A stretch of DNA of 64,000 nt from Actinoplanes lobatus (GTDB lineage Bacteria; Actinomycetota; Actinomycetes; Mycobacteriales; Micromonosporaceae). Numbering within the stretch: the first letter of the stretch is position 1; every line of letters starts with the position of its first letter. The stretch spans positions 3,229,001-3,293,000 of the forward strand of contig NZ_JACHNC010000001.1 in assembly GCF_014205215.1 (NCBI RefSeq), written 5' to 3'. Below, in pieces: positions 1-64,000 of the stretch. The notes below the pieces were generated by a model. The model did not search any database. It saw only the letters and a list, made by a program, of their open reading frames with translations, and had not been told where the DNA came from. Made by a program: the position numbers and the translations under genes.

Positions 1-1
1 G

Positions 2-3000
2 TACAACCGGGTCGACGCCGTCGACCTCGGCACCGGAATCCTCCCGGTCACCGCCGTCCGCTCCGGTGGCCGCCGGACCCCCGACGGCGTACCCGCCCGG
101 CAGACATTCTGGACCGCGAGCGGAGCCGGACTGCTCGCCTTCAACCCCGCTGACCTGGGCGACCGCCCGCACAGCCTGGTCCTCATGAACCCCGGCGGCA
201 CACCCGTCGCCCGGCTCGCCACCGTCGCCGAGGTCCGCCCCGGCTGGCTCAACAGCGGCACCTGGGGCCTGCTCACCCTCGGCACCCTGCTCGTCATGGC
301 CGGCGTGATCGTCCTGAGCTGGCCGGGCCGCCGCCGCGAGGTCGTCTACGTCGTCGAACCCAGCCAGGTCCCGGAACTCATGCACGCCATCGGCGCGCCG
401 CTGCCCCTGCCCGGCGGGCTCGCCTACCACGCCGGGGCGCGCGGTGGGGCACACCGTCCGCGTACGCTCGCCGACTCCCGGCCCAGCCGCCCGCCCGCGC
501 TGCCGCAGTTCGCCTGGCCTCCGAAGCGGCCGGCCGGCCCGTTCCCGCCGGCCTTCACCGCCACCCTCGACGGTCCCGAACCCGCCTCCGGTCCGGTCGC
601 CGCCCCCGGTTCCCCGGCCGCCTCCGGCCCGCATCTCCACGGGGACGCGGCTTCCGGTTCGCTCGTCCCCGACGACCCGGGCGTCGTCTCCGACGCGGCA
701 GCTTCCGTCGATGCCCTCCCCGGCCCGGGTTTTCCCGGTGACGGCGGCGCTCCCGTCCCGGGCTCTCTCGGTGACGGCGGCGCTTCCGGCCAGGCCTCGC
801 CCGGTGACGGCGGCGCTTCCGGCCCGGGCTCGCCCGGTGACGGCGGCGCCTCCGTTCCGGGTGGGGGGACCCCGGCGCCCGGCCAGCCGCTGAGCCTGCT
901 CGGCGACACGCCCGCCCTCGCCGGATCACAGCCCGGCACGGTTCCGGCCCGCCGCGGCGACCGCCGCCGCTCACCGTCCAGCCCGGACGCGCCCGGATTC
1001 CAGGCCACCGCCGTCGGCGCCTGGGTGGCGGCCACCGCCCCGGACCGGGCCCGCAAGACCGAGGCGCGAGCCGCCGCCCGGCTGGCCGAGGCGGCCCGCC
1101 GCAACGCCGGGAAGTTCACCCCCGCCCAGACCGGCAAGACCAACATGCCGGGGTCGACGATCCCGATCGCCCCCCGTCGCGGCCACACGACCGCGAACCC
1201 CGAAGAGGCGCCAACCACCGGCACCCCGGCCGTGACCGGGAGCGTCGCAGAGGAATCGGCCACGCCGATCACGGTCGAGGACGTCGCCGGGGAGCCGGAA
1301 ACCCGTCCGGCGGACGCCGGCAACCCGGACGCCCCGGCAGAGGAATCGGCCACGCCGATCACGGTTGAGGACGTCGCCGGGGAGCCGGAAACCCGTCCGG
1401 CGGACGCCGGCAACCCGGACGCCCCGGCAGAGGAATCGGCCCCGGTGATCGCGGTCGAGGACGTCGCCGGGAAGCCGGAAACCCGGTCCACCGAGGCTGA
1501 CAAATCGGATACCCCCGCCGTGATCGGGAGCGTCGCGGAAGAGTCGGCCGCACCCGCGAAGCCGGCGACTCAGGCCTCGGATGCCGTCGGCGGGCTGACC
1601 GAAAAGCACGATGCCACCGCGGATCGCGCCACCACGCCGCCGAAGACCCCCACCCAGCGTCCGGGGGCAGCGGCCCTGCAAACCCCCGACCAGGGCCGGC
1701 CGACCGCGAAACTCACGGCCACAAGCCCCGATCCGGTACGCCCGGACGACGGCCCATCAACCGCGGACGGCCCGGCCCCACGACCGGCCATGACCCGGGT
1801 GGCCCTCCGAACCGGACCAGCCGCCACCGACTGGACCGCAACCGGCCTGACCCGCCTGGAGCCCCGCCGCGTCCCGGCGCCCGAGCCGGTAACCGTCATC
1901 GGTGAGGCGGCTGACCGTCCCGATCAGACCGGCACCGTGGAGTCGAACAAGCCACCGGTCAACGAGCCGGCCGCGAACCTCACCGTGAAGCCCGGCGCGC
2001 ACGGTAGCGCCCCGGCCGTCACCGAGCCCGGCCCGCAACCGTCCCCGCCCGGGGATACGCCCGCCGAGCCGGAGGCGAAGGCGACCACTACGGAGAAGGA
2101 AGAACCCGGGAAGCGCCCGATCATCCCGTTCCCGAGCCGTCCGGCGCCGACCGATGATCGCGAAGAAGCGGCCCCGGCCGGCGGTGAACAGCGCGCCTCG
2201 ATCCATGCCGTCGAGGCCGGAATCCCGGTTCTCGACCAGGCCGCGCCTCCGGAGACCGTGGAATCCGGTGCCGCCCCGACCCCGTCCGTGGCGGACAGCA
2301 CCCATGTCGAGGCCTCGGATTCCGTTCCGGCGACAACGGATCCGGACCACGGCAAGGCCGGCCTTTCCGAGCCGCAGCAGCCGCCCACCCGGCCGGGGAG
2401 GTCCAAGCGGGCATCGATGCACGCGGTGGAGGCCGGCGGGCTGACGCTCAGCAAGAAGCCGGCGCCCGTGCCGACCCAGGGCCTCGCGGCTCCGTCGCGA
2501 CCCGTCTCCGAAAGCCCCGTCTCCGAAAGCCCTGTCTCCGAACGTCCCGCCTCCGGACGCACGTCCGAGCCGGCTCCCGAACACGCGGCCACGGCGGCGA
2601 CCCCGAACGGCGAACCGGCAGGAAGCGTGACCGAGCCGGCTTCCGGCCACGCGGCGACGGCGGAGAACGATGAGCCGGCCGAGCGGAATGCCTCCTCGGG
2701 ACCGGTGAAGGCCACAGCGAAGACCGCCGGATCCGGTGCCACCCGGGACACGGCCGAGGGCGTGAAGACACCGAAGGCGAGGGGCGACCGGCCCCGGACC
2801 GCCGAACCCGGTGGCGACAACCCGCTGGCAAGGGCCCAGAGCCGTATCGCCGGGGACATGCCCGCAGCGCCCCGCCCGGCCCCGGCCACACGGCGGACAC
2901 CGGCTTCCTGGGTCCGGGCGGCCGAGTCGGTGGCGGCCCGCACCGGGGTGGAGGCACCCGACGGGACGGCTCAGCCCGTACCCCCGAAGGCCCGGACGGC

Positions 3001-3451
3001 CGGGACCCGGACCGCCGGAGTGCCGGAGCCGGAGCCGAAGGCGGCCGGGACCCGAGCCGCCGAGCCGTCGAAGCCGGAGCCGGAGCCGAAGGCGGCTGGA
3101 GTGCCGGAGCCGGAGCCGAAGGCGGCCGGGACCCGAGCCGCCGAACCGTCGAAGCCGGAGCCGGAGCCGAAGACGGCTGGAGTGCCGGAGCCGGAGCCGA
3201 AGGCGGCCGGGACCCGAGCCGCCGAACCGTCGAAGCCGGAGCCGGAGCCGAAGACGGCTGGAGTGCCGAAGCCGGAGCCGAAAGCGGCCGGGACCCGACC
3301 CGCTGGAGATCCGAAGCCGAAGGCATTCGGGGGACTGCCGTTGAGCTATCGCGAGGAAGCCGCCAAGCTGCTGGCCGGAGGCTCCGACCAGCGCCGTCGC
3401 CGGAGCCCCGCCGCTCGCAACCGCCCCAAGGACGGCGACGAGAAGAACTGA
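2..3451 (+). CDS. Large repeat-rich single-pass membrane protein (5' end outside window)
   Basis: The frame is open from the left edge, so the true start lies upstream; the ATG at 185 is internal. At least 1149 residues are visible. About 85 residues, probably extracytoplasmic, precede one strongly hydrophobic segment (bases about 257-325, rich in L, V, G), followed by basic residues WPGRRR that suggest a cytoplasmic tail. The rest, about 1000 residues, is Pro/Ala/Glu/Thr-rich and looks disordered. It carries three tandem repeat sets (11-aa, 30-aa and 27-aa units), a doubled RAS(I/M)HAVEAG motif and a conserved-looking basic C-terminus (GGLPLSYREEAAKLL, then RRRR). No enzymatic domain is recognised. 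A strong hairpin follows the stop. The function is unknown; a surface- or envelope-associated scaffold is only a guess. Coding is certain from uninterrupted codon bias over 3.4 kb. Confidence 0.8.
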   Translation, partial: YNRVDAVDLGTGILPVTAVRSGGRRTPDGVPARQTFWTASGAGLLAFNPADLGDRPHSLVLMNPGGTPVARLATVAEVRPGWLNSGTWGLLTLGTLLVMAGVIVLSWPGRRREVVYVVEPSQVPELMHAIGAPLPLPGGLAYHAGARGGAHRPRTLADSRPSRPPALPQFAWPPKRPAGPFPPAFTATLDGPEPASGPVAAPGSPAASGPHLHGDAASGSLVPDDPGVVSDAAASVDALPGPGFPGDGGAPVPGSLGDGGASGQASPGDGGASGPGSPGDGGASVPGGGTPAPGQPLSLLGDTPALAGSQPGTVPARRGDRRRSPSSPDAPGFQATAVGAWVAATAPDRARKTEARAAARLAEAARRNAGKFTPAQTGKTNMPGSTIPIAPRRGHTTANPEEAPTTGTPAVTGSVAEESATPITVEDVAGEPETRPADAGNPDAPAEESATPITVEDVAGEPETRPADAGNPDAPAEESAPVIAVEDVAGKPETRSTEADKSDTPAVIGSVAEESAAPAKPATQASDAVGGLTEKHDATADRATTPPKTPTQRPGAAALQTPDQGRPTAKLTATSPDPVRPDDGPSTADGPAPRPAMTRVALRTGPAATDWTATGLTRLEPRRVPAPEPVTVIGEAADRPDQTGTVESNKPPVNEPAANLTVKPGAHGSAPAVTEPGPQPSPPGDTPAEPEAKATTTEKEEPGKRPIIPFPSRPAPTDDREEAAPAGGEQRASIHAVEAGIPVLDQAAPPETVESGAAPTPSVADSTHVEASDSVPATTDPDHGKAGLSEPQQPPTRPGRSKRASMHAVEAGGLTLSKKPAPVPTQGLAAPSRPVSESPVSESPVSERPASGRTSEPAPEHAATAATPNGEPAGSVTEPASGHAATAENDEPAERNASSGPVKATAKTAGSGATRDTAEGVKTPKARGDRPRTAEPGGDNPLARAQSRIAGDMPAAPRPAPATRRTPASWVRAAESVAARTGVEAPDGTAQPVPPKARTAGTRTAGVPEPEPKAAGTRAAEPSKPEPEPKAAGVPEPEPKAAGTRAAEPSKPEPEPKTAGVPEPEPKAAGTRAAEPSKPEPEPKTAGVPKPEPKAAGTRPAGDPKPKAFGGLPLSYREEAAKLLAGGSDQRRRRSPAARNRPKDGDEKN
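737..868 (+). repeat. 33-bp tandem coding repeat, 4 units
   Basis: The string GGTGACGGCGGCG recurs at 737, 770, 803 and 836, a strict 33-bp period encoding an 11-residue unit with the core GDGGA. It lies inside the disordered tail of the large membrane protein. Confidence 0.9.
1247..1510 (+). repeat. 90-bp tandem coding repeat, about 3 units
   Basis: Units begin at 1247, 1337 and 1427, each with GCAGAGGAATCGGC. The first two are almost identical over 90 bp (30 residues, AEESATPITVEDVAG...); the third diverges and decays. In-frame, so expansion or contraction keeps the reading frame. Confidence 0.9.
3017..3301 (+). repeat. 81-bp tandem coding repeat, 3.5 units
   Basis: Units start at 3017, 3098, 3179 and 3260, an exact 81-bp period (27 residues built from PEPEPKAAG and TRAAEPSKP blocks). 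The charged Pro-Glu-Lys repeat is predicted to be extended and disordered. The last unit is partial. Confidence 0.9.
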
Positions 3452-3457
3452 CGAAAT

Positions 3458-3487
3458 GGCGGGCCATCCCGGACGGGATGGCCCGCC
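3458..3487 (+). terminator. Hairpin terminator after the repeat protein
   Basis: GGCGGGCCATCCCG (3458-3471) is perfectly complementary to CGGGATGGCCCGCC (3474-3487), with a minimal loop. It sits 7 bases after the stop codon. No T-tract follows, as is common in actinomycetes. Confidence 0.75.
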
Positions 3488-3522
3488 CGTCATTGCGGAC
3501 AGAACCTGGCCGCATAAGGACC

Positions 3523-3528
3523 TAGCGT
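3523..3528 (+). promoter_or_regulatory. -10 box, leaderless start of the AlkZ-like gene
   Basis: TAGCGT lies 7 nt before the ATG at 3536 and no Shine-Dalgarno precedes that ATG, so the transcript probably starts at the start codon. Confidence 0.45.
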
Positions 3529-3535
3529 CGCGGGT

Positions 3536-4600
3536 ATGCGAGTTCTCCCCGCGCGCGTGCTGAACCGGACCTACCTGCGACGACAGTTGCTGGCCGAGCG
3601 CCTGCCGCGGCCCGCCGCCGACATCGTCCGGCATCTCGTGGCCGTGCAGGGTCAGGAGCCGGACTCGCCCTACCTGGGGCTGTGGGCGCGGTCGTCGTCC
3701 TTCCAGCGGGCGGACCTGACCGCCCTGCTGCACGACCGGACCGTGGTGCGTGGCGCCATGCTGCGCGGGACCCAGCATCTGAGCACCGGCGACGACTTCG
3801 GCTGGCTGCGCCCGACGTTGCAGCCGATGCTGGACCGCCTGGCCGGGAGGCTGAGCCGGGTCGATGATCCGGTGGCGTTCACCGCGGCGGCGCGGGAGAT
3901 CCTGGCGGCGGGCCCGCTGACCCGGCCGGAGATCGCCCGGCGGCTGACGGCCCGGTTCCCGGAGGTGGAGTTGAGCGGGCTGACGCTGGGGGCGCATCTG
4001 CGGCTGGCGCTGCTGCATCCGCCGCCGTCCGGTACGTGGGGGCACCGCGGCCGGGTGACCTGTGTGCTGGCGGACGACTATCTGGGCCGCCCGCTGGCCG
4101 ACGGCGTGGCCATGGAGACGCTGGTGTGGCGTTATCTGGCCGCGTTCGGCCCGGCGTCGGCCAAGGATCTGCAGGTGTGGTCGGGCCTGACCCGGCTCGC
4201 GGGGGTGCTGGCGGGGCTGAAGGCCCGGCTGCGGGTCTTCCGGGACGAGGCGGGGACCGACCTGTACGACCTGCCGGACGCCCCGATCGCCGATCCGGGC
4301 GAGCCGGCGCCGGTGGTGTTCCTGCCGGAGTTCGACAACGCGGTGCTGGGTCATGCCGACCGGGCCAGGATCATCCACCCGGGTGACCGGTCGCTGGTGA
4401 CGCCGGGGTGGTCGATCGTTCGCCCGACCGTGCTGGTCGACGGTTTCGTGGCGGCGGTCTGGTCCCGCCGGGGTGGGACGCTGACCGTCGAGCCGTTTCG
4501 CCCGCTGGCGCCGGGGGACCGGGCGGCGGTGGAGGCGCGGGCGGCGGGCCTGCTCGAGTTCGTGGCGCCGGGTGACGCCCACGAGGTGCGCTGGGCATGA
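3536..4600 (+). CDS. Winged-helix (HTH_42) AlkZ/YcaQ-like protein, putative DNA glycosylase
   Basis: 354 residues, the usual length of the single-chain HTH_42 superfamily that includes AlkZ of the azinomycin producer and E. coli YcaQ. The N-terminus LNRTYLRRQLL and the block AVQGQEPDSPYLGLWAR match the region carrying the family's catalytic Q-x-Q motif; here it is Q38-G-Q40. Known members are DNA glycosylases that remove bulky alkyl adducts or unhook interstrand crosslinks; for this protein that activity is an inference. The middle residue is Gly, whereas AlkZ relatives usually have an aliphatic residue. It is a single gene between two terminators with no biosynthetic cluster beside it, so a housekeeping or general repair role is more likely than self-resistance. 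The start has a leaderless -10 box. Confidence 0.75.
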   Translation: MRVLPARVLNRTYLRRQLLAERLPRPAADIVRHLVAVQGQEPDSPYLGLWARSSSFQRADLTALLHDRTVVRGAMLRGTQHLSTGDDFGWLRPTLQPMLDRLAGRLSRVDDPVAFTAAAREILAAGPLTRPEIARRLTARFPEVELSGLTLGAHLRLALLHPPPSGTWGHRGRVTCVLADDYLGRPLADGVAMETLVWRYLAAFGPASAKDLQVWSGLTRLAGVLAGLKARLRVFRDEAGTDLYDLPDAPIADPGEPAPVVFLPEFDNAVLGHADRARIIHPGDRSLVTPGWSIVRPTVLVDGFVAAVWSRRGGTLTVEPFRPLAPGDRAAVEARAAGLLEFVAPGDAHEVRWA

Positions 4601-4636
4601 AAGGGCCCTCCGTGCTGCCGACACGGAGGGCCCTTT
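4600..4636 (+). terminator. Intrinsic terminator
   Basis: AAAGGGCCCTCCGTG (4600-4614) pairs perfectly with CACGGAGGGCCCTTT (4622-4636) across a 7-nt loop. It begins at the last base of the stop codon of the preceding gene. Confidence 0.9.
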
Positions 4637-4784
4637 ACCGGGGGGAACGGAGTAACCGAAGGGGGGCTTCGTCCGTTAAGTTCACTTTACCCGGCAACCG
4701 GCCAAGTGGGAAGTCCGGGTAGCAAACCGGACAAATGACTCGTACACGAGGGTCCGGGGGCGAACGGTGGCTCGACGCCCGGCG

Positions 4785-4790
4785 TAGGCT
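4785..4790 (+). promoter_or_regulatory. -10 box, leaderless start of orn
   Basis: TAGGCT ends 6 nt before the GTG at 4797, and no ribosome binding site is visible. Confidence 0.5.
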
Positions 4791-4796
4791 GTCGAC

Positions 4797-5387
4797 GTGG
4801 CGGATCTTCTGGTGTGGATCGACTGTGAGATGACCGGTCTCGACCTGGGCAAGGACAAGCTCATCGAGGTGGCGGCGCTGGTCACCGATCCCGAGCTGAA
4901 CGTGTTGGGCGAGGGCGTCGATCTGGTCATCCACGCCGACGAGGCGTCGCTTGACGCGATGCCTCCCGTGGTGCGCGACATGCACGCCAAGTCGGGGCTC
5001 ACCGACGAGGTCCGCCGTTCGGCCATCACCATGGCCGAGGCGGAGGAGGCGGTGCTGGCGTATGTCAAGGAGTACGTGCCGAACCCCCGGACCGCCCCGC
5101 TCTGCGGCAACTCGATCGCCACCGACCGCGGCTTCCTGGCCCGGGACATGCCGGCGCTCGACGCCCACCTGCACTACCGGATGATCGACGTCTCCTCGAT
5201 CAAGGAGCTGTGCCGCCGGTGGTATCCGCGGGTGTATTTCGGCCAGCCGGCCAAGGGCCTGTCCCACCGGGCGCTCGCCGACATCCGGGAGAGCATCCGC
5301 GAGCTGGAGTACTACCGCCGAACGATCTTCGTCCCACAGCCCGGCCCGGACGTGGAAGCGGCCAGGGCCGTCGCCGCCGAACTGTAG
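4797..5387 (+). CDS. orn: Oligoribonuclease
   Basis: 196 residues, the normal size of Orn, a DEDDh 3'-5' exonuclease that degrades 2-5 nt RNA fragments and pGpG (the last step of c-di-GMP breakdown) to mononucleotides in the cytoplasm. All catalytic residues are visible: D9 and E11 in [11 protein letters not shown]110 in [10 protein letters not shown], and H157 and D162 in SHRALADI. The order and spacing agree with E. coli Orn. The GTG start at 4797 is supported by a TAGGCT -10 box 6 nt upstream (leaderless). It lies directly upstream of tRNA-His on the same strand, with no terminator obvious between them. Identification is very secure. Confidence 0.97.
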
Positions 5388-5460
5388 GTAACCCGCTCGA
5401 CGGCCTCCCGGGGCGTGCGGCTATGATTGGCCAGCGCCGCCGATAAACAGGGCGGCCATG

Positions 5461-5536
5461 GTGGTCGTAGCTCAGTAGGTAGAGCACCGGGTTGTGGTCC
5501 CGGGTGTCGCGGGTTCGAATCCCGTCGATCACCCCA
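5461..5536 (+). tRNA. tRNA-His (GTG anticodon)
   Basis: A full cloverleaf: acceptor GTGGTCG (5461-5467) pairs with CGATCAC (5526-5532). The anticodon loop TTGTGGT places GTG at 5494-5496, and the T-loop is GTTCGAATC. C73 is followed by an encoded CCA (5534-5536). The base before the acceptor is G, the expected G-1 of tRNA-His. Confidence 0.97.
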
Positions 5537-5540
5537 TAGG

Positions 5541-5570
5541 AAAGGCCTCGTCGAGAGACGGGGCCTTTTT
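5541..5570 (+). terminator. Terminator of tRNA-His
   Basis: AAAGGCCTCGTC, a GAGA loop, GACGGGGCCTTTTT. It combines a GC-rich stem with a real T-tract, 4 bases after the CCA end. Confidence 0.92.
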
Positions 5571-5717
5571 CGTTTCCCGCTCTTCGGAACACCGGAAGAT
5601 TTCTCGTGGGATCGGGCAACCTTTTCGGTCCGGCGGGCCACAGGGGTGTGGATCAGTCGTCGTCCCCAGGAGTCTCCCCCTCATGCCCCGCATCCACTGA
5701 CGGACAGGAACAGTCAC

Positions 5718-6236
5718 TTGTCCGACCTTGGCACCGAATACGCCTTCCGGCGGTTCTTCGACGAGCATCACGCCGACATGTCCCGTCTCGCCTACCTGGT
5801 GACCGGCGACTCGCAGGCCGCCGACGACCTGGCGGCCGACGCGTTCGTGGAGGTGTGGCGGCACTGGGAACGCGTCCAGGCGGCGGACAGCCCGGTCGCG
5901 TACGCGCGTGGCATCGTGACCAACCTGGCCCGCCAGTGGATCAAGAAGCAGAGCCGGGAGCGGTCCGGTCTGCTGCGGCTCGGCCTGCTGCGCCGCGACC
6001 GGGCGGAGAGCGACACCCCCGCGGTCCTGGACGTGCGAGCGGCGCTGCAGCGCCTTCCGCAGCGGCGTCGCGAGTGCGTCATCCTCCGGTACGCGTTCGA
6101 CGTGCCGGAACGTGAGGTCGCCACCATCCTCGGCATCTCGGTCGGCGCGGTGAAGAGCCACACCTCGCGGGGCGCCGCCCAGTTGAGCGAGTTCCTGCGC
6201 GGGATGCCGCTGGCGACGGGACGTCGTCATGGCTGA
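5718..6236 (+). CDS. SigE-family ECF RNA polymerase sigma factor
   Basis: 172 residues from a TTG start chosen because AGGAA (5706-5710) lies 7 nt upstream; the longer open frame would begin inside tRNA-His. Sigma region 2 is at about 10-70 (ADMSRLAYLVTGDSQAADDL, AFVEVWRHW) and region 4 at about 110-160 (LPQRRRECVILRYAFDVPEREVA then GISVGAVKSHTSRG). This is the short SigE-like type that directs core polymerase to a small set of promoters, usually for envelope stress. The downstream gene overlaps by 8 bases (ATGGCTGA), so the two are translationally coupled and the membrane protein is the likely regulator. The inducing signal cannot be told from the sequence. Confidence 0.88.
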   Translation: MSDLGTEYAFRRFFDEHHADMSRLAYLVTGDSQAADDLAADAFVEVWRHWERVQAADSPVAYARGIVTNLARQWIKKQSRERSGLLRLGLLRRDRAESDTPAVLDVRAALQRLPQRRRECVILRYAFDVPEREVATILGISVGAVKSHTSRGAAQLSEFLRGMPLATGRRHG

Positions 6237-7014
6237 GCGTCTCCATCCCGACCTGGGTGCGGCGCTGCGCCGGGAGGCCGAGCGGCACACGCCGGACCGG
6301 GCCGCGATGCTCACCCGGATCGCCCAGCGCCGTGCCGAGCCGGTCCGCGGCCGGTGGGCGTTCTCGTTGCGCCCGGTGGCCGCCGCGGCGTCGGTGGCCG
6401 CCACCATCGTGGTGGGTTTCACCGGGATCCGGCTGGCCGGTGACGAGCCCGATCCGGATCCCGGTCCGGCCGCCACCGCCTCACCGGCGCCGTCGGAGTC
6501 CGGCGCCGCGCCGCCGCAGCCCGGCCGTACCCCGAAGGGGAAGCCCACGGAGACCGGCCGCGGTCCGGACCGGGGCACCGTCCCCGTCCCCGGTACGGCG
6601 CCGGTGGTTCCGGTGTGGAAGCCGGCCGACGGCTTCCTGAGTTCCAGCGCCGTCCTCGACGAACACTCGGCCGGCACCTGGGCGCAGGGCAACGTCACCC
6701 TGACCACCACCGAACCGGTGACCGAACTGGACGTGGTGATCGGCGTGGTCCGGACCGAGGGTGTCCGGGAGGCCGGGAAGTGGACGTCGATCCCGGCGGC
6801 GATGATCGCCATGGCCGTGACCGCGGAGAAGGACGTGCTGTACTACCGCTTCACCCTCAAGCCGGGCGCCCCTCTGGCCCCGGGCAGCTACGTCTTCGCG
6901 GCGCAATACACGCATGCCGAGGGCGACCGAAATCCGAGCGGCGACAACTACGGCGCGGTCGCCGCCGCCGGCCCGAAGAGGGCCACGGTGACCGGGGCGT
7001 TCCCGGCGGCCTGA
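6229..7014 (+). CDS. Membrane-anchored putative anti-sigma partner
   Basis: 261 residues. A short cytoplasmic N-terminus (about 40 residues, LHPDLGAALRREAERHTPDRAAML) is followed by one transmembrane helix (about 46-64), a Pro/Ser/Ala linker (about 68-125) and an extracytoplasmic domain of about 130 residues rich in beta-type sequence (WAQGNVTLTTTEPVTELDVVIG). The HxxxCxxC motif of zinc-type anti-sigma factors is absent, so an anti-sigma role rests on the gene order: the start overlaps the sigma-factor stop by 8 bases. The exported domain is not recognised. A strong hairpin ends the unit. Confidence 0.7.
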   Translation: MAERLHPDLGAALRREAERHTPDRAAMLTRIAQRRAEPVRGRWAFSLRPVAAAASVAATIVVGFTGIRLAGDEPDPDPGPAATASPAPSESGAAPPQPGRTPKGKPTETGRGPDRGTVPVPGTAPVVPVWKPADGFLSSSAVLDEHSAGTWAQGNVTLTTTEPVTELDVVIGVVRTEGVREAGKWTSIPAAMIAMAVTAEKDVLYYRFTLKPGAPLAPGSYVFAAQYTHAEGDRNPSGDNYGAVAAAGPKRATVTGAFPAA

Positions 7015-7026
7015 GCGGAGACGAAC

Positions 7027-7059
7027 GTGGGCCCCGGTGCGATCCGCACCGGGGCCCAC
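7027..7059. terminator. Bidirectional terminator between convergent genes
   Basis: GTGGGCCCCGGTGCG (7027-7041) pairs perfectly with CGCACCGGGGCCCAC (7045-7059). It sits between the sigma-partner gene (+) and the L,D-transpeptidase (-). Confidence 0.9.
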
Positions 7060-7074
7060 GCCGTCCTGCCAGGC

Positions 7075-8331
7075 CTAGAGGTAGCTGCCCTTCTTGTACT
7101 CCGCGTAGCTCATGTTCCAGTCGGTCCAGCCGTTGCCGTTCTTCAGCTTGTCCTCGGTGCCGGTGACGCTGATCACGTCACCCATCATGGTGCGCTGGAA
7201 CAGCCACTGGCCGAGCGCCTCGGAGACGTTGACGCAGCCGTGCGAGACGTTGCGCTTGCCCTGCACGCCCTCGGACCACGGGGCGGCGTGGATGAACTGG
7301 CCGCTGTAGGTGATCCGCTGAGCCCAGTCGATCGGGGTCTTGTAGCCGTTCACCGGGTCCTCGTCGGTGGTGTCGAAGACGGTGTGCGCCGCCTTTTCCA
7401 TGATCACCATGGTGCCGCTGGAGGACGGGGTGCTCGGCTTGCCCAGGCTCACCGGGATCGTCTTGATGACCTTGCCGTCCTGCTTGACGGTCATCTTCTT
7501 GGTCTTGTTGGAGACCGTGAGGATCATCTCGCGGCCGATCTTCAGGTCCACCGTGAGGTCGGACCGGCCGTACCACCCGTCGCCGAGTTCAACGCCCTTG
7601 AGCTTCACGTCGGTGAAGACCTTGGAGTTGGCCTTCCAGTACGCCTGCGGGCGGAAGTGCACCTCGGTGGAGCTGATCCAGCGCCAGGTGCCCTCCTGCG
7701 CGGGTGTGGCGGTGACCACCATCCGGCGCTCGACCTCGGCCCGGTACTTCTCCGGGATGGCCCGCCCGAACTTCATGATCAGCGGCATGCCGACGCCGAC
7801 GGTCTGCCCGTCACCCAGGAAGCTGGTCACCCGCACCAGGTTGGACGGCTGCTTCATCGTCGTGAACGAGCTGGTGGCGGAGTTGTTCTTGCCGTCGGCC
7901 GCCGGGGTGGTGACGGTCACTGTGTACTTCGTGCCCCAGGCCAGTGACTCGGAGGGACGCCAGAGATTCTGGTCCTTGTCGAGGGTGCCCTCGACCTCGT
8001 CGCCCTTGGCGTTGGTGACCTTGACCTCGGTGTTGTCCGGGTCCTCGCTGTCGAACTTCACCTCGGACCAGAGCTCGACGCTCTTCGCGTCCTGCGCGGG
8101 AGAGGTCACCGCGACAGTGCTCAGCGTGGGCTCGGCGGAGGGAGCCGATGACGCGCCGGCTGCCCCGTCACCGCCACCCTGCCAGGACGGATCGTCCTTG
8201 TCGCCACTGCACGCGGCGGTCAGCAGCAGGGTGCCCGTGAGCATCGCGGCCAGGGTCAGGCGCCACCGGCTCCGGCCATTTCGGGCGGTTGGACCGGCCC
8301 GCTCCGCCGACCGAATTCCATCCATCTCCAT
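7075..8331 (-). CDS. L,D-transpeptidase lipoprotein (LdtMt2-like), copy 1
   Basis: 418 residues. It forms 3-3 crosslinks in peptidoglycan outside the membrane. An N-terminal lipoprotein signal ends in LTAACSG (the Cys is lipidated). Two Ig-like domains (about 70-260) follow, as in LdtMt2. The C-terminal YkuD domain (about 265-400) has HAAPWSEG and the signature SHGCVNVS; the nucleophile is Cys366. The C-terminal tail is WTDWNMSYAEYKKGSYL. GAGGAG lies just upstream of the ATG at 8331, but an in-frame ATG at 8325 has the better spacing, so the start may be two codons later. A second L,D-transpeptidase lies directly upstream on the same strand, 137 bp away, so the pair probably arose by duplication. 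Confidence 0.93.
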   Translation of the reverse strand: MEMDGIRSAERAGPTARNGRSRWRLTLAAMLTGTLLLTAACSGDKDDPSWQGGGDGAAGASSAPSAEPTLSTVAVTSPAQDAKSVELWSEVKFDSEDPDNTEVKVTNAKGDEVEGTLDKDQNLWRPSESLAWGTKYTVTVTTPAADGKNNSATSSFTTMKQPSNLVRVTSFLGDGQTVGVGMPLIMKFGRAIPEKYRAEVERRMVVTATPAQEGTWRWISSTEVHFRPQAYWKANSKVFTDVKLKGVELGDGWYGRSDLTVDLKIGREMILTVSNKTKKMTVKQDGKVIKTIPVSLGKPSTPSSSGTMVIMEKAAHTVFDTTDEDPVNGYKTPIDWAQRITYSGQFIHAAPWSEGVQGKRNVSHGCVNVSEALGQWLFQRTMMGDVISVTGTEDKLKNGNGWTDWNMSYAEYKKGSYL

Positions 8332-8468
8332 GGTCTCCTCACGGCGTCGTTCTCCCCGGCGCCCAATAGTGCCCCGCGAAACAGCGTCGCACCAATACCG
8401 GTTTCGTGCCGTGACCGGTGCAACGCCATCGATGTACCCCACCGGGTAGGAAGAACCACTCCGGGTGA

Positions 8469-9695
8469 TCAGAGAGCGCTGCCCTCCTTGAACTTCTCCC
8501 AGCTCACGTCCCACGGCGTCCAGCCGTTGCCGTACTCCAGCTCGTCCCCGGTGCCCTTCACGGTGACCGGGTCGCCGATCAGGGTTTTTCCGAACAGCCA
8601 GCGGGCGTTCGAGGGGGACACGTTGACACAGCCGTGTGACACATTCGTGCGTCCCTGTGAGCCGGTGGACCACGGGGCCGAGTGGATGTACTGACCGCTC
8701 CAGGTGAGTCGCTGCGCGTACTCGATGTCGGTGCGGTAACCGGAGGCGCCGTCGGTGTCGGTGGTGTCGAAGACGGTCGCCGCCTTCTTCTCCATGACCA
8801 CCATGTGGCCGCTGGACGACGGCGTGCTCTTCTTGCCGAGACTCACCGGGATGGTCTTGACGACCTTGTCGTCCTGGAGCACGGTCATCTTCTTCGAGGC
8901 GTTGTCGACCTTCATCTCGAACTTGCGGCCGATCTTGACCTTGGCCGAGCGGTCCTGGTCGCCGTAGCGGCCGCCGCCGGTGGGCAGCCCGCCGACCGCG
9001 ATCCGGACGGTCATCTCGGTGCCGGTCTGCCAGTAGTCGGGCGCCCGGTAGTAGGCCTGCGTGCCGCTCGACGTCCACGACCAGGTGCCCGGCTGCGACG
9101 GTGAGGTCTCGACGAACATCCGCTTCTGTACGGCGGCGCGATCCGCCTTCTTGATGCCCGGGTTGAACTCGACGACCACCGGCATGGCCACGCCGTACGT
9201 GTTGCCGTCGAAGAGGTAGAGCCCGGTGCCCGTCTCCCGGGCCGGCGCGCCCATCGTGGTGAAGGTGGTGCTCGCCGTCGTGGACTGTCCGTCACTTCCG
9301 GTGGCGACGACCTTGGCGGCGTACGTCTGCTTGGTCTTGAGGGGTTTGGCCGGCACCCAGGCCGAGCCGTCCTCGCGCAGCTCGCCCGCGACGGCCTTGC
9401 CCTTGGCGTCGGTCAGGGTGACCGAGGTGACCTCGCCGCCGCTGACCTTGAGCCCGATCTCCGCGCTGACCGGCACGTTCTTCTTGTCGGCGGCGGGCGT
9501 GATGGTCAGTGCGACCGGGCCGCCCGCCGCGGACGTGCTCTCGGTCACCGGCGCGCCGGAGGCGCCGGGGTCGGCGCTCGCGGTCGTGGCCGGGTCGGCG
9601 AAGGCGGGTTTGGCATCGTCGTCGCCGCAGGCGGCGAGAGGTGCGATCAGGCCAAGCGCCATGATCGCCGCCAGAGAGCGGCGGAGGTGAACCAT
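8469..9695 (-). CDS. L,D-transpeptidase lipoprotein (LdtMt2-like), copy 2
   Basis: 408 residues from the ATG at 9695, chosen because the protein then opens with a compact lipoprotein signal (MVHLRRSLAA then LAPLAACGD). In-frame ATGs at 9731 and 9749 would add up to 18 residues without a clear ribosome site. The architecture matches the neighbour: Ser/Ala/Pro linker, two Ig-like domains, then a YkuD domain with HSAPWSTGSQG and SHGCVNVS; the nucleophile is Cys356. The two paralogues share the order of domains and the C-terminal GNGWTPWD/GNGWTDWN motif but differ clearly in the Ig-like part. It acts on peptidoglycan outside the membrane. The proteins may differ in timing or substrate; nothing in the sequence decides this. 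Confidence 0.92.
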   Translation of the reverse strand: MVHLRRSLAAIMALGLIAPLAACGDDDAKPAFADPATTASADPGASGAPVTESTSAAGGPVALTITPAADKKNVPVSAEIGLKVSGGEVTSVTLTDAKGKAVAGELREDGSAWVPAKPLKTKQTYAAKVVATGSDGQSTTASTTFTTMGAPARETGTGLYLFDGNTYGVAMPVVVEFNPGIKKADRAAVQKRMFVETSPSQPGTWSWTSSGTQAYYRAPDYWQTGTEMTVRIAVGGLPTGGGRYGDQDRSAKVKIGRKFEMKVDNASKKMTVLQDDKVVKTIPVSLGKKSTPSSSGHMVVMEKKAATVFDTTDTDGASGYRTDIEYAQRLTWSGQYIHSAPWSTGSQGRTNVSHGCVNVSPSNARWLFGKTLIGDPVTVKGTGDELEYGNGWTPWDVSWEKFKEGSAL

Positions 9696-9833
9696 CGTCG
9701 GGCCCCGTTCTGGAGTTCTCAGCGCTGACATCCTGACGTATGGACGCAAGCCCTGCCTCCCCCTTCGGGTGACCGGCAGCCGATTTCAAGGATCTTCCGA
9801 GGTCGTGCTAACGTTTTCTCCGTTGTACGGCGA

Positions 9834-9906
9834 GCGTCGCTAGCTCAACTGGCAGAGCAGCGGACTCTTAATCCGCGGGTTGTAGGTTCAAGTCCTACGC
9901 GACGCA
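9834..9906 (+). tRNA. tRNA-Lys (CTT anticodon), copy 1
   Basis: 73 nt. The acceptor GCGTCGC (9834-9840) pairs with GCGACGC (9899-9905). The anticodon loop CTCTTAA carries CTT, and the T-loop is TTCAAGT. CCA is not encoded. It differs from the copy at 11246 in the acceptor stem and one T-loop base. Confidence 0.97.
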
Positions 9907-9921
9907 CTCTCCAAGCACACG

Positions 9922-9950
9922 AAGCCCCAGCCCTCGGCTGGGGCTTTTTC
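9922..9950 (+). terminator. Terminator of tRNA-Lys copy 1
   Basis: AGCCCCAGCC (9923-9932), a CTC loop, GGCTGGGGCT (9936-9945), then TTTT. Confidence 0.93.
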
Positions 9951-10155
9951 GTGCCCTCCGCCGGTGCTTCCGGGATCCCCTCGATAGTTGCGGCCAGTAA
10001 AAGCGTGATCCATCGCCTAACTACTGCTCCCAAGCTCCGAAAGTTTCGAAAATTTACCGGCACTTAACAGTTGACGCGGTCCCGGTGACTCCGAACAATG
10101 AATCAGCGACGGCCGTCGATCCCTTCCCTGTTCCCCGACACGAAGGTGGATCCCC

Positions 10156-11145
10156 ATGCGCAAGCTCAGAGCCGTGCTCTGCGGAGCGGCCGGCGTGCTG
10201 GCCGCGTCCGGCGCCGTCCTGGCTCCGCTCACCCAGACGGCCGCCGCCGCCCCGGCCGCCTGCAGCAGCGGTTACGTCGGTCTCACCTACGACGACGGGC
10301 CGAACGCCGGCAACACCACCAACCTGCTCAACGCGCTGCGGCAGAACGGGCTGCGGGCCACCATGTTCAACACCGGCCAGAACGCGGCGGCCAACCCCGG
10401 CCTGGTCCGGGCGCAGGTGGACGCCGGCATGTGGGTCGCCAACCACAGCTACACCCACCCGCACATGCTGACCCTGTCCTCGGCGCAGATGAGCTCGGAG
10501 CTGTCCCGCACGCAGAGCGCCATCCAGGCCGGCGGCGGGGGCACCCCGGTGCTCTTCCGTCCGCCGTACGGGGAGACGAACGCCACCCTCCAGTCCGCCG
10601 CCTCGGCCCTGGGCATGCGGACGATCATCTGGGACGTCGACTCCCAGGACTGGAACGGCGCCACCACGGCCCAGATCGTGCAGCGGGCCGGCACGCTCAC
10701 CAACGGCCAGATCATCCTGATGCACGACCAGTACGCCACCACCGTCGCCGCCATCCCGCAGATCGCCGCCGACCTGCGCAACCGTGGCCTGTGCGCCGGC
10801 ATGATCTCGTCCAGCACGGGCCGGGCCGTGGCGCCGAGTGGCGGAACGAACCCCACGACGCCGCCGCCGACCGGTGGTTCCTGTACGGCCACCTACTCCG
10901 AGGGCCAGAAGTGGACGGACCGCTTCAACGGTCAGGTGGCGGTCACCGGGACGAACAACTGGACGGTCACCGTCACGTTCCGTTCCCCGCAGAGGGTCAT
11001 CGCGACCTGGAACGCCACGGTCGGCTGGGACTCCACCGGCTACGTGATGACCGCCCGGCCCAACGGCAACGGCAACACCTTCGGCTTCACCGTTCAGCAC
11101 GGCGGCAACTGGACCTGGCCGTCGCTGACCTGCACCGCGACCTGA
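10156..11145 (+). CDS. Secreted CE4 polysaccharide deacetylase with CBM2
   Basis: 329 residues with a Sec signal peptide (about 1-34, cleaved after AAAAP). The NodB/CE4 domain (about 38-215) shows all five motifs: TYDDGP, HSYTHP (metal-binding His pair), RPPYGE, WDVDSQDW and LMHDQ. A short PTTPPPTGG linker leads to a CBM2 cellulose/xylan-binding domain (about 235-329; GQKWTDRFNGQVAV, NNWTVTVTF, GWDSTGYVMTA). The same layout occurs in streptomycete acetylxylan esterases, so deacetylation of xylan is the likely role; chitin or peptidoglycan deacetylase is the alternative. AAGGTGG lies upstream of the ATG. The gene stands alone between the two tRNA-Lys genes. Confidence 0.93.
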   Translation: MRKLRAVLCGAAGVLAASGAVLAPLTQTAAAAPAACSSGYVGLTYDDGPNAGNTTNLLNALRQNGLRATMFNTGQNAAANPGLVRAQVDAGMWVANHSYTHPHMLTLSSAQMSSELSRTQSAIQAGGGGTPVLFRPPYGETNATLQSAASALGMRTIIWDVDSQDWNGATTAQIVQRAGTLTNGQIILMHDQYATTVAAIPQIAADLRNRGLCAGMISSSTGRAVAPSGGTNPTTPPPTGGSCTATYSEGQKWTDRFNGQVAVTGTNNWTVTVTFRSPQRVIATWNATVGWDSTGYVMTARPNGNGNTFGFTVQHGGNWTWPSLTCTAT

Positions 11146-11245
11146 CCCCGTTCCCCACGGCCGCGGGCGCTCCCCGGCGCCCGCGGCCACCCCCCGGCCG
11201 AAAATCGGGGCCGGGGTGGTGTGTTAGTCTTCCTCCCGTCGAAAG

Positions 11246-11318
11246 GCGCTGCTAGCTCAACTGGCAGAGCAGCGGACTCTTAATCCGCGGGTTGTAGGTT
11301 CGAGTCCTACGCGGCGCA
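11246..11318 (+). tRNA. tRNA-Lys (CTT anticodon), copy 2
   Basis: 73 nt. The acceptor GCGCTGC (11246-11252) pairs with GCGGCGC (11311-11317, one G-T pair). Anticodon CTT, T-loop TTCGAGT, no encoded CCA. Between the acceptor stems it is identical to the copy at 9834 except for one T-loop base. Confidence 0.97.
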
Positions 11319-11324
11319 CGACCG

Positions 11325-11365
11325 ACCGAGGCTCCACCTGATTCAGGTGGGGCCTCGGTGCTTTC
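11325..11365 (+). terminator. Terminator of tRNA-Lys copy 2
   Basis: ACCGAGGCTCCACCTG (11325-11340), an ATT loop, CAGGTGGGGCCTCGGT (11344-11359, one weak pair), then CTTTCT. Confidence 0.88.
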
Positions 11366-11422
11366 TGTGACTTGCTGTGAACCCGCGCGTAGGCCTACCT
11401 GCCGACGATATTGTTGACAATC

Positions 11423-12718
11423 ATGTGGCGGGTGAGACGGATCGCAGTGCTCCTGGCCGTACCCCTGATGGTGTTCCTCGGCGCGAAGCCGGCAGCGGCC
11501 CACCCGATGCCGAACTCGGTGGTCGTCCTCGACGTGCACCAGGGCTCGGTGACCGCGTCGCTCCAGCTGCCCGCCGGCGACCTGGCCCTGGCCAGCGGGA
11601 TCGCCGCGACCCAGCTCCCGGCCCGGGCCGGGGAGCTGCGCGCCTATCTGACCGGGCACATCCGGCCCACCGGCGCCGACGGCGCCGCCTGGACGGTCGC
11701 CGCCGGGGACGTCGAGGTCAGTACGGCCGAGCAGACCGGCACCGGGCCGTACCAGGAGGTGATCGCGACCCTCACGCTCACCCCACCGGCCGGCGGCGAT
11801 GTGCGGCACTTCGCCCTCGGCTACGACGTGATCGTCCACAAGGTGGTGACGCACACCGCGCTGGTGTCGGTCCGGCAGGACTGGGCGGCCGGCCGGGTGA
11901 CCGAGGGTGACGACGCCGAGCAGGTCGGCGCGATCGCCGTCGACAACCGCACGATGACCGTCCCGCCGCTCGCCGTCGACCTCGGCGCGGGCGGCTCCTG
12001 GCAGGGCTTCCGGGCCATGCTCGAACTCGGCGGCCGGCACATCCTGGAGGGGACCGACCACCTGCTGTTCCTGCTCATCCTGCTGCTGCCGGCGCCGCTG
12101 CTGGCCCGGGGCGGGCGCTGGCGGGAGCTGTCGGGCGCGCGGCCGGCGATCCGGCGGATCGCCGGGATCACCCTGGCCTTCACCCTCGGTCACTCCGCGG
12201 CGCTCGCGCTCAGTGCCCTGACCCGGGTCGCGATCCCGGCCCGGCCGGTCGAGGTCTTCATCGCGGTGAGCATCCTGATCGGCGCCGTCCACGCGGTCCG
12301 CCCGCTCTTCCCCGGGCGCGAGGCGCTGGTCGCCGGGCTGTTCGGGCTGGGGCACGGGATGGCCTTCTCGCTCACCCTGGCCGACCTGCACCTGTCCACC
12401 ACGCAGCTGGCGCTCAGCCTGTTCGGCTTCAACCTCGGCATCGAGCTGGTCCAGCTCCTGCTCGTGGCGCTCGCCCTGCCCGCGCTGCTGGCCCTGGCCC
12501 GGCTCCCGGTGCAGCCGTGGCTGCGGACCGGCGGCGCGCTGTTCACCGCGGCCGCCGCGGTCGGCTGGGCGCTGGACCGGATCGGCGTGCCGAACGTGGT
12601 CGCGAGGACCGCCGACGGCGCCGGCGCCAACCACGGCCTGATGCTGGCGGTCCTGACCGTCCTGGCGGTGGCCGGCACCGGCTGGATGCTCCGGGGGCGG
12701 AGACCGGCGGCCGGGTAA
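11423..12718 (+). CDS. HupE/UreJ-family membrane protein
   Basis: 431 residues from the ATG at 11423. A signal peptide (ending KPAAAHP) is followed by a soluble extracytoplasmic domain (about 30-190), then a C-terminal membrane domain of about six helices. The membrane domain carries the family's conserved His-containing motifs: GGRHILEGTDHLLFLL, FTLGHSAAL, FGLGHGMAF and GFNLGIELVQ. HupE/UreJ relatives are linked to nickel or other transition-metal handling, but the two-domain HupE_UreJ_2 type has no proven function, and no urease or hydrogenase genes are nearby. The start is uncertain: no ribosome site is seen, a TTG at 11411 and a GTG at 11429 are alternatives, and a TTGACA hexamer at 11414 lies across this point. 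Confidence 0.85.
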   Translation: MWRVRRIAVLLAVPLMVFLGAKPAAAHPMPNSVVVLDVHQGSVTASLQLPAGDLALASGIAATQLPARAGELRAYLTGHIRPTGADGAAWTVAAGDVEVSTAEQTGTGPYQEVIATLTLTPPAGGDVRHFALGYDVIVHKVVTHTALVSVRQDWAAGRVTEGDDAEQVGAIAVDNRTMTVPPLAVDLGAGGSWQGFRAMLELGGRHILEGTDHLLFLLILLLPAPLLARGGRWRELSGARPAIRRIAGITLAFTLGHSAALALSALTRVAIPARPVEVFIAVSILIGAVHAVRPLFPGREALVAGLFGLGHGMAFSLTLADLHLSTTQLALSLFGFNLGIELVQLLLVALALPALLALARLPVQPWLRTGGALFTAAAAVGWALDRIGVPNVVARTADGAGANHGLMLAVLTVLAVAGTGWMLRGRRPAAG

Positions 12719-12754
12719 TCCCTTCGGGCGTCCGAACCGGGGCCCCGCGCGCCG

Positions 12755-12760
12755 TATCGT
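12755..12760 (+). promoter_or_regulatory. -10 box, leaderless start of the FMN reductase gene
   Basis: TATCGT lies exactly 6 nt before the ATG at 12767. Confidence 0.5.
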
Positions 12761-12766
12761 CGCGGA

Positions 12767-13399
12767 ATGACCCGTGTCCTGCTGATCTCGGGAAGCACCC
12801 GGGAGGGTTCCCTGCACAACGCCGCCCTGCGGACCGCGGCCCGGTTCGCGCCACCGGAGATCACCACCACCCGGTACGAGGACCTGCGCCACCTGCCCGC
12901 CTTCGTCCCCGGCGAGCTGCCGACGGGCCCGGTCGCCGAGCTGCGTTCCCTGGTCGACGCGGCCGACGCCGTGCTGTTCAGCACCCCGGAGTACGCCGGC
13001 TCGCTGCCCGGCAGCCTCAAGAACCTGCTCGACTGGCTGGTCGACGGCGGCGACCTGGGCGGCAAACCGGCCGCCTGGCTGTCCGTGGTGCGGCCCGGCC
13101 TGGACGACGGCGCCCGGGCCGGGCTGGAGTCGGTGCTCGACCACGCGGGCGCCCGGCTGCTGCGGCCCGCGTGCGTCCGGATCCCGCTGGAGATGGCGTC
13201 GATCGACGGCGACGGCATCGTCACCGACGACCGCCTGCACATGGCCCTCCAGGACATGTTGCAGGCGCTCGCCCGGGCCCTCGCCGACTCCCGGCCCCGC
13301 CCGCAGCCGTCCTGGCAGGCGCACTCCAGCGTCTACCCGATCGTGCCGGACCAGGGCCCGTCCGGGCGGCCGTTCATCTGGCCGGGCGGGGTCAGCTGA
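12767..13399 (+). CDS. NAD(P)H-dependent FMN reductase family protein
   Basis: 210 residues with a flavodoxin-like fold. The FMN-phosphate loop SGSTREGSLHNAAL is at 9-22 and the flavin/substrate loop PEYAGSLPGSLKNLLDW at about 77-93, both typical of the FMN_red family (reduction of FMN, quinones, azo dyes or chromate). The C-terminal 30 residues are Pro/Arg-rich and not part of the fold. The physiological substrate is unknown. Its stop overlaps the stop of the convergent sulfatase gene by 8 bases. The ATG is preceded by TATCGT and 6 nt, pointing to a leaderless transcript. Confidence 0.88.
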   Translation: MTRVLLISGSTREGSLHNAALRTAARFAPPEITTTRYEDLRHLPAFVPGELPTGPVAELRSLVDAADAVLFSTPEYAGSLPGSLKNLLDWLVDGGDLGGKPAAWLSVVRPGLDDGARAGLESVLDHAGARLLRPACVRIPLEMASIDGDGIVTDDRLHMALQDMLQALARALADSRPRPQPSWQAHSSVYPIVPDQGPSGRPFIWPGGVS

Positions 13400-14936
13400 T
13401 CGCCCGGGAGGCCTTCCCGCAGGCGTCCGCGCCGACGCAGGTGGCCATCCCGTGCAGTGCGGTGGTCAGCTCGGCGAGCCGCGCCGGCGCCAGCGTGCCG
13501 ACCAGGTTGGTCAACATGTACGGGTCGGTCTTGCGGTCGAAGTACTCCCGGGTCCCGTCCACGTACTCGATGTAGGTGAACCGCTCGGTCCGCATCGCGT
13601 CGTACGACGGTGGGATGTTCTTGCTGTCGTACTGGAAGTCCGGGTCCTTCGGGTCGGTGGCCGGATCGTGGTGCTCGATCAGGGTCGCGTGCCGCCAGTC
13701 GGCCGGCGCGTCCTCGCTGAGCAGCGCCTTGAAGCTGCGGCCGTCGCACTCCGGCGACGGCGGCGCCCCGGCCAGGTCGGTGAAGGTGGGCCGCAGGTCG
13801 ATGTTGGCCACCACCGAGCTGACGCTGCGCCCGGCGCCCACCCCGTGCCCGGCGACGATCAGCGGCACGTTGACGTCGGTGTCGAAGGCGGTCTGCTTGC
13901 CGGAGGGCAGCGCGTACTCGCCCATGTGGTAGCCGTTGTCCGAGCTGAAGATCACCACGGTGTCGCCGGCCACCCCGGACTTGGCCAGGGTGTCGCGCAG
14001 CGTGCCGACCATCCGGTCCACCGACTGCACCGACTGCACCCGCTTGCGGAACTCCTCGTCCACCCGCTGCGCCTGGTCCTTGGTGAGCTTGAGGTTCGGG
14101 GGCAGCCACGACGAGCCGACGGGGACCTTGTCGTAGGCCGCGGTGCGCGGCGCCTTCAGCCCGGGGAAGAGCTTCTCGTCGCGCGGCGCCGGAGTGTACG
14201 GACTGTGCGGGGTGTACGTGGAGACCTCGACCATGAACGGCTGCCCGGTCGCCGCCGTGGTGCTGATGAAGTTCGCCGCCTTGCCCGCGATCACGTCGGT
14301 GAGGTAGTCCTGCGGCTTCTTGCCGTACCTCTTGACCTGGCCGTTCTCGTTGAGGTCGTAGTCGAAGTTGTCGTACGCGTTGCCGCCGCCGAACCACTGG
14401 TCCCAGCCCGGCGGCACGTAGGGCTTGCCGGTGCCCATGGTCTTCTTGGGGAAGTACTCGTTGAGGTACTTGCCGAGGAACGCGGTGCGGTAGCCGGCCG
14501 CCTTGAGGTCGGTCGCGATCGTCGACTTCTCCTGGCCGCGGCTGTTGAAGAGCCGGAAGCCGCCGTCCGACCCGTGGTTCTTGACGATGCCGGTGTTGTG
14601 CGGGAACTGTCCCTTGAGGATCGAGGCGCGCGACGGGCAGCAGAGCGAGTCGGTGACCGTGTAGTTGGTGAACGTCGTGCCGTCCCGCTGCATCTTCTGC
14701 ACGTTCGGCATGTACTGCACGAGGTTCATCGACAGGTCGTCGACCAGCACGAAGACGATGTTCGGCCGGGTCGGGACACTCTCCGTGGGAGTGCCCGGCA
14801 CCGCCGCGGACGGTCCGGAGGAGGCCGCTGGGTGGGCTTCGGCGGGGTCTCCGACGGGTGCGGCGGGAGAGCCGCATCCGGCCATGGCCAGCAGCGACGT
14901 GACGGCGGCGAGGACGCCCAGGGTGCGGAAGGACAT
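13392..14936 (-). CDS. Secreted sulfatase lipoprotein (arylsulfatase-like)
   Basis: 514 residues. A lipoprotein signal ends in LLAMAGC (Cys21). The alkaline-phosphatase-like sulfatase domain covers about 55-480. The metal ligands LVDDLS (D66-D67) are present. C99-C-P-S-R103 is the C-x-P-S-R signature whose first Cys is turned into formylglycine; the metal-site block SSDNGYHMGEY also fits. It hydrolyses sulfate esters outside the cell, with an unknown substrate (a sulfated glycan is possible). The generating enzyme FGE is not in the window. A run of Cys at 99-100 means that C99 rather than C100 is the modified residue. GGAG lies 13 nt before the ATG, a weak ribosome site. Confidence 0.92.
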   Translation of the reverse strand: MSFRTLGVLAAVTSLLAMAGCGSPAAPVGDPAEAHPAASSGPSAAVPGTPTESVPTRPNIVFVLVDDLSMNLVQYMPNVQKMQRDGTTFTNYTVTDSLCCPSRASILKGQFPHNTGIVKNHGSDGGFRLFNSRGQEKSTIATDLKAAGYRTAFLGKYLNEYFPKKTMGTGKPYVPPGWDQWFGGGNAYDNFDYDLNENGQVKRYGKKPQDYLTDVIAGKAANFISTTAATGQPFMVEVSTYTPHSPYTPAPRDEKLFPGLKAPRTAAYDKVPVGSSWLPPNLKLTKDQAQRVDEEFRKRVQSVQSVDRMVGTLRDTLAKSGVAGDTVVIFSSDNGYHMGEYALPSGKQTAFDTDVNVPLIVAGHGVGAGRSVSSVVANIDLRPTFTDLAGAPPSPECDGRSFKALLSEDAPADWRHATLIEHHDPATDPKDPDFQYDSKNIPPSYDAMRTERFTYIEYVDGTREYFDRKTDPYMLTNLVGTLAPARLAELTTALHGMATCVGADACGKASRAIS

Positions 14937-15097
14937 GGTGGCGCGGCTACTCCATCTACGAGTGGTCCCAAGGAGGGTAATCGGCCGGTGCCCACCGGTC
15001 TTGCGGTGGTTGCTTACCTCTTTCTCAGATGATCTTTAAGAAAGCATGAACAGCGGGGAGCCGGTCGTCGTACCGGCGGATAGTGGACACCTTCCCT

Positions 15098-15106
15098 GGA
15101 GGTGAT
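15098..15106 (+). promoter_or_regulatory. Perfect Shine-Dalgarno site
   Basis: GGAGGTGAT is a full match to the anti-Shine-Dalgarno of 16S rRNA and lies 8 nt before the GTG at 15115. Confidence 0.7.
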
Positions 15107-15114
15107 CCGTACCA

Positions 15115-15273
15115 GTGGCCGATACCACCGAACCACACCGGGCGTACGTCGTCGTCGTGGTGGCGTCCCCGGAGCCGCGACCGCGCCGGTTGCGGCGGCC
15201 CACCGCCCGTCGGCCGCACCTGCCGATCCGTCCGCCGCGCGCGCCCCGGGTGCCGCGCCGCCCCGCCGCCTGA
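15115..15273 (+). CDS. Small basic Arg/Pro-rich protein (candidate)
   Basis: 52 residues from a GTG placed 8 nt after a perfect GGAGGTGAT. The sequence opens MADTTEPHRAYVVVVVASPEP, with five valines in a row, and then becomes an Arg/Pro-rich tail (PRRLRRPTARRPHLPIRPPR) with no transmembrane segment. It lies 69 bp upstream of the P450 gene on the same strand and could be co-transcribed. No family is recognised; RNA or DNA binding through the basic tail is only a guess. The quality of the ribosome site is the main evidence, since a protein this short gives little codon-bias support. Confidence 0.45.
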   Translation: MADTTEPHRAYVVVVVASPEPRPRRLRRPTARRPHLPIRPPRAPRVPRRPAA

Positions 15274-15342
15274 CCGGGGCTGCCGGGAACCCCATCGACA
15301 CGTATTGTCGGAATTCGGTTCCCGGCGGCCTGGAGGGGCGAA

Positions 15343-16515
15343 ATGATCGATTTCACCGACCCGGCGTTTCAGAACGACCCCCACCCGACGTACGCCCGGA
15401 TGCGCGGCACCGGCCCGGTCCGCCGTGTCCGCCTGCCCAGCGGCATGGACGCCTGGCTCGTCACCCGATATGACGACGCCCGCCGCGTGCTGGCCGACCC
15501 CCGGCTGTCCAAGTCGGTGGCCGCCCTCGGCTCCGCGGCCGGTCAGTCCGCGGCCGGCGGCGCCCTGTCCCGGCACATGCTGGCCGTGGACCCGCCCGAC
15601 CACACCCGGCTGCGCCGCCTGGTCTCGGCCGCCTTCACGGTCCGCCGGATCGAGGCGCTGCGCCCGCGGATCGAGGTGATCGCCACCGAGTTGCTGGACG
15701 CCCTCGACGGCCGGGACCGGGCCGACCTGATCGACGCCTTCGCCTTCCCGCTGCCCATCCAGGTGATCTGCGAGCTGCTCGGGGTGCCGACCGCCGACCA
15801 GGGCTCGTTCCGTGCCTGGTCCAACGTCATCGTCGCGGGCGCGATGTCCGGCGACCGGCTGGGCCCGGCCATCGAGGCGATGATCGGTTACATCCGGACC
15901 CTGCTCGCCGAACGCCGCGACCACGGCGGCGACGACCTGCTGACCGGGCTGATCCAGGTCCGCGACTCCGGGGACGGGCTGACCGAGGAGGAGCTCACCT
16001 CGATGGTCTTCCTGCTGCTGCTGGCCGGCCACGAGACCACCGTCAACCTGATCGGCAACGGCGCCTACCTGCTGCTGCGTGACCGCGAGCGATGGGAGCG
16101 CCTGCGCGCCGACCGCGCGTTGCTGCCCTCCGCCATCGAGGAGTTCCTGCGGTACGAGGGACCCGTCGAGACGTCCACCTTCCGGGTCGCCACCGAGGAC
16201 CTGGAGATCGGCGGGGAGAAGGTGGCCGCGGGTGACCCGGTCGTGGTGGTCCTGCTCTCCGCCAACCGGGACGACGACCGCTTCCCCGGTGCCGACGAGC
16301 TGCGGCTGGACCGTCCGCAGAACCCGCATCTGGCCTTCGGGCACGGCATTCACTACTGCCTGGGCGCACCGCTGGCCCGGCTGGAGGCGCAGATCGCGTT
16401 CACCGCTCTGTTCGACCGTTTTCCCGGTCTGCGGCTGGCCGTCGAGCCGGAGGAGCTGACCTGGCGGCCCGGCACCCTGCTGCGCGGGCTGACCGAACTT
16501 CCGGTCCGCTTCTGA
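15343..16515 (+). CDS. Cytochrome P450
   Basis: 390 residues, a class I bacterial P450 of the CYP107-like kind. Present are the I-helix oxygen-activation motif AGHETT (228-233), the K-helix E267-F-L-R270, and the heme loop FGHGIHYCLG with the thiolate ligand Cys339. It hydroxylates or epoxidises small molecules using a ferredoxin/ferredoxin reductase pair, neither of which is nearby. GGAGGGG lies just before the ATG. No polyketide or peptide synthase genes surround it, so a catabolic or detoxifying role is as likely as a biosynthetic one. It may form an operon with the small ORF upstream and the membrane protein 13 bp downstream. Confidence 0.95.
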   Translation: MIDFTDPAFQNDPHPTYARMRGTGPVRRVRLPSGMDAWLVTRYDDARRVLADPRLSKSVAALGSAAGQSAAGGALSRHMLAVDPPDHTRLRRLVSAAFTVRRIEALRPRIEVIATELLDALDGRDRADLIDAFAFPLPIQVICELLGVPTADQGSFRAWSNVIVAGAMSGDRLGPAIEAMIGYIRTLLAERRDHGGDDLLTGLIQVRDSGDGLTEEELTSMVFLLLLAGHETTVNLIGNGAYLLLRDRERWERLRADRALLPSAIEEFLRYEGPVETSTFRVATEDLEIGGEKVAAGDPVVVVLLSANRDDDRFPGADELRLDRPQNPHLAFGHGIHYCLGAPLARLEAQIAFTALFDRFPGLRLAVEPEELTWRPGTLLRGLTELPVRF

Positions 16516-16528
16516 CCCGTCGCCTGGC

Positions 16529-17119
16529 ATGATGGCCGCCGTGCCGGATCCTCATGACCTCTACCAGCCGACGGCCCCGATGCCGGTGGTGGAGCAACAG
16601 CAGCGCGGCGTCTACCGGGCCGCCGACCACCGCCGGGTGGCCCTGCTCGCCGCGGCGGGCTCCGCGGTCGTCCTGTCCGCGCTCGTGGTCTGGCTGTTCT
16701 CCGGCGACGACGAAACTCCACCTCCGGTGGCCGCGCCGCCCGCCGTGGTGGTGACGTCGGCGGCGCCGGTAGAGACGCCGGAGCCCTCGCCCTCGGAAGT
16801 AGAGGCGACCACGACGACCGCTCCGGTCACCGTGCGTCCGGCCCAGCCGGCCGAGTTGATCGCCGCCCTCAGAGCCGTGGTCGACTCGCTGGAGGACCAG
16901 GGCGAGATCGACGACGACGGCGCCGAGGCGCTGGACCGCCGGCTCAAGTCCGCCGCCGACCGGCTGAAACGGGGCAAGGTGAAGGACGTCGCCCGCAAGA
17001 TGGACGAGTTCGCCGAGAAGCTCGTCGACCTGCGCGAGGACGACGACATCAGCCAGTCCGCCTTCAACGCGCTGGCCGCCGGCGCGACCCAGGTCAGGGC
17101 GGCGCTGCCGGCCCGCTGA
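16529..17119 (+). CDS. Single-pass membrane protein with C-terminal helical domain
   Basis: 196 residues. A cytoplasmic N-terminus (about 35 residues) precedes one transmembrane helix (about 38-58). A Pro/Thr/Val-rich exported linker (about 62-105) follows, then a helical domain of about 85 residues (ELIAALRAVVDSLEDQGEIDDDGAEAL, LKRGKVKDVARKMDEF). The domain resembles the FIMAH-type module found at the C-terminus of some actinobacterial surface proteins and kinases; this is judged by eye. The role is unknown. Two ATGs (16529, 16532) and a GTG (16541) compete as start, and none has a ribosome site. It ends 1 bp before the convergent DUF305 gene. Confidence 0.75.
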   Translation: MMAAVPDPHDLYQPTAPMPVVEQQQRGVYRAADHRRVALLAAAGSAVVLSALVVWLFSGDDETPPPVAAPPAVVVTSAAPVETPEPSPSEVEATTTTAPVTVRPAQPAELIAALRAVVDSLEDQGEIDDDGAEALDRRLKSAADRLKRGKVKDVARKMDEFAEKLVDLREDDDISQSAFNALAAGATQVRAALPAR

Positions 17120-17120
17120 G

Positions 17121-17786
17121 TCAGCTCACACCCAGCTCGGTCATCCGCTGGATCTCGACCACCTGCTCGATCGCCGTCTCCTTGGCCATCTTGGCGAGCC
17201 GTTCCTCCGACCCGGTACGCAGCAGATCGCCCACCATCGTCTCGGCCCCACGGTGGTGCTCGGTCATCATCGCGACGAACCGGCGGTCGAAGTCGGCGCC
17301 CCGGGCCGCGGCCAGATCGGTGAGGGCCGCCTCGGACTGCATGCCGGGCATCGTGGCGTGGTCGTGGGCCGGGTCCGACTCCGGCTCTCCGCGGTCGGCC
17401 AGCCAGGTCCGCAGCACCGAGATCTCCGGCCCCTGCGCGGCGGTGATCCGGCCGGCGATGTTCTTCACGCCCTGGTTCGCGGCCCGGTCGGGCACCAGAT
17501 CGGCCATCTGGAGGGCCTGCGCGTGGTGGGCGATCATCATCTGGGCATAGGTGACGTCGGCCCGGTTGTAGGTGGACGCGGCGGGCGCCTGCACGTGATC
17601 GGAGTCGGTGACGCCGGCCGACTCACCGGGACGGCCCGGCACGACGACGCGGACCGGAGAGGCCGAGGAGGCCGGCGCGCTCACCGGATCGGCCGGGCCG
17701 GACGCCCGGGCGGCCAGCACCGCACCCACGGTGCCGAGAAGGACCGCAGATGCGGCGGTCAGGGCCCATGCGCGTCGGTGTTGCAT
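17121..17786 (-). CDS. DUF305 family exported protein
   Basis: 221 residues with an N-terminal signal or anchor (about 8-30) and a Ser/Pro-rich linker. The DUF305 domain (about 70-221) has its two His-rich signatures, TYAQMMIAHHAQALQMADL and DRRFVAMMTEHHRGAETMVGDLL, plus a Met/His loop HDHATMPGM. The paired MM..HH blocks form a ferritin-like four-helix bundle. Members often sit near copper-resistance genes and the His/Met content suits metal binding, but no copper genes are adjacent. AAGGAAA precedes the ATG. Confidence 0.9.
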   Translation of the reverse strand: MQHRRAWALTAASAVLLGTVGAVLAARASGPADPVSAPASSASPVRVVVPGRPGESAGVTDSDHVQAPAASTYNRADVTYAQMMIAHHAQALQMADLVPDRAANQGVKNIAGRITAAQGPEISVLRTWLADRGEPESDPAHDHATMPGMQSEAALTDLAAARGADFDRRFVAMMTEHHRGAETMVGDLLRTGSEERLAKMAKETAIEQVVEIQRMTELGVS

Positions 17787-17921
17787 GTATTTCCTTTCCG
17801 GCAGGCGGCCCCCACGGCCGGGCTTCGACGGTTATCGTAACGACCGACATCGCTGTCACCGATAGTGCGGACGACACGACTCGCCGTGCGTCATCGGTGC
17901 TCCGAAACCGGAAGGAGCTTC

Positions 17922-19352
17922 ATGAAGCATCCTGCCTCACGAGGGCGGATAATGCGCCTGGCCTGTATCGGGGCGGCGGCGGTCCTGTCCACTCTGGTCG
18001 TGGCCGCGCCGGTCCAAGCGGACCCGGCCGGCATCCCAGGCGTGGACCAGATCGTCAGCAGCCCCAACATCAGGCAGATCGGGAACGAGCCCAAGGTGGG
18101 CCCGTTCGCTCCGGAGAACGCGCTCAACAGTGACCTGGCCTTCCAGGGGAAGTACGCGTACGCCGGCAACTACAACGGCTTCAGCGTCTACGACATCAGT
18201 GAGCCGAGCGACCCGGTGCCGGTCACCCAGGTGCTCTGCCCCGGCGCGCAGAACGACATCTCGATCTGGGGTGACCTGCTCTTCCTGGCGACCGACTCGA
18301 TCCGCAACGACGACTCCTGCAGCAGCGTTTCGGTGCCGAACTCGGAGCCGTCCACCGCGCCCCGCTGGGAAGGCGTCAAGATCTTCGACGTCAGCGATCC
18401 GCGCAACCCGAAGTACGTCAAGGCGGTCAAGACCGACTGCGGCTCACACACCCTGACGCTGGTTCCGGGCAAGGGCCACGACCGCTCGGTGTACGTCTAC
18501 GTGTCGTCGTACAACCTCGACGTGGTGGACCTGCCGAACTGCGCGCAGCCGCACGACAAGATCTCGATCATCAAGGTGCCGCTGAGGAAGCCGGACACCG
18601 CGAGCCTGATCGCCGCGCCGGTGCTCTTCCCGGACGGCGGTTTCCCGGGTGACGCGGACAGCCGGCGGACCACCGGCTGCCACGACATCACCGCCTACCC
18701 GGCCAAGGACATCGCGGCCGGCGCGTGCATGGGTGACGGCGTCCTGCTGGACATCTCCCGCCCGGCGTCGCCCAAGGTGATCACCACCGTGCGGGACGCG
18801 GAGAACTTCGCGTTCTGGCACTCGGCGACGTTCAACAACGATGGCACCAAGGTCGTCTTCACCGACGAGCTCGGCGGCGGCGGTGGCGCGGAGTGTCTGC
18901 CGTCCATCGGCGCGAACAAGGGCGCCGATGCGATCTATGACATCACGGGCAAGGGCAAGCACCGCAAGCTCGAGTTCCGCAGCTACTTCAAGATCCCCCG
19001 GGAGAACGCCACCACCGAGAACTGCGTGGCCCACAACGGCTCGCTGATCCCGGTCAAGGGCCGCGACATCATGGTCCAGGCGTGGTATCAGGGTGGCATC
19101 TCGATCTGGGACTTCACCAACTCGCGCAAGCCGGTGGAGATCGCCTACTGGGAGCGCGGCCCGCTCAGCCTCGACCGGCTGATCGTCGGCGGTTCCTGGT
19201 CGGCGTACTGGTACAACGGCCACATCTACTCCAGCGACATCCAGAAGGGTTTCGACGTCCTGGAGGTCAGTGACCGCCGCATCGATCACGCGGAGCGGCA
19301 ACGGACGTGGCAGTTCAACGCACAGACCCAGACCGACTACCGCAAGTGGTGA
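17922..19352 (+). CDS. Secreted LVIVD-repeat beta-propeller protein
   Basis: 476 residues from the ATG at 17922 (GGAAGGA upstream). The signal peptide ends near VQADPAG. The mature part contains repeated blade motifs of the LVIVD type: YAGNYNGFSVYDISEPSDPV, GVKIFDVSDPRNPKYV, GVLLDISRPASPKVI, GGISIWDFTNSRKPVEI. These predict a beta-propeller exposed outside the cell. Several Cys residues (VLCPGAQ, TDCGSHT, DLPNCAQ, ENCVAHN) suggest disulfides. Actinomycetes encode many such proteins of unknown function. A bidirectional terminator separates it from the convergent PucR-type gene. It is a different family from the propeller at 20617. Confidence 0.85.
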   Translation: MKHPASRGRIMRLACIGAAAVLSTLVVAAPVQADPAGIPGVDQIVSSPNIRQIGNEPKVGPFAPENALNSDLAFQGKYAYAGNYNGFSVYDISEPSDPVPVTQVLCPGAQNDISIWGDLLFLATDSIRNDDSCSSVSVPNSEPSTAPRWEGVKIFDVSDPRNPKYVKAVKTDCGSHTLTLVPGKGHDRSVYVYVSSYNLDVVDLPNCAQPHDKISIIKVPLRKPDTASLIAAPVLFPDGGFPGDADSRRTTGCHDITAYPAKDIAAGACMGDGVLLDISRPASPKVITTVRDAENFAFWHSATFNNDGTKVVFTDELGGGGGAECLPSIGANKGADAIYDITGKGKHRKLEFRSYFKIPRENATTENCVAHNGSLIPVKGRDIMVQAWYQGGISIWDFTNSRKPVEIAYWERGPLSLDRLIVGGSWSAYWYNGHIYSSDIQKGFDVLEVSDRRIDHAERQRTWQFNAQTQTDYRKW

Positions 19353-19363
19353 TCGGCTAGAGA

Positions 19364-19394
19364 GGCCCGGTGTGACCGCCCATCACACCGGGCC
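19364..19394. terminator. Bidirectional terminator
   Basis: GGCCCGGTGTGA (19364-19375) pairs perfectly with TCACACCGGGCC (19383-19394). The right arm overlaps the last codons of the convergent PucR-type gene. Confidence 0.85.
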
Positions 19395-20528
19395 CCGCCA
19401 TGTGTGCAGCGCCCACCACCAGCGGACGGTCTCCAGCACGGTGAGCCGCTCGCCGAACCCGGTCAGCTCCCGCAGCCGCCGCAACCGGTAACGCACCGTG
19501 TTCGGATGCAGGTGCAGCGCACTCGCCGTGAGGTCCAGCCGCTGTCCGTGGTCCAGATAGGCCAGTGCCGTACCGGCCAGCTCCCGGTGGAAATCGTCGG
19601 CCGGGTCCAGCGCCGCCAGCAGCCCGTGCCGCAGGAATCCGGCCAGCATCGGCTGCGCCGCCAGCGCCGTCTCCCCGGCCAGCTCGGTCACCTCGCACGG
19701 CCCGGTCACACCCCGGGCGCGAGCCGCGTGCAGCGCCAGGCGGGCGAGGCGGTGCGCCTCCGTCGCCCTTTCCAGGGGTACGGGCGGAGTGGTCACCACC
19801 ACGGCCGGGGCCATTGTGGTCAGTTCCGGAAGTCGTGGGGTGAGCCCGCACAGCCGTCCCCGTACCGGCCCGAGGATCCCGCCGCACCGGGCGAACGCCT
19901 GCTCCAGCTCCCGCACCCGGCCCGGATCGGCCACGTCCGAGACGGCGCAGTGGTAGAGGCCGCCGGGAGTGAGCCCGAACCGGGCCGGATCCACGCCGTC
20001 GCTCTCCTCGCCGAGCAGCAGGTGGCGCAGCAGCCGGACGCGGGCGGCCCGCCGGTCGCTGTCGAGCTGCCGCTCCGCCGTCCGGTAGCCGTCCAGCACG
20101 TGCCGTTCCAGCGCGCCGCCGTACCGGTCGAGCCGGAGCAGCCCCTGGAGCAGCACGTCGTCGGGCAGTCCGGTGGCCCGGCCGCGGGCGATCGCGATCT
20201 CCAGGATCCGGCTGCGGCCGGCGTGCACCCCGGACAGCAGCGCCGCCATCGGCACGCCGAGCGCCGCGCCCTCGGCCCCGAACCGGGCCGCCTCGGCGAA
20301 GTCCTCGCCGGCCGGCTCGCCGGGGCGCAGGAAGGTGGCGCACCCGGCCCGGATCAGCGCGGCGACGTACCGGCGGCTTTCCGTCCCGGGCAGCCGGGCG
20401 GCCTCCGGGGACTGGGCGCGGGCCGCGGCCACCACGTCGTCGACCAGGCGGGCGTCGTCGGCCAGCCCGTGCACCAGCGCGGCGAGCGGGTCGGGTTGTG
20501 TCCGGGCGACAACGGGGAGCGTCCGCAT
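19383..20528 (-). CDS. PucR family transcriptional regulator
   Basis: 381 residues. The C-terminal PucR helix-turn-helix is clear (about 325-375: LAYLDHGQRLDLTASALHLHPNTVRYRLRRLRELTG), the diagnostic HTH_30 block. The N-terminal 300 residues form a sensor region seen in many actinobacterial PucR-like proteins (RsbRD-like N-terminus, degenerate GGDEF-like middle). Such regulators act as activators or repressors in the cytoplasm. It is divergent from the secreted propeller gene at 20617, and an 18-bp perfect inverted repeat lies in the intergenic region, so that gene is the most likely target. GAGG is 5 nt from the ATG. Confidence 0.88.
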   Translation of the reverse strand: MRTLPVVARTQPDPLAALVHGLADDARLVDDVVAAARAQSPEAARLPGTESRRYVAALIRAGCATFLRPGEPAGEDFAEAARFGAEGAALGVPMAALLSGVHAGRSRILEIAIARGRATGLPDDVLLQGLLRLDRYGGALERHVLDGYRTAERQLDSDRRAARVRLLRHLLLGEESDGVDPARFGLTPGGLYHCAVSDVADPGRVRELEQAFARCGGILGPVRGRLCGLTPRLPELTTMAPAVVVTTPPVPLERATEAHRLARLALHAARARGVTGPCEVTELAGETALAAQPMLAGFLRHGLLAALDPADDFHRELAGTALAYLDHGQRLDLTASALHLHPNTVRYRLRRLRELTGFGERLTVLETVRWWWALHTWRGPV

Positions 20529-20574
20529 TGGGCCTCACAACCTATCGATGTGAGTCATCCTCTTGTTCTCCTGG

Positions 20575-20592
20575 TGTTACCGCAAAGTAACA
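20575..20592. promoter_or_regulatory. Inverted repeat, candidate operator
   Basis: TGTTAC-CGCAAA-GTAACA, a perfect 6-6-6 palindrome, lies in the 88-bp region between the PucR-type gene and the divergent propeller gene. ATCGATG also occurs on each side (at about 20524-20530 and 20602-20608). Confidence 0.5.
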
Positions 20593-20616
20593 GGCCACGA
20601 TATCGATGGGAATCAC

Positions 20617-21843
20617 ATGAAGACTCATCTCGTACCCCTCGCTCTCGGCCTCCTGCTCGCCGCGGGCACGGCCGTGGCGCCCGAGCCGGCGGCCGCCGCT
20701 CCTGCCCTGCGCCAGGTGATGTTCGTCGGCAACAACTGGGACGGCACCGTCGACGTCATCGAGGCCAGCGGCTCCTACAGCCGCATCGGCCGGCTCAACG
20801 TGGTGCCGGACCGCACCCAGCGGCTCACCGAGATCTACCTCAACCCGATCCGGCTGGCCTTCTACCTCGGCATCCAGCAGGGGCCGGGGGAGGGGCACGA
20901 CCAGCTCGTCGACGACATGTACACCACCCCGGCCGGTGACGCCCTGGTCATCTCCCGGCCCAGCTTCGCCGACGTGGTCTCGATCGACCTGGCCACCGGG
21001 AAGCCGCGCTGGCGGTTCCCGGTCAGCGGCTTCCGCTCCGACCATATGGCGGTCAGCCCGGACGGCCGTTCGGTCGCCGTCTCCGCCTCCACCGGCAACA
21101 CCGTGCACGTGCTCGACATCGTCACCGGCCGGCAGCTCGGCTCCTTCGCGACCGGCGACAAACCGCACGAGAACATCTACGCCGGCGGCGGCCGCTACCT
21201 GTGGAACATGTCGATCGGCGAGGTCAACACCGACCTCGACGACCCCTGGCTGGACTTCACCAAGGGAGACCGGAAGATCACCGTCGCCGACACGAGCACC
21301 TTCCAGGTGGCCCGCACCATCGACATGCGGAACCGCCTGGACGCCTTCGGCCGCAGCGACCTCTCCGACGCGGTCCGCCCGGCCGTCTTCACGCCGGACG
21401 AGTCCAAGCTCTACTTCCAGGTGTCGTTCTTCGCCGGCCTGGTCGAGTACGACGTGGCAACGGACCGGATCACCCGGGTCAAGGAGCTTCCCCAGAACCC
21501 GGCCACCGACCCGGATCGCACCACCTGGGTCAACGACTCCCGCCACCACGGCCTGTCGATCAGCCGGGACGGCGCCAAGCTCTGCGTCGCCGGAACCATG
21601 GACGACTACGCCACCGTCGTCGACCGGGCCACCCTCACCCCGGGGCCGCTGGTCACCGCGATCAAGCCGTACTGGGCCACGGTGAGCGCGGACGGCCTCG
21701 ACTGCGTGATCTCCGAGGCCGGCGCCGACCGGGTCACCGCGATCAGCTTCGCCACCGGACAGGCCGTCGCCTCGGTGCCGGTCGGTGACCACCCGCAGCG
21801 CGTACGGATCGGCAACATCCCGGTCGGCTGGACCGCCCCCTGA
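20617..21843 (+). CDS. Secreted YncE-like beta-propeller protein
   Basis: 408 residues from the ATG at 20617, with a signal peptide (MKTHLVPLALGLLLAAG, ending near AAAAP). The mature part has YVTN/YncE-type blades: MAVSPDGRSVAVSASTGNTV, VLDIVTGRQLGSF, FTPDESKLYFQVSFFAGLVEYD, LSISRDGAKLCVAG. A seven-bladed propeller is expected, located outside the cell. The ligand is unknown. It is divergent from the PucR-type regulator, with an operator-like palindrome between them. A weak GGGA lies before the ATG. Confidence 0.85.
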   Translation: MKTHLVPLALGLLLAAGTAVAPEPAAAAPALRQVMFVGNNWDGTVDVIEASGSYSRIGRLNVVPDRTQRLTEIYLNPIRLAFYLGIQQGPGEGHDQLVDDMYTTPAGDALVISRPSFADVVSIDLATGKPRWRFPVSGFRSDHMAVSPDGRSVAVSASTGNTVHVLDIVTGRQLGSFATGDKPHENIYAGGGRYLWNMSIGEVNTDLDDPWLDFTKGDRKITVADTSTFQVARTIDMRNRLDAFGRSDLSDAVRPAVFTPDESKLYFQVSFFAGLVEYDVATDRITRVKELPQNPATDPDRTTWVNDSRHHGLSISRDGAKLCVAGTMDDYATVVDRATLTPGPLVTAIKPYWATVSADGLDCVISEAGADRVTAISFATGQAVASVPVGDHPQRVRIGNIPVGWTAP

Positions 21844-21887
21844 GCCCGTTCCCGGCGCGCCGAAACGGACCTAAGATCACAATCAGG

Positions 21888-21893
21888 TACTTT
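21888..21893 (+). promoter_or_regulatory. -10 box, leaderless start at 21900
   Basis: TACTTT lies exactly 6 nt before the ATG at 21900. Confidence 0.5.
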
Positions 21894-21899
21894 CAGGCA

Positions 21900-22292
21900 A
21901 TGGCAACGATCCGACGCAGCGCGCTGCTCCGGTCGTTGCCATTCCTGTTCGCGCTCTTCCTCGCCCTCTTCACGGCGGCCGGCCACGGTGCCGGCGAGTC
22001 ATCCCATCACCCGGCCCACGCGGTCCACGCCATCGGCGACACCACGCACCCGGCCCGGACGACCGGCCTCATCGCGGATCCCGCCGCCGGCCCGGCCCAC
22101 GACGCGCATCTGAGCGCGGGGACCGACTCCGTGACGCCCCCGGACGGGGATGGCTCCTACGTCGACGCGGAGCTCGTACGGCGTACCGCTGAGGGAAGCG
22201 CGACCCACCGTGTGCCGGACCGGACCGGCAGGCCGGCCACCCGGCACGCCGCCGGGATCCTCACCTCCCGCGCACCGCCCGCCGCCGTCTGA
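21900..22292 (+). CDS. Small His-rich exported or membrane protein
   Basis: 130 residues. A hydrophobic N-terminal segment (LLRSLPFLFALFLALFTAAG) acts as signal or anchor. A His/Ala-rich stretch follows (ESSHHPAHAVHAIGDTTHP), then a polar Asp/Gly/Arg-rich remainder. No family is recognised. The His cluster just outside the membrane could bind metal, which is only a possibility. The start is supported by TACTTT 6 nt upstream (leaderless). The last codons (ILTSRAPPAAV) have no notable features. Confidence 0.6.
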   Translation: MATIRRSALLRSLPFLFALFLALFTAAGHGAGESSHHPAHAVHAIGDTTHPARTTGLIADPAAGPAHDAHLSAGTDSVTPPDGDGSYVDAELVRRTAEGSATHRVPDRTGRPATRHAAGILTSRAPPAAV

Positions 22293-22465
22293 GGCCCGCG
22301 GCCGTCCCCGGACCCTGCTCCTGACGACCAGTCTTCCGCGGTCGCGGCAGGCTCCCGCTCCCATTGATCGTTTCCGGGCAGATCGTCCCGGCGATCCGGT
22401 CGCCCACCGCCCGCCAGCTTCGCCCTGATTCACGCCGCGCACCGAGCCGAACCGAACGGACCACC

Positions 22466-23245
22466 GTGAACATTCTCGCCGACATGCTGCTGTCCGAGCC
22501 CGCCCCGATCGCTGTCTGGGCCGTCCTGATGCTCCTCGCCCTGCCCGCCCTGATCGTCCTGGCCAGCCCGGACGGGGTCCGCAACCCGCGCCTCGAACTG
22601 GTCGAGACGATCACCTGGGTGCTCCGGACCGGGCAGCGGCGGCGGGAGCGGCGGGCCCGGCGCGCGGCGGAGGTGGCGCACGCGCTGCGATTCGCCGGAG
22701 AGATGCGGGTGGCGGCCACGCAGGCCGGTGAGGCGGTCGACCGATGGCAGGGGCACTGGCAGGCGGCCGTCGACCGGGTGGACGCGGCCCTCGCGGCGTG
22801 GCAGGCCGCGGACGCGCGCTGGGCTCGTTGCCGGGCGACAGCGGCCTTCGGCACGCCCTGGACCCCGCAAAACCCCGCGGAGTACGCGTCTCGCGAGCGT
22901 TTCCTGCACGACGCGGTCCGTGCCGCCGCCGACCGGGGTGAGCTGCCGGCCGCCGCCGTGGTCGGCGCGCTGACCGGTGGCGGCGGGTGGGACGCCTGGC
23001 TGCACCCGGCCGAGCAGGAGGTGGTGGTGTCCCGGGCGTCGGCGGCGCACCTGGCGCTGGTCTACCGGGAGGCGGTGGCCGCGGAGCGGGCCGCCTGGCA
23101 CGACGTCCAGCTGGCCCGCCGGAGCCGGGACAGCCTGCGGCGGGAGGCGGCGCACGCCGAGGCCCGGGCCACCGTGGTCCGCCCGGCCGCCCCGTCGGCC
23201 GGGGCGGGGGAGTTGCGGCGTTCCGCGTTCGCACAGGCTGCGTGA
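22466..23245 (+). CDS. Membrane-anchored helical protein of unknown function
   Basis: 259 residues from the GTG at 22466. An N-terminal transmembrane helix (about 12-34: PIAVWAVLMLLALPALIVLA) is followed by a long, mostly helical Ala/Arg-rich cytoplasmic part (RRRERRARRAAEVAHALR, RWQGHWQAAVDRVDAALAAW, LALVYREAVAAERAAWHDVQLARRSRDSLRREAAHAEA) that should form coiled coils. No known domain is recognised. The ribosome site is weak, and longer in-frame starts exist to 22364 without a better one. A hairpin at 23364-23390 lies downstream. Confidence 0.65.
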   Translation: MNILADMLLSEPAPIAVWAVLMLLALPALIVLASPDGVRNPRLELVETITWVLRTGQRRRERRARRAAEVAHALRFAGEMRVAATQAGEAVDRWQGHWQAAVDRVDAALAAWQAADARWARCRATAAFGTPWTPQNPAEYASRERFLHDAVRAAADRGELPAAAVVGALTGGGGWDAWLHPAEQEVVVSRASAAHLALVYREAVAAERAAWHDVQLARRSRDSLRREAAHAEARATVVRPAAPSAGAGELRRSAFAQAA

Positions 23246-23363
23246 CCCCGATTGCTCACGCTCGGTGGTGCGCGATCAACTCGCGGTCAGCGTCTCTGGC
23301 CGATCCTCATCAGTAACGAGAAAAGCATTCGTGAATAGCGTGGAATGGGGCGTGAATAGTGAT

Positions 23364-23390
23364 GGCCCTGCCACGGAAAGTGGCAGGGCC
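23364..23390. terminator. Hairpin between convergent genes
   Basis: GGCCCTGCCAC (23364-23374), a GGAAA loop, GTGGCAGGGCC (23380-23390): a perfect 11-bp stem between the helical protein gene (+) and the DUF397 gene (-). Confidence 0.8.
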
Positions 23391-23506
23391 GGTGCCGATG
23401 CCACGGCGCCCGCGTGAGCGGATCACCGCGATATCCCTCAAGGTGCAGATGACGAAAGTCGACCTTGGCTCAGGTCTTCCATCGGCTCGCGCCTATCGGT
23501 AGGCTC

Positions 23507-23725
23507 TCACGAAACGATGTCGAATTCGCCGTCCTTGGCAGAGTCCACGAAGGCGGTCCACTCCGCTGGTGTGAACATGAGGGCCGGTCCACTCCGGTCC
23601 TTGCTGTCACGGACGGCAATTCCACCAGCGTCGAGGAATGCGACCTCGACGCAGTTGCTGCCGCCTGTACCGTTACTACGGCTGCCCTTCTTCCAGACGG
23701 CCCCGTTGATTTGGTGCGCAAGCAA
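23507..23725 (-). CDS. DUF397 domain protein
   Basis: 72 residues. The DUF397 signature is complete: AVWKKGSRSNGTGGSNCVEVAF, then GIAVRDSKDRSGPALMFTPAEWTAFVDSAKDGEF. These small proteins are encoded next to XRE regulators in actinomycetes, in pairs that affect development and antibiotic production in Streptomyces (BldB and WhiJ contexts); some behave like antitoxins or co-regulators. The TTG at 23725 is chosen because GGGAGG lies 8 nt upstream; the GTG at 23734 would overlap that site. Its XRE partner lies 40 bp upstream on the same strand. Confidence 0.88.
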   Translation of the reverse strand: MLAHQINGAVWKKGSRSNGTGGSNCVEVAFLDAGGIAVRDSKDRSGPALMFTPAEWTAFVDSAKDGEFDIVS

Positions 23726-23765
23726 CTCAAGCACCTCCCTTCGATGTGATTGTTCATCGGGAGTG

Positions 23766-24614
23766 CTAAGCGACGAGCAGACTCTCGATCATCTTGATGG
23801 TCGTGCGATGGTCAAGCGCCATGGCGCTCAATCGCTCGAACTCCTGCCGATACCAGTCAACCATGTCTGGTTGTTCCTCGTACAAGTCTCCCGCAAGGCC
23901 TTCCATGTAAACAACATCCAAATGGGTGGTCTCTCGGAACTCCAAAAGCGCTGCCGGGCCGCTCAGGAAGGGGTGCCCACCAGCGGTGAAGGGCAGTATC
24001 TGCAGGAAAACATTCGGTAATTTAGCTACCTCGATTAAATGGCGAAGCTGCTCCGCCATGACCTCCGCGCCACCGATCACATGGTGCAGTGCGGCCTCGT
24101 CCATGAAGGCCGACAACTCGAGCGGGCGCTCACTGGTCAGCCGGCCCTGACGGGTCAGGCGCAGATTGATCCGCCGGTCGATGTGCTCCTCGGGATCGGT
24201 CGGGCGTCCGCTTCTCATCAGTGACCGCATGTAGGCGGGAGTCTGGAGAAGGCCGGGCACGAGCACCGGCTCCCAGGTCCGCATCGCCGAGGCGGCGGCC
24301 TCGAGACCCACGAAGTTCCCCGGCCGCATGATGTCGCGGTAGTCGGTCCACCAGGTCCGCTCGCGGGACTGCCGGGCCAGCTCGACCAGCGCCTCGCGAT
24401 AGCTCTGGTCCCGCACGTTGTAGAGAGTGAGCAGGTCACGCACGTCCCGCGGGGTGACCGCCACCCGGGCGGTCTCGATGCGGGTCACCTTGGCCGAATG
24501 CCATTCGAAGTGGCGTGACACGTCCTGCTGGGTGAGGCCCGCGGCCTCCCGGCATCGTTTGAGCTCCGCCCCCAGCCGGCGGCGACGCAGCGTCGGACCC
24601 TCGATATCGGACAC
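23766..24614 (-). CDS. XRE-family regulator with DUF5753 domain
   Basis: 282 residues from a GTG with GGGGAG 5 nt upstream. The N-terminal helix-turn-helix (about 10-70: LGAELKRCREAAGLTQQDVSRHFEWHSAKVTRIE) is followed by the C-terminal DUF5753 ligand/partner domain (about 95-280: TWEPVLVPGLLQTPAYMRSLM, EVAKLPNVFLQILPF, FLSGPAALLEF). This is the standard WhiJ-like partner of DUF397 proteins. It probably binds the intergenic DNA upstream, where a 19-bp inverted repeat sits, and may control itself and the divergent GPP34 operon. Confidence 0.9.
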   Translation of the reverse strand: MSDIEGPTLRRRRLGAELKRCREAAGLTQQDVSRHFEWHSAKVTRIETARVAVTPRDVRDLLTLYNVRDQSYREALVELARQSRERTWWTDYRDIMRPGNFVGLEAAASAMRTWEPVLVPGLLQTPAYMRSLMRSGRPTDPEEHIDRRINLRLTRQGRLTSERPLELSAFMDEAALHHVIGGAEVMAEQLRHLIEVAKLPNVFLQILPFTAGGHPFLSGPAALLEFRETTHLDVVYMEGLAGDLYEEQPDMVDWYRQEFERLSAMALDHRTTIKMIESLLVA

Positions 24615-24737
24615 CTGGACTCCCCTACGGTCCTGATGGAGTCGATATTACGACCGCTCCCTGACGATCCAGTAACCCATTCATGATCGCTATTTCGAAA
24701 AGATCAATAAAGTGGACCTCGGCACCGAGGACTGAAT

Positions 24738-24756
24738 AAGAAGTCTAGTACTTCTT
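24738..24756. promoter_or_regulatory. Inverted repeat between XRE and GPP34 genes
   Basis: AAGAAGT-CTAGT-ACTTCTT, a perfect 7-5-7 palindrome in an AT-rich intergenic region. A second perfect palindrome, CCTCGG-CA-CCGAGG, lies 7 bp to its left (24717-24730). Confidence 0.5.
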
Positions 24757-24862
24757 GTATTGACCTTGGTGTTGGGTACATGATGCTCCGGACATCGAGT
24801 TCTGTCTTGTTTCCTACATAGGTAAAAGATCATTGGAACTTGCGTCTAAGGGGCGTGACGCA

Positions 24863-25504
24863 GTGTTGGCTGACCAGTACTACCTGATCGCGCACGAGGA
24901 CCGGACGGGGCGCTCCCGCCTCCACCCTCGTGCGACCGGCCTGGGTCTGGCCGCCGCATTATTGGCTGAGCTGGTCCTGGAAGGCCGTATCGGAGTGACC
25001 GACGGCGACCTCTTCATCGTTGACCGCCACCCACCGCGCGACGCTCTCGGACACGACATCCTGGACCTTCTCGTCGCGCAGCCGCAACACCGGGACGTTC
25101 GGACCTGGCTCGCCTTCCTGTCACAGGACGCGGCGTTGCGGGTGGGCGAGAGGCTGGTTCGGCTCGGCGCCGTCGAGCCGGTGACCCGGCGGCGGATGCT
25201 CGGCGCCAGTCACACGCTCTACATGCCGAACAGCGCCCAGCAGCGCAACGCCGCGGCGTGGGCCTCCACCCGGCTGGCGAACCTGCTCGTCCGCGGCATG
25301 GAGCTGAACATCGTGGACCGGATGCTGGTCAGTCTCGTCTCCGCGACCGGCCTGACCCGTCACGTGCTCTACGGATTCGAGAACTATCCGCACGCGTTCC
25401 AGTTCCTGCCGAACGCGGCCGCGTCCCTTCCCAGCGACCTGCGGGAGATCGTCGACTACACCGAGGCCTCGATCGGCTCGGTCGTGACCGTTGGCCGCCG
25501 ATGA
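24863..25504 (+). CDS. GPP34/GOLPH3 family protein
   Basis: 213 residues from the GTG at 24863 (AAGGGG 9 nt upstream); the frame extends to a TTG at 24833. The family hallmark is clear: LADQYYLIAHEDRTGRSRLHPRATGLGLAAALLAEL at the N-terminus, then GRLGAVEP-like and Arg-rich helical segments. Eukaryotic GOLPH3/Vps74 binds PI4P and sorts glycosyltransferases in the Golgi. Bacterial homologues are numerous in actinomycetes and have no established role. The stop overlaps the start of the APC permease (ATGA), so the two are coupled and may work together at the membrane. Confidence 0.9.
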   Translation: MLADQYYLIAHEDRTGRSRLHPRATGLGLAAALLAELVLEGRIGVTDGDLFIVDRHPPRDALGHDILDLLVAQPQHRDVRTWLAFLSQDAALRVGERLVRLGAVEPVTRRRMLGASHTLYMPNSAQQRNAAAWASTRLANLLVRGMELNIVDRMLVSLVSATGLTRHVLYGFENYPHAFQFLPNAAASLPSDLREIVDYTEASIGSVVTVGRR

Positions 25505-27096
25505 CCTCCGGCCGACACGCGCTGCGCCACAACAACCAGGACCAATGGGCCGGACGGCTGCTGATGGACCGCAAGCCGGCCATCGAGCCGGACATCATCA
25601 CCCGGGCCCTGGCCAGTAACCGGATGGGCGTCGCCTCCGTGGTGTTCTTCGGAGTCGCGGGCGCCGCGCCACTCACCGTGATCATCGGATCGATCTCGGC
25701 GATCTACGCCATCCAGGGCAGCACCGCCGTTCCGGTCGCCTACCTGGTGGTCGCCGGCATCCTGTCGCTCTTCACCGTCGGATTCGTCGCGATGAGCCGG
25801 CACATCGTGAACTCCGGCGCCTTCTACTCCTACATCAGTCACGGACTGGGCAGGGTGGTCGGCGTCGGTGCCGCGTTCGTGGCGCTTCCGGCGTACTCGC
25901 TGATGCAGATCGGGCTCTTCGGCCTGTTCGGCTCGGCGGCTTCCGGCATCCTCGGCGCGATGGGTCTCCAGGTCTCCTGGTATGTGTGCGCCCTCGTGGC
26001 CTGGGCTCTGGTCACCGTCCTCGGTGTCCTCTGGGTCGACCTGAGCGGCAAGGTCCTCGCCGTCCTGCTGGTCGCCGAGATCAGCATCGTGCTCCTCTAC
26101 GACCTGGTCATGGTCGCGAACCCGGCCGGTGGATCGATCTCGTTCGAGACGCTGTCCCCGGCGCCGATGGTCACACCGGTGGTGGGTTCGTTGCTGGTGC
26201 TGGCGATCGCGGGCTTCGTCGGCTTCGAGGCGACGGTGGTCCTCTCCGAGGAAGCGCGCGACCCGAAGCGGACGATCGCGCGGGCCACCCATCTCGCGGT
26301 CATCCTGGCCGGCCTGCTCTGTGGCGTCTCGGCCTGGGCGATGTCGGTGACCACCGGTCCGGACAAGATCCTCTCGGTCGCCGCCGAGCACCAGACGGAT
26401 CTGGTGTTCACCCTGGTCGGGCCGCACCTGCCAGCCGTCCTCGTGGACATCGGCTACGTGCTGTTCATGACCAGCGTCTTCGCGGCGCTGCTGGCTTTCC
26501 ACGCCGCGGTCTCCCGGTACCAGTTCTCGCTCGGCCGTGAGGGCGTGCTGCCGTCGGCCTGGGGTTACACGCATCCCCGGACCGGGGCGCCGCTGCTCGG
26601 CTCGATCACCCAGAGCGTGTTGGCACTCGGTGTGATCAGCGCCTATGCCTGGGCCGGGGCCGAACCGCTGCTCTATCTGTTCGCCTGGCTGACGACCATC
26701 GGCGGGCTGGGGGTCCTGGTCCTGATGTGGGCGGCGTCCGCATCGGTGATCGCGTTCTTCCAGCAGCATCGCCGTGGGGAGAACGTCTGGCGTGCCTACG
26801 TGGCGCCGTTCCTGGCGTTCCTGCTGCTCTCCATCGTGTTGGCCGCGACGATCATCGGCTTCGGAGACCTCTTGCAGGTCCCGGCCGGGTCCCCGTTCCG
26901 CTGGGTGTTCCCGGTCGCCTACCTCGGCGTCGCGGCGCTGGGCTTCGGGTGGGCACTGGTCATGCGGACCGTCCGTCCCGAGGTCTACGCGGCGATCGGC
27001 CGCGGCGCCGACGTGCGGGTCACCGCACTTGTCGAGAACGACTTCCCACCGCCGTTGCCGCCGACCCCCGTGGGCACGCACGGCTACCGCTACTGA
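25501..27096 (+). CDS. APC-superfamily amino acid permease
   Basis: 531 residues. The start ATG overlaps the GPP34 stop as ATGA. Twelve hydrophobic helices are visible from about residue 40 to 500. The first helix carries the APC signature VVFFGVAGAAPLTVIIGSISA, and FVGFEATVVLSEEARDPKRTIARAT is the conserved helix 6-7 loop. It is a secondary importer or exchanger of amino acids or polyamines; the substrate cannot be read from the sequence. The C-terminus (about 505-531) is Pro-rich. The next gene, a GNAT, follows after 23 bp. Confidence 0.92.
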   Translation: MTSGRHALRHNNQDQWAGRLLMDRKPAIEPDIITRALASNRMGVASVVFFGVAGAAPLTVIIGSISAIYAIQGSTAVPVAYLVVAGILSLFTVGFVAMSRHIVNSGAFYSYISHGLGRVVGVGAAFVALPAYSLMQIGLFGLFGSAASGILGAMGLQVSWYVCALVAWALVTVLGVLWVDLSGKVLAVLLVAEISIVLLYDLVMVANPAGGSISFETLSPAPMVTPVVGSLLVLAIAGFVGFEATVVLSEEARDPKRTIARATHLAVILAGLLCGVSAWAMSVTTGPDKILSVAAEHQTDLVFTLVGPHLPAVLVDIGYVLFMTSVFAALLAFHAAVSRYQFSLGREGVLPSAWGYTHPRTGAPLLGSITQSVLALGVISAYAWAGAEPLLYLFAWLTTIGGLGVLVLMWAASASVIAFFQQHRRGENVWRAYVAPFLAFLLLSIVLAATIIGFGDLLQVPAGSPFRWVFPVAYLGVAALGFGWALVMRTVRPEVYAAIGRGADVRVTALVENDFPPPLPPTPVGTHGYRY

Positions 27097-27119
27097 ACTT
27101 CAGTCCAGAAAGGAAACCG

Positions 27120-27734
27120 ATGACGTACGCCATCCAGGAACTCGTCATCCGGGATGTCACCCCGGTCGACACCGACGAGATCACCGACCTCGTCGCCGAG
27201 GCGATGCGCGACGGGCCGGTCGCCCGGTGGCTGCACTCCGATCCTGACGTCCGCCGCCGGGAGGCGCCCGCCTACTTCTCGATCTTCGTGGAGCACGCCA
27301 CGCGGCATGGTGAGGTCTACGCCACCGCCGACGCGCAGACCGGTCGCCTGTCCGGGGTGGCCCTCTGGTTCCCGCTGACCTCGCTGATCCCGCCGCCGAT
27401 CGACTACGAACGCCGCCTGAAGGAGGCGGCGGGCGATGCCTTCGACCGCGCCTGCCAGCTGGACGCCGCGATCGAAGAACACCACCCGCTCGAGCCGCAC
27501 CACTACCTGGCGTTCCTCGCGGTCCGCCCGGACGAGCAGAACCGTGGCGTCGGCAGCGCCCTGCTCGACCGTCATCACGCCCGGCTCGATCACGCCGGCA
27601 TCCCGGCCTATCTGGAGGCCAACGACCCCCGCAACCGTGACCTGTACCTCCGGCACGGATACCAGGTGCGGTCCGTGATCGAACTACCCGACGGGCCTCC
27701 GCTCTGGACGATGTGGAGGGCGCCTATGGCTTGA
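27120..27734 (+). CDS. GNAT family N-acetyltransferase
   Basis: 204 residues from an ATG with AAAGGAAA upstream. The GNAT fold is visible: the acetyl-CoA motif A block YLAFLAVRPDEQNRGVGSALL (about 123-143), with the Q/R-x-x-G-x-G/A loop as NRGVGS, and motif B AYLEANDPRNRDLYLRHGYQV. It belongs to the type often annotated as puromycin-N-acetyltransferase-like, which acetylates small amines; the substrate is unknown. As the last gene of the GPP34-APC-GNAT unit it might act on the imported amine, which is an inference from gene order. Confidence 0.88.
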   Translation: MTYAIQELVIRDVTPVDTDEITDLVAEAMRDGPVARWLHSDPDVRRREAPAYFSIFVEHATRHGEVYATADAQTGRLSGVALWFPLTSLIPPPIDYERRLKEAAGDAFDRACQLDAAIEEHHPLEPHHYLAFLAVRPDEQNRGVGSALLDRHHARLDHAGIPAYLEANDPRNRDLYLRHGYQVRSVIELPDGPPLWTMWRAPMA

Positions 27735-27755
27735 TGACGATGCTTACCGCCGCGC

Positions 27756-28310
27756 CTATGCGGCTGAGGGGAACTCGTACAGCCAGAAGGATTGTTGATC
27801 GATCTGGTTGAAACGCATGTTGTTGTTGCAGAGACGGCCCACCATGAGCCGGAACCGCTTCGACATGCGCCGCACCTCGTCGTTGTAGGTGCATATGTCC
27901 AGTCCGACCATGCCGTTCTGGGTGGCTGCCACGAGGTACATCTGCTCGACGATCTGCGCGAACCCGTCTCTGCCCTTGCCCACCGGGCTGGCGGCGATGA
28001 AGACGATGTACCAGATTCTCCTCGCCGCGAAGTGCTCGGGCCAGTGCCGCTCGAAATACTGTGGCGAGATCAGCGGGATCGCCTCGAGGACGTTGGTGTA
28101 ACAGGCGATGCCGGACAGCGTGCCGTCGGCTTCCAGGGCCAGGTACTTGTCTATCCGGGTGTCCCGCATGACCTCGTCGAACTCGGCGCGGTACATCAGG
28201 TGCCGTTGGGCGGCGAGGGCGTTCAGCTCCTCGAACGCGTCCAGGTACAGGGTCCAGGCGGCCTCCAGCAGATGGTCGTCGGTGATCTGGTCGAGCACTT
28301 TGACAAGCAT
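27756..28310 (-). CDS. Putative GNAT-like acyltransferase, unknown function
   Basis: 184 residues. GGAG lies 5 nt before the ATG. The layout (LYLDAFEELNALAAQRHLM, YLALEADGTLSGIACYTN, then RRIWYIVFIAASPVGKGRDGFAQIVEQMYLVA, and a C-terminal RFRLMVGRLCNNNMRFNQIDQQSFWLYEF) resembles an acyltransferase fold of the GNAT type with the acyl-CoA loop near PVGKGRDG, but the match is weak. No specific family is recognised. The gene is convergent with the GNAT gene at 27120 and has an AT-richer region upstream. Confidence 0.7.
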   Translation of the reverse strand: MLVKVLDQITDDHLLEAAWTLYLDAFEELNALAAQRHLMYRAEFDEVMRDTRIDKYLALEADGTLSGIACYTNVLEAIPLISPQYFERHWPEHFAARRIWYIVFIAASPVGKGRDGFAQIVEQMYLVAATQNGMVGLDICTYNDEVRRMSKRFRLMVGRLCNNNMRFNQIDQQSFWLYEFPSAA

Positions 28311-28476
28311 GGCTGCTCCCTCCGGGCCCCGTGACAGCCGGCCCGCTGCATCGTACTTACGAAGGTCGATTGCAGTTGACCATCAGAGTACGAACTGTAA
28401 TAGGGCTACGACAATGCGTTGCCGAGAATTCGACGTGCCAATTCCAGTTAGGAGGGATGGTTATCGGATGATCTTG

Positions 28477-28495
28477 TGCAACTTGCAAAGTTGCA
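28477..28495. promoter_or_regulatory. Inverted repeat TGCAAC-N7-GTTGCA
   Basis: A perfect 6-7-6 palindrome inside the AT-rich region, overlapping the 10-codon ORF. It could be an operator or the stem of a small RNA. Confidence 0.35.
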
Positions 28496-28815
28496 GGTAG
28501 CAGTGCTGGACAAACCCGCCGGAGTTCTGGTTGGCAATTCTTGCGAGGGTTGTCGGAATCGGTTCTGGAAAGTGCATGATTCCGTGAGTCTGCCTTTCTG
28601 CGGAATGCACCGAGTACTAGCCTCCGTGTGATTGGCGTCTTGTTGACGCCTCGCCGCCGGGACTCCCCTTCGATGACGCGGCGGGTATCTCCAGCGAGTC
28701 TGCGGGCCACCGCCGGGCGAGGAGCGCATCCCCCGCTCGCCCCGGGTGGTCCGCAGTCATGTGTGGACATCGATTGACATAGTTTGGCGTCCATACATAG
28801 TCTGCCGAGGTGAAG

Positions 28816-28829
28816 CGGGAGCGCTCCCA
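28816..28829. promoter_or_regulatory. CebR/CelR-like operator
   Basis: CGGGAGCGCTCCCA matches 13 of 14 bases of the palindrome TGGGAGCGCTCCCA bound by the cello-oligosaccharide repressors CebR (Streptomyces) and CelR (Thermobifida). It lies 36 bp before the endoglucanase start codon. No LacI-family gene is present in the window. Confidence 0.8.
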
Positions 28830-28865
28830 ATCCCCGTACTCCCGCGCGTCCTAGCTAGGAGCGTC

Positions 28866-30542
28866 ATGTCGCGACTACTCGGCAGGCTGCTCGCGCTCAC
28901 CCTGATCCTCGGTGGGATGGCGTGGGCCGGTCCGGCACAGGCGGCGCCCACCGCCGCCGCGATAACGAAAGCCATGCAACCGGGCTGGAACCTCGGCAAC
29001 ACCCTGGACGCCACCGGCGCCGACGAGACCTCGTGGGGCAACCCGCGCGTCACCCGGGAGCTGCTGAAGGGCATCCGCGCCCAGGGCTTCAAGAGCATCC
29101 GCATCCCGGTCACCTGGGGCCAGCACCAGGGCCCGGCGCCGGACTACACGATCGATCCCGCCTACCTGGCCCGCGTACAGGAGGTGGTGGGCTGGGCGCT
29201 CGACGAGGGCCTCTACGTGATGATCAATATCCATCACGACTCGTGGCAGTGGATCGCCACCATGCCCACCGACCACGACAACGTGCTGGCCCGCTACAAC
29301 GCCATCTGGACGCAGGTCGCCGGCGCCTTCCGGGACACCTCGCCCAGGCTGCTCCTGGAGAGCGTCAACGAGCCGCAGTTCTGGGGCAGCACCGGTGACA
29401 CCGAGAACTACGCGCTGCTCGCCGAGCTGAACACGTCCTTCCACCGGATCGTGCGCGGCACCGGTGGCGGCAACGCCAAGCGGTTCCTGGTCCTGCCGAC
29501 CCTGCACACCAACGCCGACCAGGGCCGCCTCGACGCGCTGACCGGCGAGTTCACCGCGTTCAACGACCCGAACCTGATCGCCACCGTGCACTACTACGGC
29601 TACTGGCCGTTCAGCGTCAACGTGGCCGGCGGCTACCGGTTCGACGCGACCGCCCAGCAGGACCTGCTCGGCACCTTCCAGCGGCTCCGCGACAGCCTGA
29701 TCAGCAAGGGCATCCCGGTGATCCTGGGCGAATACGGTCTGCTCGGCTTCGACCGGCACACCGGCACCATCGAACAGGGCGAGAAGCTCAAGTTCTTCGA
29801 GCTCTTCGGGCAGCAGGCCCGTGCGTCCGGGGTCACCACGATGCTCTGGGACAACGGTCAGCACTACGACCGTACCGCCGGGGTCTGGCGCGACGCCGAG
29901 CTGTTCGGCCAGATCTCGTCGAGCTGGCGCACCCGCTCCGGCACCGCGGCGAGCGACCTGGTGTTCGTCCGGCGATCCGCGCCGGTCACCGCGCAGACCA
30001 TCACGCTCAACCTCAACGGCCTCGGCTTCACCCACGTCCGCCTCGGCGAGGCCACGCTGCGCCGCGGCCCCGACTACCAGGTCTCCGGCGATCAGCTCAC
30101 CCTCACCGCCGGGTTGCTCCAGCGACTGACCAGAACCGAGGGGTACGGGGTGAAGGCGGCGCTGTCACTGCGGTTCTCCGGTGGTGTCCCGTGGCGGCTC
30201 GACGTGGTCAGCTCCGACACCCCGCAGCTGTCCGCCGTGACCGGGGAGACCAGCGCGTTCGCGATCCCCACCGTGTTCAACGGGGACCGTCTCGCCACCA
30301 TGACGGCCACCTACGCGGACGGCAGCAACGCCGGGCCGCACGGATGGACGCCGTACAAGGAGTTCGACCGCGCCTTCGCCCCCGACTACACGGCCGGCAC
30401 GATCAGGCTGACCCCGGACTTCTTCGCCGAGGTCACCGACGGCGCCGTCGTGAACCTGCGGTTCTACCTCTGGAGCGGGGAGACCGTTTCGTACCAGGTC
30501 ACCCGTACCGGAACCGTGGTGAGCGGAACGCTCGCAGGGTGA
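28866..30542 (+). CDS. Secreted GH5 endoglucanase with CBM_X2 and CBM46
   Basis: 558 residues from the ATG at 28866. The signal peptide (1-26) ends PAQAAP. The GH5 catalytic domain covers about 30-355 (MQPGWNLGNTLDATGADETSWGNP, typical of the GH5_4 type), with acid/base E169 in ESVNEP and nucleophile E289 in ILGEYG. An Ig-like CBM_X2 module (about 362-452, ITLNLNGLGFTHVRLGEATL) and a C-terminal CBM46 (about 458-555) follow, the order known from Bacillus Cel5B. Such enzymes cut beta-1,4-glucans, often xyloglucan or mixed-linkage glucan, outside the cell. A CebR-like box upstream predicts induction by cello-oligosaccharides. Two hairpins end the unit. Confidence 0.94.
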   Translation: MSRLLGRLLALTLILGGMAWAGPAQAAPTAAAITKAMQPGWNLGNTLDATGADETSWGNPRVTRELLKGIRAQGFKSIRIPVTWGQHQGPAPDYTIDPAYLARVQEVVGWALDEGLYVMINIHHDSWQWIATMPTDHDNVLARYNAIWTQVAGAFRDTSPRLLLESVNEPQFWGSTGDTENYALLAELNTSFHRIVRGTGGGNAKRFLVLPTLHTNADQGRLDALTGEFTAFNDPNLIATVHYYGYWPFSVNVAGGYRFDATAQQDLLGTFQRLRDSLISKGIPVILGEYGLLGFDRHTGTIEQGEKLKFFELFGQQARASGVTTMLWDNGQHYDRTAGVWRDAELFGQISSSWRTRSGTAASDLVFVRRSAPVTAQTITLNLNGLGFTHVRLGEATLRRGPDYQVSGDQLTLTAGLLQRLTRTEGYGVKAALSLRFSGGVPWRLDVVSSDTPQLSAVTGETSAFAIPTVFNGDRLATMTATYADGSNAGPHGWTPYKEFDRAFAPDYTAGTIRLTPDFFAEVTDGAVVNLRFYLWSGETVSYQVTRTGTVVSGTLAG

Positions 30543-30550
30543 GAGATCGT

Positions 30551-30590
30551 CCGGGCGGCGCGGTGGTTGGGCCACCGTCGCGCCGCCCGG
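30551..30590 (+). terminator. Terminator 1 after the endoglucanase gene
   Basis: CCGGGCGGCGCG (30551-30562) pairs with CGCGCCGCCCGG (30579-30590), with an inner GTGG/CCAC stem. Confidence 0.8.
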
Positions 30591-30600
30591 CGCTGAAATA

Positions 30601-30640
30601 CCGGCCGCCGGCCCCCAACCATGGGGCCGGCGGCCGGCGT
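30601..30640 (+). terminator. Terminator 2 after the endoglucanase gene
   Basis: A perfect 15-bp stem, CCGGCCGCCGGCCCC (30601-30615) with GGGGCCGGCGGCCGG (30623-30637), followed by CGTTCT. It is tandem to the hairpin just before it. Confidence 0.85.
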
Positions 30641-30651
30641 TCTAGAAGATT

Positions 30652-31200
30652 GTGAATGTGGGAGTCGGCGAGGATCGATATCCGGGCTTCCGGGACTTCG
30701 TCTCGGCGCGCGGGCCGGCGCTGTCGCGTGCCGCCTATCTGCTGACCGGCGATCACCATGCCGCCGAGGACCTGGTCCAGTCGGCGCTGGCCCGGGTGCT
30801 CCGGCACTGGCGGAAGGTCCGGGACGGCGATCCCGAGGGTTACGTCCGCCGGACCATGTACCACCTCCAGATGTCCTGGTGGCGCCGCCGCCGGGTGCCG
30901 GAGCGGCTGGCCGCCGCCCCACCCGATCAGGGCGGCCCGGATCCGCACCGCACCACCGCCCTGCGGATGACCCTGGACCAGGCCCTCGGCGGGCTCAGCC
31001 CGAGGCAGCGCGCGGTGCTCGTGCTGCGCTTCTACGAGGACATGACCGAGGCGCAGGCGGCCGCGATGCTGGGCTGCTCGGTCGGCACGGTCAAACGGCA
31101 CACCCACGACGCCCTGGCCCGGCTGCGGACCACGGCGCCACATCTGATCGACGAGGATCGGCCGGCGCCGGCCGAGCGAGCCGTGAGGGGACGGTCGTGA
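30652..31200 (+). CDS. SigE-family ECF RNA polymerase sigma factor
   Basis: 182 residues. Region 2 (about 22-70: LSRAAYLLTGDHHAAEDLVQSALARVLRHW) and region 4 (about 110-160: LSPRQRAVLVLRFYEDMTEAQAAAMLGCSVGTVKRHTHDALARL) are complete. GTG codons at 30652 and 30658 are both possible starts. It overlaps the following membrane-protein gene by 4 bases (GTGA), a translational coupling that marks that gene as its probable regulator. The pair sits just after the endoglucanase terminators, but nothing shows that it controls the glycan genes. Confidence 0.88.
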   Translation: MNVGVGEDRYPGFRDFVSARGPALSRAAYLLTGDHHAAEDLVQSALARVLRHWRKVRDGDPEGYVRRTMYHLQMSWWRRRRVPERLAAAPPDQGGPDPHRTTALRMTLDQALGGLSPRQRAVLVLRFYEDMTEAQAAAMLGCSVGTVKRHTHDALARLRTTAPHLIDEDRPAPAERAVRGRS

Positions 31201-32555
31201 CAGCCCGGTTGCGTGGAGCCCTGCGGGAGCGGGCCGACCAGGTCGAGCCCTACGACCTCTATCACGGCGCGCTCACCCTGGCCCGTCGTCGCCGCCGGCG
31301 GGGCCGGATCCTCGCCGCGGTGGCCGCCGTCCTGGCCGTCGCGCTGACCGTGATCGTCCCGCTGGACCGGCCGGGCCGCGACCTGCCCGCGGCGCCACCG
31401 ACCGCACCGGGCTCCCTGCCGAACCGGGTCGGCGTCCCGCTCTGGGGAACCTCCGAAGTGGAGGACCGGCCGATCGGTGCGGCGAGCGTGGTGTTCGGCG
31501 CGCCCGACTGGTGGCCGCTCGGCAGCAAGGGCGCCCTGGCCCTGGTCGGCGCGCACGAGGACGTCTACGGCATCTCCCACGATCCCCGGAACTTCCGGTA
31601 CGCCGGGGAGCAGGCCGTGCTGTCCCCGGACGGGACCAGGCTCGCCACGGTCGGCGCGGTGATCGATCTCGGTACCGGCGACCACACGCCCCTGCCGGGT
31701 CTCGGCGCCGACTGGGTCGTGCCGCAGGCCTGGTCACCGGACGGACGGCGGCTGGCGGTGACCGCCTATACGGCCGACGGCGAGAAGTTCACCGGCGCCA
31801 CCCTGTACCTGGTGGATCCGGCGGCCGGAACCTCCCGGGTGATCAGCGACCTCGACCCGCGAACCGACCGTGACGGCTACACGGTGGCGTTCTCCCGCGA
31901 CGGTGGGCGGCTGGCCTACCAGTCGGGGGCGATCGTCAGGGTCACCTCGATGGACGGGCAGATGATCAGCCGGTTCAGGGCGGTCGACGACAGTCGCCTG
32001 GCGGGGAAGGGGGCCTGGACACCGGACGGTGTCGGGCTCACCCTGCTCCGGCAGAGCCGCTGCTGCGACGGCGCCGACTACCCGTCCCGATGGAAGCTGA
32101 TCATGGTTGATCCGGCCACCGGCGTGGAGCGGTCCACCCCCGCCATCCGCGAACTGACCGATCTCGTGGCGGTCCGGCTGCTCGGCTGGTCACCCACCGG
32201 GGAGGCGGTGGTGACAGCGTCGTACCCGTTCGCGGGAATCGACGTCGCCGGTTTCGAAACCGGTGGCGCACGCCTCGGGGAAGGACTCACCGACTACGAG
32301 CGGATCCGCAAGACCGAGGTGTGGGCGGTCAGCCCGTTCACCACCCCGCGCACCCTGCTCACCGGCCCCGACCTGCAAATCCGCTCGGTCGACGTGGCCG
32401 ACGACGTGATCAGCGGAGGCCTGATCCGCGCCGCCCGCCCCCCGAGCGGCCTGGGCCCATACCTCCGAAACGCCCTGCTCGTCACGATCGCGGCCACCCT
32501 GACCCTGATCGTGATCCGGGTGCGAAGGAGACGGCTCGGCCAACCTCGATCGTGA
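31197..32555 (+). CDS. WD40/TolB-like membrane protein coupled to the sigma factor
   Basis: 452 residues from a GTG that overlaps the sigma-factor stop; AGGGGA is upstream. An N-terminal cytoplasmic part (about 35 residues) is followed by a transmembrane helix (about 38-56) and an exported domain with TolB/WD40-like blades (AVLSPDGTRLATVGAVIDL, AWSPDGRRLAVTAYTADG, VAFSRDGGRLAYQSGA, LLGWSPTGEAVVTASY). A second hydrophobic helix (about 425-443) precedes a basic C-terminus. It is probably the sensor or anti-sigma partner of the preceding sigma factor, though no zinc anti-sigma motif is present. It ends exactly where the convergent LysE gene ends. Confidence 0.75.
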   Translation: MTARLRGALRERADQVEPYDLYHGALTLARRRRRRGRILAAVAAVLAVALTVIVPLDRPGRDLPAAPPTAPGSLPNRVGVPLWGTSEVEDRPIGAASVVFGAPDWWPLGSKGALALVGAHEDVYGISHDPRNFRYAGEQAVLSPDGTRLATVGAVIDLGTGDHTPLPGLGADWVVPQAWSPDGRRLAVTAYTADGEKFTGATLYLVDPAAGTSRVISDLDPRTDRDGYTVAFSRDGGRLAYQSGAIVRVTSMDGQMISRFRAVDDSRLAGKGAWTPDGVGLTLLRQSRCCDGADYPSRWKLIMVDPATGVERSTPAIRELTDLVAVRLLGWSPTGEAVVTASYPFAGIDVAGFETGGARLGEGLTDYERIRKTEVWAVSPFTTPRTLLTGPDLQIRSVDVADDVISGGLIRAARPPSGLGPYLRNALLVTIAATLTLIVIRVRRRRLGQPRS

Positions 32556-33191
32556 TCAGGGTGTGGGGGAGACGGCGAGGCGGATTCCGATCGTGATCAG
32601 GACGGCGCCGGTGACGGCGTCCAGGGTGCGGCGCACCACCGGCCGGGACAGCATCCGGCGCAGGGCCGCGACCAGGTTCGCCACCACCACGAACCAGGCG
32701 ACCGTCACCGCGACCGCCACCACCGACAGCAGCAGCACGTCCGCGGCGGCACCGTCCACCGGCGCGAACTGCGGCAGCACCGCCACGAAGAACACGCCAC
32801 ACTTGGGATTGAGCACATTGGTCACCAGGCCGTCCCGGAACGACGCCCACAACCGCTTCTCCGGACGCCCACCCGCTGCCGGCTCGATCTCACCGCCGCC
32901 ACGCCGGGCCGCGAGCAGAGCGCTCACCCCCAGCCAGAGCAGGTAAGCCGCACCGGCCAGCTTCACGACGGTGAACGCCACCGCCGACGCGGCCAGAAGC
33001 GCGGCCACCCCCACCGCGGCGGCCACCGACCAGACGAACACCCCCGCGGCGACTCCAGCGGCCGCGGCCATCCCATGCCATCGCCCGGCCGCCACCGAAC
33101 GCCGCACCACCACCGCGAAGTCCGGCCCCGGCGACACCGCCGCCAGCCCGATCACACCCGCGAACGCCAGTGCCTGCCCGAGACCAGTCAT
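32556..33191 (-). CDS. LysE/RhtB family exporter
   Basis: 211 residues from the ATG at 33191, chosen because GGAGG lies 8 nt upstream; the frame extends to 33227. Six hydrophobic helices are visible. The LysE signature AAVSPGPDFAVVVRRSVAAGRWHGMAAA is at the N-terminus and the second conserved block GLVTNVLNPKCGVFFVAVLPQF in the middle. Members export amino acids (lysine, threonine, homoserine) or related small molecules; the substrate is unknown. Its stop codon abuts that of the convergent WD40-like gene. The hairpin array at 33270-33480 lies upstream. Confidence 0.9.
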   Translation of the reverse strand: MTGLGQALAFAGVIGLAAVSPGPDFAVVVRRSVAAGRWHGMAAAAGVAAGVFVWSVAAAVGVAALLAASAVAFTVVKLAGAAYLLWLGVSALLAARRGGGEIEPAAGGRPEKRLWASFRDGLVTNVLNPKCGVFFVAVLPQFAPVDGAAADVLLLSVVAVAVTVAWFVVVANLVAALRRMLSRPVVRRTLDAVTGAVLITIGIRLAVSPTP

Positions 33192-33269
33192 CCCCCCATC
33201 CTCCTGCGCCTGATTGCTCCGCGGCAATCGTCCAAGATTGGCTGAAGGTGGCTCTGCGGCCTCTCCTGG

Positions 33270-33315
33270 ATCTTGGACCTTCTCTCACCGTCCGCGGTGG
33301 CCGGTCGTCCAAGAT
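33270..33315 (+). repeat. 46-nt hairpin repeat, copy A
   Basis: Outer stem ATCTTGGAC (33270-33278) with GTCCAAGAT (33307-33315), exactly 28 nt between. The inner stem TCACCG/CGGTGG closes a TCCG tetraloop. Confidence 0.8.
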
Positions 33316-33352
33316 CGGCGGGCATCTGGGCGGCGCGTCTCCCCCCTTTCGG

Positions 33353-33398
33353 ACCTTGGACGTTTGCCTACCGCGAACGGTGGTCGGTCGTCCAAGGT
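33353..33398 (+). repeat. 46-nt hairpin repeat, copy B
   Basis: Outer stem ACCTTGGAC (33353-33361) with GTCCAAGGT (33390-33398): relative to copies A and C, a T-to-C change on one arm is matched by A-to-G on the other. 28 nt between; inner stem CTACCG/CGGTGG with a CGAA tetraloop. Confidence 0.8.
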
Positions 33399-33434
33399 CA
33401 GCCTGGGGGTGGGCGGTGCGGCCTCCCTGTCCAG

Positions 33435-33480
33435 ATCTTGGACGTTTTCCTGCCGTGAGTGGTGGCCGGTCGTCCAAGAT
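33435..33480 (+). repeat. 46-nt hairpin repeat, copy C
   Basis: Outer stem ATCTTGGAC (33435-33443) with GTCCAAGAT (33472-33480), 28 nt between. The inner stem CTGCCG/TGGTGG pairs with G-U wobbles only if read as plus-strand RNA; the tetraloop is TGAG. Confidence 0.8.
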
Positions 33481-33546
33481 CGGCCGGGTGATGGGAGGCG
33501 AGGAAGGCGGGCGTCGAGTGTGCCACCGTCCGGCTGGAAGGCGGGG

Positions 33547-36366
33547 TCAGCGAGTGAAGGCGATCGTGGTGACTGTGGTGTCGGGGGTTGAGTAGAGGAC
33601 GAACAGGTCGTGGGTGCCGGTTACCGGGGGGACCGGGGTCGAGGCTGTCGTGTTGAGGGTGGCCAGGATCGGGCCGGAGAGCGGGTCGTCGAGGCGGAGG
33701 ACGATCTCGCCAGGGGTGGGAAGGGCGGCGCGGACCCGGGACGGGCCGGTGAGGCCGAAGTCGACCTGGTCGAAGACCGCCCACGCGCCGGGACGGGCGC
33801 CGCGCAGGGCCTCGCCGGGGTGGTCCGGGACGGCTACGGGAGTCGTTTCCGCGTACCCATCGTTGTCGATCAGATGGAGTGGCGACCAGGGTGAGCGGGC
33901 CGGGATGCGCTCGCCGTCGACGCGCAGCGTCCTGGTCAGGCGCCAGTCGGTGCTGGACCGGCCCACCGCGATGGTGTGGGTGGCCTCCTCGATCACCCAG
34001 CGGGAGCGGGTCACGTCCCAGAACGCCAGCTCGGCGGCGGGCAGCAGGAATTCCACGGTGGACCGTTCGCCGGGTTCGAGCCGGACCTGCCGGTAGCCGC
34101 GCAGGCGCCGCAGCGGCTGCTTGACCCGGGAACGCTGTTGACGGGTGTAGAGCTGCACCGTCTCGACGCCGGGCCGGTGTCCGGTATTGATCACGTCGAC
34201 GGTGATCGTGACCTCGCCGTCCAAACCGATCGACGCCGCGCTGACCCGCAGGTCCTCGTAGCGGAACGAGGTGTACGACAGCCCGTGCCCGAACGGGAAC
34301 AGCGGCGTGCCCCGGTAGTAGAGGTAGGTGGCGTCGGTGGCGATGATGTCGTAGTCGAGCAGGTCGGGCAGGTTGCCGGCATCGGTGTACCAGGTCTGGG
34401 TGAGCCGCCCGGCCGGGTCGACGGGCGCACCCGACGGGTCGCTGCCGAAGAGCACGTCGGCGAGGGCCGTGCCGTGTTCCTGGCCGCCGTGCGCCGACCA
34501 CACGATCGCCGGCAAAAGATCAAGAGCATGACCGATCGCGTACGGGTAACTGCTGCTCAACACCAGCACGGTCCGCGGGTTGGCCGCCTGGACGGCGCGC
34601 AGCAGATCGTCCTGGGTGCCGGGCAGCGCCAGGTCCCGGCGGTCGGCGGTCTCCCGGCCGGTGACCAGCGGATGGTTGCCGAGCGCCAGCACCACCACGT
34701 CGGCCCCCGCGGCCACCGTGGCGGCCGCCGCCACCCCGTCGATCAGCAGGTCGACGGTGAAGACGGTGGCGTCCGCGGCCCGGGCGGCGCCGGTACGCAC
34801 CAGCCCGTCCCCACCGGCCGAAAGGTACCGCCCGCTCTGCACGTGGAGCAGCACCACACCGTCGCCGGCCGGCTCGAAGCGGAACGTCTCCCGCACCTCC
34901 CAGCCGTTCGGGCCGGGCCGGTCGTTGACCAGCAGGTGGGGCTCGGGGCCGAGCCCGTCGGCGCCGATGCACCGGCCGTTGACGACGGCCCGCAGCGAGA
35001 ACGTCTCCTCACCCCAGTCGAGCACGTCGAACAGGGTGGTGTCCTCGTCCTCGTGCTCGTTGATCCGCAGTGGACCGCCGTCCGGGTCCGCTGACAGCAG
35101 GCCCGCCGGGCAGCGCAGCGCCACCCGGTCGGCGCCCTCGTGGAAGAGGACCGCGTCCGCGCCGACCCGCTCGGTCAGGGTGCCGCGCAGTGTCCGGCGG
35201 TACGGCGGGGTGCCGCTGTACCAGTCGTCGAAGGTGGTGTCGCCGAGCGGGCCGAGCACCGCGATCCGCCGGGTGGCCGCCGGGTCGAGGGGGAGCAGGC
35301 CGTCGTTGCCGAGCAGCACCACCGAGGCGCGGGCCGCCTCCCGGGCCAGTGCGCGGTGCTCCGGGCAGTCGATCACCTCGGGGCCGGTCTCCCGGTACGG
35401 GTCCTCCTCCGGGTTGAACTCGCCGAGCCGTACGCGTACCGAAAGGATGTGCCGGACCGCGGCGTCCACGTCGGACTCGGTGATCAGGCCGCGGTCCAGG
35501 GCGGTGGCGAACGACTCCTCGGACAGCGGCCCGGGCTCGGTGACGCAGTCGATGCCGGAGCGCAGCGCGGCCGCGAACCCGGCCGGGTGGTCCTCGAACA
35601 GGTTCTGGTCGCCGGCCAGGTTCTGGACCGCGTACGCGTCGCCGACCACCATCACGTCGTCCTCGGCCCAGCCGCGCAGCACCTCGTTGATGAGCGGGCT
35701 GAGATGTGTGGGCCGTCCGTTGATCAGGTTATAGGAGGCCATCACGGCGACCGCGGCGCCAGCGGCCAGGGCCGGGCGGTAGGCGGGCAGCTCGTACTCG
35801 TGCAGCACCCGTGGCGGCAGGTTGCTGGAGGTCAGGCACCGGTCGGTCTCGTTGTTGTAGGCCAGGAAGTGCTTCAGCGTGGGGGCGGTGCGCAGCCAGC
35901 GGGGGTCGTCGCCGCGCAGCCCGTTCGAGTACGCCGTGCTCAGCACCCCGGTGAGCCAGGGGTCCTCGGCGTACCCCTCCTCGTTGCGGCCCCAGCGTGG
36001 GTCGCGCAGCAGGTTGACCACCGGCGCCCAGACGTTGAGGCCGACGTTCTCCGGGTCGCGGTGGTGCATGGCGCGGACCTCGGTGCCGACCGCGGCGCCG
36101 ACCCGGCGGAGCAGGTCCGGGTCCCAGCTGCTGGCGAGACCGACCGCCTGGGGGAAGACGGTGGCGACGCCGAGCCACGCGACGCCGTGCAGCGCCTCGG
36201 TCCCGGTGCGGAAGGAGGCGACGCCGAGCCGGGGCACGGCGGCCTGGTGCTGGTGCAGCAGGGCGATCTTCTCCGCCAGGTCGAGCCGCTCCAGAAGGTC
36301 GGACACCCGCGTGGCGAGCTTCTGCTGCGGGTCGCGAAAGACGATGCGAGAGGGGGATTCGGTCAC
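33547..36366 (-). CDS. GH3 beta-glycosidase with internal beta-rich insertion and CBM6-like tail
   Basis: 939 residues from a GTG with AAGGA 8 nt upstream. The GH3 N-terminal barrel (about 20-330) has NLLRDPRWGRNEEGYAEDP, KHF (165-167) and the nucleophile region MVVGDAYAVQNL with D243. The second domain starts near 345 and is split by a beta-rich insertion (about 412-545) resembling a beta-trefoil (VVNGRCIGADGLG, LHVQSGRYLSAGGDGL). A fibronectin-III-like domain (about 700-800) and a CBM6-like C-terminus (about 820-939: AWAVFDQVDFGLTGPSRVRAAL) follow. No signal peptide is seen, so it is probably cytoplasmic. The barrel looks closest to beta-xylosidase/beta-glucosidase types. A 16-bp palindrome upstream (36394) is a candidate operator. 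Confidence 0.9.
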   Translation of the reverse strand: MTESPSRIVFRDPQQKLATRVSDLLERLDLAEKIALLHQHQAAVPRLGVASFRTGTEALHGVAWLGVATVFPQAVGLASSWDPDLLRRVGAAVGTEVRAMHHRDPENVGLNVWAPVVNLLRDPRWGRNEEGYAEDPWLTGVLSTAYSNGLRGDDPRWLRTAPTLKHFLAYNNETDRCLTSSNLPPRVLHEYELPAYRPALAAGAAVAVMASYNLINGRPTHLSPLINEVLRGWAEDDVMVVGDAYAVQNLAGDQNLFEDHPAGFAAALRSGIDCVTEPGPLSEESFATALDRGLITESDVDAAVRHILSVRVRLGEFNPEEDPYRETGPEVIDCPEHRALAREAARASVVLLGNDGLLPLDPAATRRIAVLGPLGDTTFDDWYSGTPPYRRTLRGTLTERVGADAVLFHEGADRVALRCPAGLLSADPDGGPLRINEHEDEDTTLFDVLDWGEETFSLRAVVNGRCIGADGLGPEPHLLVNDRPGPNGWEVRETFRFEPAGDGVVLLHVQSGRYLSAGGDGLVRTGAARAADATVFTVDLLIDGVAAAATVAAGADVVVLALGNHPLVTGRETADRRDLALPGTQDDLLRAVQAANPRTVLVLSSSYPYAIGHALDLLPAIVWSAHGGQEHGTALADVLFGSDPSGAPVDPAGRLTQTWYTDAGNLPDLLDYDIIATDATYLYYRGTPLFPFGHGLSYTSFRYEDLRVSAASIGLDGEVTITVDVINTGHRPGVETVQLYTRQQRSRVKQPLRRLRGYRQVRLEPGERSTVEFLLPAAELAFWDVTRSRWVIEEATHTIAVGRSSTDWRLTRTLRVDGERIPARSPWSPLHLIDNDGYAETTPVAVPDHPGEALRGARPGAWAVFDQVDFGLTGPSRVRAALPTPGEIVLRLDDPLSGPILATLNTTASTPVPPVTGTHDLFVLYSTPDTTVTTIAFTR

Positions 36367-36393
36367 AACGTGTTCCTTCGGGCCAAGCCGGTC

Positions 36394-36409
36394 GTCGAAG
36401 CGCTTCGAC
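36394..36409. promoter_or_regulatory. 16-bp perfect palindrome upstream of GH3
   Basis: GTCGAAGCGCTTCGAC is a perfect palindrome 28 bp before the GTG start of the GH3 gene, of the shape bound by LacI-family repressors (central CG, CGAA...TTCG arms). A second, looser CGAA-TGT-TTCG element lies at 36444-36454. Confidence 0.6.
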
Positions 36410-36537
36410 TGCGCGGCGAAAGAAGCCTCCGCGAGTGGTTTCGCGAATGTTTCGAACGGAGTTCCCTGAGGCTCGCACCACAGTCACGCCTCGGTCAAGG
36501 CGCTCGGGGCATGTTTGGTCATCGATTGTTACGCGCG

Positions 36538-36569
36538 GGATCCGCCCGGGTGCGGCCCCGGGCGGATCC
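36538..36569 (-). terminator. Terminator of the ROK gene
   Basis: GGATCCGCCCGGG (36538-36550) pairs perfectly with CCCGGGCGGATCC (36557-36569), immediately after the ROK stop. It separates ROK from GH3 transcription. Confidence 0.85.
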
Positions 36570-36571
36570 GG

Positions 36572-37822
36572 TCACTGCTTGGGCGGCAGGCTGCCGGTGT
36601 CCACCCGGTCCAAGTGGGACACCGCACCGCCGAGGGCGGCGGCGTGCAGGCCCAGGCTCGACGCGGTCAGCCGGACCCCGCCCGCGTCCGGCGCCAGGGT
36701 GTTGCGGGTCAGCTCGGCCTCGGCCGCCGGGATCAGCCACTCGGCCAGTGCCGCGTAGTGGTCGCCGAGCACGATGAGCTCCGGATTCACCAGGTTCGCC
36801 AGCAGCGCCAGGCCCTGGCCCAGATGGCGGCCGGTGTCGCCCAGGGCGGCCAGCGCCCCCGGGTCGCCGGAACGGGCCAGCGCGGCCACCTGCTCGACGG
36901 CCGGCGCCAGGTCGGTCAGCGACTCCGGGTCGAAGCCGGGCAGGGCTCGCCGGACCAGCGGCTCGACGCCGGCCAGATCCTGGAGCGTGGGCGAGCCGGC
37001 CGCGCCGAGCGCGAAGCGGCCGATCTGGCCGGTGAAGCCACGGGAGCCGTGCAGCAGGCGGCCGTCGACCACGATGCCGGCCTCGACCCCGGCCGCGCCG
37101 GAGACGTACGTCAGATCGAGCTCGACCTGATGCCCGCCGTAGCGCAGCTCGGCGACGGCGGCCAGGCCGGCGTGGTTGGCCACCGCGACGTCCAGTCCCG
37201 GCTGGCGCAGCGAGCCGGAGAGCAGGCCGCGCAGGTCGACGTCGGACCAGCCGAGCGGCGGGGAGAGGCGGACCGTGCCGCCGTCGGCGACCAGGCCGGG
37301 CACCGCCACGGTCAGGCCGAGCACCTGGCGGCCCTGCTGGCGCACCCGGGTCGCGGCCCGCTGGGCCAGGGCGGCGATCGCGCTGACCGCACGGCCCGCC
37401 CCGGTGGTGGCCGGCTCGCCGTCGAACGCCCGATGCCACAGCAGCAGCTGGTCGCCCGCGAAGTCGACGGCCAGCGCGGTGAGCCGGTCGGCGGAGACCT
37501 GGAGGCCGATCGCCGCGTACGCCGAGCCGTCGAGGGCCAGCGCCGTCCCGGGGCGGCCGATCCGGTTGCTGGTCAGGCCGGTCTCGCGCAGCAGCCGCTG
37601 CCGGATCAGGTCGCCGGTCAGGCTGGACACGGTCGCCTTGTTGAGCCCGGTCGAGGCGGCGATCGCGGCGCGCGAGCTGGGGCCGTGGGCGCGCAGGTGC
37701 CGCAGCACCACGGCCAGGTTGGTGGCACGCACATCGGTGAAGTCGGCCGGTTGTGGATCGGCCCGGGTGGTCCTCACATCAAGCTCCGCTCTCGGCCGGG
37801 CGCCTGCTGTCCGCCTGGTCAT
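36572..37822 (-). CDS. ROK family transcriptional regulator
   Basis: 416 residues. The N-terminal MarR/XylR-type winged helix (about 30-85: TNLAVVLRHLRAHGPSSRAAIAASTGLNKATVSSLTGDLI) is followed by a ROK sugar-kinase-like domain (about 105-400). The usual ROK zinc motif (GHxxVxxxGxxCxCGxxGC) is replaced by GQIGRFALGAAGSPTLQDLAG, with no Cys, so kinase activity and zinc binding are unlikely; sugar sensing may remain. It is divergent from the ABC importer, and a 25-bp inverted repeat at 37938-37962 has the half-sites and spacing of the Bacillus xylose operator bound by the ROK protein XylR. A GTG near 37778 is an alternative start. Confidence 0.9.
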   Translation of the reverse strand: MTRRTAGARPRAELDVRTTRADPQPADFTDVRATNLAVVLRHLRAHGPSSRAAIAASTGLNKATVSSLTGDLIRQRLLRETGLTSNRIGRPGTALALDGSAYAAIGLQVSADRLTALAVDFAGDQLLLWHRAFDGEPATTGAGRAVSAIAALAQRAATRVRQQGRQVLGLTVAVPGLVADGGTVRLSPPLGWSDVDLRGLLSGSLRQPGLDVAVANHAGLAAVAELRYGGHQVELDLTYVSGAAGVEAGIVVDGRLLHGSRGFTGQIGRFALGAAGSPTLQDLAGVEPLVRRALPGFDPESLTDLAPAVEQVAALARSGDPGALAALGDTGRHLGQGLALLANLVNPELIVLGDHYAALAEWLIPAAEAELTRNTLAPDAGGVRLTASSLGLHAAALGGAVSHLDRVDTGSLPPKQ

Positions 37823-37872
37823 CTTGCCGCATCACCGCGGTTCGTCGTCTCCCCTGATAGGTGCCCGCCGGA

Positions 37873-37886
37873 TGGGTGCGCTCCCA
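37873..37886. promoter_or_regulatory. CebR/CelR-like operator between ROK and ABC genes
   Basis: TGGGTGCGCTCCCA matches 13 of 14 bases of TGGGAGCGCTCCCA. It lies 51 bp upstream of the ROK start and 102 bp upstream of the binding-protein start. Confidence 0.7.
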
Positions 37887-37937
37887 TTTGCTTCTTGTCG
37901 GGCCGTCACCGTGTCGGTTAGCTTGTCTTCGATGTAC

Positions 37938-37962
37938 TTAGTTTAGACGCTAACCAAACTAA
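37938..37962. promoter_or_regulatory. xylO-like 25-bp inverted repeat
   Basis: TTAGTTT (37938-37944), 11 bp, AAACTAA (37956-37962). The Bacillus xylose operator has the same 7-11-7 layout and the same half-sites. It lies 25 bp before the GTG of the binding-protein gene, where it would block transcription or its start. Confidence 0.7.
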
Positions 37963-37987
37963 ACCCATAACGGAAGGGTGGTGCGCC

Positions 37988-39661
37988 GTGGCGAATACGC
38001 TTCCGGGCGCGTCGACGAACAGGCGGAACTTCCTGGGGCTGGTCGGCCTCGGCGCGGCCTCGCTCGCCAGTGGCGGAGTGCTGGCCGGTTGCAGCAAAGA
38101 GCCGGGCGTGGACGGTTCGGCGACCACCGCCGAGGAGGCTGCCGGGGTCATCCCCAAGTTCAAGGACTCCACCCTGGTCCAGCCCGACATCAAGGGCGTC
38201 CGGCCGATGGCCGACGGTTACGCGAAGTACCCGACGTCGTTGGCCGACGCGGTCACCGACAAGGCGGTCGGCAGCGGTAAGCCGGTCACCGCCACCACCC
38301 CGTGGTGGGGCCCGGCACCGCCGACCGCGAACAAGCTGGTCGAGGCGGTCAACGCCGACATGGGTGCGGTGATCAACTTCAGCATCCAGGACGGCAACAC
38401 CTACGGCGACAAGCTGAGCGCCATGCTCGGCGCGCGGGACGTGCCCGAGCTGACCTGCATCCCGGGCTGGGAGACCAACAAGCTGGCCCGGTTCTCCGAG
38501 GGCGTGCACGCGCTCTTCGAGGACCTGACGCCGTACCTGGCCGGGGACAAGGTCAACGCGTACCCGCTGCTCGCCGGTCTCGACTCGGTGGCCTGGCAGG
38601 AGTCGGTGTGGGGCGGCAAGCTGATGGCCGTTCCGTTCCCGGTCGACGCGCCCTACCCCACGGTGCTGTTCTACCGCAAGGACGTCGCCGACGAGCGCGG
38701 CATCGCGGCCCCGACCACGCTCGACGAGTTGTGGGACTTCGGCAAGAAGCTCACCAACGAGGCCAAGGGCGAGTGGGCCTTCGGCGACATCTGGTGGGAG
38801 GTGCAGCAGATCTGCGGCGTCGGCGGCTCGGAGAACGGCTGGATCAAGCAGGCCGACGGCAAGGTCGTGAACAAGATGGAGCTCCCGGAGTACAAGCGGG
38901 CTCTCGAGTTCATGACCAAGGTCTACGCCGAGAAGCTGATCCACCCCGACCTGGCCAGCAGCAAGGGCGGTGACGTCACCACCCTGTTCAAGGGCGGCAA
39001 GATCTTCATGTACGCCACCGGCGGCGGCTCCTGGAAGGAGACCTGGCGCCCGGCCGTGCAGACCAACCCCAAGTTCAACATGCAGGCCGTCAAGGTCTTC
39101 GGTGCCGACAAGGGCCAGGCCCCGGTGCGCCTGAAGGCCCGCTCGGCGATCATCTGGACGTTCATCAAGAAGGACCTCGGTCAGGAGCGGGTGCAGGAGT
39201 TGCTGCGCGTGCTCAACTACACCGCGGCGCCGTTCGGCACCAAGGAGTGGGAGCTGCAGAACTACGGTGTCGAGGGCACCCACTTCACGCGGGACGCCAG
39301 CGGCACGCCGGTCACCAACGACCTGTACGTCAAGGAGTTCGCGAACCAGTACGTCTTCCTCGGCGGCCGCCCGCCGGTCGTGGTCGGTGGCCCGGACATT
39401 CCCACCTACGCCGGCGACTTCGTGGCCTGGGGCAACGACGCCACGCAGTACCTGGAGAAGAACCCGTGGGAAGGCATCAAGGTGGAGACGCCGAGCGAGC
39501 AGGCGGCCCTCGCGCAACCCACCGAGGACAAGATCACCGACATTCAGCGCGGCCGTACTCCGATCAGCGAGTTCGACAAGATCCTCTCGGACTGGAAGGC
39601 GGCCGGCGGCGACAAGGCTCGCGACTTCTACGCCAAGGTTCTGGCTGACAACGGGCGATGA
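37988..39661 (+). CDS. ABC transporter sugar-binding lipoprotein
   Basis: 557 residues from a GTG with AAGGGTGG upstream. The N-terminus RRNFLGLVGLGAASLASGG then VLAGCSK combines a twin-arginine-like signal with a lipobox (Cys36). The mature protein is a large family 1 extracellular solute-binding protein (TTPWWGPAPPTANKL, PYPTVLFYRKDVADERGIAAPTTLDELWDFGKKL, TTLFKGGKIFMYATGGGSW). Its size (over 500 residues) and the permease types downstream match the LplA-LplB-YtcP-type oligosaccharide importers. It captures sugar outside the cell and delivers it to the two permeases. Both a CebR-like and a xylO-like operator lie upstream. Confidence 0.94.
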   Translation: MANTLPGASTNRRNFLGLVGLGAASLASGGVLAGCSKEPGVDGSATTAEEAAGVIPKFKDSTLVQPDIKGVRPMADGYAKYPTSLADAVTDKAVGSGKPVTATTPWWGPAPPTANKLVEAVNADMGAVINFSIQDGNTYGDKLSAMLGARDVPELTCIPGWETNKLARFSEGVHALFEDLTPYLAGDKVNAYPLLAGLDSVAWQESVWGGKLMAVPFPVDAPYPTVLFYRKDVADERGIAAPTTLDELWDFGKKLTNEAKGEWAFGDIWWEVQQICGVGGSENGWIKQADGKVVNKMELPEYKRALEFMTKVYAEKLIHPDLASSKGGDVTTLFKGGKIFMYATGGGSWKETWRPAVQTNPKFNMQAVKVFGADKGQAPVRLKARSAIIWTFIKKDLGQERVQELLRVLNYTAAPFGTKEWELQNYGVEGTHFTRDASGTPVTNDLYVKEFANQYVFLGGRPPVVVGGPDIPTYAGDFVAWGNDATQYLEKNPWEGIKVETPSEQAALAQPTEDKITDIQRGRTPISEFDKILSDWKAAGGDKARDFYAKVLADNGR

Positions 39662-40659
39662 GCGCTCCACCCATCGCTGAGCCGCAGGCTGCGGTGAAGG
39701 CGAAGAAGAACAAGGCGATCCCGCCGCAGCGGCTGTCCTTCGGGCAGCGGCTGCGGCGGGACTGGCCGCTGCTGCTCATGTGCCTGCCGGCGATGCTGTT
39801 GCTGCTGGTCTTCCACTACATCCCGGCGCTCGGCAACGTCATCGCCTTCCAGGACTACAACCCGTTCGCCGGGGACGACCCGCTCGAGGCGTTCCTCTAC
39901 AGCGAGTGGATCGGGTTCGGGAACTTCGAGTACCTGTTCCAGACCTCGGCGTTCTGGGACTCGGTGGTCAACACTCTGTCGATCACCGCGTTCCAGCTGG
40001 TGTTCTACTTCCCGGTCCCGATCTTCCTGGCCATCCTGCTGAACAGCATCATGTCGCCGCGCATCCGGTCGCTGGTGCAGAGCGTCGTCTACCTGCCGCA
40101 CTTCTTCAGCTGGGTGCTGGTGGTCTCGCTGTTCCAGATGATGATCGGCGGCGCCGGCCTGCTCGCGCAGACGCTGCGCCAGGCCGGCTACACGCCGCCG
40201 GACATGATGACCAACCCGGACACGTTCATCCTCCTGATCACCTCGCAGGCGCTCTGGAAGGACGCCGGCTGGGGCATGATCGTCTTCCTGGCGGCGCTCG
40301 CGGCCATCGACACCTCCCTGTACGAGGCGGCCGCGGCCGACGGCGCCAACCGCTGGCGGCGGATGTGGCACATCACCCTGCCCGGCCTGCGGTCGGTCGT
40401 CATCCTGCTGCTGATCCTGCGGCTCGGTGACGCGCTGAACGTGGGATTCGAGCAGTTCATCCTCCAGCGGGAGATGGTCGGGCGGGACGCCGCCGAGGTC
40501 GTCGACACCTACGTCTACTACCAGGGCATCGCGATCCAGCAGTGGGGCGTCGGCGCGGCCGCCGGGCTGTTCAAGGCGGTGATCGGGATCCTCCTGATCG
40601 TGGGCGCCAACAAGCTGGCACACCGGTTCGGCGAGCAAGGGATCTACTCGAAATCATGA
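39658..40659 (+). CDS. ABC sugar transporter permease (LplB type)
   Basis: 333 residues. The start overlaps the binding-protein stop as ATGA, so the genes are co-translated. Six transmembrane helices; the first (about 35-55) follows a basic cytoplasmic N-terminus. The cytoplasmic EAA loop that contacts the ATPase is EAAAADGANRWRRMWHITLPGL (about 222-243). It forms the membrane channel with the permease encoded next. No ATPase gene follows, so the complex probably uses a shared MsiK-like ATPase, as many actinobacterial sugar importers do. Confidence 0.94.
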   Translation: MSAPPIAEPQAAVKAKKNKAIPPQRLSFGQRLRRDWPLLLMCLPAMLLLLVFHYIPALGNVIAFQDYNPFAGDDPLEAFLYSEWIGFGNFEYLFQTSAFWDSVVNTLSITAFQLVFYFPVPIFLAILLNSIMSPRIRSLVQSVVYLPHFFSWVLVVSLFQMMIGGAGLLAQTLRQAGYTPPDMMTNPDTFILLITSQALWKDAGWGMIVFLAALAAIDTSLYEAAAADGANRWRRMWHITLPGLRSVVILLLILRLGDALNVGFEQFILQREMVGRDAAEVVDTYVYYQGIAIQQWGVGAAAGLFKAVIGILLIVGANKLAHRFGEQGIYSKS

Positions 40660-41591
40660 GCGCAGACACCGCGATCCGGCCCCGCCGCAACTCGAACCGC
40701 CCGGCGTGGGAGGAGAAACCCACGCTGATCGGCCAGTTCGGCAAGGGCACGATCATCACCGTGGTGCTGGCCGTCGTGCTGGTGCCACTCTGGACGGTCG
40801 TGGTCACCAGCCTCTCGTCCGAGAAGACGATCAACGAGGCGGGTGGCTACGTCTTCGTTCCGCGCGAGCTCAACCCGTCGGCGTACGTGGTGATCTTCTC
40901 GGGCGGGCAGGTCACCGACGCGATCCTGGTCAGCACGTTCGTGACGATCCTCGGCACGGCCATCAGTCTGATCGTCACGGTGCTCGCCGCCTACGGCCTG
41001 TCCCGGCCCGGGACCCTCGGCCATCGGTCGATCCTGTTCTACTTCCTGCTGACGTTCCTGATCTACCCCGGCATGATCCCGAGCTATCTCGTGGTCACCG
41101 GCCTCGGCCTCAAGGACAACCTGCTCGCCCTCATCCTGCCAACCGCGATCAGCGCGTTCAACCTGGTGGTGCTGCGGGCGTTCTTCATGAACATCCCCGG
41201 CGAACTGTACGACAGCGCCCGCATCGACGGCGCCGGCGAACTGCGCATCCTGTGGCGAATCGTGCTTCCGCTCTCCAGGGCGGTCACCGCGGTGGTCGGC
41301 CTGTTCTACGCGGTCGGCTACTGGAACGCGTTCTTCAACGCGATCCTCTACATCGACCGCAACGACCTCCAGCCGGTCCAGCGGGTGCTCCAGCAGTTCA
41401 TCCTGGCCGGGCAGTCCCCGACCACCTCGGGAATGGCGGTCGCCATCCCGGGCCTCGGCTCGTCGACGCCACCCAGCCTGGCGATCAAGATGGCCGTCGT
41501 GGTGGTGACGATCGTTCCGGCCCTGATCGTCTACCCGTTCATCCAGCGCCACTTCACCAAGGGCGTGATCATCGGCGCCGTCAAGGGCTGA
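40656..41591 (+). CDS. ABC sugar transporter permease (YtcP type)
   Basis: 311 residues; the ATG overlaps the preceding stop (ATGA). Six transmembrane helices. The EAA-like loop is DSARIDGAGELRILWRIVLPLSRAV (about 187-211). The C-terminus KGVIIGAVKG is typical of YtcP-type permeases. It pairs with the LplB-type permease to form the importer channel. A terminator follows 9 bases after the stop. Confidence 0.94.
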   Translation: MSADTAIRPRRNSNRPAWEEKPTLIGQFGKGTIITVVLAVVLVPLWTVVVTSLSSEKTINEAGGYVFVPRELNPSAYVVIFSGGQVTDAILVSTFVTILGTAISLIVTVLAAYGLSRPGTLGHRSILFYFLLTFLIYPGMIPSYLVVTGLGLKDNLLALILPTAISAFNLVVLRAFFMNIPGELYDSARIDGAGELRILWRIVLPLSRAVTAVVGLFYAVGYWNAFFNAILYIDRNDLQPVQRVLQQFILAGQSPTTSGMAVAIPGLGSSTPPSLAIKMAVVVVTIVPALIVYPFIQRHFTKGVIIGAVKG

Positions 41592-41599
41592 CCCGACCC

Positions 41600-41630
41600 G
41601 CTGCCGCCCCGGCCTTCCGGGACGGCAGCG
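41600..41630 (+). terminator. Terminator of the ABC operon
   Basis: CGCTGCCGCCCCGG (41600 onward) pairs with CCGGGACGGCAGCG (ending 41630) with one mismatch in 14. Confidence 0.8.
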
Positions 41631-41824
41631 GTCGTTATCGGTGGTTTCGCTTCAACCATCTTTTCCGGTACGCGTGACGCCGTTCATCCCATTTGGGCCG
41701 CCCCGCCCTGCCGGCGGATCCTGCTGCCTGCTCCGGCCTCTGCCCGGCCGCCGGGCTGAGATCGGTGGCCGGGCAGGCCGGCCGGGTGCCGTGTCCCTCA
41801 CCTGCCGCCGCGCCAACCGGAGCG

Positions 41825-41870
41825 ATCTTGATCGATTTGCCACCGGCTCGGGTGGCAAATCGTTCAAGAT
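41825..41870 (+). repeat. 46-nt hairpin repeat, diverged copy D
   Basis: ATCTTGA and CGATTTGCCACC pair with GGTGGCAAATCG and TCAAGAT, with one T-T mismatch and a 6-nt loop. The length (46 nt) and about two thirds of the aligned bases agree with copy C at 33435. The hairpin extends to 41822-41872 and may also serve as a terminator. Confidence 0.6.
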
Positions 41871-41965
41871 CGCACAGCGTCGGCATGCAAGGCGGGCTAA
41901 ACGGGTGAAACGGGCGCCTGGCGAGCAAGGCGGGTGCACTGATCAGGGTGGCCGGCGGCAGGTCC

Positions 41966-44128
41966 TCAAAGGTGCACCGAAGGTGTTGTGAACTGCGGAA
42001 ACGAAACTGTGTGCGGGCTGTTGGCGGACAGGCGGAGGAGCTGCCGGCCGCCCGGGTGGGAGACCTGTACGACACGGTCGGTGGGGGAGGTCAGGACGGC
42101 CTCGAAGGACCCCGGCGACCAGGTCAGGTCGACCGTCACCGGGCCTCGGGCCACCAGGCCGCGGATGCTGCCGGTGGGCCAGGCGGAGGGCAGGGCGGGG
42201 AGCAGGTCGATGTGGGCCATGCCGTCCGGGGCGACGTCGCGGCTGCGCAGGAGCATCGCCACCACCAGGGCCGGGAGGCCGCCCGCCAGGTCGACGTTGA
42301 ACATGTGGTCCCGGTTGTGGGTGGGCACCCGGTTGGGCCGCCAGTACGCCTCGGAGATCCGTTCCAGGGCCGCGTACGCCTCCTCGCCCAGCCCCAGATG
42401 TGCCGCCGCGACGCCGAGCAGCGCGAGCCCGTACCCCATCTCGTCGGAGGCCTCGCTCAGCCACCACCGCAAGCGGGATCGCACGGCCCGCACCGCGGCG
42501 GCGCGCAGCGCCGGATCCTCGTCGACCGCCGGATCGCCGCCGTAGAGGAACGGGAGCAGGTGGCTGGAATGCCGGTGCTCGTGGTTGTCCGGGAAGCGCG
42601 GGTCGATCCACTCGGCCAGCTCGCCGGCGTCGTTGATGCGGTACGACGGCAGCGCGGCGAGCAGCCCCCGCCAGCGCCCCTCGTCCGGATCACTGACCCC
42701 CAGCGTCTCGGTGATCGCCAGCAGGCCCCGGAGCAGCCCGGACACCGCCTGAACGTCCATGGTGGCGTCCACCGACGCCTGAGCCCGCCCACGTCCCGGG
42801 TCGTTCTCCGGCGAGTAGGACGGGCTGAACCGGGCCCGCCCGTCGACGATCTCGGCGAACCCCAGCTGGAATTCGGCGACCTCGCGCAGGAACGGCAGCG
42901 CCCGGTCGGCCAGGAACGCGCGGTCGCCGGTGTGCTGCCAGTGTTCCAGGTAGAGGCGGGCCAGCCAGGCGGCGCCGGCGGTCCAGAAGGTGAGGCACCA
43001 GATCGGGCCGAAGTGGTTCTGCCGGCCGTGCGTGCCGAGGTGGGCGGGGGCGTACAGGCCGGGCAGCCCGTAGAGCCGGCGCGCGTTCTCCCGGAAGTCC
43101 TCGCGCAGGCTGTCGAGCAGGTCGAACAGCGGCGGCATCAACTCGGGGACGCCGGTCGGGTGGACTGCCAGCAGGGCGGCCTGGAGGTTGCCGTCGATGG
43201 TCCAGCCGCTGCGCCACGGCGGCGACCAGGTGCCGCTCCAGACGCCCTGGAGCGTGGGCGGGCGGGCGCCGGTGCTGCTGATGATCGCGTACCGGCCGGC
43301 GTCGAAGAGGTGTTGCGCCCGGATTCCGCCAAGGTCCAGGGAGACCCGCTCGAACAGGTCGCGGTGGATCTCGGCGTGCTCCTTCAGCAGGTCCTCGAAA
43401 CCGCCGCCGGGCAGCGCGGCGAGGGCTTCGGCGGGCGTGCGCAGGCCGGGTGCCACCCGGGCCACGATCAGGACCGATTCGGGGGTACGCCGTACGCGCA
43501 CCGCCACGGTCCAGCCGTCCGGTGCGCCCGGCCAGAGGTCGCCGCCGAACCGTCCGGTGAGGACCAGGTCCTCGCCGCAGTGGTCGACGGTGAACGCGAC
43601 CGGGCTCTCCGGCACGCCGTCGACCGGGGCGATCCGGACCGTGCCGCCGGTGCCGGTGATCCGGACCGCCAGCACGTCCGCCGACCGGGAGACGACCGCG
43701 TCGGCCACCACCCCGGACCACTCCTGCCGCACCACGCCGGTGGTGAAGTCGGTGCCCCGGGAATAGCCGTCGCCGGGCCGGTCCGGGATGAAGGTGATCG
43801 TGCCGGCGCCGATGAGTGGATCGATCCAGCGCGTCTCGGCGTACCCCGGATGCTCCTGAACGGCGAGGTCGCAGACCGCTCGCGCCGCGTCGCCGAAGCG
43901 CCCGGTGGCGAGCAGCTCGCGCAGCCGTGGCAGGGCCGCGGCGGTGGCCGGCGCCGGGAGCGGCTCGGTGACCGGCTGGAAGAGGTCTTCGTGGGCGAGG
44001 GTGAAGCGCAGCCCGGCGGGGGAGCCGTAGCAGAGGGCGCCCTGCCGCCCGTTGCCGCTGATCAGGGCGTGTTCCCAGTCCTCGGTGCACGTGCTGTCAC
44101 GGAAGGACGGATTGACTTGGCTCTCCAC
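41966..44128 (-). CDS. GH95-type glycoside hydrolase (alpha-L-fucosidase/galactosidase family)
   Basis: 720 residues from a GTG at 44128, no signal peptide, so cytoplasmic. GH95 features are the N-terminal beta-domain (GNGRQGALCYGSP, ISGNG), the (alpha/alpha)6 barrel block YAIISSTGARPPTLQGVWSG...PPWRSGWTIDGNLQ (280-315), and AEWIDPRFPDNHEHRHSSHL (505-524) with the probable acid residue E506. Known GH95 enzymes release alpha-1,2-fucose or alpha-L-galactose from glycans. The usual N-x-N-x-Q catalytic motif reads D312-G-N314-L-Q here, so the first Asn is Asp, which may change activity or specificity. It is divergent from the GH42 gene, sharing a ROK-type operator candidate with it. Confidence 0.85.
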   Translation of the reverse strand: MESQVNPSFRDSTCTEDWEHALISGNGRQGALCYGSPAGLRFTLAHEDLFQPVTEPLPAPATAAALPRLRELLATGRFGDAARAVCDLAVQEHPGYAETRWIDPLIGAGTITFIPDRPGDGYSRGTDFTTGVVRQEWSGVVADAVVSRSADVLAVRITGTGGTVRIAPVDGVPESPVAFTVDHCGEDLVLTGRFGGDLWPGAPDGWTVAVRVRRTPESVLIVARVAPGLRTPAEALAALPGGGFEDLLKEHAEIHRDLFERVSLDLGGIRAQHLFDAGRYAIISSTGARPPTLQGVWSGTWSPPWRSGWTIDGNLQAALLAVHPTGVPELMPPLFDLLDSLREDFRENARRLYGLPGLYAPAHLGTHGRQNHFGPIWCLTFWTAGAAWLARLYLEHWQHTGDRAFLADRALPFLREVAEFQLGFAEIVDGRARFSPSYSPENDPGRGRAQASVDATMDVQAVSGLLRGLLAITETLGVSDPDEGRWRGLLAALPSYRINDAGELAEWIDPRFPDNHEHRHSSHLLPFLYGGDPAVDEDPALRAAAVRAVRSRLRWWLSEASDEMGYGLALLGVAAAHLGLGEEAYAALERISEAYWRPNRVPTHNRDHMFNVDLAGGLPALVVAMLLRSRDVAPDGMAHIDLLPALPSAWPTGSIRGLVARGPVTVDLTWSPGSFEAVLTSPTDRVVQVSHPGGRQLLRLSANSPHTVSFPQFTTPSVHL

Positions 44129-44138
44129 GAGTGAATAC

Positions 44139-44159
44139 TTTGTTTAGAGGTCAAACTAA
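44139..44159. promoter_or_regulatory. ROK/xylO-related inverted repeat between GH95 and GH42 genes
   Basis: TTTGTTT (44139-44145), 7 bp, AAACTAA (44153-44159). The right half is identical to that of the repeat at 37938, the left differs by one base, and GTTTAGA follows in both. The spacer is 7 instead of 11. Confidence 0.55.
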
Positions 44160-44175
44160 TGTCAAGGGTGGTGCG

Positions 44176-46086
44176 ATGCTCTTCTTCGGCGGCGACTACA
44201 ACCCGGAGCAGTGGCCGGAGGAGGTCTGGGCGGAGGACGTCGCGCTGATGCGGCAGGCCGGGGTGAACATCGCCACGGTCGGCGTGTTCTCCTGGTCCAA
44301 CCTGGAGCCGGAGCCGGGGCGCTACGAATTCGGCTGGCTGGACCGGGTGCTGGACCGGCTGCACGACGGCGGCGTCCGGGTCGCGCTGGCCACCCCGACG
44401 GCCTCGCCGCCGCCCTGGTTCACCCTCGCCCACCCGGAGGCCATGCCGGCCGGCGCCGACGGGATCCGGCTCACCCACGGCAGCCGGGACACCTACTGCG
44501 TGTCGGCGCCCGCCTACCGGGCCGCGGCGCGGAACATCGCGGAACGCCTGGCCGAGCGGTACGCCCACCATCCGGCGCTGGCCATGTGGCACGTGCACAA
44601 CGAGTACGGCACCGACTGCCGCTGCGACACCACGGCCGCCGCGTTCCGGACCTGGCTGGAGAAGAGGCACGGCGACCTGGACGCGCTGAACGAGTCGTGG
44701 ACCACGGCGTTCTGGAGCCAGCGCTACTCGGACTGGGCGCAGATCACGCCGCCGCGCGCCACCCAGTACCTGCCGAACCCCGCACAGGTGCTCGACTTCC
44801 GCCGGTTCCTCTCCGACGAGCTGCTCGGGGCGTACGTGGAACAGCGCGACCTGCTGCGCGCCGCCAACCCGGACGTGCCGGTCACCACCAACTTCGTGCA
44901 GGGCGGCTGGGTGAGCGTCGACCACGCGCGCTGGGCGGCCGAGGTGGACGTGGTGGCGGTCGACCACTACCCGGACGACGCCGGGCCGGGCGCCGAGGAG
45001 GAGACCGCCTTCGCCGGGGACCTGGCCCGCGGCTGGGGCGGAGGATCCTGGCTGCTCATGGAGACCGCGCCGAACCTGATCTACACGCGCGGCCGGATGC
45101 ACGCCAAGGAGCCGGGGCGGCTCACCCGGCACAGTCTCGGCTACGTGGCCCGGGGATCGCGCGGGGCCATGTACTTCCAGTGGCGGCAGCCGCGCGGCGG
45201 GGCGGAGCTGTTCCACTCCGCCCTGGTCCCGCACGCCGGCCCGGACTCGCCGGTCTTCCGGGAGGCGGTCGGGCTCGGGCGCACCCTTCGCGGATTGGCG
45301 CCCGTCGCCTCAGCTCTTCCGCCGGTCGCGCAGGTGGCCCTGACCTGGGACGCGCCGTCCTGGTGGGCGTTGCAGGCACCGGCCCTGCCGTCCGCCGACA
45401 TCGACTACCCGGGCGCGGTCCGGCAGGCGCACCGGGCGCTGTTCCGCGCCAAGATCCAGACCGATTTCGTCTTCCCGGGAATGTCGACCGGCCTCGGCGG
45501 CTACCGGCTCGTCGTGGCGCCGCACCTCTACCTGGTCTCGGACGAGGCGGCGGCCGCCTTCCGGGACTACGTGGCGGCCGGCGGGCACCTGGTGGTGACC
45601 TACCTGAGCGGGATCGCCGAACCCGACACCCGGGTCCGGCTGGGCGGCTACCCGGGCGCGTTCCGTGAGGTTCTCGGCGTCCGCGTGGTCGAATGGCATC
45701 CGCAGCCCGCCGACCGGACGTTCGCCCTGGACGACGGCACACCGGTCAGCCGCTGGATCGAACGGGTCGAGACGGCCGGCGCCGAGACGATCAGCCGCTA
45801 CGCGGACGGTCCGCTGGCCGGGGCGCCCGCGATCACCCGCCACCGGTACGGGCAGGGCGCCGCCTGGTACGTGTCCACCTCTTTCGGCGACGACGGGTTG
45901 CGGGCCCTGCTGACCCGGATCGCCGCGGAGGCCGGGGTGGAGCCGGTGCTGCCCGGCCTGCCCGATCAGGTGGAGGCGGTCCGCCGGGGCGACCTGATGT
46001 TCCTGTTCAACCACGGGATCACCCCGGCCCGGGTCGGCGAGGTCACCATCCCGGCCGGCGGCGTGCGTTTCACTCCGGCGCGTTGA
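44176..46086 (+). CDS. GH42 beta-galactosidase
   Basis: 636 residues from the ATG at 44176 (AAGGGTGG upstream); the frame runs back to a GTG at 44131 that would cover the operator. The GH42 barrel begins at once (FFGGDYNPEQWPEEVW). Acid/base E143 is in WHVHNEYG and nucleophile E296 in LLMETAPN. The trimerisation domain (about 395-590) and a short C-terminal beta domain follow. A conserved Cys cluster (GTDCRCDTTAA) may bind zinc, as in some GH42 enzymes. No signal peptide, so it acts on imported galactosides in the cytoplasm. Its stop lies inside the last codons of the convergent GlxA-type gene (17-bp overlap). Confidence 0.95.
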   Translation: MLFFGGDYNPEQWPEEVWAEDVALMRQAGVNIATVGVFSWSNLEPEPGRYEFGWLDRVLDRLHDGGVRVALATPTASPPPWFTLAHPEAMPAGADGIRLTHGSRDTYCVSAPAYRAAARNIAERLAERYAHHPALAMWHVHNEYGTDCRCDTTAAAFRTWLEKRHGDLDALNESWTTAFWSQRYSDWAQITPPRATQYLPNPAQVLDFRRFLSDELLGAYVEQRDLLRAANPDVPVTTNFVQGGWVSVDHARWAAEVDVVAVDHYPDDAGPGAEEETAFAGDLARGWGGGSWLLMETAPNLIYTRGRMHAKEPGRLTRHSLGYVARGSRGAMYFQWRQPRGGAELFHSALVPHAGPDSPVFREAVGLGRTLRGLAPVASALPPVAQVALTWDAPSWWALQAPALPSADIDYPGAVRQAHRALFRAKIQTDFVFPGMSTGLGGYRLVVAPHLYLVSDEAAAAFRDYVAAGGHLVVTYLSGIAEPDTRVRLGGYPGAFREVLGVRVVEWHPQPADRTFALDDGTPVSRWIERVETAGAETISRYADGPLAGAPAITRHRYGQGAAWYVSTSFGDDGLRALLTRIAAEAGVEPVLPGLPDQVEAVRRGDLMFLFNHGITPARVGEVTIPAGGVRFTPAR

Positions 46087-47014
46087 AGGCCCGCCGGTAG
46101 GCCGACGGCGACGTGCGCATCGCCTGTCCGAAGTGGTGGCGGTAGGTCACGGCGGTCTCGAACCCGACCGTCGTGGCGATCGCCTCGATCGGGGTCCGGG
46201 TCGTCTCCAGCAGCGGCAGGCTGGCGTGCACCCGCCGGTCGATCAGCCAGCGGATCGGCGTGGTCCCGGTCGCGCGGGCGAAATGCCGCAGGTAGGTGCG
46301 CTCGGACATGTGCGCGTGCCGGGCCAGCGTGGCCACCGTGATCGGCTCGGTCAGGTTGCCGAGAGCCCAGTCCATGCTGCGGGCCACCCGGGTGTCCTCC
46401 GGGTCGGCCGCCACCGGCGCCTCCACGAACTGGGCCTGGCCGCCGTCCCGGTGCGGCTGGACGACCAGCCGGCGGGCCACCGCGTTGGCGATCGACGGGC
46501 CGTGGTCGAGGCGGATCACGTGCAGGCAGAGATCCAGGCCGGCGGCGCTGCCCGCGCTGGTCAGCACGTCGCCGTGGTCGATGTAGAGGACGTCGGCGTC
46601 GACCTCCACGGCCGGATGGCGCTCCCGGAGGGCGTCCGCGTACCGCCAGTGGGTGGTGGCCCGGCGGCCGTCCAGCAGACCCGCCGCGGCCAGTGCGAAC
46701 GCACCCGAGCAGATGGACATGATCCGCGCGCCCCGGGCGTGGGCGGCCCGCAGCGCGGCGATCAGCTCCGGCGAGACACCGGAGTTGACCCCCGGCACGA
46801 TCACCGTCCCGGCGGCGGCGAACACGTCCAGCCCGTGCTCGGTGTGCAGGGTCGCGCCGCCGACCACCCGTACCGGGCCGGGTTTCTCGGCGCAGATGGT
46901 CAGCTCGTACCACGGCCGGTCGAACTCCGGCCGGGGCAGCCCGAAGACCTCGCTCACGATGCCCAGCTCGAAGACCGACATGCCGTCGTACGCCAGGACC
47001 GCCACCGTTCGCAT
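46070..47014 (-). CDS. GlxA-family regulator (DJ-1/PfpI + AraC)
   Basis: 314 residues. The N-terminal DJ-1/PfpI-like domain (about 1-185) has the nucleophile-elbow-like block SICSGAFALAAAGLLDGRRATTHW (C102). The C-terminal AraC DNA-binding domain (about 210-310) has two helix-turn-helices (ITVATLARHAHMSERTYLRHFARATGTTPIRWL and PIEAIATTVGFETAVTYRHHFGQAMRTSPSAYRR). The family includes FtrA and GbdR-like regulators. It is divergent from a rhodanese gene, its likely target. TAAGAT 6 nt before the ATG supports a leaderless transcript. Confidence 0.93.
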   Translation of the reverse strand: MRTVAVLAYDGMSVFELGIVSEVFGLPRPEFDRPWYELTICAEKPGPVRVVGGATLHTEHGLDVFAAAGTVIVPGVNSGVSPELIAALRAAHARGARIMSICSGAFALAAAGLLDGRRATTHWRYADALRERHPAVEVDADVLYIDHGDVLTSAGSAAGLDLCLHVIRLDHGPSIANAVARRLVVQPHRDGGQAQFVEAPVAADPEDTRVARSMDWALGNLTEPITVATLARHAHMSERTYLRHFARATGTTPIRWLIDRRVHASLPLLETTRTPIEAIATTVGFETAVTYRHHFGQAMRTSPSAYRRAFNAPE

Positions 47015-47020
47015 GGCGGG

Positions 47021-47026
47021 ATCTTA
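47021..47026 (-). promoter_or_regulatory. -10 box, leaderless start of the GlxA-type gene
   Basis: On the minus strand TAAGAT lies exactly 6 nt before the ATG at 47014. Confidence 0.55.
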
Positions 47027-47085
47027 GCGGTCGGCGTCGTCCACGCCACTGTGCAGGTTTCCGCGCGGGCGGCACGATCAATGCC

Positions 47086-47508
47086 ATGACCAGCGCGATC
47101 GAGCACTTCCAGAACCGGCTCCGCTTCGAGACCGACGTGAGCGACGTCCACCATGACCTGGAAGCCGGCACCCCCGGCCTCGTGGTGATCGACTCCCGCA
47201 GCACCGAGTCCTGGGACCAGGGCCACATCCCCGGCGCCGTCCACCTGCCGACCCGCCAGATCGCGGCCCGCGCCGCCGAACTCGTCCCGCCCGGCAGCGC
47301 GGTCGTCACCTACTGCTGGGGCCCGGGCTGCAACGGCGCGACCCGGGCGGCGCTCGAATTCGCCAAGCTGGGCTACCCGGTCAAGGAGATGATCGGCGGC
47401 TACGAGTACTGGGTCCGGGAAGGCTTCCCCACCGACGGCCCGGCCGGCCGGACCAGCCGCCCGGTCGACGACCTCACGGCGCCCGCTGGGCTCGCGTGCG
47501 GTTGCTGA
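47086..47508 (+). CDS. Rhodanese-like domain protein
   Basis: 140 residues, one rhodanese domain: VVIDSRSTESWDQGHIPGAVHLP (about 33-55) and the active loop VTYCWGPGCNGATRAA with C77 and a second Cys at 82. The C-terminal region (LACGC) adds two more Cys. Such proteins carry sulfane sulfur on the active Cys in the cytoplasm. The arrangement with a divergent GlxA-type regulator 71 bp away recurs in actinomycetes and suggests regulated expression. The last 35 bp overlap the convergent LtrA-type gene. Confidence 0.9.
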   Translation: MTSAIEHFQNRLRFETDVSDVHHDLEAGTPGLVVIDSRSTESWDQGHIPGAVHLPTRQIAARAAELVPPGSAVVTYCWGPGCNGATRAALEFAKLGYPVKEMIGGYEYWVREGFPTDGPAGRTSRPVDDLTAPAGLACGC

Positions 47509-48577
47509 CCGCCACCGCCTCGGTGACATTGAGCACCACCAGCACCAGGACCAGGGCGGACAGCGCCACGACCGCGGGCAGCAGCACGGCCAGCGGCAGC
47601 AGGAGCAGCGCGGACAGCGCCGCGGCGGCCCGGCCCCAGCCGACGATCCGGAACATCCGCCATCGGGTGTAGGCGAAGGTGCCCAGGTAGAGCGCGGCGC
47701 CGCCGAACAGCAGGCCGGCGGTGTCCAGGTGCAGATGGTCGGTGGGATGGCTGACCACCTCGGCCAGACCCACCGCCACGGCGATGACACCGCCGATGAA
47801 GAGCAGATGACCGTACGCCAGGACGGCCCGGACCACGTCGGTCTGCACCTCCGTGGTCGCCAGCGCGTGCCGGATGCCGTCCGCGGCGTACGAGAAGTAG
47901 ACCCACCACAGGCCGCAGACCAGCGCGAACGCGGCCGCTACGGCGAACAGGCGGGGGCTGGTCAGCGGCTCGCCCGCGGCCACCCCGCCGACCGCCACCA
48001 CCGACTCGCCGAGCGCGATGATCTGGAACAGGCCGAACCGCTCCGGCAGGTGGTGCGCGTCGAACTTCACCAGGGCCAGCCGCCGCCGGACCAGCCGCGG
48101 GGTGAGCAGGTCGATCACCGCGGCCGTGGCCCAGAGCGTCACCCGGAGCCACCCGTCGGCCAGACCGCCGGCCAGCATCAGCGGGCCGGTGACGACCGCC
48201 GAGACGCTGAACGTGTTGACCGGGATGCCCCGCCAGCCACGGAACACCAGCGCCGCCAGGATCAACCGGGCCGCCCAGTAGGCGGCGCCCAGCAGGATGC
48301 CGTGGTCGTCGTACGCGTGCGGCAGCGCCAGCGCCATGAAGAGGCTGGCCAGACCGACCCCGAACATGCCGATCCGGTCTACCGGGTTGTCCACGTCATG
48401 AGTGTTCGCATGCACCGAGGTGCCGACCCAGGCCCAGTAGACCGGCACGAAGACGATCAGCGCGCGGCCCACCCCCGCCCACGAGTGATCGTCGTGCAGC
48501 AGGTGCGAGGCCTGCGTGACCGCGAAGACGAAGACCAGGTCGAAGAAGAGCTCAGCCCAGGTGACCCGTTTCTCCAC
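47474..48577 (-). CDS. LtrA-family membrane protein
   Basis: 367 residues from a GTG with GGGAG 9 nt upstream. About ten hydrophobic helices. The N-terminal LtrA signature VTWAELFFDLVFVFAVTQASHLL and the mid block HHLPERFGLFQIIALGESVVAVGG are clear. The family was named for growth of Listeria at low temperature; its biochemical role is unknown. Its start lies 13 bp from the end of the upstream oxidase gene on the same strand, so the two probably form an operon. The 3' end overlaps the convergent rhodanese gene by 35 bp. Confidence 0.92.
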   Translation of the reverse strand: MEKRVTWAELFFDLVFVFAVTQASHLLHDDHSWAGVGRALIVFVPVYWAWVGTSVHANTHDVDNPVDRIGMFGVGLASLFMALALPHAYDDHGILLGAAYWAARLILAALVFRGWRGIPVNTFSVSAVVTGPLMLAGGLADGWLRVTLWATAAVIDLLTPRLVRRRLALVKFDAHHLPERFGLFQIIALGESVVAVGGVAAGEPLTSPRLFAVAAAFALVCGLWWVYFSYAADGIRHALATTEVQTDVVRAVLAYGHLLFIGGVIAVAVGLAEVVSHPTDHLHLDTAGLLFGGAALYLGTFAYTRWRMFRIVGWGRAAAALSALLLLPLAVLLPAVVALSALVLVLVVLNVTEAVAVSNRTRAQRAP

Positions 48578-48590
48578 GAACGACTACTCC

Positions 48591-49829
48591 CTACCCCAGC
48601 AGGCTCTCCAGCCAGGCGTTGCGGAACATCCCCTGTGGATCGAAGCGGTCCACCAGCGCGGCGAAATCGCCGAATCGCGGGTAGGCGCCGCGCACGTCGG
48701 AAGGGGCCGTCGTGAATATCTTGCCCCAGTGCGGCCGGGCGCCGTGTGGCGCCAGGGCCTTCTCCAGGTCGGCGACGACCGGGAGCACCGCGTCGGTGTC
48801 GGCGATCCAGGTGAAGTGCAGGGCCAGGCTGTCCTGTTCGTGGTTGGGGCTGAGCCAGAGGTGGTCGGCGGCGATCGTCCGGATCTCGCAGACCTGGAGG
48901 ACGGCCGCGATCCGTTCCCGCAGGCCGGCCACCGCCTCGAGCGCGGCCCGCCCGGCCGTGCGCGGCACGTGCCACTCGGACTGGAGTTCCTCGCCGCTGC
49001 TCGGGGTGAACTCCATCCGGAAGTGCGGCAGCCGTTCGTGCCACGGGCCGGGGACGCCGCCCTGCCCGGTGCAGTTCTCGGTCGGCATGCCGGGCACCGG
49101 GTGACGGGGGCCGTCCGCGGGACGGGCGCCGAACAGGTCCCCGGTCAGCGGTGCGTCCCGTTTCAGCCACACCTGGTCGATGTCCGTGCCGGTCCAGCGG
49201 GTGAAGAGGCTGACGCTGTATCCGGCCGACAGGATCTCGTCGAGGTGCTCGTCCAGGGCGGCGGCGGGCAGGTTCTCGTAGACGTACTGCCGCAGCTCGA
49301 AGGCCGGGACCACGTCGAGGGTGAGCGCCGTGACCACGCCGAGCGCGCCGAGGCCGACCACGGCGCCGGCGAGGTCCGGGTGGTCGCGGTCCAGGACGGC
49401 CGTCGAGCCGTCGGCGCGGAGGATCTCCAGCCCGGAGACGGCGGTCGCCAGGTTGCCGTTGCGCACGCCCGAGCCATGGGTCGCGGTGGCCACCGCGCCG
49501 GCCACCGAGATGTGCGGCAGCGACGCCATGTTGTGCACGGCCAGGCCCTCGGCGGCGAGGCGGGCGGCCAGTTCGCCGTACCGGATTCCGCCGTCGATCC
49601 GCACGCTCCGTCGATCCGGCGCGATCTCGACGCTGCGCGGGAGCCCGGCCAGCGAGACGAGATCCCCGTCGGTGTCGGCGAGCCGGTTGAACGAGTGACC
49701 GCTGCCGAGAACCCGCAGCCGGCCGGCCCCGGCGAGCACCGCGCGCAGCTCGGCCACCGAATCCGGACGATGCAGCCGCCGCGCCCCGAAGGTGATGTTG
49801 CCGGCCCAGTTCGTCAGACGCTCCCGCAT
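48591..49829 (-). CDS. Alditol/xylitol oxidase-like FAD enzyme
   Basis: 412 residues from the ATG at 49829. The VAO-type FAD domain (about 10-180) has RVLGSGHSFNRLADTDG, where H45 matches the His that covalently binds FAD in Streptomyces AldO, and HNMASLPHISVAGAVATATHGSG. The C-terminal ALO domain (about 185-410) ends DFAALVDRFDPQGMFRNAWL. AldO oxidises alditols such as xylitol and sorbitol at C1 using oxygen; related proteins oxidise sugar lactones. The exact substrate is not readable. TAGGGT 6 nt before the ATG supports a leaderless start; a GTG at 49835 is an alternative. Confidence 0.9.
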   Translation of the reverse strand: MRERLTNWAGNITFGARRLHRPDSVAELRAVLAGAGRLRVLGSGHSFNRLADTDGDLVSLAGLPRSVEIAPDRRSVRIDGGIRYGELAARLAAEGLAVHNMASLPHISVAGAVATATHGSGVRNGNLATAVSGLEILRADGSTAVLDRDHPDLAGAVVGLGALGVVTALTLDVVPAFELRQYVYENLPAAALDEHLDEILSAGYSVSLFTRWTGTDIDQVWLKRDAPLTGDLFGARPADGPRHPVPGMPTENCTGQGGVPGPWHERLPHFRMEFTPSSGEELQSEWHVPRTAGRAALEAVAGLRERIAAVLQVCEIRTIAADHLWLSPNHEQDSLALHFTWIADTDAVLPVVADLEKALAPHGARPHWGKIFTTAPSDVRGAYPRFGDFAALVDRFDPQGMFRNAWLESLLG

Positions 49830-50166
49830 CAGCACACCCTATGTCGCTCCGGCCGACGGACACGGTGTGTGATGAACGAGACCTCGGGCGCCCGTGCCGA
49901 GAGCGTCGGCCGGTGCGGGCAATGCTGTCTTATTTCATGAGTGTTACGTAACGTTATATAGGATTCTTTGTGTCTGTGTGATCACCGTCAGGTGCATCTG
50001 TGCCGATATAGCCTGAACAAGGCCACTCAATACTTCAGTAGATCCAAATCGAGACGCGCTGCTCGTTCTCTCGTAACGCAACCTGCGTCACAATCAGTCA
50101 CGCCCATGGCGGGGGTGAGGGCAGGATTCAGCCCGGCGGAATCGCGAACGAGAGGAACGGCGCGAG
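49830..50166. other. Intergenic region upstream of the MHYT gene
   Basis: 337 bp between divergent genes, with an AT-rich core. It contains the perfect palindrome GTTACGTAAC (49943-49952) next to TTATATAGG, a likely promoter/operator, and GAGAGGAAC before the MHYT start. No gene is supported. Confidence 0.5.
49836..49841 (-). promoter_or_regulatory. -10 box, leaderless start of the alditol oxidase-like gene
   Basis: On the minus strand TAGGGT lies exactly 6 nt before the ATG at 49829. Confidence 0.5.
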
Positions 50167-51081
50167 ATGGCGCAGATCCATCACTTCGAGTACGGGGCCC
50201 TAACCCCCACGGTCAGTTACATCCTCTCCGTGCTCGGGTCACTACTGGGGCTCACCAGCGCGGTGCGCCTGCGATCGGCGCGCAGCGGCGGCGAGCGGTT
50301 CTGGTGGCTGACCCTGGCGGCGGTGGCCATCGGCGCCACCGGCATCTGGAGCATGCACTTCGTGGCGATGCTCGGCTTCGACGTGGACGGCACGCCGATC
50401 CGGTACGACATTGGCCTCACCGTGGCGAGCGCGGTCATCGCCCTCGCGTCGGTCGGTGTGGGCCTGGCGATCGCTCTGCTCGGCAAAACGGCCCCGCGGC
50501 TCCGGATCCTGGTCGGTGGCGTGCTCGCCGGCCTGGGCGTCGGCGCGATGCACTACACCGGCATGGCCGCCATGCGGCTGCGCGGCGAGATCCACTACTC
50601 CGGCCGTGAGGTGATCGCCTCGATCGCCATCGCCGTGGTCGCCGCGACCGTCGCGCTCTGGCTCACCCTGATCGTCAGCAAGCCGATCGCCATTTTCGGT
50701 TCGGCCCTGCTGATGGGTGTCGCGGTCAACGGCATGCACTTCACCGGCATGCTCGCCATGTCCGTGACGCCGGAGGGCGAGGCGTTCGGCTCGGTCGAGG
50801 GCGCCACCGCGGCCAACCTGCTCGTCCCGGTCGGCGCGGCGGTCGTCTTCGCCATCGTCGGCATGGGCTACGCCCTGGTCTCCGCGCCCACCGAGGAGGA
50901 CCGGGAGGCCGCCGAGTACCTGCGCCAGCGGATCGAGAACCGCGCCGCGGCCCCGGCTGCCCCGGCCCCGGCCCAGTTCGGCGGGCAGCCCGCCGGGCAG
51001 CAGCAGCCGCCGAACCGTTCCACCGGTCGCGGCACCCTCGGTGACGCCTCGTGGACCTACCGGGACCGTGGCCGCCAGTAG
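50167..51081 (+). CDS. MHYT-domain integral membrane sensor
   Basis: 304 residues, seven predicted helices. Three MHYT motifs are visible at regular spacing: SMHFVAML, AMHYTGMAAM and GMHFTGMLAM, each near the outer face of a helix; the Met/His side chains are thought to bind copper and sense oxygen, CO or NO. The C-terminal 75 residues are cytoplasmic, Gln/Pro/Ala-rich, and carry no signalling domain, unlike relatives fused to GGDEF/EAL. It may therefore act through a partner, or in metal sensing only. GAGAGGAAC precedes the ATG. Confidence 0.93.
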   Translation: MAQIHHFEYGALTPTVSYILSVLGSLLGLTSAVRLRSARSGGERFWWLTLAAVAIGATGIWSMHFVAMLGFDVDGTPIRYDIGLTVASAVIALASVGVGLAIALLGKTAPRLRILVGGVLAGLGVGAMHYTGMAAMRLRGEIHYSGREVIASIAIAVVAATVALWLTLIVSKPIAIFGSALLMGVAVNGMHFTGMLAMSVTPEGEAFGSVEGATAANLLVPVGAAVVFAIVGMGYALVSAPTEEDREAAEYLRQRIENRAAAPAAPAPAQFGGQPAGQQQPPNRSTGRGTLGDASWTYRDRGRQ

Positions 51082-51211
51082 CCCGACTCGCGGCCGATGA
51101 CCCGCTGACGGACTGTCCGGCATTTATCAGCCGAACCGTCAACTGTTCGATCCGCATGTTCCCGCCCTGCATGGATAGGGTTTGCAGGGCGGGTGTGAAA
51201 CGTGAAAAGCA

Positions 51212-52225
51212 ATGAACGGCAAGACCTGGGGGATGGGTGTGGCAGTAGGGATTCTCGGAACCGGCTCCTATCTACCGACACGGGTCGTCACCAATGTGGA
51301 CCTGCTGGCCCTGGTGCCGGACGCGGATCCGGAGTGGGTGTCCCGGAAGACCATGATCGAGGCGCGCCGATTCGCCGCTCCCGGTGAGGCGGCCTCCGAC
51401 CTCGCGGCGAACGCGGCCCGGGCGGCCCTCGATCGGGCCGGTGTCGCGGCGGCCGAAATCGACTACATCGTCCTGTCCACTTCGACCGGTGACTCTCCAC
51501 AGCCGCCGACGTCCAATCTGGTGCAGAACGCGATCGGCGCCACCCGCGCCGCGTGCATGGACGTCAACGCCGTCTGCGCGGGCTTCGTCTTCGCCCTCGG
51601 TGTGGCGAACGGCCTGATCGCCACCAACCCCGACGCGCTGGTCCTGGTCATCGCGTCGGACATCTACTCGCGCATCCTCGACTTCGGCGACCGGCGGACC
51701 GCCGTGCTCTTCGGGGACGGCGCCGGCGCCGCGGTGGTCGGCCGGGTCACCGACGGTCACGGCATCCTCGACCTCGATCTCGCCTCGCGCGGCGACGCCA
51801 ACGATCTGATCTACGTCAAGGGCGGCGGCAGCCGCCTGCCGGCCTCGCCGCAGACGGTCGCCGACGGCGACCACTACTTCCGGATGAACGGCCGGGGCGT
51901 CCGTGACTTCGTCGCCACCGCCGTGCCACCCGCGCTCGACGCGCTGCTGCGCCGCAACGAGCTCAAGGCCGAGGACGTCGACCACTTCGTCCCGCACCAG
52001 GCCAACGGCATGATGCTCCAGGAACTGGTCGAGTCGGCCGGCTTCCAGAACGCGCACACCCACCTCACCCTGCCGTGGTACGGCAACGTGGGCAGCGCCT
52101 CGCTCCCGGTCACCCTCGACGATGCCGCCCGCAACGGGTCGCTGCGCGACGGCGAGGTGGTCCTCCTCGCCGGGTTCGGCGGCGGCATGTCGATGGGCGC
52201 GTGTCTCCTGCGCTGGGGGCGCTGA
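51212..52225 (+). CDS. 3-oxoacyl-ACP synthase III (KAS III/FabH-like)
   Basis: 337 residues from the ATG at 51212. The catalytic triad is visible: C122 in MDVNAVCAGFVFAL, His in VPHQANGMML and Asn in YGNVGSASLPVTL. It condenses an acyl-CoA starter with malonyl-ACP. The surrounding genes are not fatty-acid synthesis genes, so it may feed a specialised lipid or be a stand-alone FabH paralogue. The start is uncertain: GGGGG lies before an ATG at 51233 and a GTG at 51239, and the latter would give the usual FabH N-terminus MAVGILGTGSYLP with a good ribosome spacing. Confidence 0.92.
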   Translation: MNGKTWGMGVAVGILGTGSYLPTRVVTNVDLLALVPDADPEWVSRKTMIEARRFAAPGEAASDLAANAARAALDRAGVAAAEIDYIVLSTSTGDSPQPPTSNLVQNAIGATRAACMDVNAVCAGFVFALGVANGLIATNPDALVLVIASDIYSRILDFGDRRTAVLFGDGAGAAVVGRVTDGHGILDLDLASRGDANDLIYVKGGGSRLPASPQTVADGDHYFRMNGRGVRDFVATAVPPALDALLRRNELKAEDVDHFVPHQANGMMLQELVESAGFQNAHTHLTLPWYGNVGSASLPVTLDDAARNGSLRDGEVVLLAGFGGGMSMGACLLRWGR

Positions 52226-52274
52226 GACCTGATCTCCATCCCGGCCGGGTCCGCATGCGCGGGCCCGGCCGGAG

Positions 52275-52625
52275 TCATTTCGGCTGGATCAGCCAGTCCC
52301 ACGCCCGGCGTAGCCCGGTCGCGCGGCTCTCGGCCAGGTCGGCGGCCGCGTCGGCGCTCGGCTCGGCGAGACGGACGGCCGGCTCGGTCACGATCACGCC
52401 GTGCTCGAAGAGCCCGTCCACCTGGTCGCCGCCGGCGAAACGCGGGCCGACCGGGGTCGCGATCAGCAGACCGTGGAAGACGTCCTCACGCTCGTCGGCG
52501 AGCACGTGCTCGATCGTGCCGACCGGGTCCCCGGCCCGGTCGTAGACCGGCGTCCCATCGGTGAGCACCAGGTATGAGACCGGTGCACCGAGGTCTTGGG
52601 GCGCGGTCTCGCTGTTCTGCGTCAT
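52275..52625 (-). CDS. PRC-barrel domain protein
   Basis: 116 residues from the ATG at 52625 (a TTG at 52646 is possible). The PRC-barrel core is SYLVLTDGTPVYDRAGDPVGTIEHVLADEREDVFHGLLIATP (about 17-60), followed by an acidic helical C-terminus ending AWDWLIQPK. PRC barrels act in RNA processing or as small adaptor modules, and many stress-associated actinobacterial proteins carry them; no specific role can be given. Confidence 0.75.
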   Translation of the reverse strand: MTQNSETAPQDLGAPVSYLVLTDGTPVYDRAGDPVGTIEHVLADEREDVFHGLLIATPVGPRFAGGDQVDGLFEHGVIVTEPAVRLAEPSADAAADLAESRATGLRRAWDWLIQPK

Positions 52626-52790
52626 GCCGGTCGGGTTACCCCTCAACGCAGCGATTCAGCCCCGGAAGGCCAACATCATCTTTTCGGCCGAGCGGCTTCT
52701 AAACATTTTGTACCGTTTTCGGTTTCTCGCGGCGAAACGCACGTGAAACCGCACGATTCGCCTTGAATTCCCATACTGTCCGTTTTGCCA

Positions 52791-52988
52791 GTGAAGCGTC
52801 TCGTACGACGAGTACGGGAAAGGCGCGCACCACGGTGCTCTCACCGGCGGTGCTGCGAAACAACCTGGCCGGGTGGCCACGACGGTCCGGGCGGTCCCGG
52901 ACGCGGTCACCCGGACGGGCTGGGCCACGACGGCCCCGGCGGTCCGGGGAACGGAGGCCCAGACGAAGACCCGAAGGGGTCCGGGTAG
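52791..52988 (+). CDS. Small Gly/Pro/Asp-rich peptide (candidate)
   Basis: 65 residues from the GTG at 52791 (a TTG at 52785 is also in frame). The N-terminal half is basic with a Cys cluster (RRAPRCSHRRCCETTW); the C-terminal half is a repeat-like Gly/Pro/Asp/His stretch (GGHDGPGGPGRGHPDGLGHD then GPGGPGNGGPDEDPKG). The second half has the usual high-GC third positions, the first half less so. A 14-bp hairpin begins 6 bases after the TAG stop, as expected of a real transcription unit. No ribosome site is visible; CATACT (52772-52777) could be a -10 box. A leader-core peptide or a secreted repeat protein are possibilities without proof. Confidence 0.35.
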   Translation: MKRLVRRVRERRAPRCSHRRCCETTWPGGHDGPGGPGRGHPDGLGHDGPGGPGNGGPDEDPKGSG

Positions 52989-52993
52989 GGGCG

Positions 52994-53028
52994 GCCCTGG
53001 TCATCACACCCCCGGTGGTGACCAGGGC
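52994..53028 (+). terminator. Hairpin after the small Gly-rich ORF
   Basis: GCCCTGGTCATCAC (52994-53007) pairs with GTGGTGACCAGGGC (53015-53028), one T-G pair, with a 7-nt loop. Confidence 0.65.
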
Positions 53029-53096
53029 AGGCCCCGAACGGCGAACAGCCGGGTCCGGGCGGGCGGAATGGCCCGCGCCACTGACCGAACAGAAAC

Positions 53097-53133
53097 GCGA
53101 TGCCCGGCCGGACGGAATCCGGCCGGGCATCGC
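53097..53133. terminator. Strong 16-bp hairpin
   Basis: GCGATGCCCGGCCGGA (53097-53112) pairs perfectly with TCCGGCCGGGCATCGC (53118-53133). It lies between the small ORF and the fusion gene and probably ends transcription from both sides. Confidence 0.8.
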
Positions 53134-53172
53134 ATTTGCTCACGGCGTACGAAATGGGTGGTTCGAAAAGGG

Positions 53173-53211
53173 GGCGCCCGGCCGATCCGGGGGGCACACC
53201 GGCCGGGCGCC
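53173..53211 (-). terminator. Terminator of the flippase-acyltransferase gene
   Basis: GGCGCCCGGCCG (53173-53184) pairs perfectly with CGGCCGGGCGCC (53200-53211), 7 bp past the stop of the minus-strand gene. Confidence 0.8.
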
Positions 53212-53217
53212 TGCTCG

Positions 53218-55812
53218 TCAGCGGTTCGCCATGATGAGCCCCGCCGGGTCGCTGCAGACCAGGTACAGGGCCCGGTCGATGACCGCCGGGTCGTAGGTGG
53301 TGCCGTGGAACGTCGCCTCCAGGTGCAGGACGCCGTTCATCTCGCTGGTGGTCAGGGTGATGCCCTCGGGGCCGTTGAGCGTGGGGACGCTCTGGTTGAC
53401 CCGGCCCGCCGGGTCGACGGCCCACGGCAGGTCACCGAGCATGTCGTGCCGGCCCTGGTTGCTGAACGTCAGCCGCGGCTGCGGCTCGGCCGCCACCTCG
53501 GCCGGGTACGGGTCCGGCATGCCGGGCGCCCCGGTCAGCATGATCTTGCCCTCGCGCAGCAGCATCATGGTCAGGATCCGGCCGGTGGCCAGTTCCGCCT
53601 TCAGCGTCGTGTGGATCGCCATCGGGTCGGTGAGGCTGGCCGGCGTCAGGAACGGGCCCATGCAGAAGTTGCTGTCGATGCTGACGCCCTTGTCCACGTA
53701 CCGGCGGGCGTCGGCGAGGAACGTGCCGCCCCGCAGGTCCGGCTTGAGGCCCAGCTCGATCAGTGCCCCGGTGAACGCCGCGAACGTGATCGCCGAGGTG
53801 GTGACGCCGGGAGCGTGCTGGTCACGCCAGGCCCGCATCTGGCCGAGCACCTGGGCCGAGCGCGCGGTCCGCACGGTGAGGGCGGCCTGCCACGGACGGG
53901 TGGGGCCCTCCTCGACGTGCGGCGGGCGGGCGAAGCTCAGGCCTTCCTTCCAGCGGCCCGGCTTCAGGCCGAACTGCTTCCACCAGGCCTTCGGCAGCGC
54001 CGTCTTGTGCCGCAGGGACGGCGCGATCCGGGCCGCCCGCTGCTCGCTCGCGGCCAGGACGATCTCCCGGACCAGCGTGTTCACCGGGCCGGCGTCGCCG
54101 TACGCGTGCGACACCTTCAGCGCGAAGTAGCCGCCGCCGACGAGGATCCGTACCGGGTGGTGGGCCCGCTGCTCGGACTGGAGCTGACGGGTCATGGCGT
54201 CGAAGTCCACCGGGCCGGGGCCGAGGTCGGTCACCGCGTCCTCGACGTACCGGGCGAACGAGGCGCCGTCCATGTGCTGCCAGTTGGCGCCGGAACGGTC
54301 CAGCCGGGAGACGGCCCGGTGCGTCGGATCGGCGGTGTGCAGGCCGATCAGCGCGTCGCGCACCCGCTCGGCGTTGACCCCGGTGAGCGGGCCGACGGTG
54401 CGGATGTACTCCAGCGGCAGCCATGCGCGCTCGCGCAGGGTCAGGCTGGTGGTGGACATGACGTCAACTCCCTCTGCTACCGCGGACATGTCGACGACCG
54501 GTGCGAAGACGACCTTCAGCACGGTCGGGGCGACCAGCACCGTCTCGATCGCCATCACGATCGCCACGGCGGTGACCAGGTCGTTCAGGTCGCCGTGGGT
54601 GCCGGCCCACCAGGCGGCCAGCAACTCGGCCACGCCGGCGAAGACCGAGAAGATCCCCGCGCCGCGCAGCTTGCCCTGCACGCGGGAGATGGCCAGGAAA
54701 AAGTGGTGGAAGACGAACGGGACGTAGGTCAGGGCCAGGATGGCCAGAGCGTCGCCGGCGGTCCTCGCGTACTCCGCGCCGAACAGCCCCATGATCGTGT
54801 CGGACAGGAACAGCACCACGAGCGACGCCGGGAACCCGGCGCCCAGGCAGATCAGCAGGCCCACCCGGACCTTGCCGCGCAGCGCGCTCTTGTCGCCGGC
54901 GGTCACCGCGAACAGGGTGAGCGCGACGTTGCCCGGCACCATGGCCATGAAGGACAGCACCATGAACGCGGTGTAGAAGGCCGCGTTCGCCTCGGCGGAC
55001 AGGGTGGCCGTGACGATCAGCGGCAGCGCGGCCCGGGGCAGGTAGGTGGCCAGGTTGAGCAGGTTGTGGTCGAAGGTCGCCCGGCCGCGCCCGCGCATCA
55101 GCGACGGCCGCGGGTGCAGCGAGTCGATCATGCCGCGCCGGTTCAGCACCCGGAACAGGATGGCCGTCGACGCCACGATGCCGGCCACCCAGGTGAGCAG
55201 CAGCAGGGTGCCGGTCAGGGCCAGCCCGGGGATCACCGCGACCACGCCGAGCAGCACCAGCTTGAGCAGCGAGAACCAGGCGTTGCGCATCAGCTGGAGC
55301 GGGCCCTGCAACAGGCCGACCATGGCCTCGTCGAGGACCAGCGTCATGGCGTTCAGCGCGATGCCGACGACCAGCAGGAAGGAGCCGAAGGTGCCGCCCA
55401 GCGCCTCCTGGAGGCTGGGGATCCACAGCGTGGCCACCAGCACGTAGAGCAGGCCGCCGACGGTCGCCGCCGAGCCGGCGGTGAGCAGGCAGGTGGAGAT
55501 CAGGTCCCACTTGCCGCGGGCGATGGTGGGCAGTTCGGAGATGAGCATGGTGCCCATGCCGAACATGCCGATGGTGCCGATCAGCGTCATCGCGGAGACC
55601 GCCGCGGAGGCCTGGCCGACCGCCGCCTGCGGGGCCACGTGAGCCGCCACCCACCAGTAGGCGAAGCCGAAGACCGAGGTGATGAGCGTGGTCGCCATGA
55701 GCGAGCCGGCGTTCAGGAACAGGTCGACGTGACCCTTGAGAGCCGCGAAGATGCCGCCCCTACCCGTCGACTCCGGCCCGGTGTGCTGCGGTGCGGCGTC
55801 GGTTGCCGTCAC
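53218..55812 (-). CDS. Fusion: MOP-type flippase + condensation-like acyltransferase
   Basis: 864 residues from a GTG with GGGGGA 8 nt upstream. Residues about 25-435 form a multi-helix membrane domain like the polysaccharide flippases of the MOP/MATE superfamily (about 12-14 helices, MATTLITSVFGFAYWWVAAHVAP, FMVLSFMAMVPGNVALTLFAV). Residues about 455-864 form a soluble condensation/PapA-like acyltransferase with the catalytic H-x-x-x-D motif SHAYGDA (H569, D573) and late blocks LTFSNQGRHDML and LEATFHGTTYDPAVIDRAL. The two are in one uninterrupted frame. An ATG at 54459 with AGAGGGAG 9 nt upstream lies exactly at the junction, so the acyltransferase might also be made alone. A role in acylating and exporting a lipid or glycolipid is inferred. 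Confidence 0.88.
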   Translation of the reverse strand: MTATDAAPQHTGPESTGRGGIFAALKGHVDLFLNAGSLMATTLITSVFGFAYWWVAAHVAPQAAVGQASAAVSAMTLIGTIGMFGMGTMLISELPTIARGKWDLISTCLLTAGSAATVGGLLYVLVATLWIPSLQEALGGTFGSFLLVVGIALNAMTLVLDEAMVGLLQGPLQLMRNAWFSLLKLVLLGVVAVIPGLALTGTLLLLTWVAGIVASTAILFRVLNRRGMIDSLHPRPSLMRGRGRATFDHNLLNLATYLPRAALPLIVTATLSAEANAAFYTAFMVLSFMAMVPGNVALTLFAVTAGDKSALRGKVRVGLLICLGAGFPASLVVLFLSDTIMGLFGAEYARTAGDALAILALTYVPFVFHHFFLAISRVQGKLRGAGIFSVFAGVAELLAAWWAGTHGDLNDLVTAVAIVMAIETVLVAPTVLKVVFAPVVDMSAVAEGVDVMSTTSLTLRERAWLPLEYIRTVGPLTGVNAERVRDALIGLHTADPTHRAVSRLDRSGANWQHMDGASFARYVEDAVTDLGPGPVDFDAMTRQLQSEQRAHHPVRILVGGGYFALKVSHAYGDAGPVNTLVREIVLAASEQRAARIAPSLRHKTALPKAWWKQFGLKPGRWKEGLSFARPPHVEEGPTRPWQAALTVRTARSAQVLGQMRAWRDQHAPGVTTSAITFAAFTGALIELGLKPDLRGGTFLADARRYVDKGVSIDSNFCMGPFLTPASLTDPMAIHTTLKAELATGRILTMMLLREGKIMLTGAPGMPDPYPAEVAAEPQPRLTFSNQGRHDMLGDLPWAVDPAGRVNQSVPTLNGPEGITLTTSEMNGVLHLEATFHGTTYDPAVIDRALYLVCSDPAGLIMANR
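54469..54476 (-). promoter_or_regulatory. Internal ribosome binding site at the fusion junction
   Basis: On the minus strand AGAGGGAG precedes the in-frame ATG (codon 452, base 54459) by 9 nt, exactly at the start of the acyltransferase part (MSTTSLTLRERAW). Confidence 0.5.
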
Positions 55813-56058
55813 TCTGATATCCCCCCAAAGATCGACGCAGTCAGAAAACTAGTAACTCGCCGTATTTGTGGGCTAGGGCAGGACGCCCGAGCTTCGGCGA
55901 CCGTCCGGTGTGGTAACCGGCCGTATCGGTGGTTGACAGGACCCTTTAGGTGGAATGACCACACCATATTGGGGGTCTTCATCGCGTGATTCAGTAGCGA
56001 ATCGGACCGCGCGGCAGACTGTGATTTTCATCTCTGTAACACTGAGTGACTGCGCAGA
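55813..56058. other. Intergenic region upstream of the fusion gene
   Basis: 246 bp with AT-richer segments and the likely promoter of the fusion gene. No conserved element or gene is recognised. Confidence 0.4.
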
Positions 56059-57204
56059 TCACAGCCAACCGGACTTCTTGAGGCGGTGGTAGACGCCCCC
56101 GCCGATCAGCAGCATGGCCGCGATCGAGACGTAGAAGCCCCACTTCGCCCCGGTGCCCGGCATGACGTCGAAGTTCATCCCGAAGACGCCGGCGATCACG
56201 GTCGGCACCGCGGCGATCGCGGCCCACGCGGCGATCTTGCGCATGTCGTGGTTCTGGTCGACCGACACCTGGGCCAGCCGCGCCTGGAGGATCGAGTTCA
56301 CCAGGTCGTCGAAGCCGCCGACCCGGTCCGCGGCCCGCGCCAGCCGCCCCCGCACGTCCTCCAGGTACGGCCGCAGCCCGGTCGGCAGAACGCGCGACTC
56401 GAGCAGCCGGGTCAGCGGCTCGGCCAGCGGCAGCACCGCCCGCTTGAACTCCACCATCTCCCGCTTCAGCTGGTAGATGTGGGCGAACTCGTCGGTGCGC
56501 ACGGACGCGAAGGTCTCCTCCTCGATGCGCTCCAGATCCCGTTCGACGTGCTCGGCCACGTCCAGGTAGCTGTCCACCATCCGGCTGCCCACCGCGTACG
56601 CCACCGACCACGGGCCCTGCCGCAGCACCTCGGGGCGCGCCTCCAGTTCCTTGCGCACCGCCCAGAGCGGGCCGACCGGGCCGTGCCGCACCGTGATCGC
56701 GAACCACGGGCCGATCAGGACGGTGACGTCCCCGGTCTCCACCACCTCGGACGTGGCGGTGAGGCGGTCGTGCTCGACGTACCGCGCGGTGCGCAGCACC
56801 AGCCGGGTCACCTCGCCCAGGGTCTGCACGCCGGGCCGGTGCCCGCCCGCGACGGCCTGCTCGACCAGCAGCTCGTGCAGCCCGAACACCTCGGCCACCG
56901 GTCGCATCGTGGCCAGGTCCGGTTCGTGCAGGCCGAGCCAGAGGAAGGCGCCGCGGCGGCGGCGGGCCTGCCGGGCCGCCTCCGGATAGGAGACCGGCGC
57001 CGAACCACCGCGCCGTAGACCGTTCGCGTAGATCGCGCAGTCCACCACCGCGTCCGGGTTGCCGCCGCGGGGAACCGGGCCGGCCACCGGAACCGGCCGG
57101 GCGATGCTGCCCAGGAGGCGGCCGATCGCGTGCGGCAGGTCACCGAGGCGGGGCGGGCGCACCAGGCGCCGTCGTTCGGCTGAGTCCTCACTCCGCCCGA
57201 GCAT
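56059..57204 (-). CDS. CorA-family magnesium/cobalt transporter
   Basis: 381 residues from the ATG at 57204 (GGAAGG upstream); the frame extends to 57294. A soluble N-terminal domain (about 1-315, with the long helix SVAYAVGSRMVDSYLDVAEHVERDLERIEEETF) is followed by two C-terminal helices. The first ends in the ion-selectivity motif GMN within IAGVFGMNFDVMPGTGAKWG, the hallmark of CorA channels. The very C-terminus is basic (RLKKSGWL). It conducts Mg2+ or Co2+ as a pentamer. It follows the DrrAB-like pair on the same strand but has its own start 68 bp downstream. Confidence 0.94.
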   Translation of the reverse strand: MLGRSEDSAERRRLVRPPRLGDLPHAIGRLLGSIARPVPVAGPVPRGGNPDAVVDCAIYANGLRRGGSAPVSYPEAARQARRRRGAFLWLGLHEPDLATMRPVAEVFGLHELLVEQAVAGGHRPGVQTLGEVTRLVLRTARYVEHDRLTATSEVVETGDVTVLIGPWFAITVRHGPVGPLWAVRKELEARPEVLRQGPWSVAYAVGSRMVDSYLDVAEHVERDLERIEEETFASVRTDEFAHIYQLKREMVEFKRAVLPLAEPLTRLLESRVLPTGLRPYLEDVRGRLARAADRVGGFDDLVNSILQARLAQVSVDQNHDMRKIAAWAAIAAVPTVIAGVFGMNFDVMPGTGAKWGFYVSIAAMLLIGGGVYHRLKKSGWL

Positions 57205-57271
57205 CGGCCCGCCACCTTCCCGCACGCATTCGGCTGCGAGGCAAAAGGTAGCGGGCCGGGGGAAGCGCGGC

Positions 57272-58021
57272 TCAGTCGGAGCGCTGCATGGCACGGACCC
57301 CGGCGGCCAGGCCGAGCAACCCGACCAGTACGGCCGCGACCAGCCCCTCGAGCGTGCTGCGGGCCAGCACCTCGCCGTTGAACAGAGCCCGTTCGGCGTC
57401 CACCACGTACGTCATGGGATTGATCCGGGAAAGGGCCTGCAACCAGCCCGGCCCGTTCTCGATCGGGAGCAGCACGCCGGCCAGCAGGAGCAGCGGGAAC
57501 AGCAGGGTCTGCTGGACCGTCCAGAACATCCACTCCTTGTTCTTGGAGGCCAGCGCCAGCGTGTACGACAGCGCGCCCAGCCCGATGCAGAACCCGGCCA
57601 GGATGACCACTCCGAGCAGTGCCCCGCCGAGGTGCAGCTCGAAGCCGAACGGGATGCAGACGGCCACGATGAGGGCGGCCTGCGCGATCATCGGCACGAT
57701 CTCCTTGAGCGCCCGCCCGATCAGCAGCGCGGGCCGCCGCAGCGGGGTGACCAGCATCCGCTCGTGCGAGCCGGTCTGCATCTCGTAGAGCAGGTTGGAG
57801 CCGGTCATCGAGGAGCCGAAGAGGCAGGACATCACGATGATCCCGGGTACGAACCACTGCAACGGCGAGCCGCCGTCCGGTGAGTCGGGCAGCAGCGGCG
57901 CGAACAGGCCCAGGAAGAACAGCGGCTGGATCATCGAGAAGATCACGGTGAACGGGTCGCGGAGGACCGGTCGCAGCTCCCGGCTGAAGACCACCCGGGT
58001 GTCGGTGACGAGCGATGTCAT
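57272..58021 (-). CDS. ABC-2 type exporter permease (DrrB-like)
   Basis: 249 residues with six hydrophobic helices, an ABC2_membrane protein of the DrrB type: RELRPVLRDPFTVIFSMIQPLFFLGLFAPLL, FVPGIIVMSCLFGSSMTGSNLL, and ERMLVTPLRRPALLIGRALKEIVP between helices 2 and 3. The stop-to-start gap from the upstream ATPase gene is 2 bp, so the pair is co-translated. Together they form an exporter of drugs or lipids; the substrate is unknown, and self-resistance or detoxification is likely. Confidence 0.93.
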   Translation of the reverse strand: MTSLVTDTRVVFSRELRPVLRDPFTVIFSMIQPLFFLGLFAPLLPDSPDGGSPLQWFVPGIIVMSCLFGSSMTGSNLLYEMQTGSHERMLVTPLRRPALLIGRALKEIVPMIAQAALIVAVCIPFGFELHLGGALLGVVILAGFCIGLGALSYTLALASKNKEWMFWTVQQTLLFPLLLLAGVLLPIENGPGWLQALSRINPMTYVVDAERALFNGEVLARSTLEGLVAAVLVGLLGLAAGVRAMQRSD

Positions 58022-58023
58022 GG

Positions 58024-58956
58024 TCAGGCCTCCACGAGTTCGGATTCCGGCGTGCTGGCGTCCTCGCGCAGGCTGCGGCCGGTCAGGGTGAGGAAGACGT
58101 CGTCCAGGGTCGGGCGGACGACCTCGATCGAGTCCGGCCCGAGGGCGGCCAGGCGGGCGGCGAGCCGGGGCCCGTCGTCGGTGGTGATCCGCACCTGGGC
58201 ACCGTGCTGTTCGCCACCGGAGGCGCGCGCCGCCTCGGCCGCCCCGTCGGGACCGGCGAAGCCCAGGATCACCCGGTCGCCGACGTGCTTCGCCTTGAGC
58301 TGCCGGGGCGTGTCGTCGGCGATGATCCGGCCGTGGTCGATCACGATCACCCGCTCCGCCATCGAGTCGGCCTCGTCGAGGTAGTGCGTGGTGAGCACGA
58401 TGGTGGTCCCGTGCTCGGCGCGCAGCCGCAGGATGTGCTCCTGGAGGTTGGCCCGGTTCTGCGGGTCCAGCCCGGTCGACGGTTCGTCGAGGAAGAGCAG
58501 CTCGGGCGCGTGGATCAGGCCCATCGCGATGTCCAGCCGGCGCCGCTGGCCGCCGGAGAGGGTGGAGACGGTCCGGTTCGCCACCTCGGCGAGGCCGAGC
58601 GACTCGATCAGCTCGTCGGCGCGGGTCCGGGCGGCGCGGACTCCCATGCCGTACGCCCGGCCCTGGCTGATCAGCTCGTCCCGGCCGCGCTGGCTGTGCC
58701 CGGCGCCGTTGCCCTGGCCGATGTACCCGATCCGGAGCCGCACCTCACGCTGACGGCGGACCACGTCGAAGCCGGCGACCTCGGCGCTGCCGCTGGTCGG
58801 GGGGATGAGGGTGGTCAGCATCCGCAGGGTGGTCGACTTGCCGGCCCCGTTCGGCCCGAGCATCGCGACCAGTTCGCCCCGCGCCACCGTCAGATTGATG
58901 CCGTCGACCGCGCGGACGTCCTTGAAGTGCTTCGTCAGCTCTCGCGTCTCGATCAT
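58024..58956 (-). CDS. ABC exporter ATPase (DrrA-like)
   Basis: 310 residues from the ATG at 58956. Nucleotide-binding motifs are complete: Walker A GPNGAGKST, signature LSGGQRRRLDIA, Walker B LLFLDEPSTGLDP and the switch His in LTTHYLDEAD. The C-terminal extension (about 225-310: VRPTLDDVFLTLTGRSLRED) is the DrrA-type regulatory region. It powers the permease encoded 2 bp downstream. TACCGT lies 6 nt before the ATG (leaderless), with an inverted repeat (58976-58998) across the -35 region, probably bound by the divergent WYL regulator. Confidence 0.95.
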   Translation of the reverse strand: MIETRELTKHFKDVRAVDGINLTVARGELVAMLGPNGAGKSTTLRMLTTLIPPTSGSAEVAGFDVVRRQREVRLRIGYIGQGNGAGHSQRGRDELISQGRAYGMGVRAARTRADELIESLGLAEVANRTVSTLSGGQRRRLDIAMGLIHAPELLFLDEPSTGLDPQNRANLQEHILRLRAEHGTTIVLTTHYLDEADSMAERVIVIDHGRIIADDTPRQLKAKHVGDRVILGFAGPDGAAEAARASGGEQHGAQVRITTDDGPRLAARLAALGPDSIEVVRPTLDDVFLTLTGRSLREDASTPESELVEA

Positions 58957-58962
58957 GCCTCG

Positions 58963-58968
58963 ACGGTA
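58963..58968 (-). promoter_or_regulatory. -10 box, leaderless start of the DrrA-like gene
   Basis: On the minus strand TACCGT lies exactly 6 nt before the ATG at 58956. Confidence 0.5.
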
Positions 58969-58975
58969 GAGTTCG

Positions 58976-58998
58976 TTGCGGCCATTTTCTGACCGCAA
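58976..58998. promoter_or_regulatory. Inverted repeat, candidate WYL-regulator operator
   Basis: TTGCGG-N11-CCGCAA, perfect half-sites in the 61-bp region between the divergent ABC exporter and WYL genes. It overlaps the expected -35 region of the exporter promoter, which would allow repression. Confidence 0.6.
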
Positions 58999-59017
58999 TT
59001 CGATGGAGTCTGGTGCC

Positions 59018-59971
59018 ATGGCGAATACGAGTGCACGGATGCTGCGGCTCCTGTCGCTGCTGCAGACACATCGCTACTGGCCCGGCTCGGAGCTCGCCGA
59101 GCGGCTCGAGGTCAGCGCCCGCACGCTGCGCCGGGACGTCGACCGGCTGCGCGAGCTCGGCTATCCGGTGGACGCCTCGCGCGGGGTGGCCGGCGGCTAC
59201 CAGTTGCAGGCCGGTGCGGCCATGCCGCCCCTGCTGCTCGACGACGAGGAGGCGGTCGCCATCGCGGTCGGGCTGCGCAGCGCCGCCGCCGGCTCGGTGG
59301 CCGGTTTCGAGGAGACCTCGGTACGGGCACTCGCCAAGGTGATCCAGCTGCTCCCGCCCCGGCTGAGGCGCCGGATCGACGCCCTCCAGGCGGTCACCAC
59401 GCCGGGCGTGTTCGGTGGCGGCCCGGTCCTCGACGCCTTCACCCTGACCACGTGCGCGATGGCCTGCCGGGGTGAGGAGCGGCTGCGGTTCGACTACACC
59501 CCGCGGCAGGGCGAGTCCGCCCGCCGCCATGTCGAGCCGCACCGCCTCGTCTCGCTGGGCCGACGGTGGTATCTGATCGCCTGGGACCTGGACCGTGGCG
59601 ACTGGCGCAGTTTCCGCCTGGACCGGCTGACCGGCCCGCAGCCGACCGGCGCCCGGTTCCGCCCCCGCGAGCTGCCCGGCGGCGACCCGGTGCGGTGGCT
59701 GCGCTCCCGGATGCGGACCATCCCGAACCGGTACGCGGTGTCGGTCGTGGTGCGGACCGACGTGGCCACGATCCGCGGCTTCGTCGGCAACTGGGGCGAG
59801 GTGGAGGAGTTGCCGGAGGGCGGCTGCCGGCTGCGGATGAACATCGATGACCTGGGCTGGCCGGTCATGGTGCTCGGGGTGCTGAACGCGCCCTTCACCG
59901 TGGAATCCCCGGAGGAGCTGCGGGAACAGGTGCGCCGGGCGGGCGAGACGCTGCTGCGCGGCGCGGCCTAG
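59018..59971 (+). CDS. YafY-type HTH-WYL transcriptional regulator
   Basis: 317 residues. An N-terminal HTH_11 (about 5-58: RMLRLLSLLQTHRYWPGSELAERLEVSARTLRRDVDRLRELGYPVDASRG) is followed by the WYL domain (about 135-215: VEPHRLVSLGRRWYLIAWDLDRGDWRSFRLDRLTG) and a WCX C-terminal domain. WYL domains sense nucleic-acid or small ligands. It is divergent from the DrrAB-like exporter, with a 23-bp inverted repeat between them, so it probably controls that operon. An ATG at 59003 is an alternative start. Confidence 0.94.
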   Translation: MANTSARMLRLLSLLQTHRYWPGSELAERLEVSARTLRRDVDRLRELGYPVDASRGVAGGYQLQAGAAMPPLLLDDEEAVAIAVGLRSAAAGSVAGFEETSVRALAKVIQLLPPRLRRRIDALQAVTTPGVFGGGPVLDAFTLTTCAMACRGEERLRFDYTPRQGESARRHVEPHRLVSLGRRWYLIAWDLDRGDWRSFRLDRLTGPQPTGARFRPRELPGGDPVRWLRSRMRTIPNRYAVSVVVRTDVATIRGFVGNWGEVEELPEGGCRLRMNIDDLGWPVMVLGVLNAPFTVESPEELREQVRRAGETLLRGAA

Positions 59972-59982
59972 GCGACTTTGGA

Positions 59983-60011
59983 CGGACCGGCGCCCCCGTG
60001 GCGCCGGTCCG
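59983..60011. terminator. Bidirectional terminator
   Basis: CGGACCGGCGCC (59983-59994) pairs perfectly with GGCGCCGGTCCG (60000-60011). It lies between the WYL gene (+) and the convergent membrane-protein gene (-). Confidence 0.85.
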
Positions 60012-60089
60012 CAGTGAAGAACCTAGCGACCGGGTACGACAAGATTCCGTCACGTTTAACCGGCCGCTTATATAAATCTCGATGAAAAT

Positions 60090-61076
60090 CTAATCAGCGC
60101 GGCGGACCGACTCGGCGATCTCGAGCGCCTGCTCCGCGGTGAACGACCGGGGCGTCATGATCCGGACGATCGAGCGGTCGGCGAGCCGTGCCTGCACCAT
60201 CCAGAACTCCTCGGTCTTGAAGAGATCGGCCGGCCGGCCCTGGACCGTCACCTTCGTCTGCCTCTGGAGGTCCTGCACCTCCTCGTCCCGGAAGAGCGGC
60301 TCCGACGCCGGCACCCATTGCACGTGGAAGTCGATCTCCGGATGGGCCGGATCGCGGTACATCAGGATGCTGTCGTCCTTGAAGGCGGCCAGCTCCCAGC
60401 CGTCCGGGATGAGCCCCACGGTGACCTCGAAACGCAGCCGCTGCGGCTTGTCCTCGACCCTTCCGGCCAGCTCGATCAGCGCCTCGTCGGTGCCGTACCG
60501 GCCCTGACCGGTCAGGCGCAGCCACTCGCCGGGCCGGTGCTCCCAGACCAGGACCCGCGGCAGGGCGCTGCCGTCGGCCGACGACCCGGTGGGCTCGATG
60601 ATCCGGCCCGGGCGGCCGCCCACCTCGACGTCGTGCTCGCCCATCCCCAGGAATTTCCGGTCGTAGTCCTTGTCCGTGCTGGTCAGGTAGACGTCGCTGC
60701 CGTCGTCGGCCAGGTAGACCGCGATCACCGGGTCGCCGGGATTGGCGGTGAAGGTGGCCTCGCCGAGACCGGACAGCGTGTACGGGAACTCCGGGACGCG
60801 TGCCGCCACCAGCCGGATCGGCCCGGCCGCGGCCGTCGTCGCGGTGGGGGCCGGGTCCGGCGGGTAGCCGAGGCGGGGCAGGGTGACCCCGGCGGCCGCC
60901 ACGGCCATCGCCAGACCCAGCCCGGCCAGCGCCACGCGCCCGGTGAGAAGGCGCCTGGTGAAAAAGGGGCGGGGAGCCTCTTCGGTGAGCAGCCGGGCGC
61001 GGGCCGCGTTCAGCACGGCGTCCGAGGGCGGGGCCGCGTCCGGGCCGTACGCGTCGAGCAGTTCGATGTCGTTCAC
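60090..61076 (-). CDS. Membrane-anchored partner of the ECF sigma factor
   Basis: 328 residues from a GTG overlapping the sigma stop (GTGA). A cytoplasmic N-terminus of about 47 residues (DAYGPDAAPPSDAVLNAARARLLTEE) precedes one transmembrane helix (about 48-65) and a long exported domain (about 75-328) of mixed alpha/beta sequence (PEFPYTLSGLGEATFTANPGDPVIAVYL, LMYRDPAHPEIDFHVQW). No zinc anti-sigma motif and no known domain. The layout is that of many actinobacterial sigma-factor partners with an N-terminus that could bind the sigma factor. Its function is inferred from coupling only. Confidence 0.72.
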   Translation of the reverse strand: MNDIELLDAYGPDAAPPSDAVLNAARARLLTEEAPRPFFTRRLLTGRVALAGLGLAMAVAAAGVTLPRLGYPPDPAPTATTAAAGPIRLVAARVPEFPYTLSGLGEATFTANPGDPVIAVYLADDGSDVYLTSTDKDYDRKFLGMGEHDVEVGGRPGRIIEPTGSSADGSALPRVLVWEHRPGEWLRLTGQGRYGTDEALIELAGRVEDKPQRLRFEVTVGLIPDGWELAAFKDDSILMYRDPAHPEIDFHVQWVPASEPLFRDEEVQDLQRQTKVTVQGRPADLFKTEEFWMVQARLADRSIVRIMTPRSFTAEQALEIAESVRRAD

Positions 61077-61636
61077 TTGTCCACCTCCAGGGGCGCGAGG
61101 ACGGCACGGGTCACCTTGCGGGCCCGGTTGATGCGTGAGCGGACGGTCCCGACCGGGATGTCCAGGGCGGCCGCGATCTCGGCGTACGAGAGCTGGGCAT
61201 AGGCGAGCAGCAACAGCGCGTCGCGGTCCCGGGCCTTGAGTCTCGCCAGGGCCGCGGCGAGGTCGGCGCGCAGCGCCACGGCGTCCACCCGGTCGTCGGC
61301 GGAGTCGTCGGTGTGCGGGCGCGGCTGCTCCCCGGCGGCCCGGGCCAGCGCCCGGTAGTGCCGCTCCTCCTGCCGGACGTGCCGGTGCAGCACGTTGGTG
61401 GCGATGCCGAAGAGCCAGGCGCGGACCTCCAGCCCGACCGGCTGGTAGGACTCGCGCCGGCGGAAGGCGATCAGGAACGTCTCGGCGAGCAGGTCGTCCG
61501 CGGGCGCCCCGATCCGGCGGGCGAGATAGCGGTGGATCGCCACCGCGTGCCGGTCGAAGAGCGGCGCGAACTGTTCCGGCTCCCGCACCGATGCCCGGAT
61601 CAGCACGTCGTCGGTGATGTCCATCAGATCGTTCAC
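61073..61636 (-). CDS. ECF RNA polymerase sigma factor
   Basis: 187 residues from a GTG at 61636 (ATG at 61624 possible). Region 2 (about 22-85: FAPLFDRHAVAIHRYLARRIGAPADDLLAETFLIAFRRRESY) and region 4 (about 125-175: LARLKARDRDALLLLAYAQLSYAEIAAALDIPVGTVRSRINRARKVTRAVL) are both complete. It belongs to the classic ECF type, distinct from the two SigE-like factors at 5718 and 30652. The downstream gene overlaps it by 4 bp. No ribosome site is evident for the GTG. Confidence 0.9.
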   Translation of the reverse strand: MNDLMDITDDVLIRASVREPEQFAPLFDRHAVAIHRYLARRIGAPADDLLAETFLIAFRRRESYQPVGLEVRAWLFGIATNVLHRHVRQEERHYRALARAAGEQPRPHTDDSADDRVDAVALRADLAAALARLKARDRDALLLLAYAQLSYAEIAAALDIPVGTVRSRINRARKVTRAVLAPLEVDK

Positions 61637-61679
61637 ACCAGTTGATGCCCGCAGCGCGGGATCGGGTTCACGGAATCCT

Positions 61680-62186
61680 TCAGATGCCCCGGGAGAAGCG
61701 CCAGGACCAGGCGTTGTCGGCCTCGGTGGAGCCGTAGGTACGGCGCCGCTCCACCGGGCGGAAGCCGCGCGCCTCGTAGAACGGGATGCCGAGCTCGTTG
61801 CCCTCCAGCGCGGCCACCCACATCTCGGTGGCGCCCAGCTCCCGGATCTGGTCGGTGATCCGGTCCAGCAGCAGCGTGCCGAGGCCGCGACCGCGCTCGT
61901 CCGGGTCCAGGTAGAGCACGAACAGCTCGCCCACGCCCGGCGCGGTGAGCCCGCCGCCGGCCGCGCCGACCACCCGGCCGTCCTCCTCGGCCACCTGGTA
62001 GCCGAGCCAGCCCGGGGGAGTCGCGGTGACCTCCCTGGTCACCCGCTCGGCGTTGTAGAACTCGGTGAGCATCCGCTCGATGAACTCCGGCGACAGCAGG
62101 TCCGGATAGGTGGTCCGGTAGCCCCGCGTACAGATGTCGCGGATCGCCGCCACGTCGGAGCCGGTCGCCGCCCGAACCTCAGCCAT
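61680..62186 (-). CDS. GNAT family N-acetyltransferase
   Basis: 168 residues. The acetyl-CoA-binding block is GELFVLYLDPDERGRGLGTLLL (about 85-106, loop R-G-R-G-L-G) and motif B is MWVAALEGNELGIPFYEARGF. A RimI-like small acetyltransferase; its substrate is unknown. The start ATG lies inside the end of the preceding GNAT gene (8-bp overlap ATGGCTGA), so the two enzymes are co-translated. Confidence 0.9.
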   Translation of the reverse strand: MAEVRAATGSDVAAIRDICTRGYRTTYPDLLSPEFIERMLTEFYNAERVTREVTATPPGWLGYQVAEEDGRVVGAAGGGLTAPGVGELFVLYLDPDERGRGLGTLLLDRITDQIRELGATEMWVAALEGNELGIPFYEARGFRPVERRRTYGSTEADNAWSWRFSRGI

Positions 62187-62724
62187 GGACGGAGGATAGG
62201 TCCCGCTGCCGGATGTGGTCGTCGTGCCACTCGGAGCCGACCAGGAACCGTTTCACCCCGACCACCTCGAAGCCGTGCTTGGCGTAGAACCGGGCGGCCC
62301 GCTCGTTCTGCTGGTTGACGCCGAGCCAGCAGGTCGCCGCGCCGGTCTTCGCCGCGGCCTCCAGGGTGCCGGTCATCAGCTCGGCCGCCGCGCCGCCGCC
62401 GTGCCGCTCCGGCGCCAGGTAGAACTTGCTCAGCTCGATGCTGGTCGGCGCGTCCACCACGGCCGCCACGTCCGGGTCGCCGATCGGGCCCTGGACCAGC
62501 ATCGAATAGCCCACCGGGTGATCGTCGACGGACACCAGCAGCAGGGTCCGCCCCGGGTCGGCGAGATAGCGGGCGAAGCTCTCCACCGACAGATGGGCGG
62601 CGACGAACGCGTCGATGTCGGCCTGCGCCGTGCCGGGCGGACAGGCCAGGCCGAACGTGCGGGCGGCCAGGTCGTGCAGCGACTGCTCGTCACCCTTGGT
62701 GGCGAAGCGTGTGGTGATCGTCAT
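62179..62724 (-). CDS. GNAT family N-acetyltransferase
   Basis: 181 residues. GNAT motif A is SIELSKFYLAPERHGGGAAAELM (about 91-113) and motif B is CWLGVNQQNERAARFYAKHGFEVVG. Its N-terminus (TRFATKGDEQSLHDLAARTF) also fits the family. It is coupled to the GNAT gene downstream by an 8-bp overlap. Divergent from the GH20 gene across a 25-bp gap that must hold both promoters. The substrate is unknown. Confidence 0.9.
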   Translation of the reverse strand: MTITTRFATKGDEQSLHDLAARTFGLACPPGTAQADIDAFVAAHLSVESFARYLADPGRTLLLVSVDDHPVGYSMLVQGPIGDPDVAAVVDAPTSIELSKFYLAPERHGGGAAAELMTGTLEAAAKTGAATCWLGVNQQNERAARFYAKHGFEVVGVKRFLVGSEWHDDHIRQRDLSSVHG

Positions 62725-62736
62725 GGAGAAACTGTT

Positions 62737-62742
62737 TACAAT
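62737..62742 (+). promoter_or_regulatory. -10 box, leaderless start of the GH20 gene
   Basis: TACAAT lies 7 nt before the GTG at 62750; it is the best -10 match in the window. Confidence 0.6.
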
Positions 62743-62749
62743 CTTCAGA

Positions 62750-64000
62750 GTGAGCGAGCGGACGGTGCAACTCGGCGATGTTATCCCTCGGCCGGCGTCG
62801 GTGCGGCCGGTCGCGGACGCGACGTTTCCGATCGTTTCCGGTACGGCCGTCAGCGCGCCGCCGGAGCTGGAGCGAGTCGCCGCGCACCTGGGCCTGCCCC
62901 GGGCCGCCGACGGCGCGATCCGCCTGACCCTGGACCGGGAACTGCCCGCCGAGGGCTACCGGCTGGAGATCACCGCGGACGGCGTGACCCTCGCCGGCGG
63001 CGCCCCGGCGGGCGTCTTCTGGGGCGTCCAGACGCTGCGCCAGCTCGGCCCGGTGCTGCCCGGCGGTGTCATCGAGGACCGTCCCCGGTACCCCTACCGG
63101 GGCGCCATGCTCGACCTGGCCCGGCACTTCTTCACCCCGGACGAGGTGAAGGCGCACATCGACCTGCTGGTCCAGTTCAAGATCAATCACCTGCACCTGC
63201 ACCTCACCGACGACCAGGGCTGGCGGCTGGAGATCCCCGGTTGGCCCCGGCTCACCGAGGTCGGCGGCGGTCCGGGCACCGGTGTGGACGGGGCCGGGCC
63301 GGGCTTCCTGACCTGCGCCGAGTACGCCGACCTGGTGGCCTGGGCCGCCGACCGGTTCGTCACCGTGGTGCCGGAGATCGACATGCCCGGCCACGTGAAC
63401 GCGGTGCAGGTCGCCTACCCCGAACTCACCGCCGACGGGCAGCCGGTCGCGCCGCGCACCGACGCCGAGGTGGGCTACAGCTCGCTGGTGGCCGGCAAGG
63501 AGGAGACGTACGCCTTCGTCGAGGCCGTCCTGAAGACGGTCGCCGACCTGACCCCCGGCCCCTACCTGCACATCGGCGGCGACGAGTGCATGGCCACGCC
63601 GCCGGGTGACTACCGCGCCTTCCTGGAGCGGGTGCTGCCGATCCCGGCCGCCCACGGCAAGAGCGTCATCGGCTGGCACGAGATCGCCGCCGTCGACCTG
63701 CCGGAGAACGCGATCGTGCAGTTCTGGCGGATCGAGGAGTCCGACGAGGCGGTGGCCCGGGCCGCGGCGTCCGGCCGGCGCGTCATCGTCTCCCCGGCCG
63801 ACCGCACCTACCTCGACATGAAGTACGACGCCGGCAGCCCGCTCGGGCTGGACTGGGCCGGGCATCTGACGGTCGAGCGGGCGTACGACTGGGACCCGGC
63901 GGAGCGGCTGCCCGGCGTCGGCGAGGAGGCGATCCTCGGCGTCGAGGCGCCGCTCTGGTCGGAGACCCTGCGCAGCGTCGACGACGTGCGCTACCTGACC
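62750..64000 (+). CDS. GH20 beta-N-acetylhexosaminidase (3' end outside window)
   Basis: 417 residues are visible and the frame is still open at the right edge. The GH20b N-terminal domain (about 1-110: TFPIVSGTAVSAPPELERVAAHL, AGVFWGVQTLRQL) is followed by the catalytic barrel from about 115: YRGAMLDLARHFF, KINHLHLHLTDDQGWRLEI, VVPEIDMPGHVNAV and the catalytic pair D-E in LHIGGDECMA. It removes terminal GlcNAc or GalNAc from chitin oligomers or glycans. No signal peptide, so it is probably cytoplasmic. The GTG start at 62750 is supported by TACAAT 7 nt upstream. No DasR-type site was noticed in the short promoter. Confidence 0.93.
   Translation, partial: MSERTVQLGDVIPRPASVRPVADATFPIVSGTAVSAPPELERVAAHLGLPRAADGAIRLTLDRELPAEGYRLEITADGVTLAGGAPAGVFWGVQTLRQLGPVLPGGVIEDRPRYPYRGAMLDLARHFFTPDEVKAHIDLLVQFKINHLHLHLTDDQGWRLEIPGWPRLTEVGGGPGTGVDGAGPGFLTCAEYADLVAWAADRFVTVVPEIDMPGHVNAVQVAYPELTADGQPVAPRTDAEVGYSSLVAGKEETYAFVEAVLKTVADLTPGPYLHIGGDECMATPPGDYRAFLERVLPIPAAHGKSVIGWHEIAAVDLPENAIVQFWRIEESDEAVARAAASGRRVIVSPADRTYLDMKYDAGSPLGLDWAGHLTVERAYDWDPAERLPGVGEEAILGVEAPLWSETLRSVDDVRYLT

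What the first reader, a model, noticed from the sequence alone, without database searches (positions are those of the whole stretch)
33270..33480. Tandem array of three 46-nt hairpins with compensatory base changes
Three elements at 33270, 33353 and 33435 share an outer 9-bp stem with exactly 28 nt between the arms. In the middle copy T-to-C on the left arm is matched by A-to-G on the right, so pairing is kept. Each loop holds an inner 6-bp stem and a tetraloop (TCCG, CGAA, TGAG); in the third copy the inner stem is kept only through G-U pairs, and only if read as plus-strand RNA. This is a signature of selection on RNA structure. No known REP or riboswitch family was recognised. The array lies between the GH3 and LysE genes.
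Basis: seen in the sequence. Interest (0 to 1): 0.75.

Follow-up and report, generated by a model that had tools for sequence, protein, structure and literature searches.

The report
Phased REP-like palindrome array in Actinoplanes
The three hairpins are copies of a 46-letter DNA palindrome scattered widely through this soil bacterium's genome, often between genes that end facing each other; it resembles the known REP repeats and looks more like a DNA element than an RNA switch.

Summary
In detail: three 46-nt imperfect palindromes, a decayed fourth, and a variant at 41825-41870. They are not a local RNA element but members of a dispersed REP-like family: 61 exact-arm copies in this Actinoplanes genome, 174 by profile in the stretches fetched. 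The RNA reading is not supported here: arms do not covary (z -3.8), the double change at pair 2/45 is at chance, and G.U against A.C shows no strand preference (77:69; 0:10 for this array on the strand of its flanking genes). The array is absent from the GH3-LysE spacer of A. flavus and ten other syntenic relatives. Elements favour convergent gene pairs (24 of 43 loci). Array spacings cluster near 82, 93, 104, 114 and 125 nt (step 10.57), one helical turn apart, which hints at protein bound on double-stranded DNA; the control for this test is imperfect. In two genomes of another genus the same outer arms cap covarying hairpins beside stop codons. Best reading: a tag-less variant of REP/BIME repeats without a RAYT partner. 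Function is inferred, not shown.

The parts
33270..33315 (.). 46-nt element, copy 1
33353..33398 (.). 46-nt element, copy 2 (T2C and A45G)
33435..33480 (.). 46-nt element, copy 3
33316..33352 (.). 37-nt spacer (start-to-start 83)
33399..33434 (.). 36-nt spacer (start-to-start 82)
33212..33238 (.). degenerate fourth copy: right arm CGTCCAAGAT at 33229-33238 preceded by GATTGC..GCAATC, upstream of the LysE start
   Evidence: sequence; direct-repeat family D2
41825..41870 (.). second locus of the family in the window: MITE-type variant ATCTTGATCG..CGTTCAAGAT between convergent genes
32556..33191 (-). LysE-type translocator gene (flank)
   Evidence: Pfam PF01810
33547..36366 (-). glycoside hydrolase family 3 gene (flank)
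   Evidence: Pfam PF00933 and PF01915

Best explanation
The array is three full copies (plus a decayed one) of a dispersed REP/BIME-like palindromic DNA repeat of Actinoplanes. SHOWN by sequence: high copy number, 46-nt geometry in every copy listed for this genome, enrichment between convergent genes, absence from this site in syntenic relatives, arrays whose copy number and period differ between orthologous loci, spacings that cluster near multiples of one helical turn, and a MITE lying in the loop of some copies. INFERRED: the repeat acts on double-stranded (or cruciform) DNA. A sequence-specific protein, not identified, would recognise the conserved ATCTTGGACG and CCACCG half-sites and, in arrays, sit on one face of the helix, marking the ends of transcription units, for example as a supercoil, topoisomerase or transcription boundary. 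At this locus the array is most simply a gain in this lineage, with no shown role for GH3 or LysE.
For: 61 exact-arm copies genome-wide; the pattern allowed 20-40 nt between arms and all 50 of the 61 that were listed have 28. 174 elements in 59 arrays or singletons in fetched stretches. Non-MITE loci with both flanks called: 24 convergent, 16 co-directional, 3 divergent of 43, against 48 convergent of 239 intergenic gaps over 60 nt in the same loci. No arm covariation, and polarity (polar model 91 log units better than symmetric). Array spacings, one per spacer cluster: n=56, max R 0.556, jitter p 0.00005-0.0001; for spacings up to 130 nt n=44, step 10.57 nt, R 0.657; without collapsing across arrays, own genome p 0.0006 (n=48) and A. 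flavus p 0.003 (n=27). Similar spacers in A. flavus L227 differ by an extra 21-nt unit, two turns (read). A. flavus has 29 nt between GH3 stop and LysE start where this genome has 355 (counted).
Against: No binding protein, transcript or phenotype is known. The jitter test also gave p 0.0004-0.003 for 62 tandem-repeat rows without elements (probably overlapping rows near 70 nt; p 0.25-0.29 for the 23 rows of 76 nt or more), so its p values are approximate. A looser spacer clustering left 21 clusters and p 0.04-0.05. Some arrays break the phase (133, 151). In genomes G053 and G022 the arms covary strongly and sit at gene 3' ends, which fits an RNA or hairpin role there. Own arrays are not closer to 3' ends than random intergenic placements (17 of 48 against 231 of 561 within 60 nt), and A. 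flavus arrays are farther (3 of 21 against 43 of 93).
Confidence: 0.55

Rival explanations
1. RNA-level 3'-end hairpin: the element is transcribed from either flank and acts as a bidirectional terminator or mRNA-stabilising stem-loop.
For: Convergent placement. In G053, 19 of 20 fetched elements lie within 16 nt of a called gene 3' end, four of these by overlap, and in G022 10 of 10 within 14 nt, against 25% per gap for random placement in G053. Strong stem covariation in these two genomes (z 11.1 and 7.8).
Against: I saw no consistent U-run after the printed elements (by eye; no terminator scan was run).
Confidence: 0.25
2. Purely selfish miniature mobile repeat, tolerated in convergent gaps because these hold no promoters; arrays are neutral tandem duplications.
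For: Patchy distribution (6 of 60 genus genomes by model R1), presence at this locus in the own genome only, copy number and period differing at orthologous loci (11 of 20 fetched A. flavus loci match an own-genome element locus).
Against: Shared loci between two species argue for retention rather than constant movement. Phased spacings are not expected of neutral duplications. No partner transposase was identified: family PF01797 (Y1/RAYT) has no match in G043, G055 and G022, which hold 114, 56 and 41 copies. I read no clear target duplication at this locus.
Confidence: 0.3
3. Local regulatory RNA or operator that controls LysE or GH3 specifically (riboswitch, attenuator or operator).
For: It lies in the 355-nt GH3-LysE gap, upstream of the LysE start.
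Against: Same element at many unrelated loci; absent from the GH3-LysE spacer of A. flavus and of ten other relatives; no Rfam family.
Confidence: 0.04

Closest known systems
REP / BIME repeats (GTAG and CGTC families of Di Nocera et al. 2013, PMC3733652: abstract, word finds and sections 6, 14, 15 read)
   Same: Palindrome in many copies, intergenic, mainly between convergent and co-directional genes, grouped copies, different sequence types per genome. In G053 and G022 the elements lie within 16 nt of 3' ends, as that paper reports (<20 bp) for conv-REPs; a second palindrome family of G053 overlaps stop codons, as it reports for GTAG REPs.
   Different: 46 nt (pairing often extends further) instead of 20-40; no unpaired GTAG or CGTC tag; arrays mostly in one orientation rather than head-to-head dimers; spacing near helical turns; no RAYT in three copy-rich genomes. 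The paper's main text does not contain 'actinobacteria', 'streptomyces' or 'amycolatopsis'.
REPINs with RAYT (Y1 HUH) transposases (definition recalled)
   Same: Inverted arms and dispersed copies.
   Different: Family PF01797 not found in G043, G055 and G022; no tag.
REP-targeting insertion sequences (IS1397, ISPpu9/10 and others; Tobes and Pareja 2006, PMC1525189: abstract and passages read)
   Same: A MITE-like repeat of about 260 nt with ends GAGTCTTCTTCTTGG lies in the loop of elements (L034, L040); A. flavus has the uninterrupted element at the site of L034.
   Different: Non-autonomous, carries a variant of the same palindrome, and no autonomous copy with these ends was seen at up to 2 mismatches.
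Intrinsic transcription terminators (features recalled)
   Same: Hairpins near ends of genes, symmetric between convergent genes.
   Different: No U-run noticed by eye; conserved sequence in the outer arms; no covariation in the own genome.

Membership tests
REP (general definition) | short palindromic repeat in many copies per genome | tested here: met
   61 exact-arm copies, 174 by profile in fetched stretches
REP (general definition) | extragenic, mostly convergent or co-directional gaps | tested here: met
   40 of 43 classified non-MITE loci convergent or co-directional; 1 of 48 loci called inside an ORF, 4 with one flank uncalled (own simple gene caller)
REP (general definition) | length 20-40 bp | tested here: not met
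   46 nt in the 50 copies listed; flanking C-G-C often extends the pairing
GTAG- or CGTC-tagged REP super-families | unpaired GTAG or CGTC at one end of an 8-9-bp stem with CCA tail (CGTC families) | tested here: not met
   CGTC of the element is paired inside the outer stem; flanks are symmetric C-G-C on both sides
RAYT-associated REPIN | Y1 tyrosine transposase (PF01797) in the genome as partner | tested here: not met
   0 matches in G043, G055, G022; 6 matches including fragments in the own genome, 1 in G053
BIME protein binding | bound by gyrase, IHF or DNA polymerase I | not testable with these tools
   no binding data for Actinoplanes
Structured RNA family | covariation above shuffled control in the own genome | tested here: not met
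Structured RNA family | match to a curated family | tested here: not met
   Rfam 15 gathering threshold: only three tRNAs in the window; none in four array-bearing loci
Intrinsic terminator | U-run directly after the stem on the transcribed strand | tested here: inconclusive
   flanks printed show no consistent T-run by eye; no RNA data and no terminator scan run

The most novel reading that the evidence does not exclude
A so far undescribed chromosome-marking system of this actinomycete family: an unknown DNA-binding protein recognises 46-bp polar palindromes, and arrays are kept in helical register so that bound copies line up on one face of the DNA, forming boundaries at the ends of convergent genes. 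In another genus the same outer arms cap covarying hairpins that work at gene 3' ends.
Probability: 0.25. Interest if true: 0.75.

Novelty: new variant of a known kind. Interest (0 to 1): 0.45.

Why it matters
What REP-like repeats do is an old open question. Of the two REP surveys opened here, one does not mention actinobacteria in its main text and the other, in the passages seen, names three Actinomycetota species, none of this genus. Array spacings clustered at about 10.6-nt steps give a direct, testable hint that copies act together on double-stranded DNA. A shared outer arm and a mostly 46-nt length with changing inner sequence between genera, and covariation in one genus but not in Actinoplanes, give a natural comparison of DNA-level and RNA-level roles. 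It also shows that three copies with one double substitution are too few to infer RNA selection: with 90 copies the signal vanishes.

Tried and rejected
RNA regulatory family: Rfam at gathering threshold gave only tRNAs in the window and nothing in four loci. RAYT partner: not supported. Phylum survey with exact arms: only the own genome of 396; it held only two genomes of the own family, so it says little about relatives. Autonomous relative of the MITE: 46 end-like matches at up to 2 mismatches, ten facing pairs about 245 nt apart, one 421 nt apart, no facing pair from 0.6 to 5 kb. First spacer clustering merged nearly everything (21 clusters, p 0.04-0.05) and was replaced by stricter ones (56, 63 and 64 clusters, each p 0.0002, the smallest reachable). 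Phasing could not be tested in G505, G509 or G497: few spacings (72, 73, 73, 136, 600 nt) in the loci fetched. De novo palindromes: in G053 14 of 40 were 46-50 nt long, in G464 no peak, and other palindrome families in both. Paper searches: searches found no paper; some searches gave listings in which I saw no title or abstract start on this repeat; only PMC3733652, PMC12306157 (abstract and one passage), PMC1525189 and PMC13155455 (passages) were opened.

Dropped before counts: copies with MITE-type arms and hits under 30 bits; loci with an uncalled flank in the orientation counts; the weak pair L220-L047 (78.5%) in the synteny count. The MITE filter went by arm letters: at least one copy with MITE flanks (C1:4476397, L020, co-directional) stayed. 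My notebook says 10 of 20 shared loci and 12 syntenic relatives; recounted these are 11 of 20 and 11.

Full report
OBSERVATION. They form a 79-nt direct repeat spaced 83 and 82 nt. A decayed right half lies at 33212-33238. Rfam finds only three tRNAs in the window.

A GENOME-WIDE FAMILY. The pattern ATCTTGGAC-N20..40-GTCCAAGAT occurs 61 times in the own 10.4-Mb genome, reversed-pattern control 0; 50 of the 61 are listed and all 50 have exactly 28 nt between the arms. A covariance model returned 150 matches on both strands, the number scored, so the list is saturated. A profile scan of the stretches fetched found 174 elements in 59 arrays or singletons. The consensus is ATCTTGGACG, about five variable letters, CCACCG, four-letter loop, CGGTGG, five letters, CGTCCAAGAT, often extended by C-G-C outward on both sides.

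WHO HAS IT. Family sample: 10 of 61 genomes, own included, match the exact-arm pattern; in two of these (G008, G031) the matches are 54 nt long. Genus sample with the model: 6 of 60. Phylum sample: 1 of 396, the own genome. The scan that names organisms gave A. flavus NEAU-H7 and A. utahensis. In four other genomes of the family, a fixed 46-nt pattern with up to two arm mismatches gives 45 (G053), 56 (G055), 114 (G043) and 41 (G022) copies, with different inner sequences in each genome. The length is common but not absolute: of exact-arm matches with a free gap of 20-40, 23 of 25 in G053 and 10 of 13 in G022 recur in the fixed 46-nt lists; G043 shows one 45-nt and G054 one 41-nt form.

COVARIATION. 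For each element I counted Watson-Crick matches between its two arms and compared with arms drawn from other elements. Own genome: 15.83 against 16.45 per element, z -3.8 (90 elements, 29 clusters). G043 z -0.4 (50 of 114 copies typed), G055 z 2.7 (30 of 56), G053 z 11.1 (45 of 45), G022 z 7.8 (25 of 41). The G043 and G055 copies used are exact in the outer arms, so only their inner pairs count. In the own genome the two arms differ in a conserved way around positions 11-15, so the element has polarity (polar against symmetric model, 91 log units). The tool count on 42 copies agrees: covariation score 0.073 against 0.083 shuffled, 463 of 500 shuffles at least as high.

STRAND. In arrays between co-directional genes, mismatches on the transcribed strand are G.U 77 and A.C 69 (own, 17 arrays) and 28 and 31 (A. 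flavus, 9 arrays). In the window's array they are 0 and 10, because both flanking genes are on the minus strand.

PLACE. With a simple gene caller of my own, 24 of 43 non-MITE loci with two called flanks lie between convergent genes, against 48 of 239 gaps of more than 60 nt in the same loci, a background that still contains the element gaps. In A. flavus it is 10 of 19 against 11 of 49. Own arrays are not nearer to gene 3' ends than random intergenic placements (17 of 48 against 231 of 561 within 60 nt), and A. flavus arrays are farther (3 of 21 against 43 of 93). In G053 19 of 20 fetched elements are within 16 nt of a called 3' end, four by overlap, and in G022 10 of 10 within 14 nt, against 25% per gap at random in G053 (5% length-weighted). 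G043 is mixed: 7 convergent, 9 co-directional, 4 divergent of 20; G055 4, 5 and 1 of 10.

THIS LOCUS. Fourteen LysE loci, own included, were examined. GH3 is next to LysE in the own genome, A. flavus and ten others; in L132 and L135 no GH3 was seen in the fetched stretch. No element scored above 5 bits in any of the 13 other loci. A. flavus has 29 nt between the genes where this genome has 355 (counted). The simplest reading is a gain in this lineage.

DYNAMICS. Eleven of 20 fetched A. flavus loci match an own-genome element locus by flanking DNA, but copy number and period differ, for example 93/92/230/93/92 against 124/124/124. A MITE of about 260 nt with ends GAGTCTTCTTCTTGG lies in the loop of elements at L034 and L040. 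At the L034 site A. flavus keeps the uninterrupted element CACCGCTGGGGGTGG, and CTGG flanks the insert on both sides in this genome, a 4-bp duplication of the tetraloop by my reading.

PHASING. Start-to-start spacings crowd at 81-84, 90-95, 102-106, 109-116 and 120-126; of 99 spacings (one per value and array, under 260 nt) none lies from 85 to 89 or from 96 to 101. One spacing per spacer cluster (n=56) gives R 0.556; those up to 130 nt (n=44) give a step of 10.57, offset 82.5, rms 1.7, R 0.657. The control is imperfect: 62 tandem-repeat rows without elements, from the same loci and G464, also gave p 0.0004-0.003 as a whole set, but p 0.25-0.29 for the 23 rows of 76 nt or more. In one A. flavus array, two similar spacers carry an extra 21-nt unit. 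That about 10.5 bp is one turn of B-DNA is general knowledge.

CONCLUSION. The finding is an ordinary piece of a less ordinary family: REP-like DNA repeats of Actinoplanes with polar 46-nt units, phased arrays, and no tag or RAYT partner found. A DNA-level role is the best-supported reading for this genome; an RNA or hairpin role is favoured for the genus of G053 and G022.

Noticed in passing
window 41825-41870; L034, L035, L036, L037, L038, L039, L040, L041, L042: A MITE-like repeat of about 260 nt with inverted ends GAGTCTTCTTCTTGG carries a variant of the palindrome and, at L034 and L040, sits in the loop of a 46-nt element; ten facing end pairs about 245 nt apart genome-wide.
   Followed up: partly
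L102-L121 (G464): Another Actinoplanes genome without the 46-nt family has its own long palindromes, GGCTGGC..CACGGGTGTCTC..GAGACACCCGTG..GCCAGCC, about 50-63 nt.
   Followed up: no
L082-L101 (G053): A second palindrome family of 50 nt with TGATC..GATCA ends; at one convergent gap the ends overlap both called stop codons.
   Followed up: no
L007 (G008), L009 (G031): 54-nt palindromes with the same ATCTTGGAC arms in other genera.
   Followed up: no
L192 (G000 C1 near 490000): An element array with one spacer made of many GGCGCGGAA units.
   Followed up: no
window 53093-53137: A 45-nt near-perfect hairpin AAACGCGATGCCCGGCCGG..CCGGCCGGGCATCGCATTT with A/T-rich ends, terminator-like.
   Followed up: no
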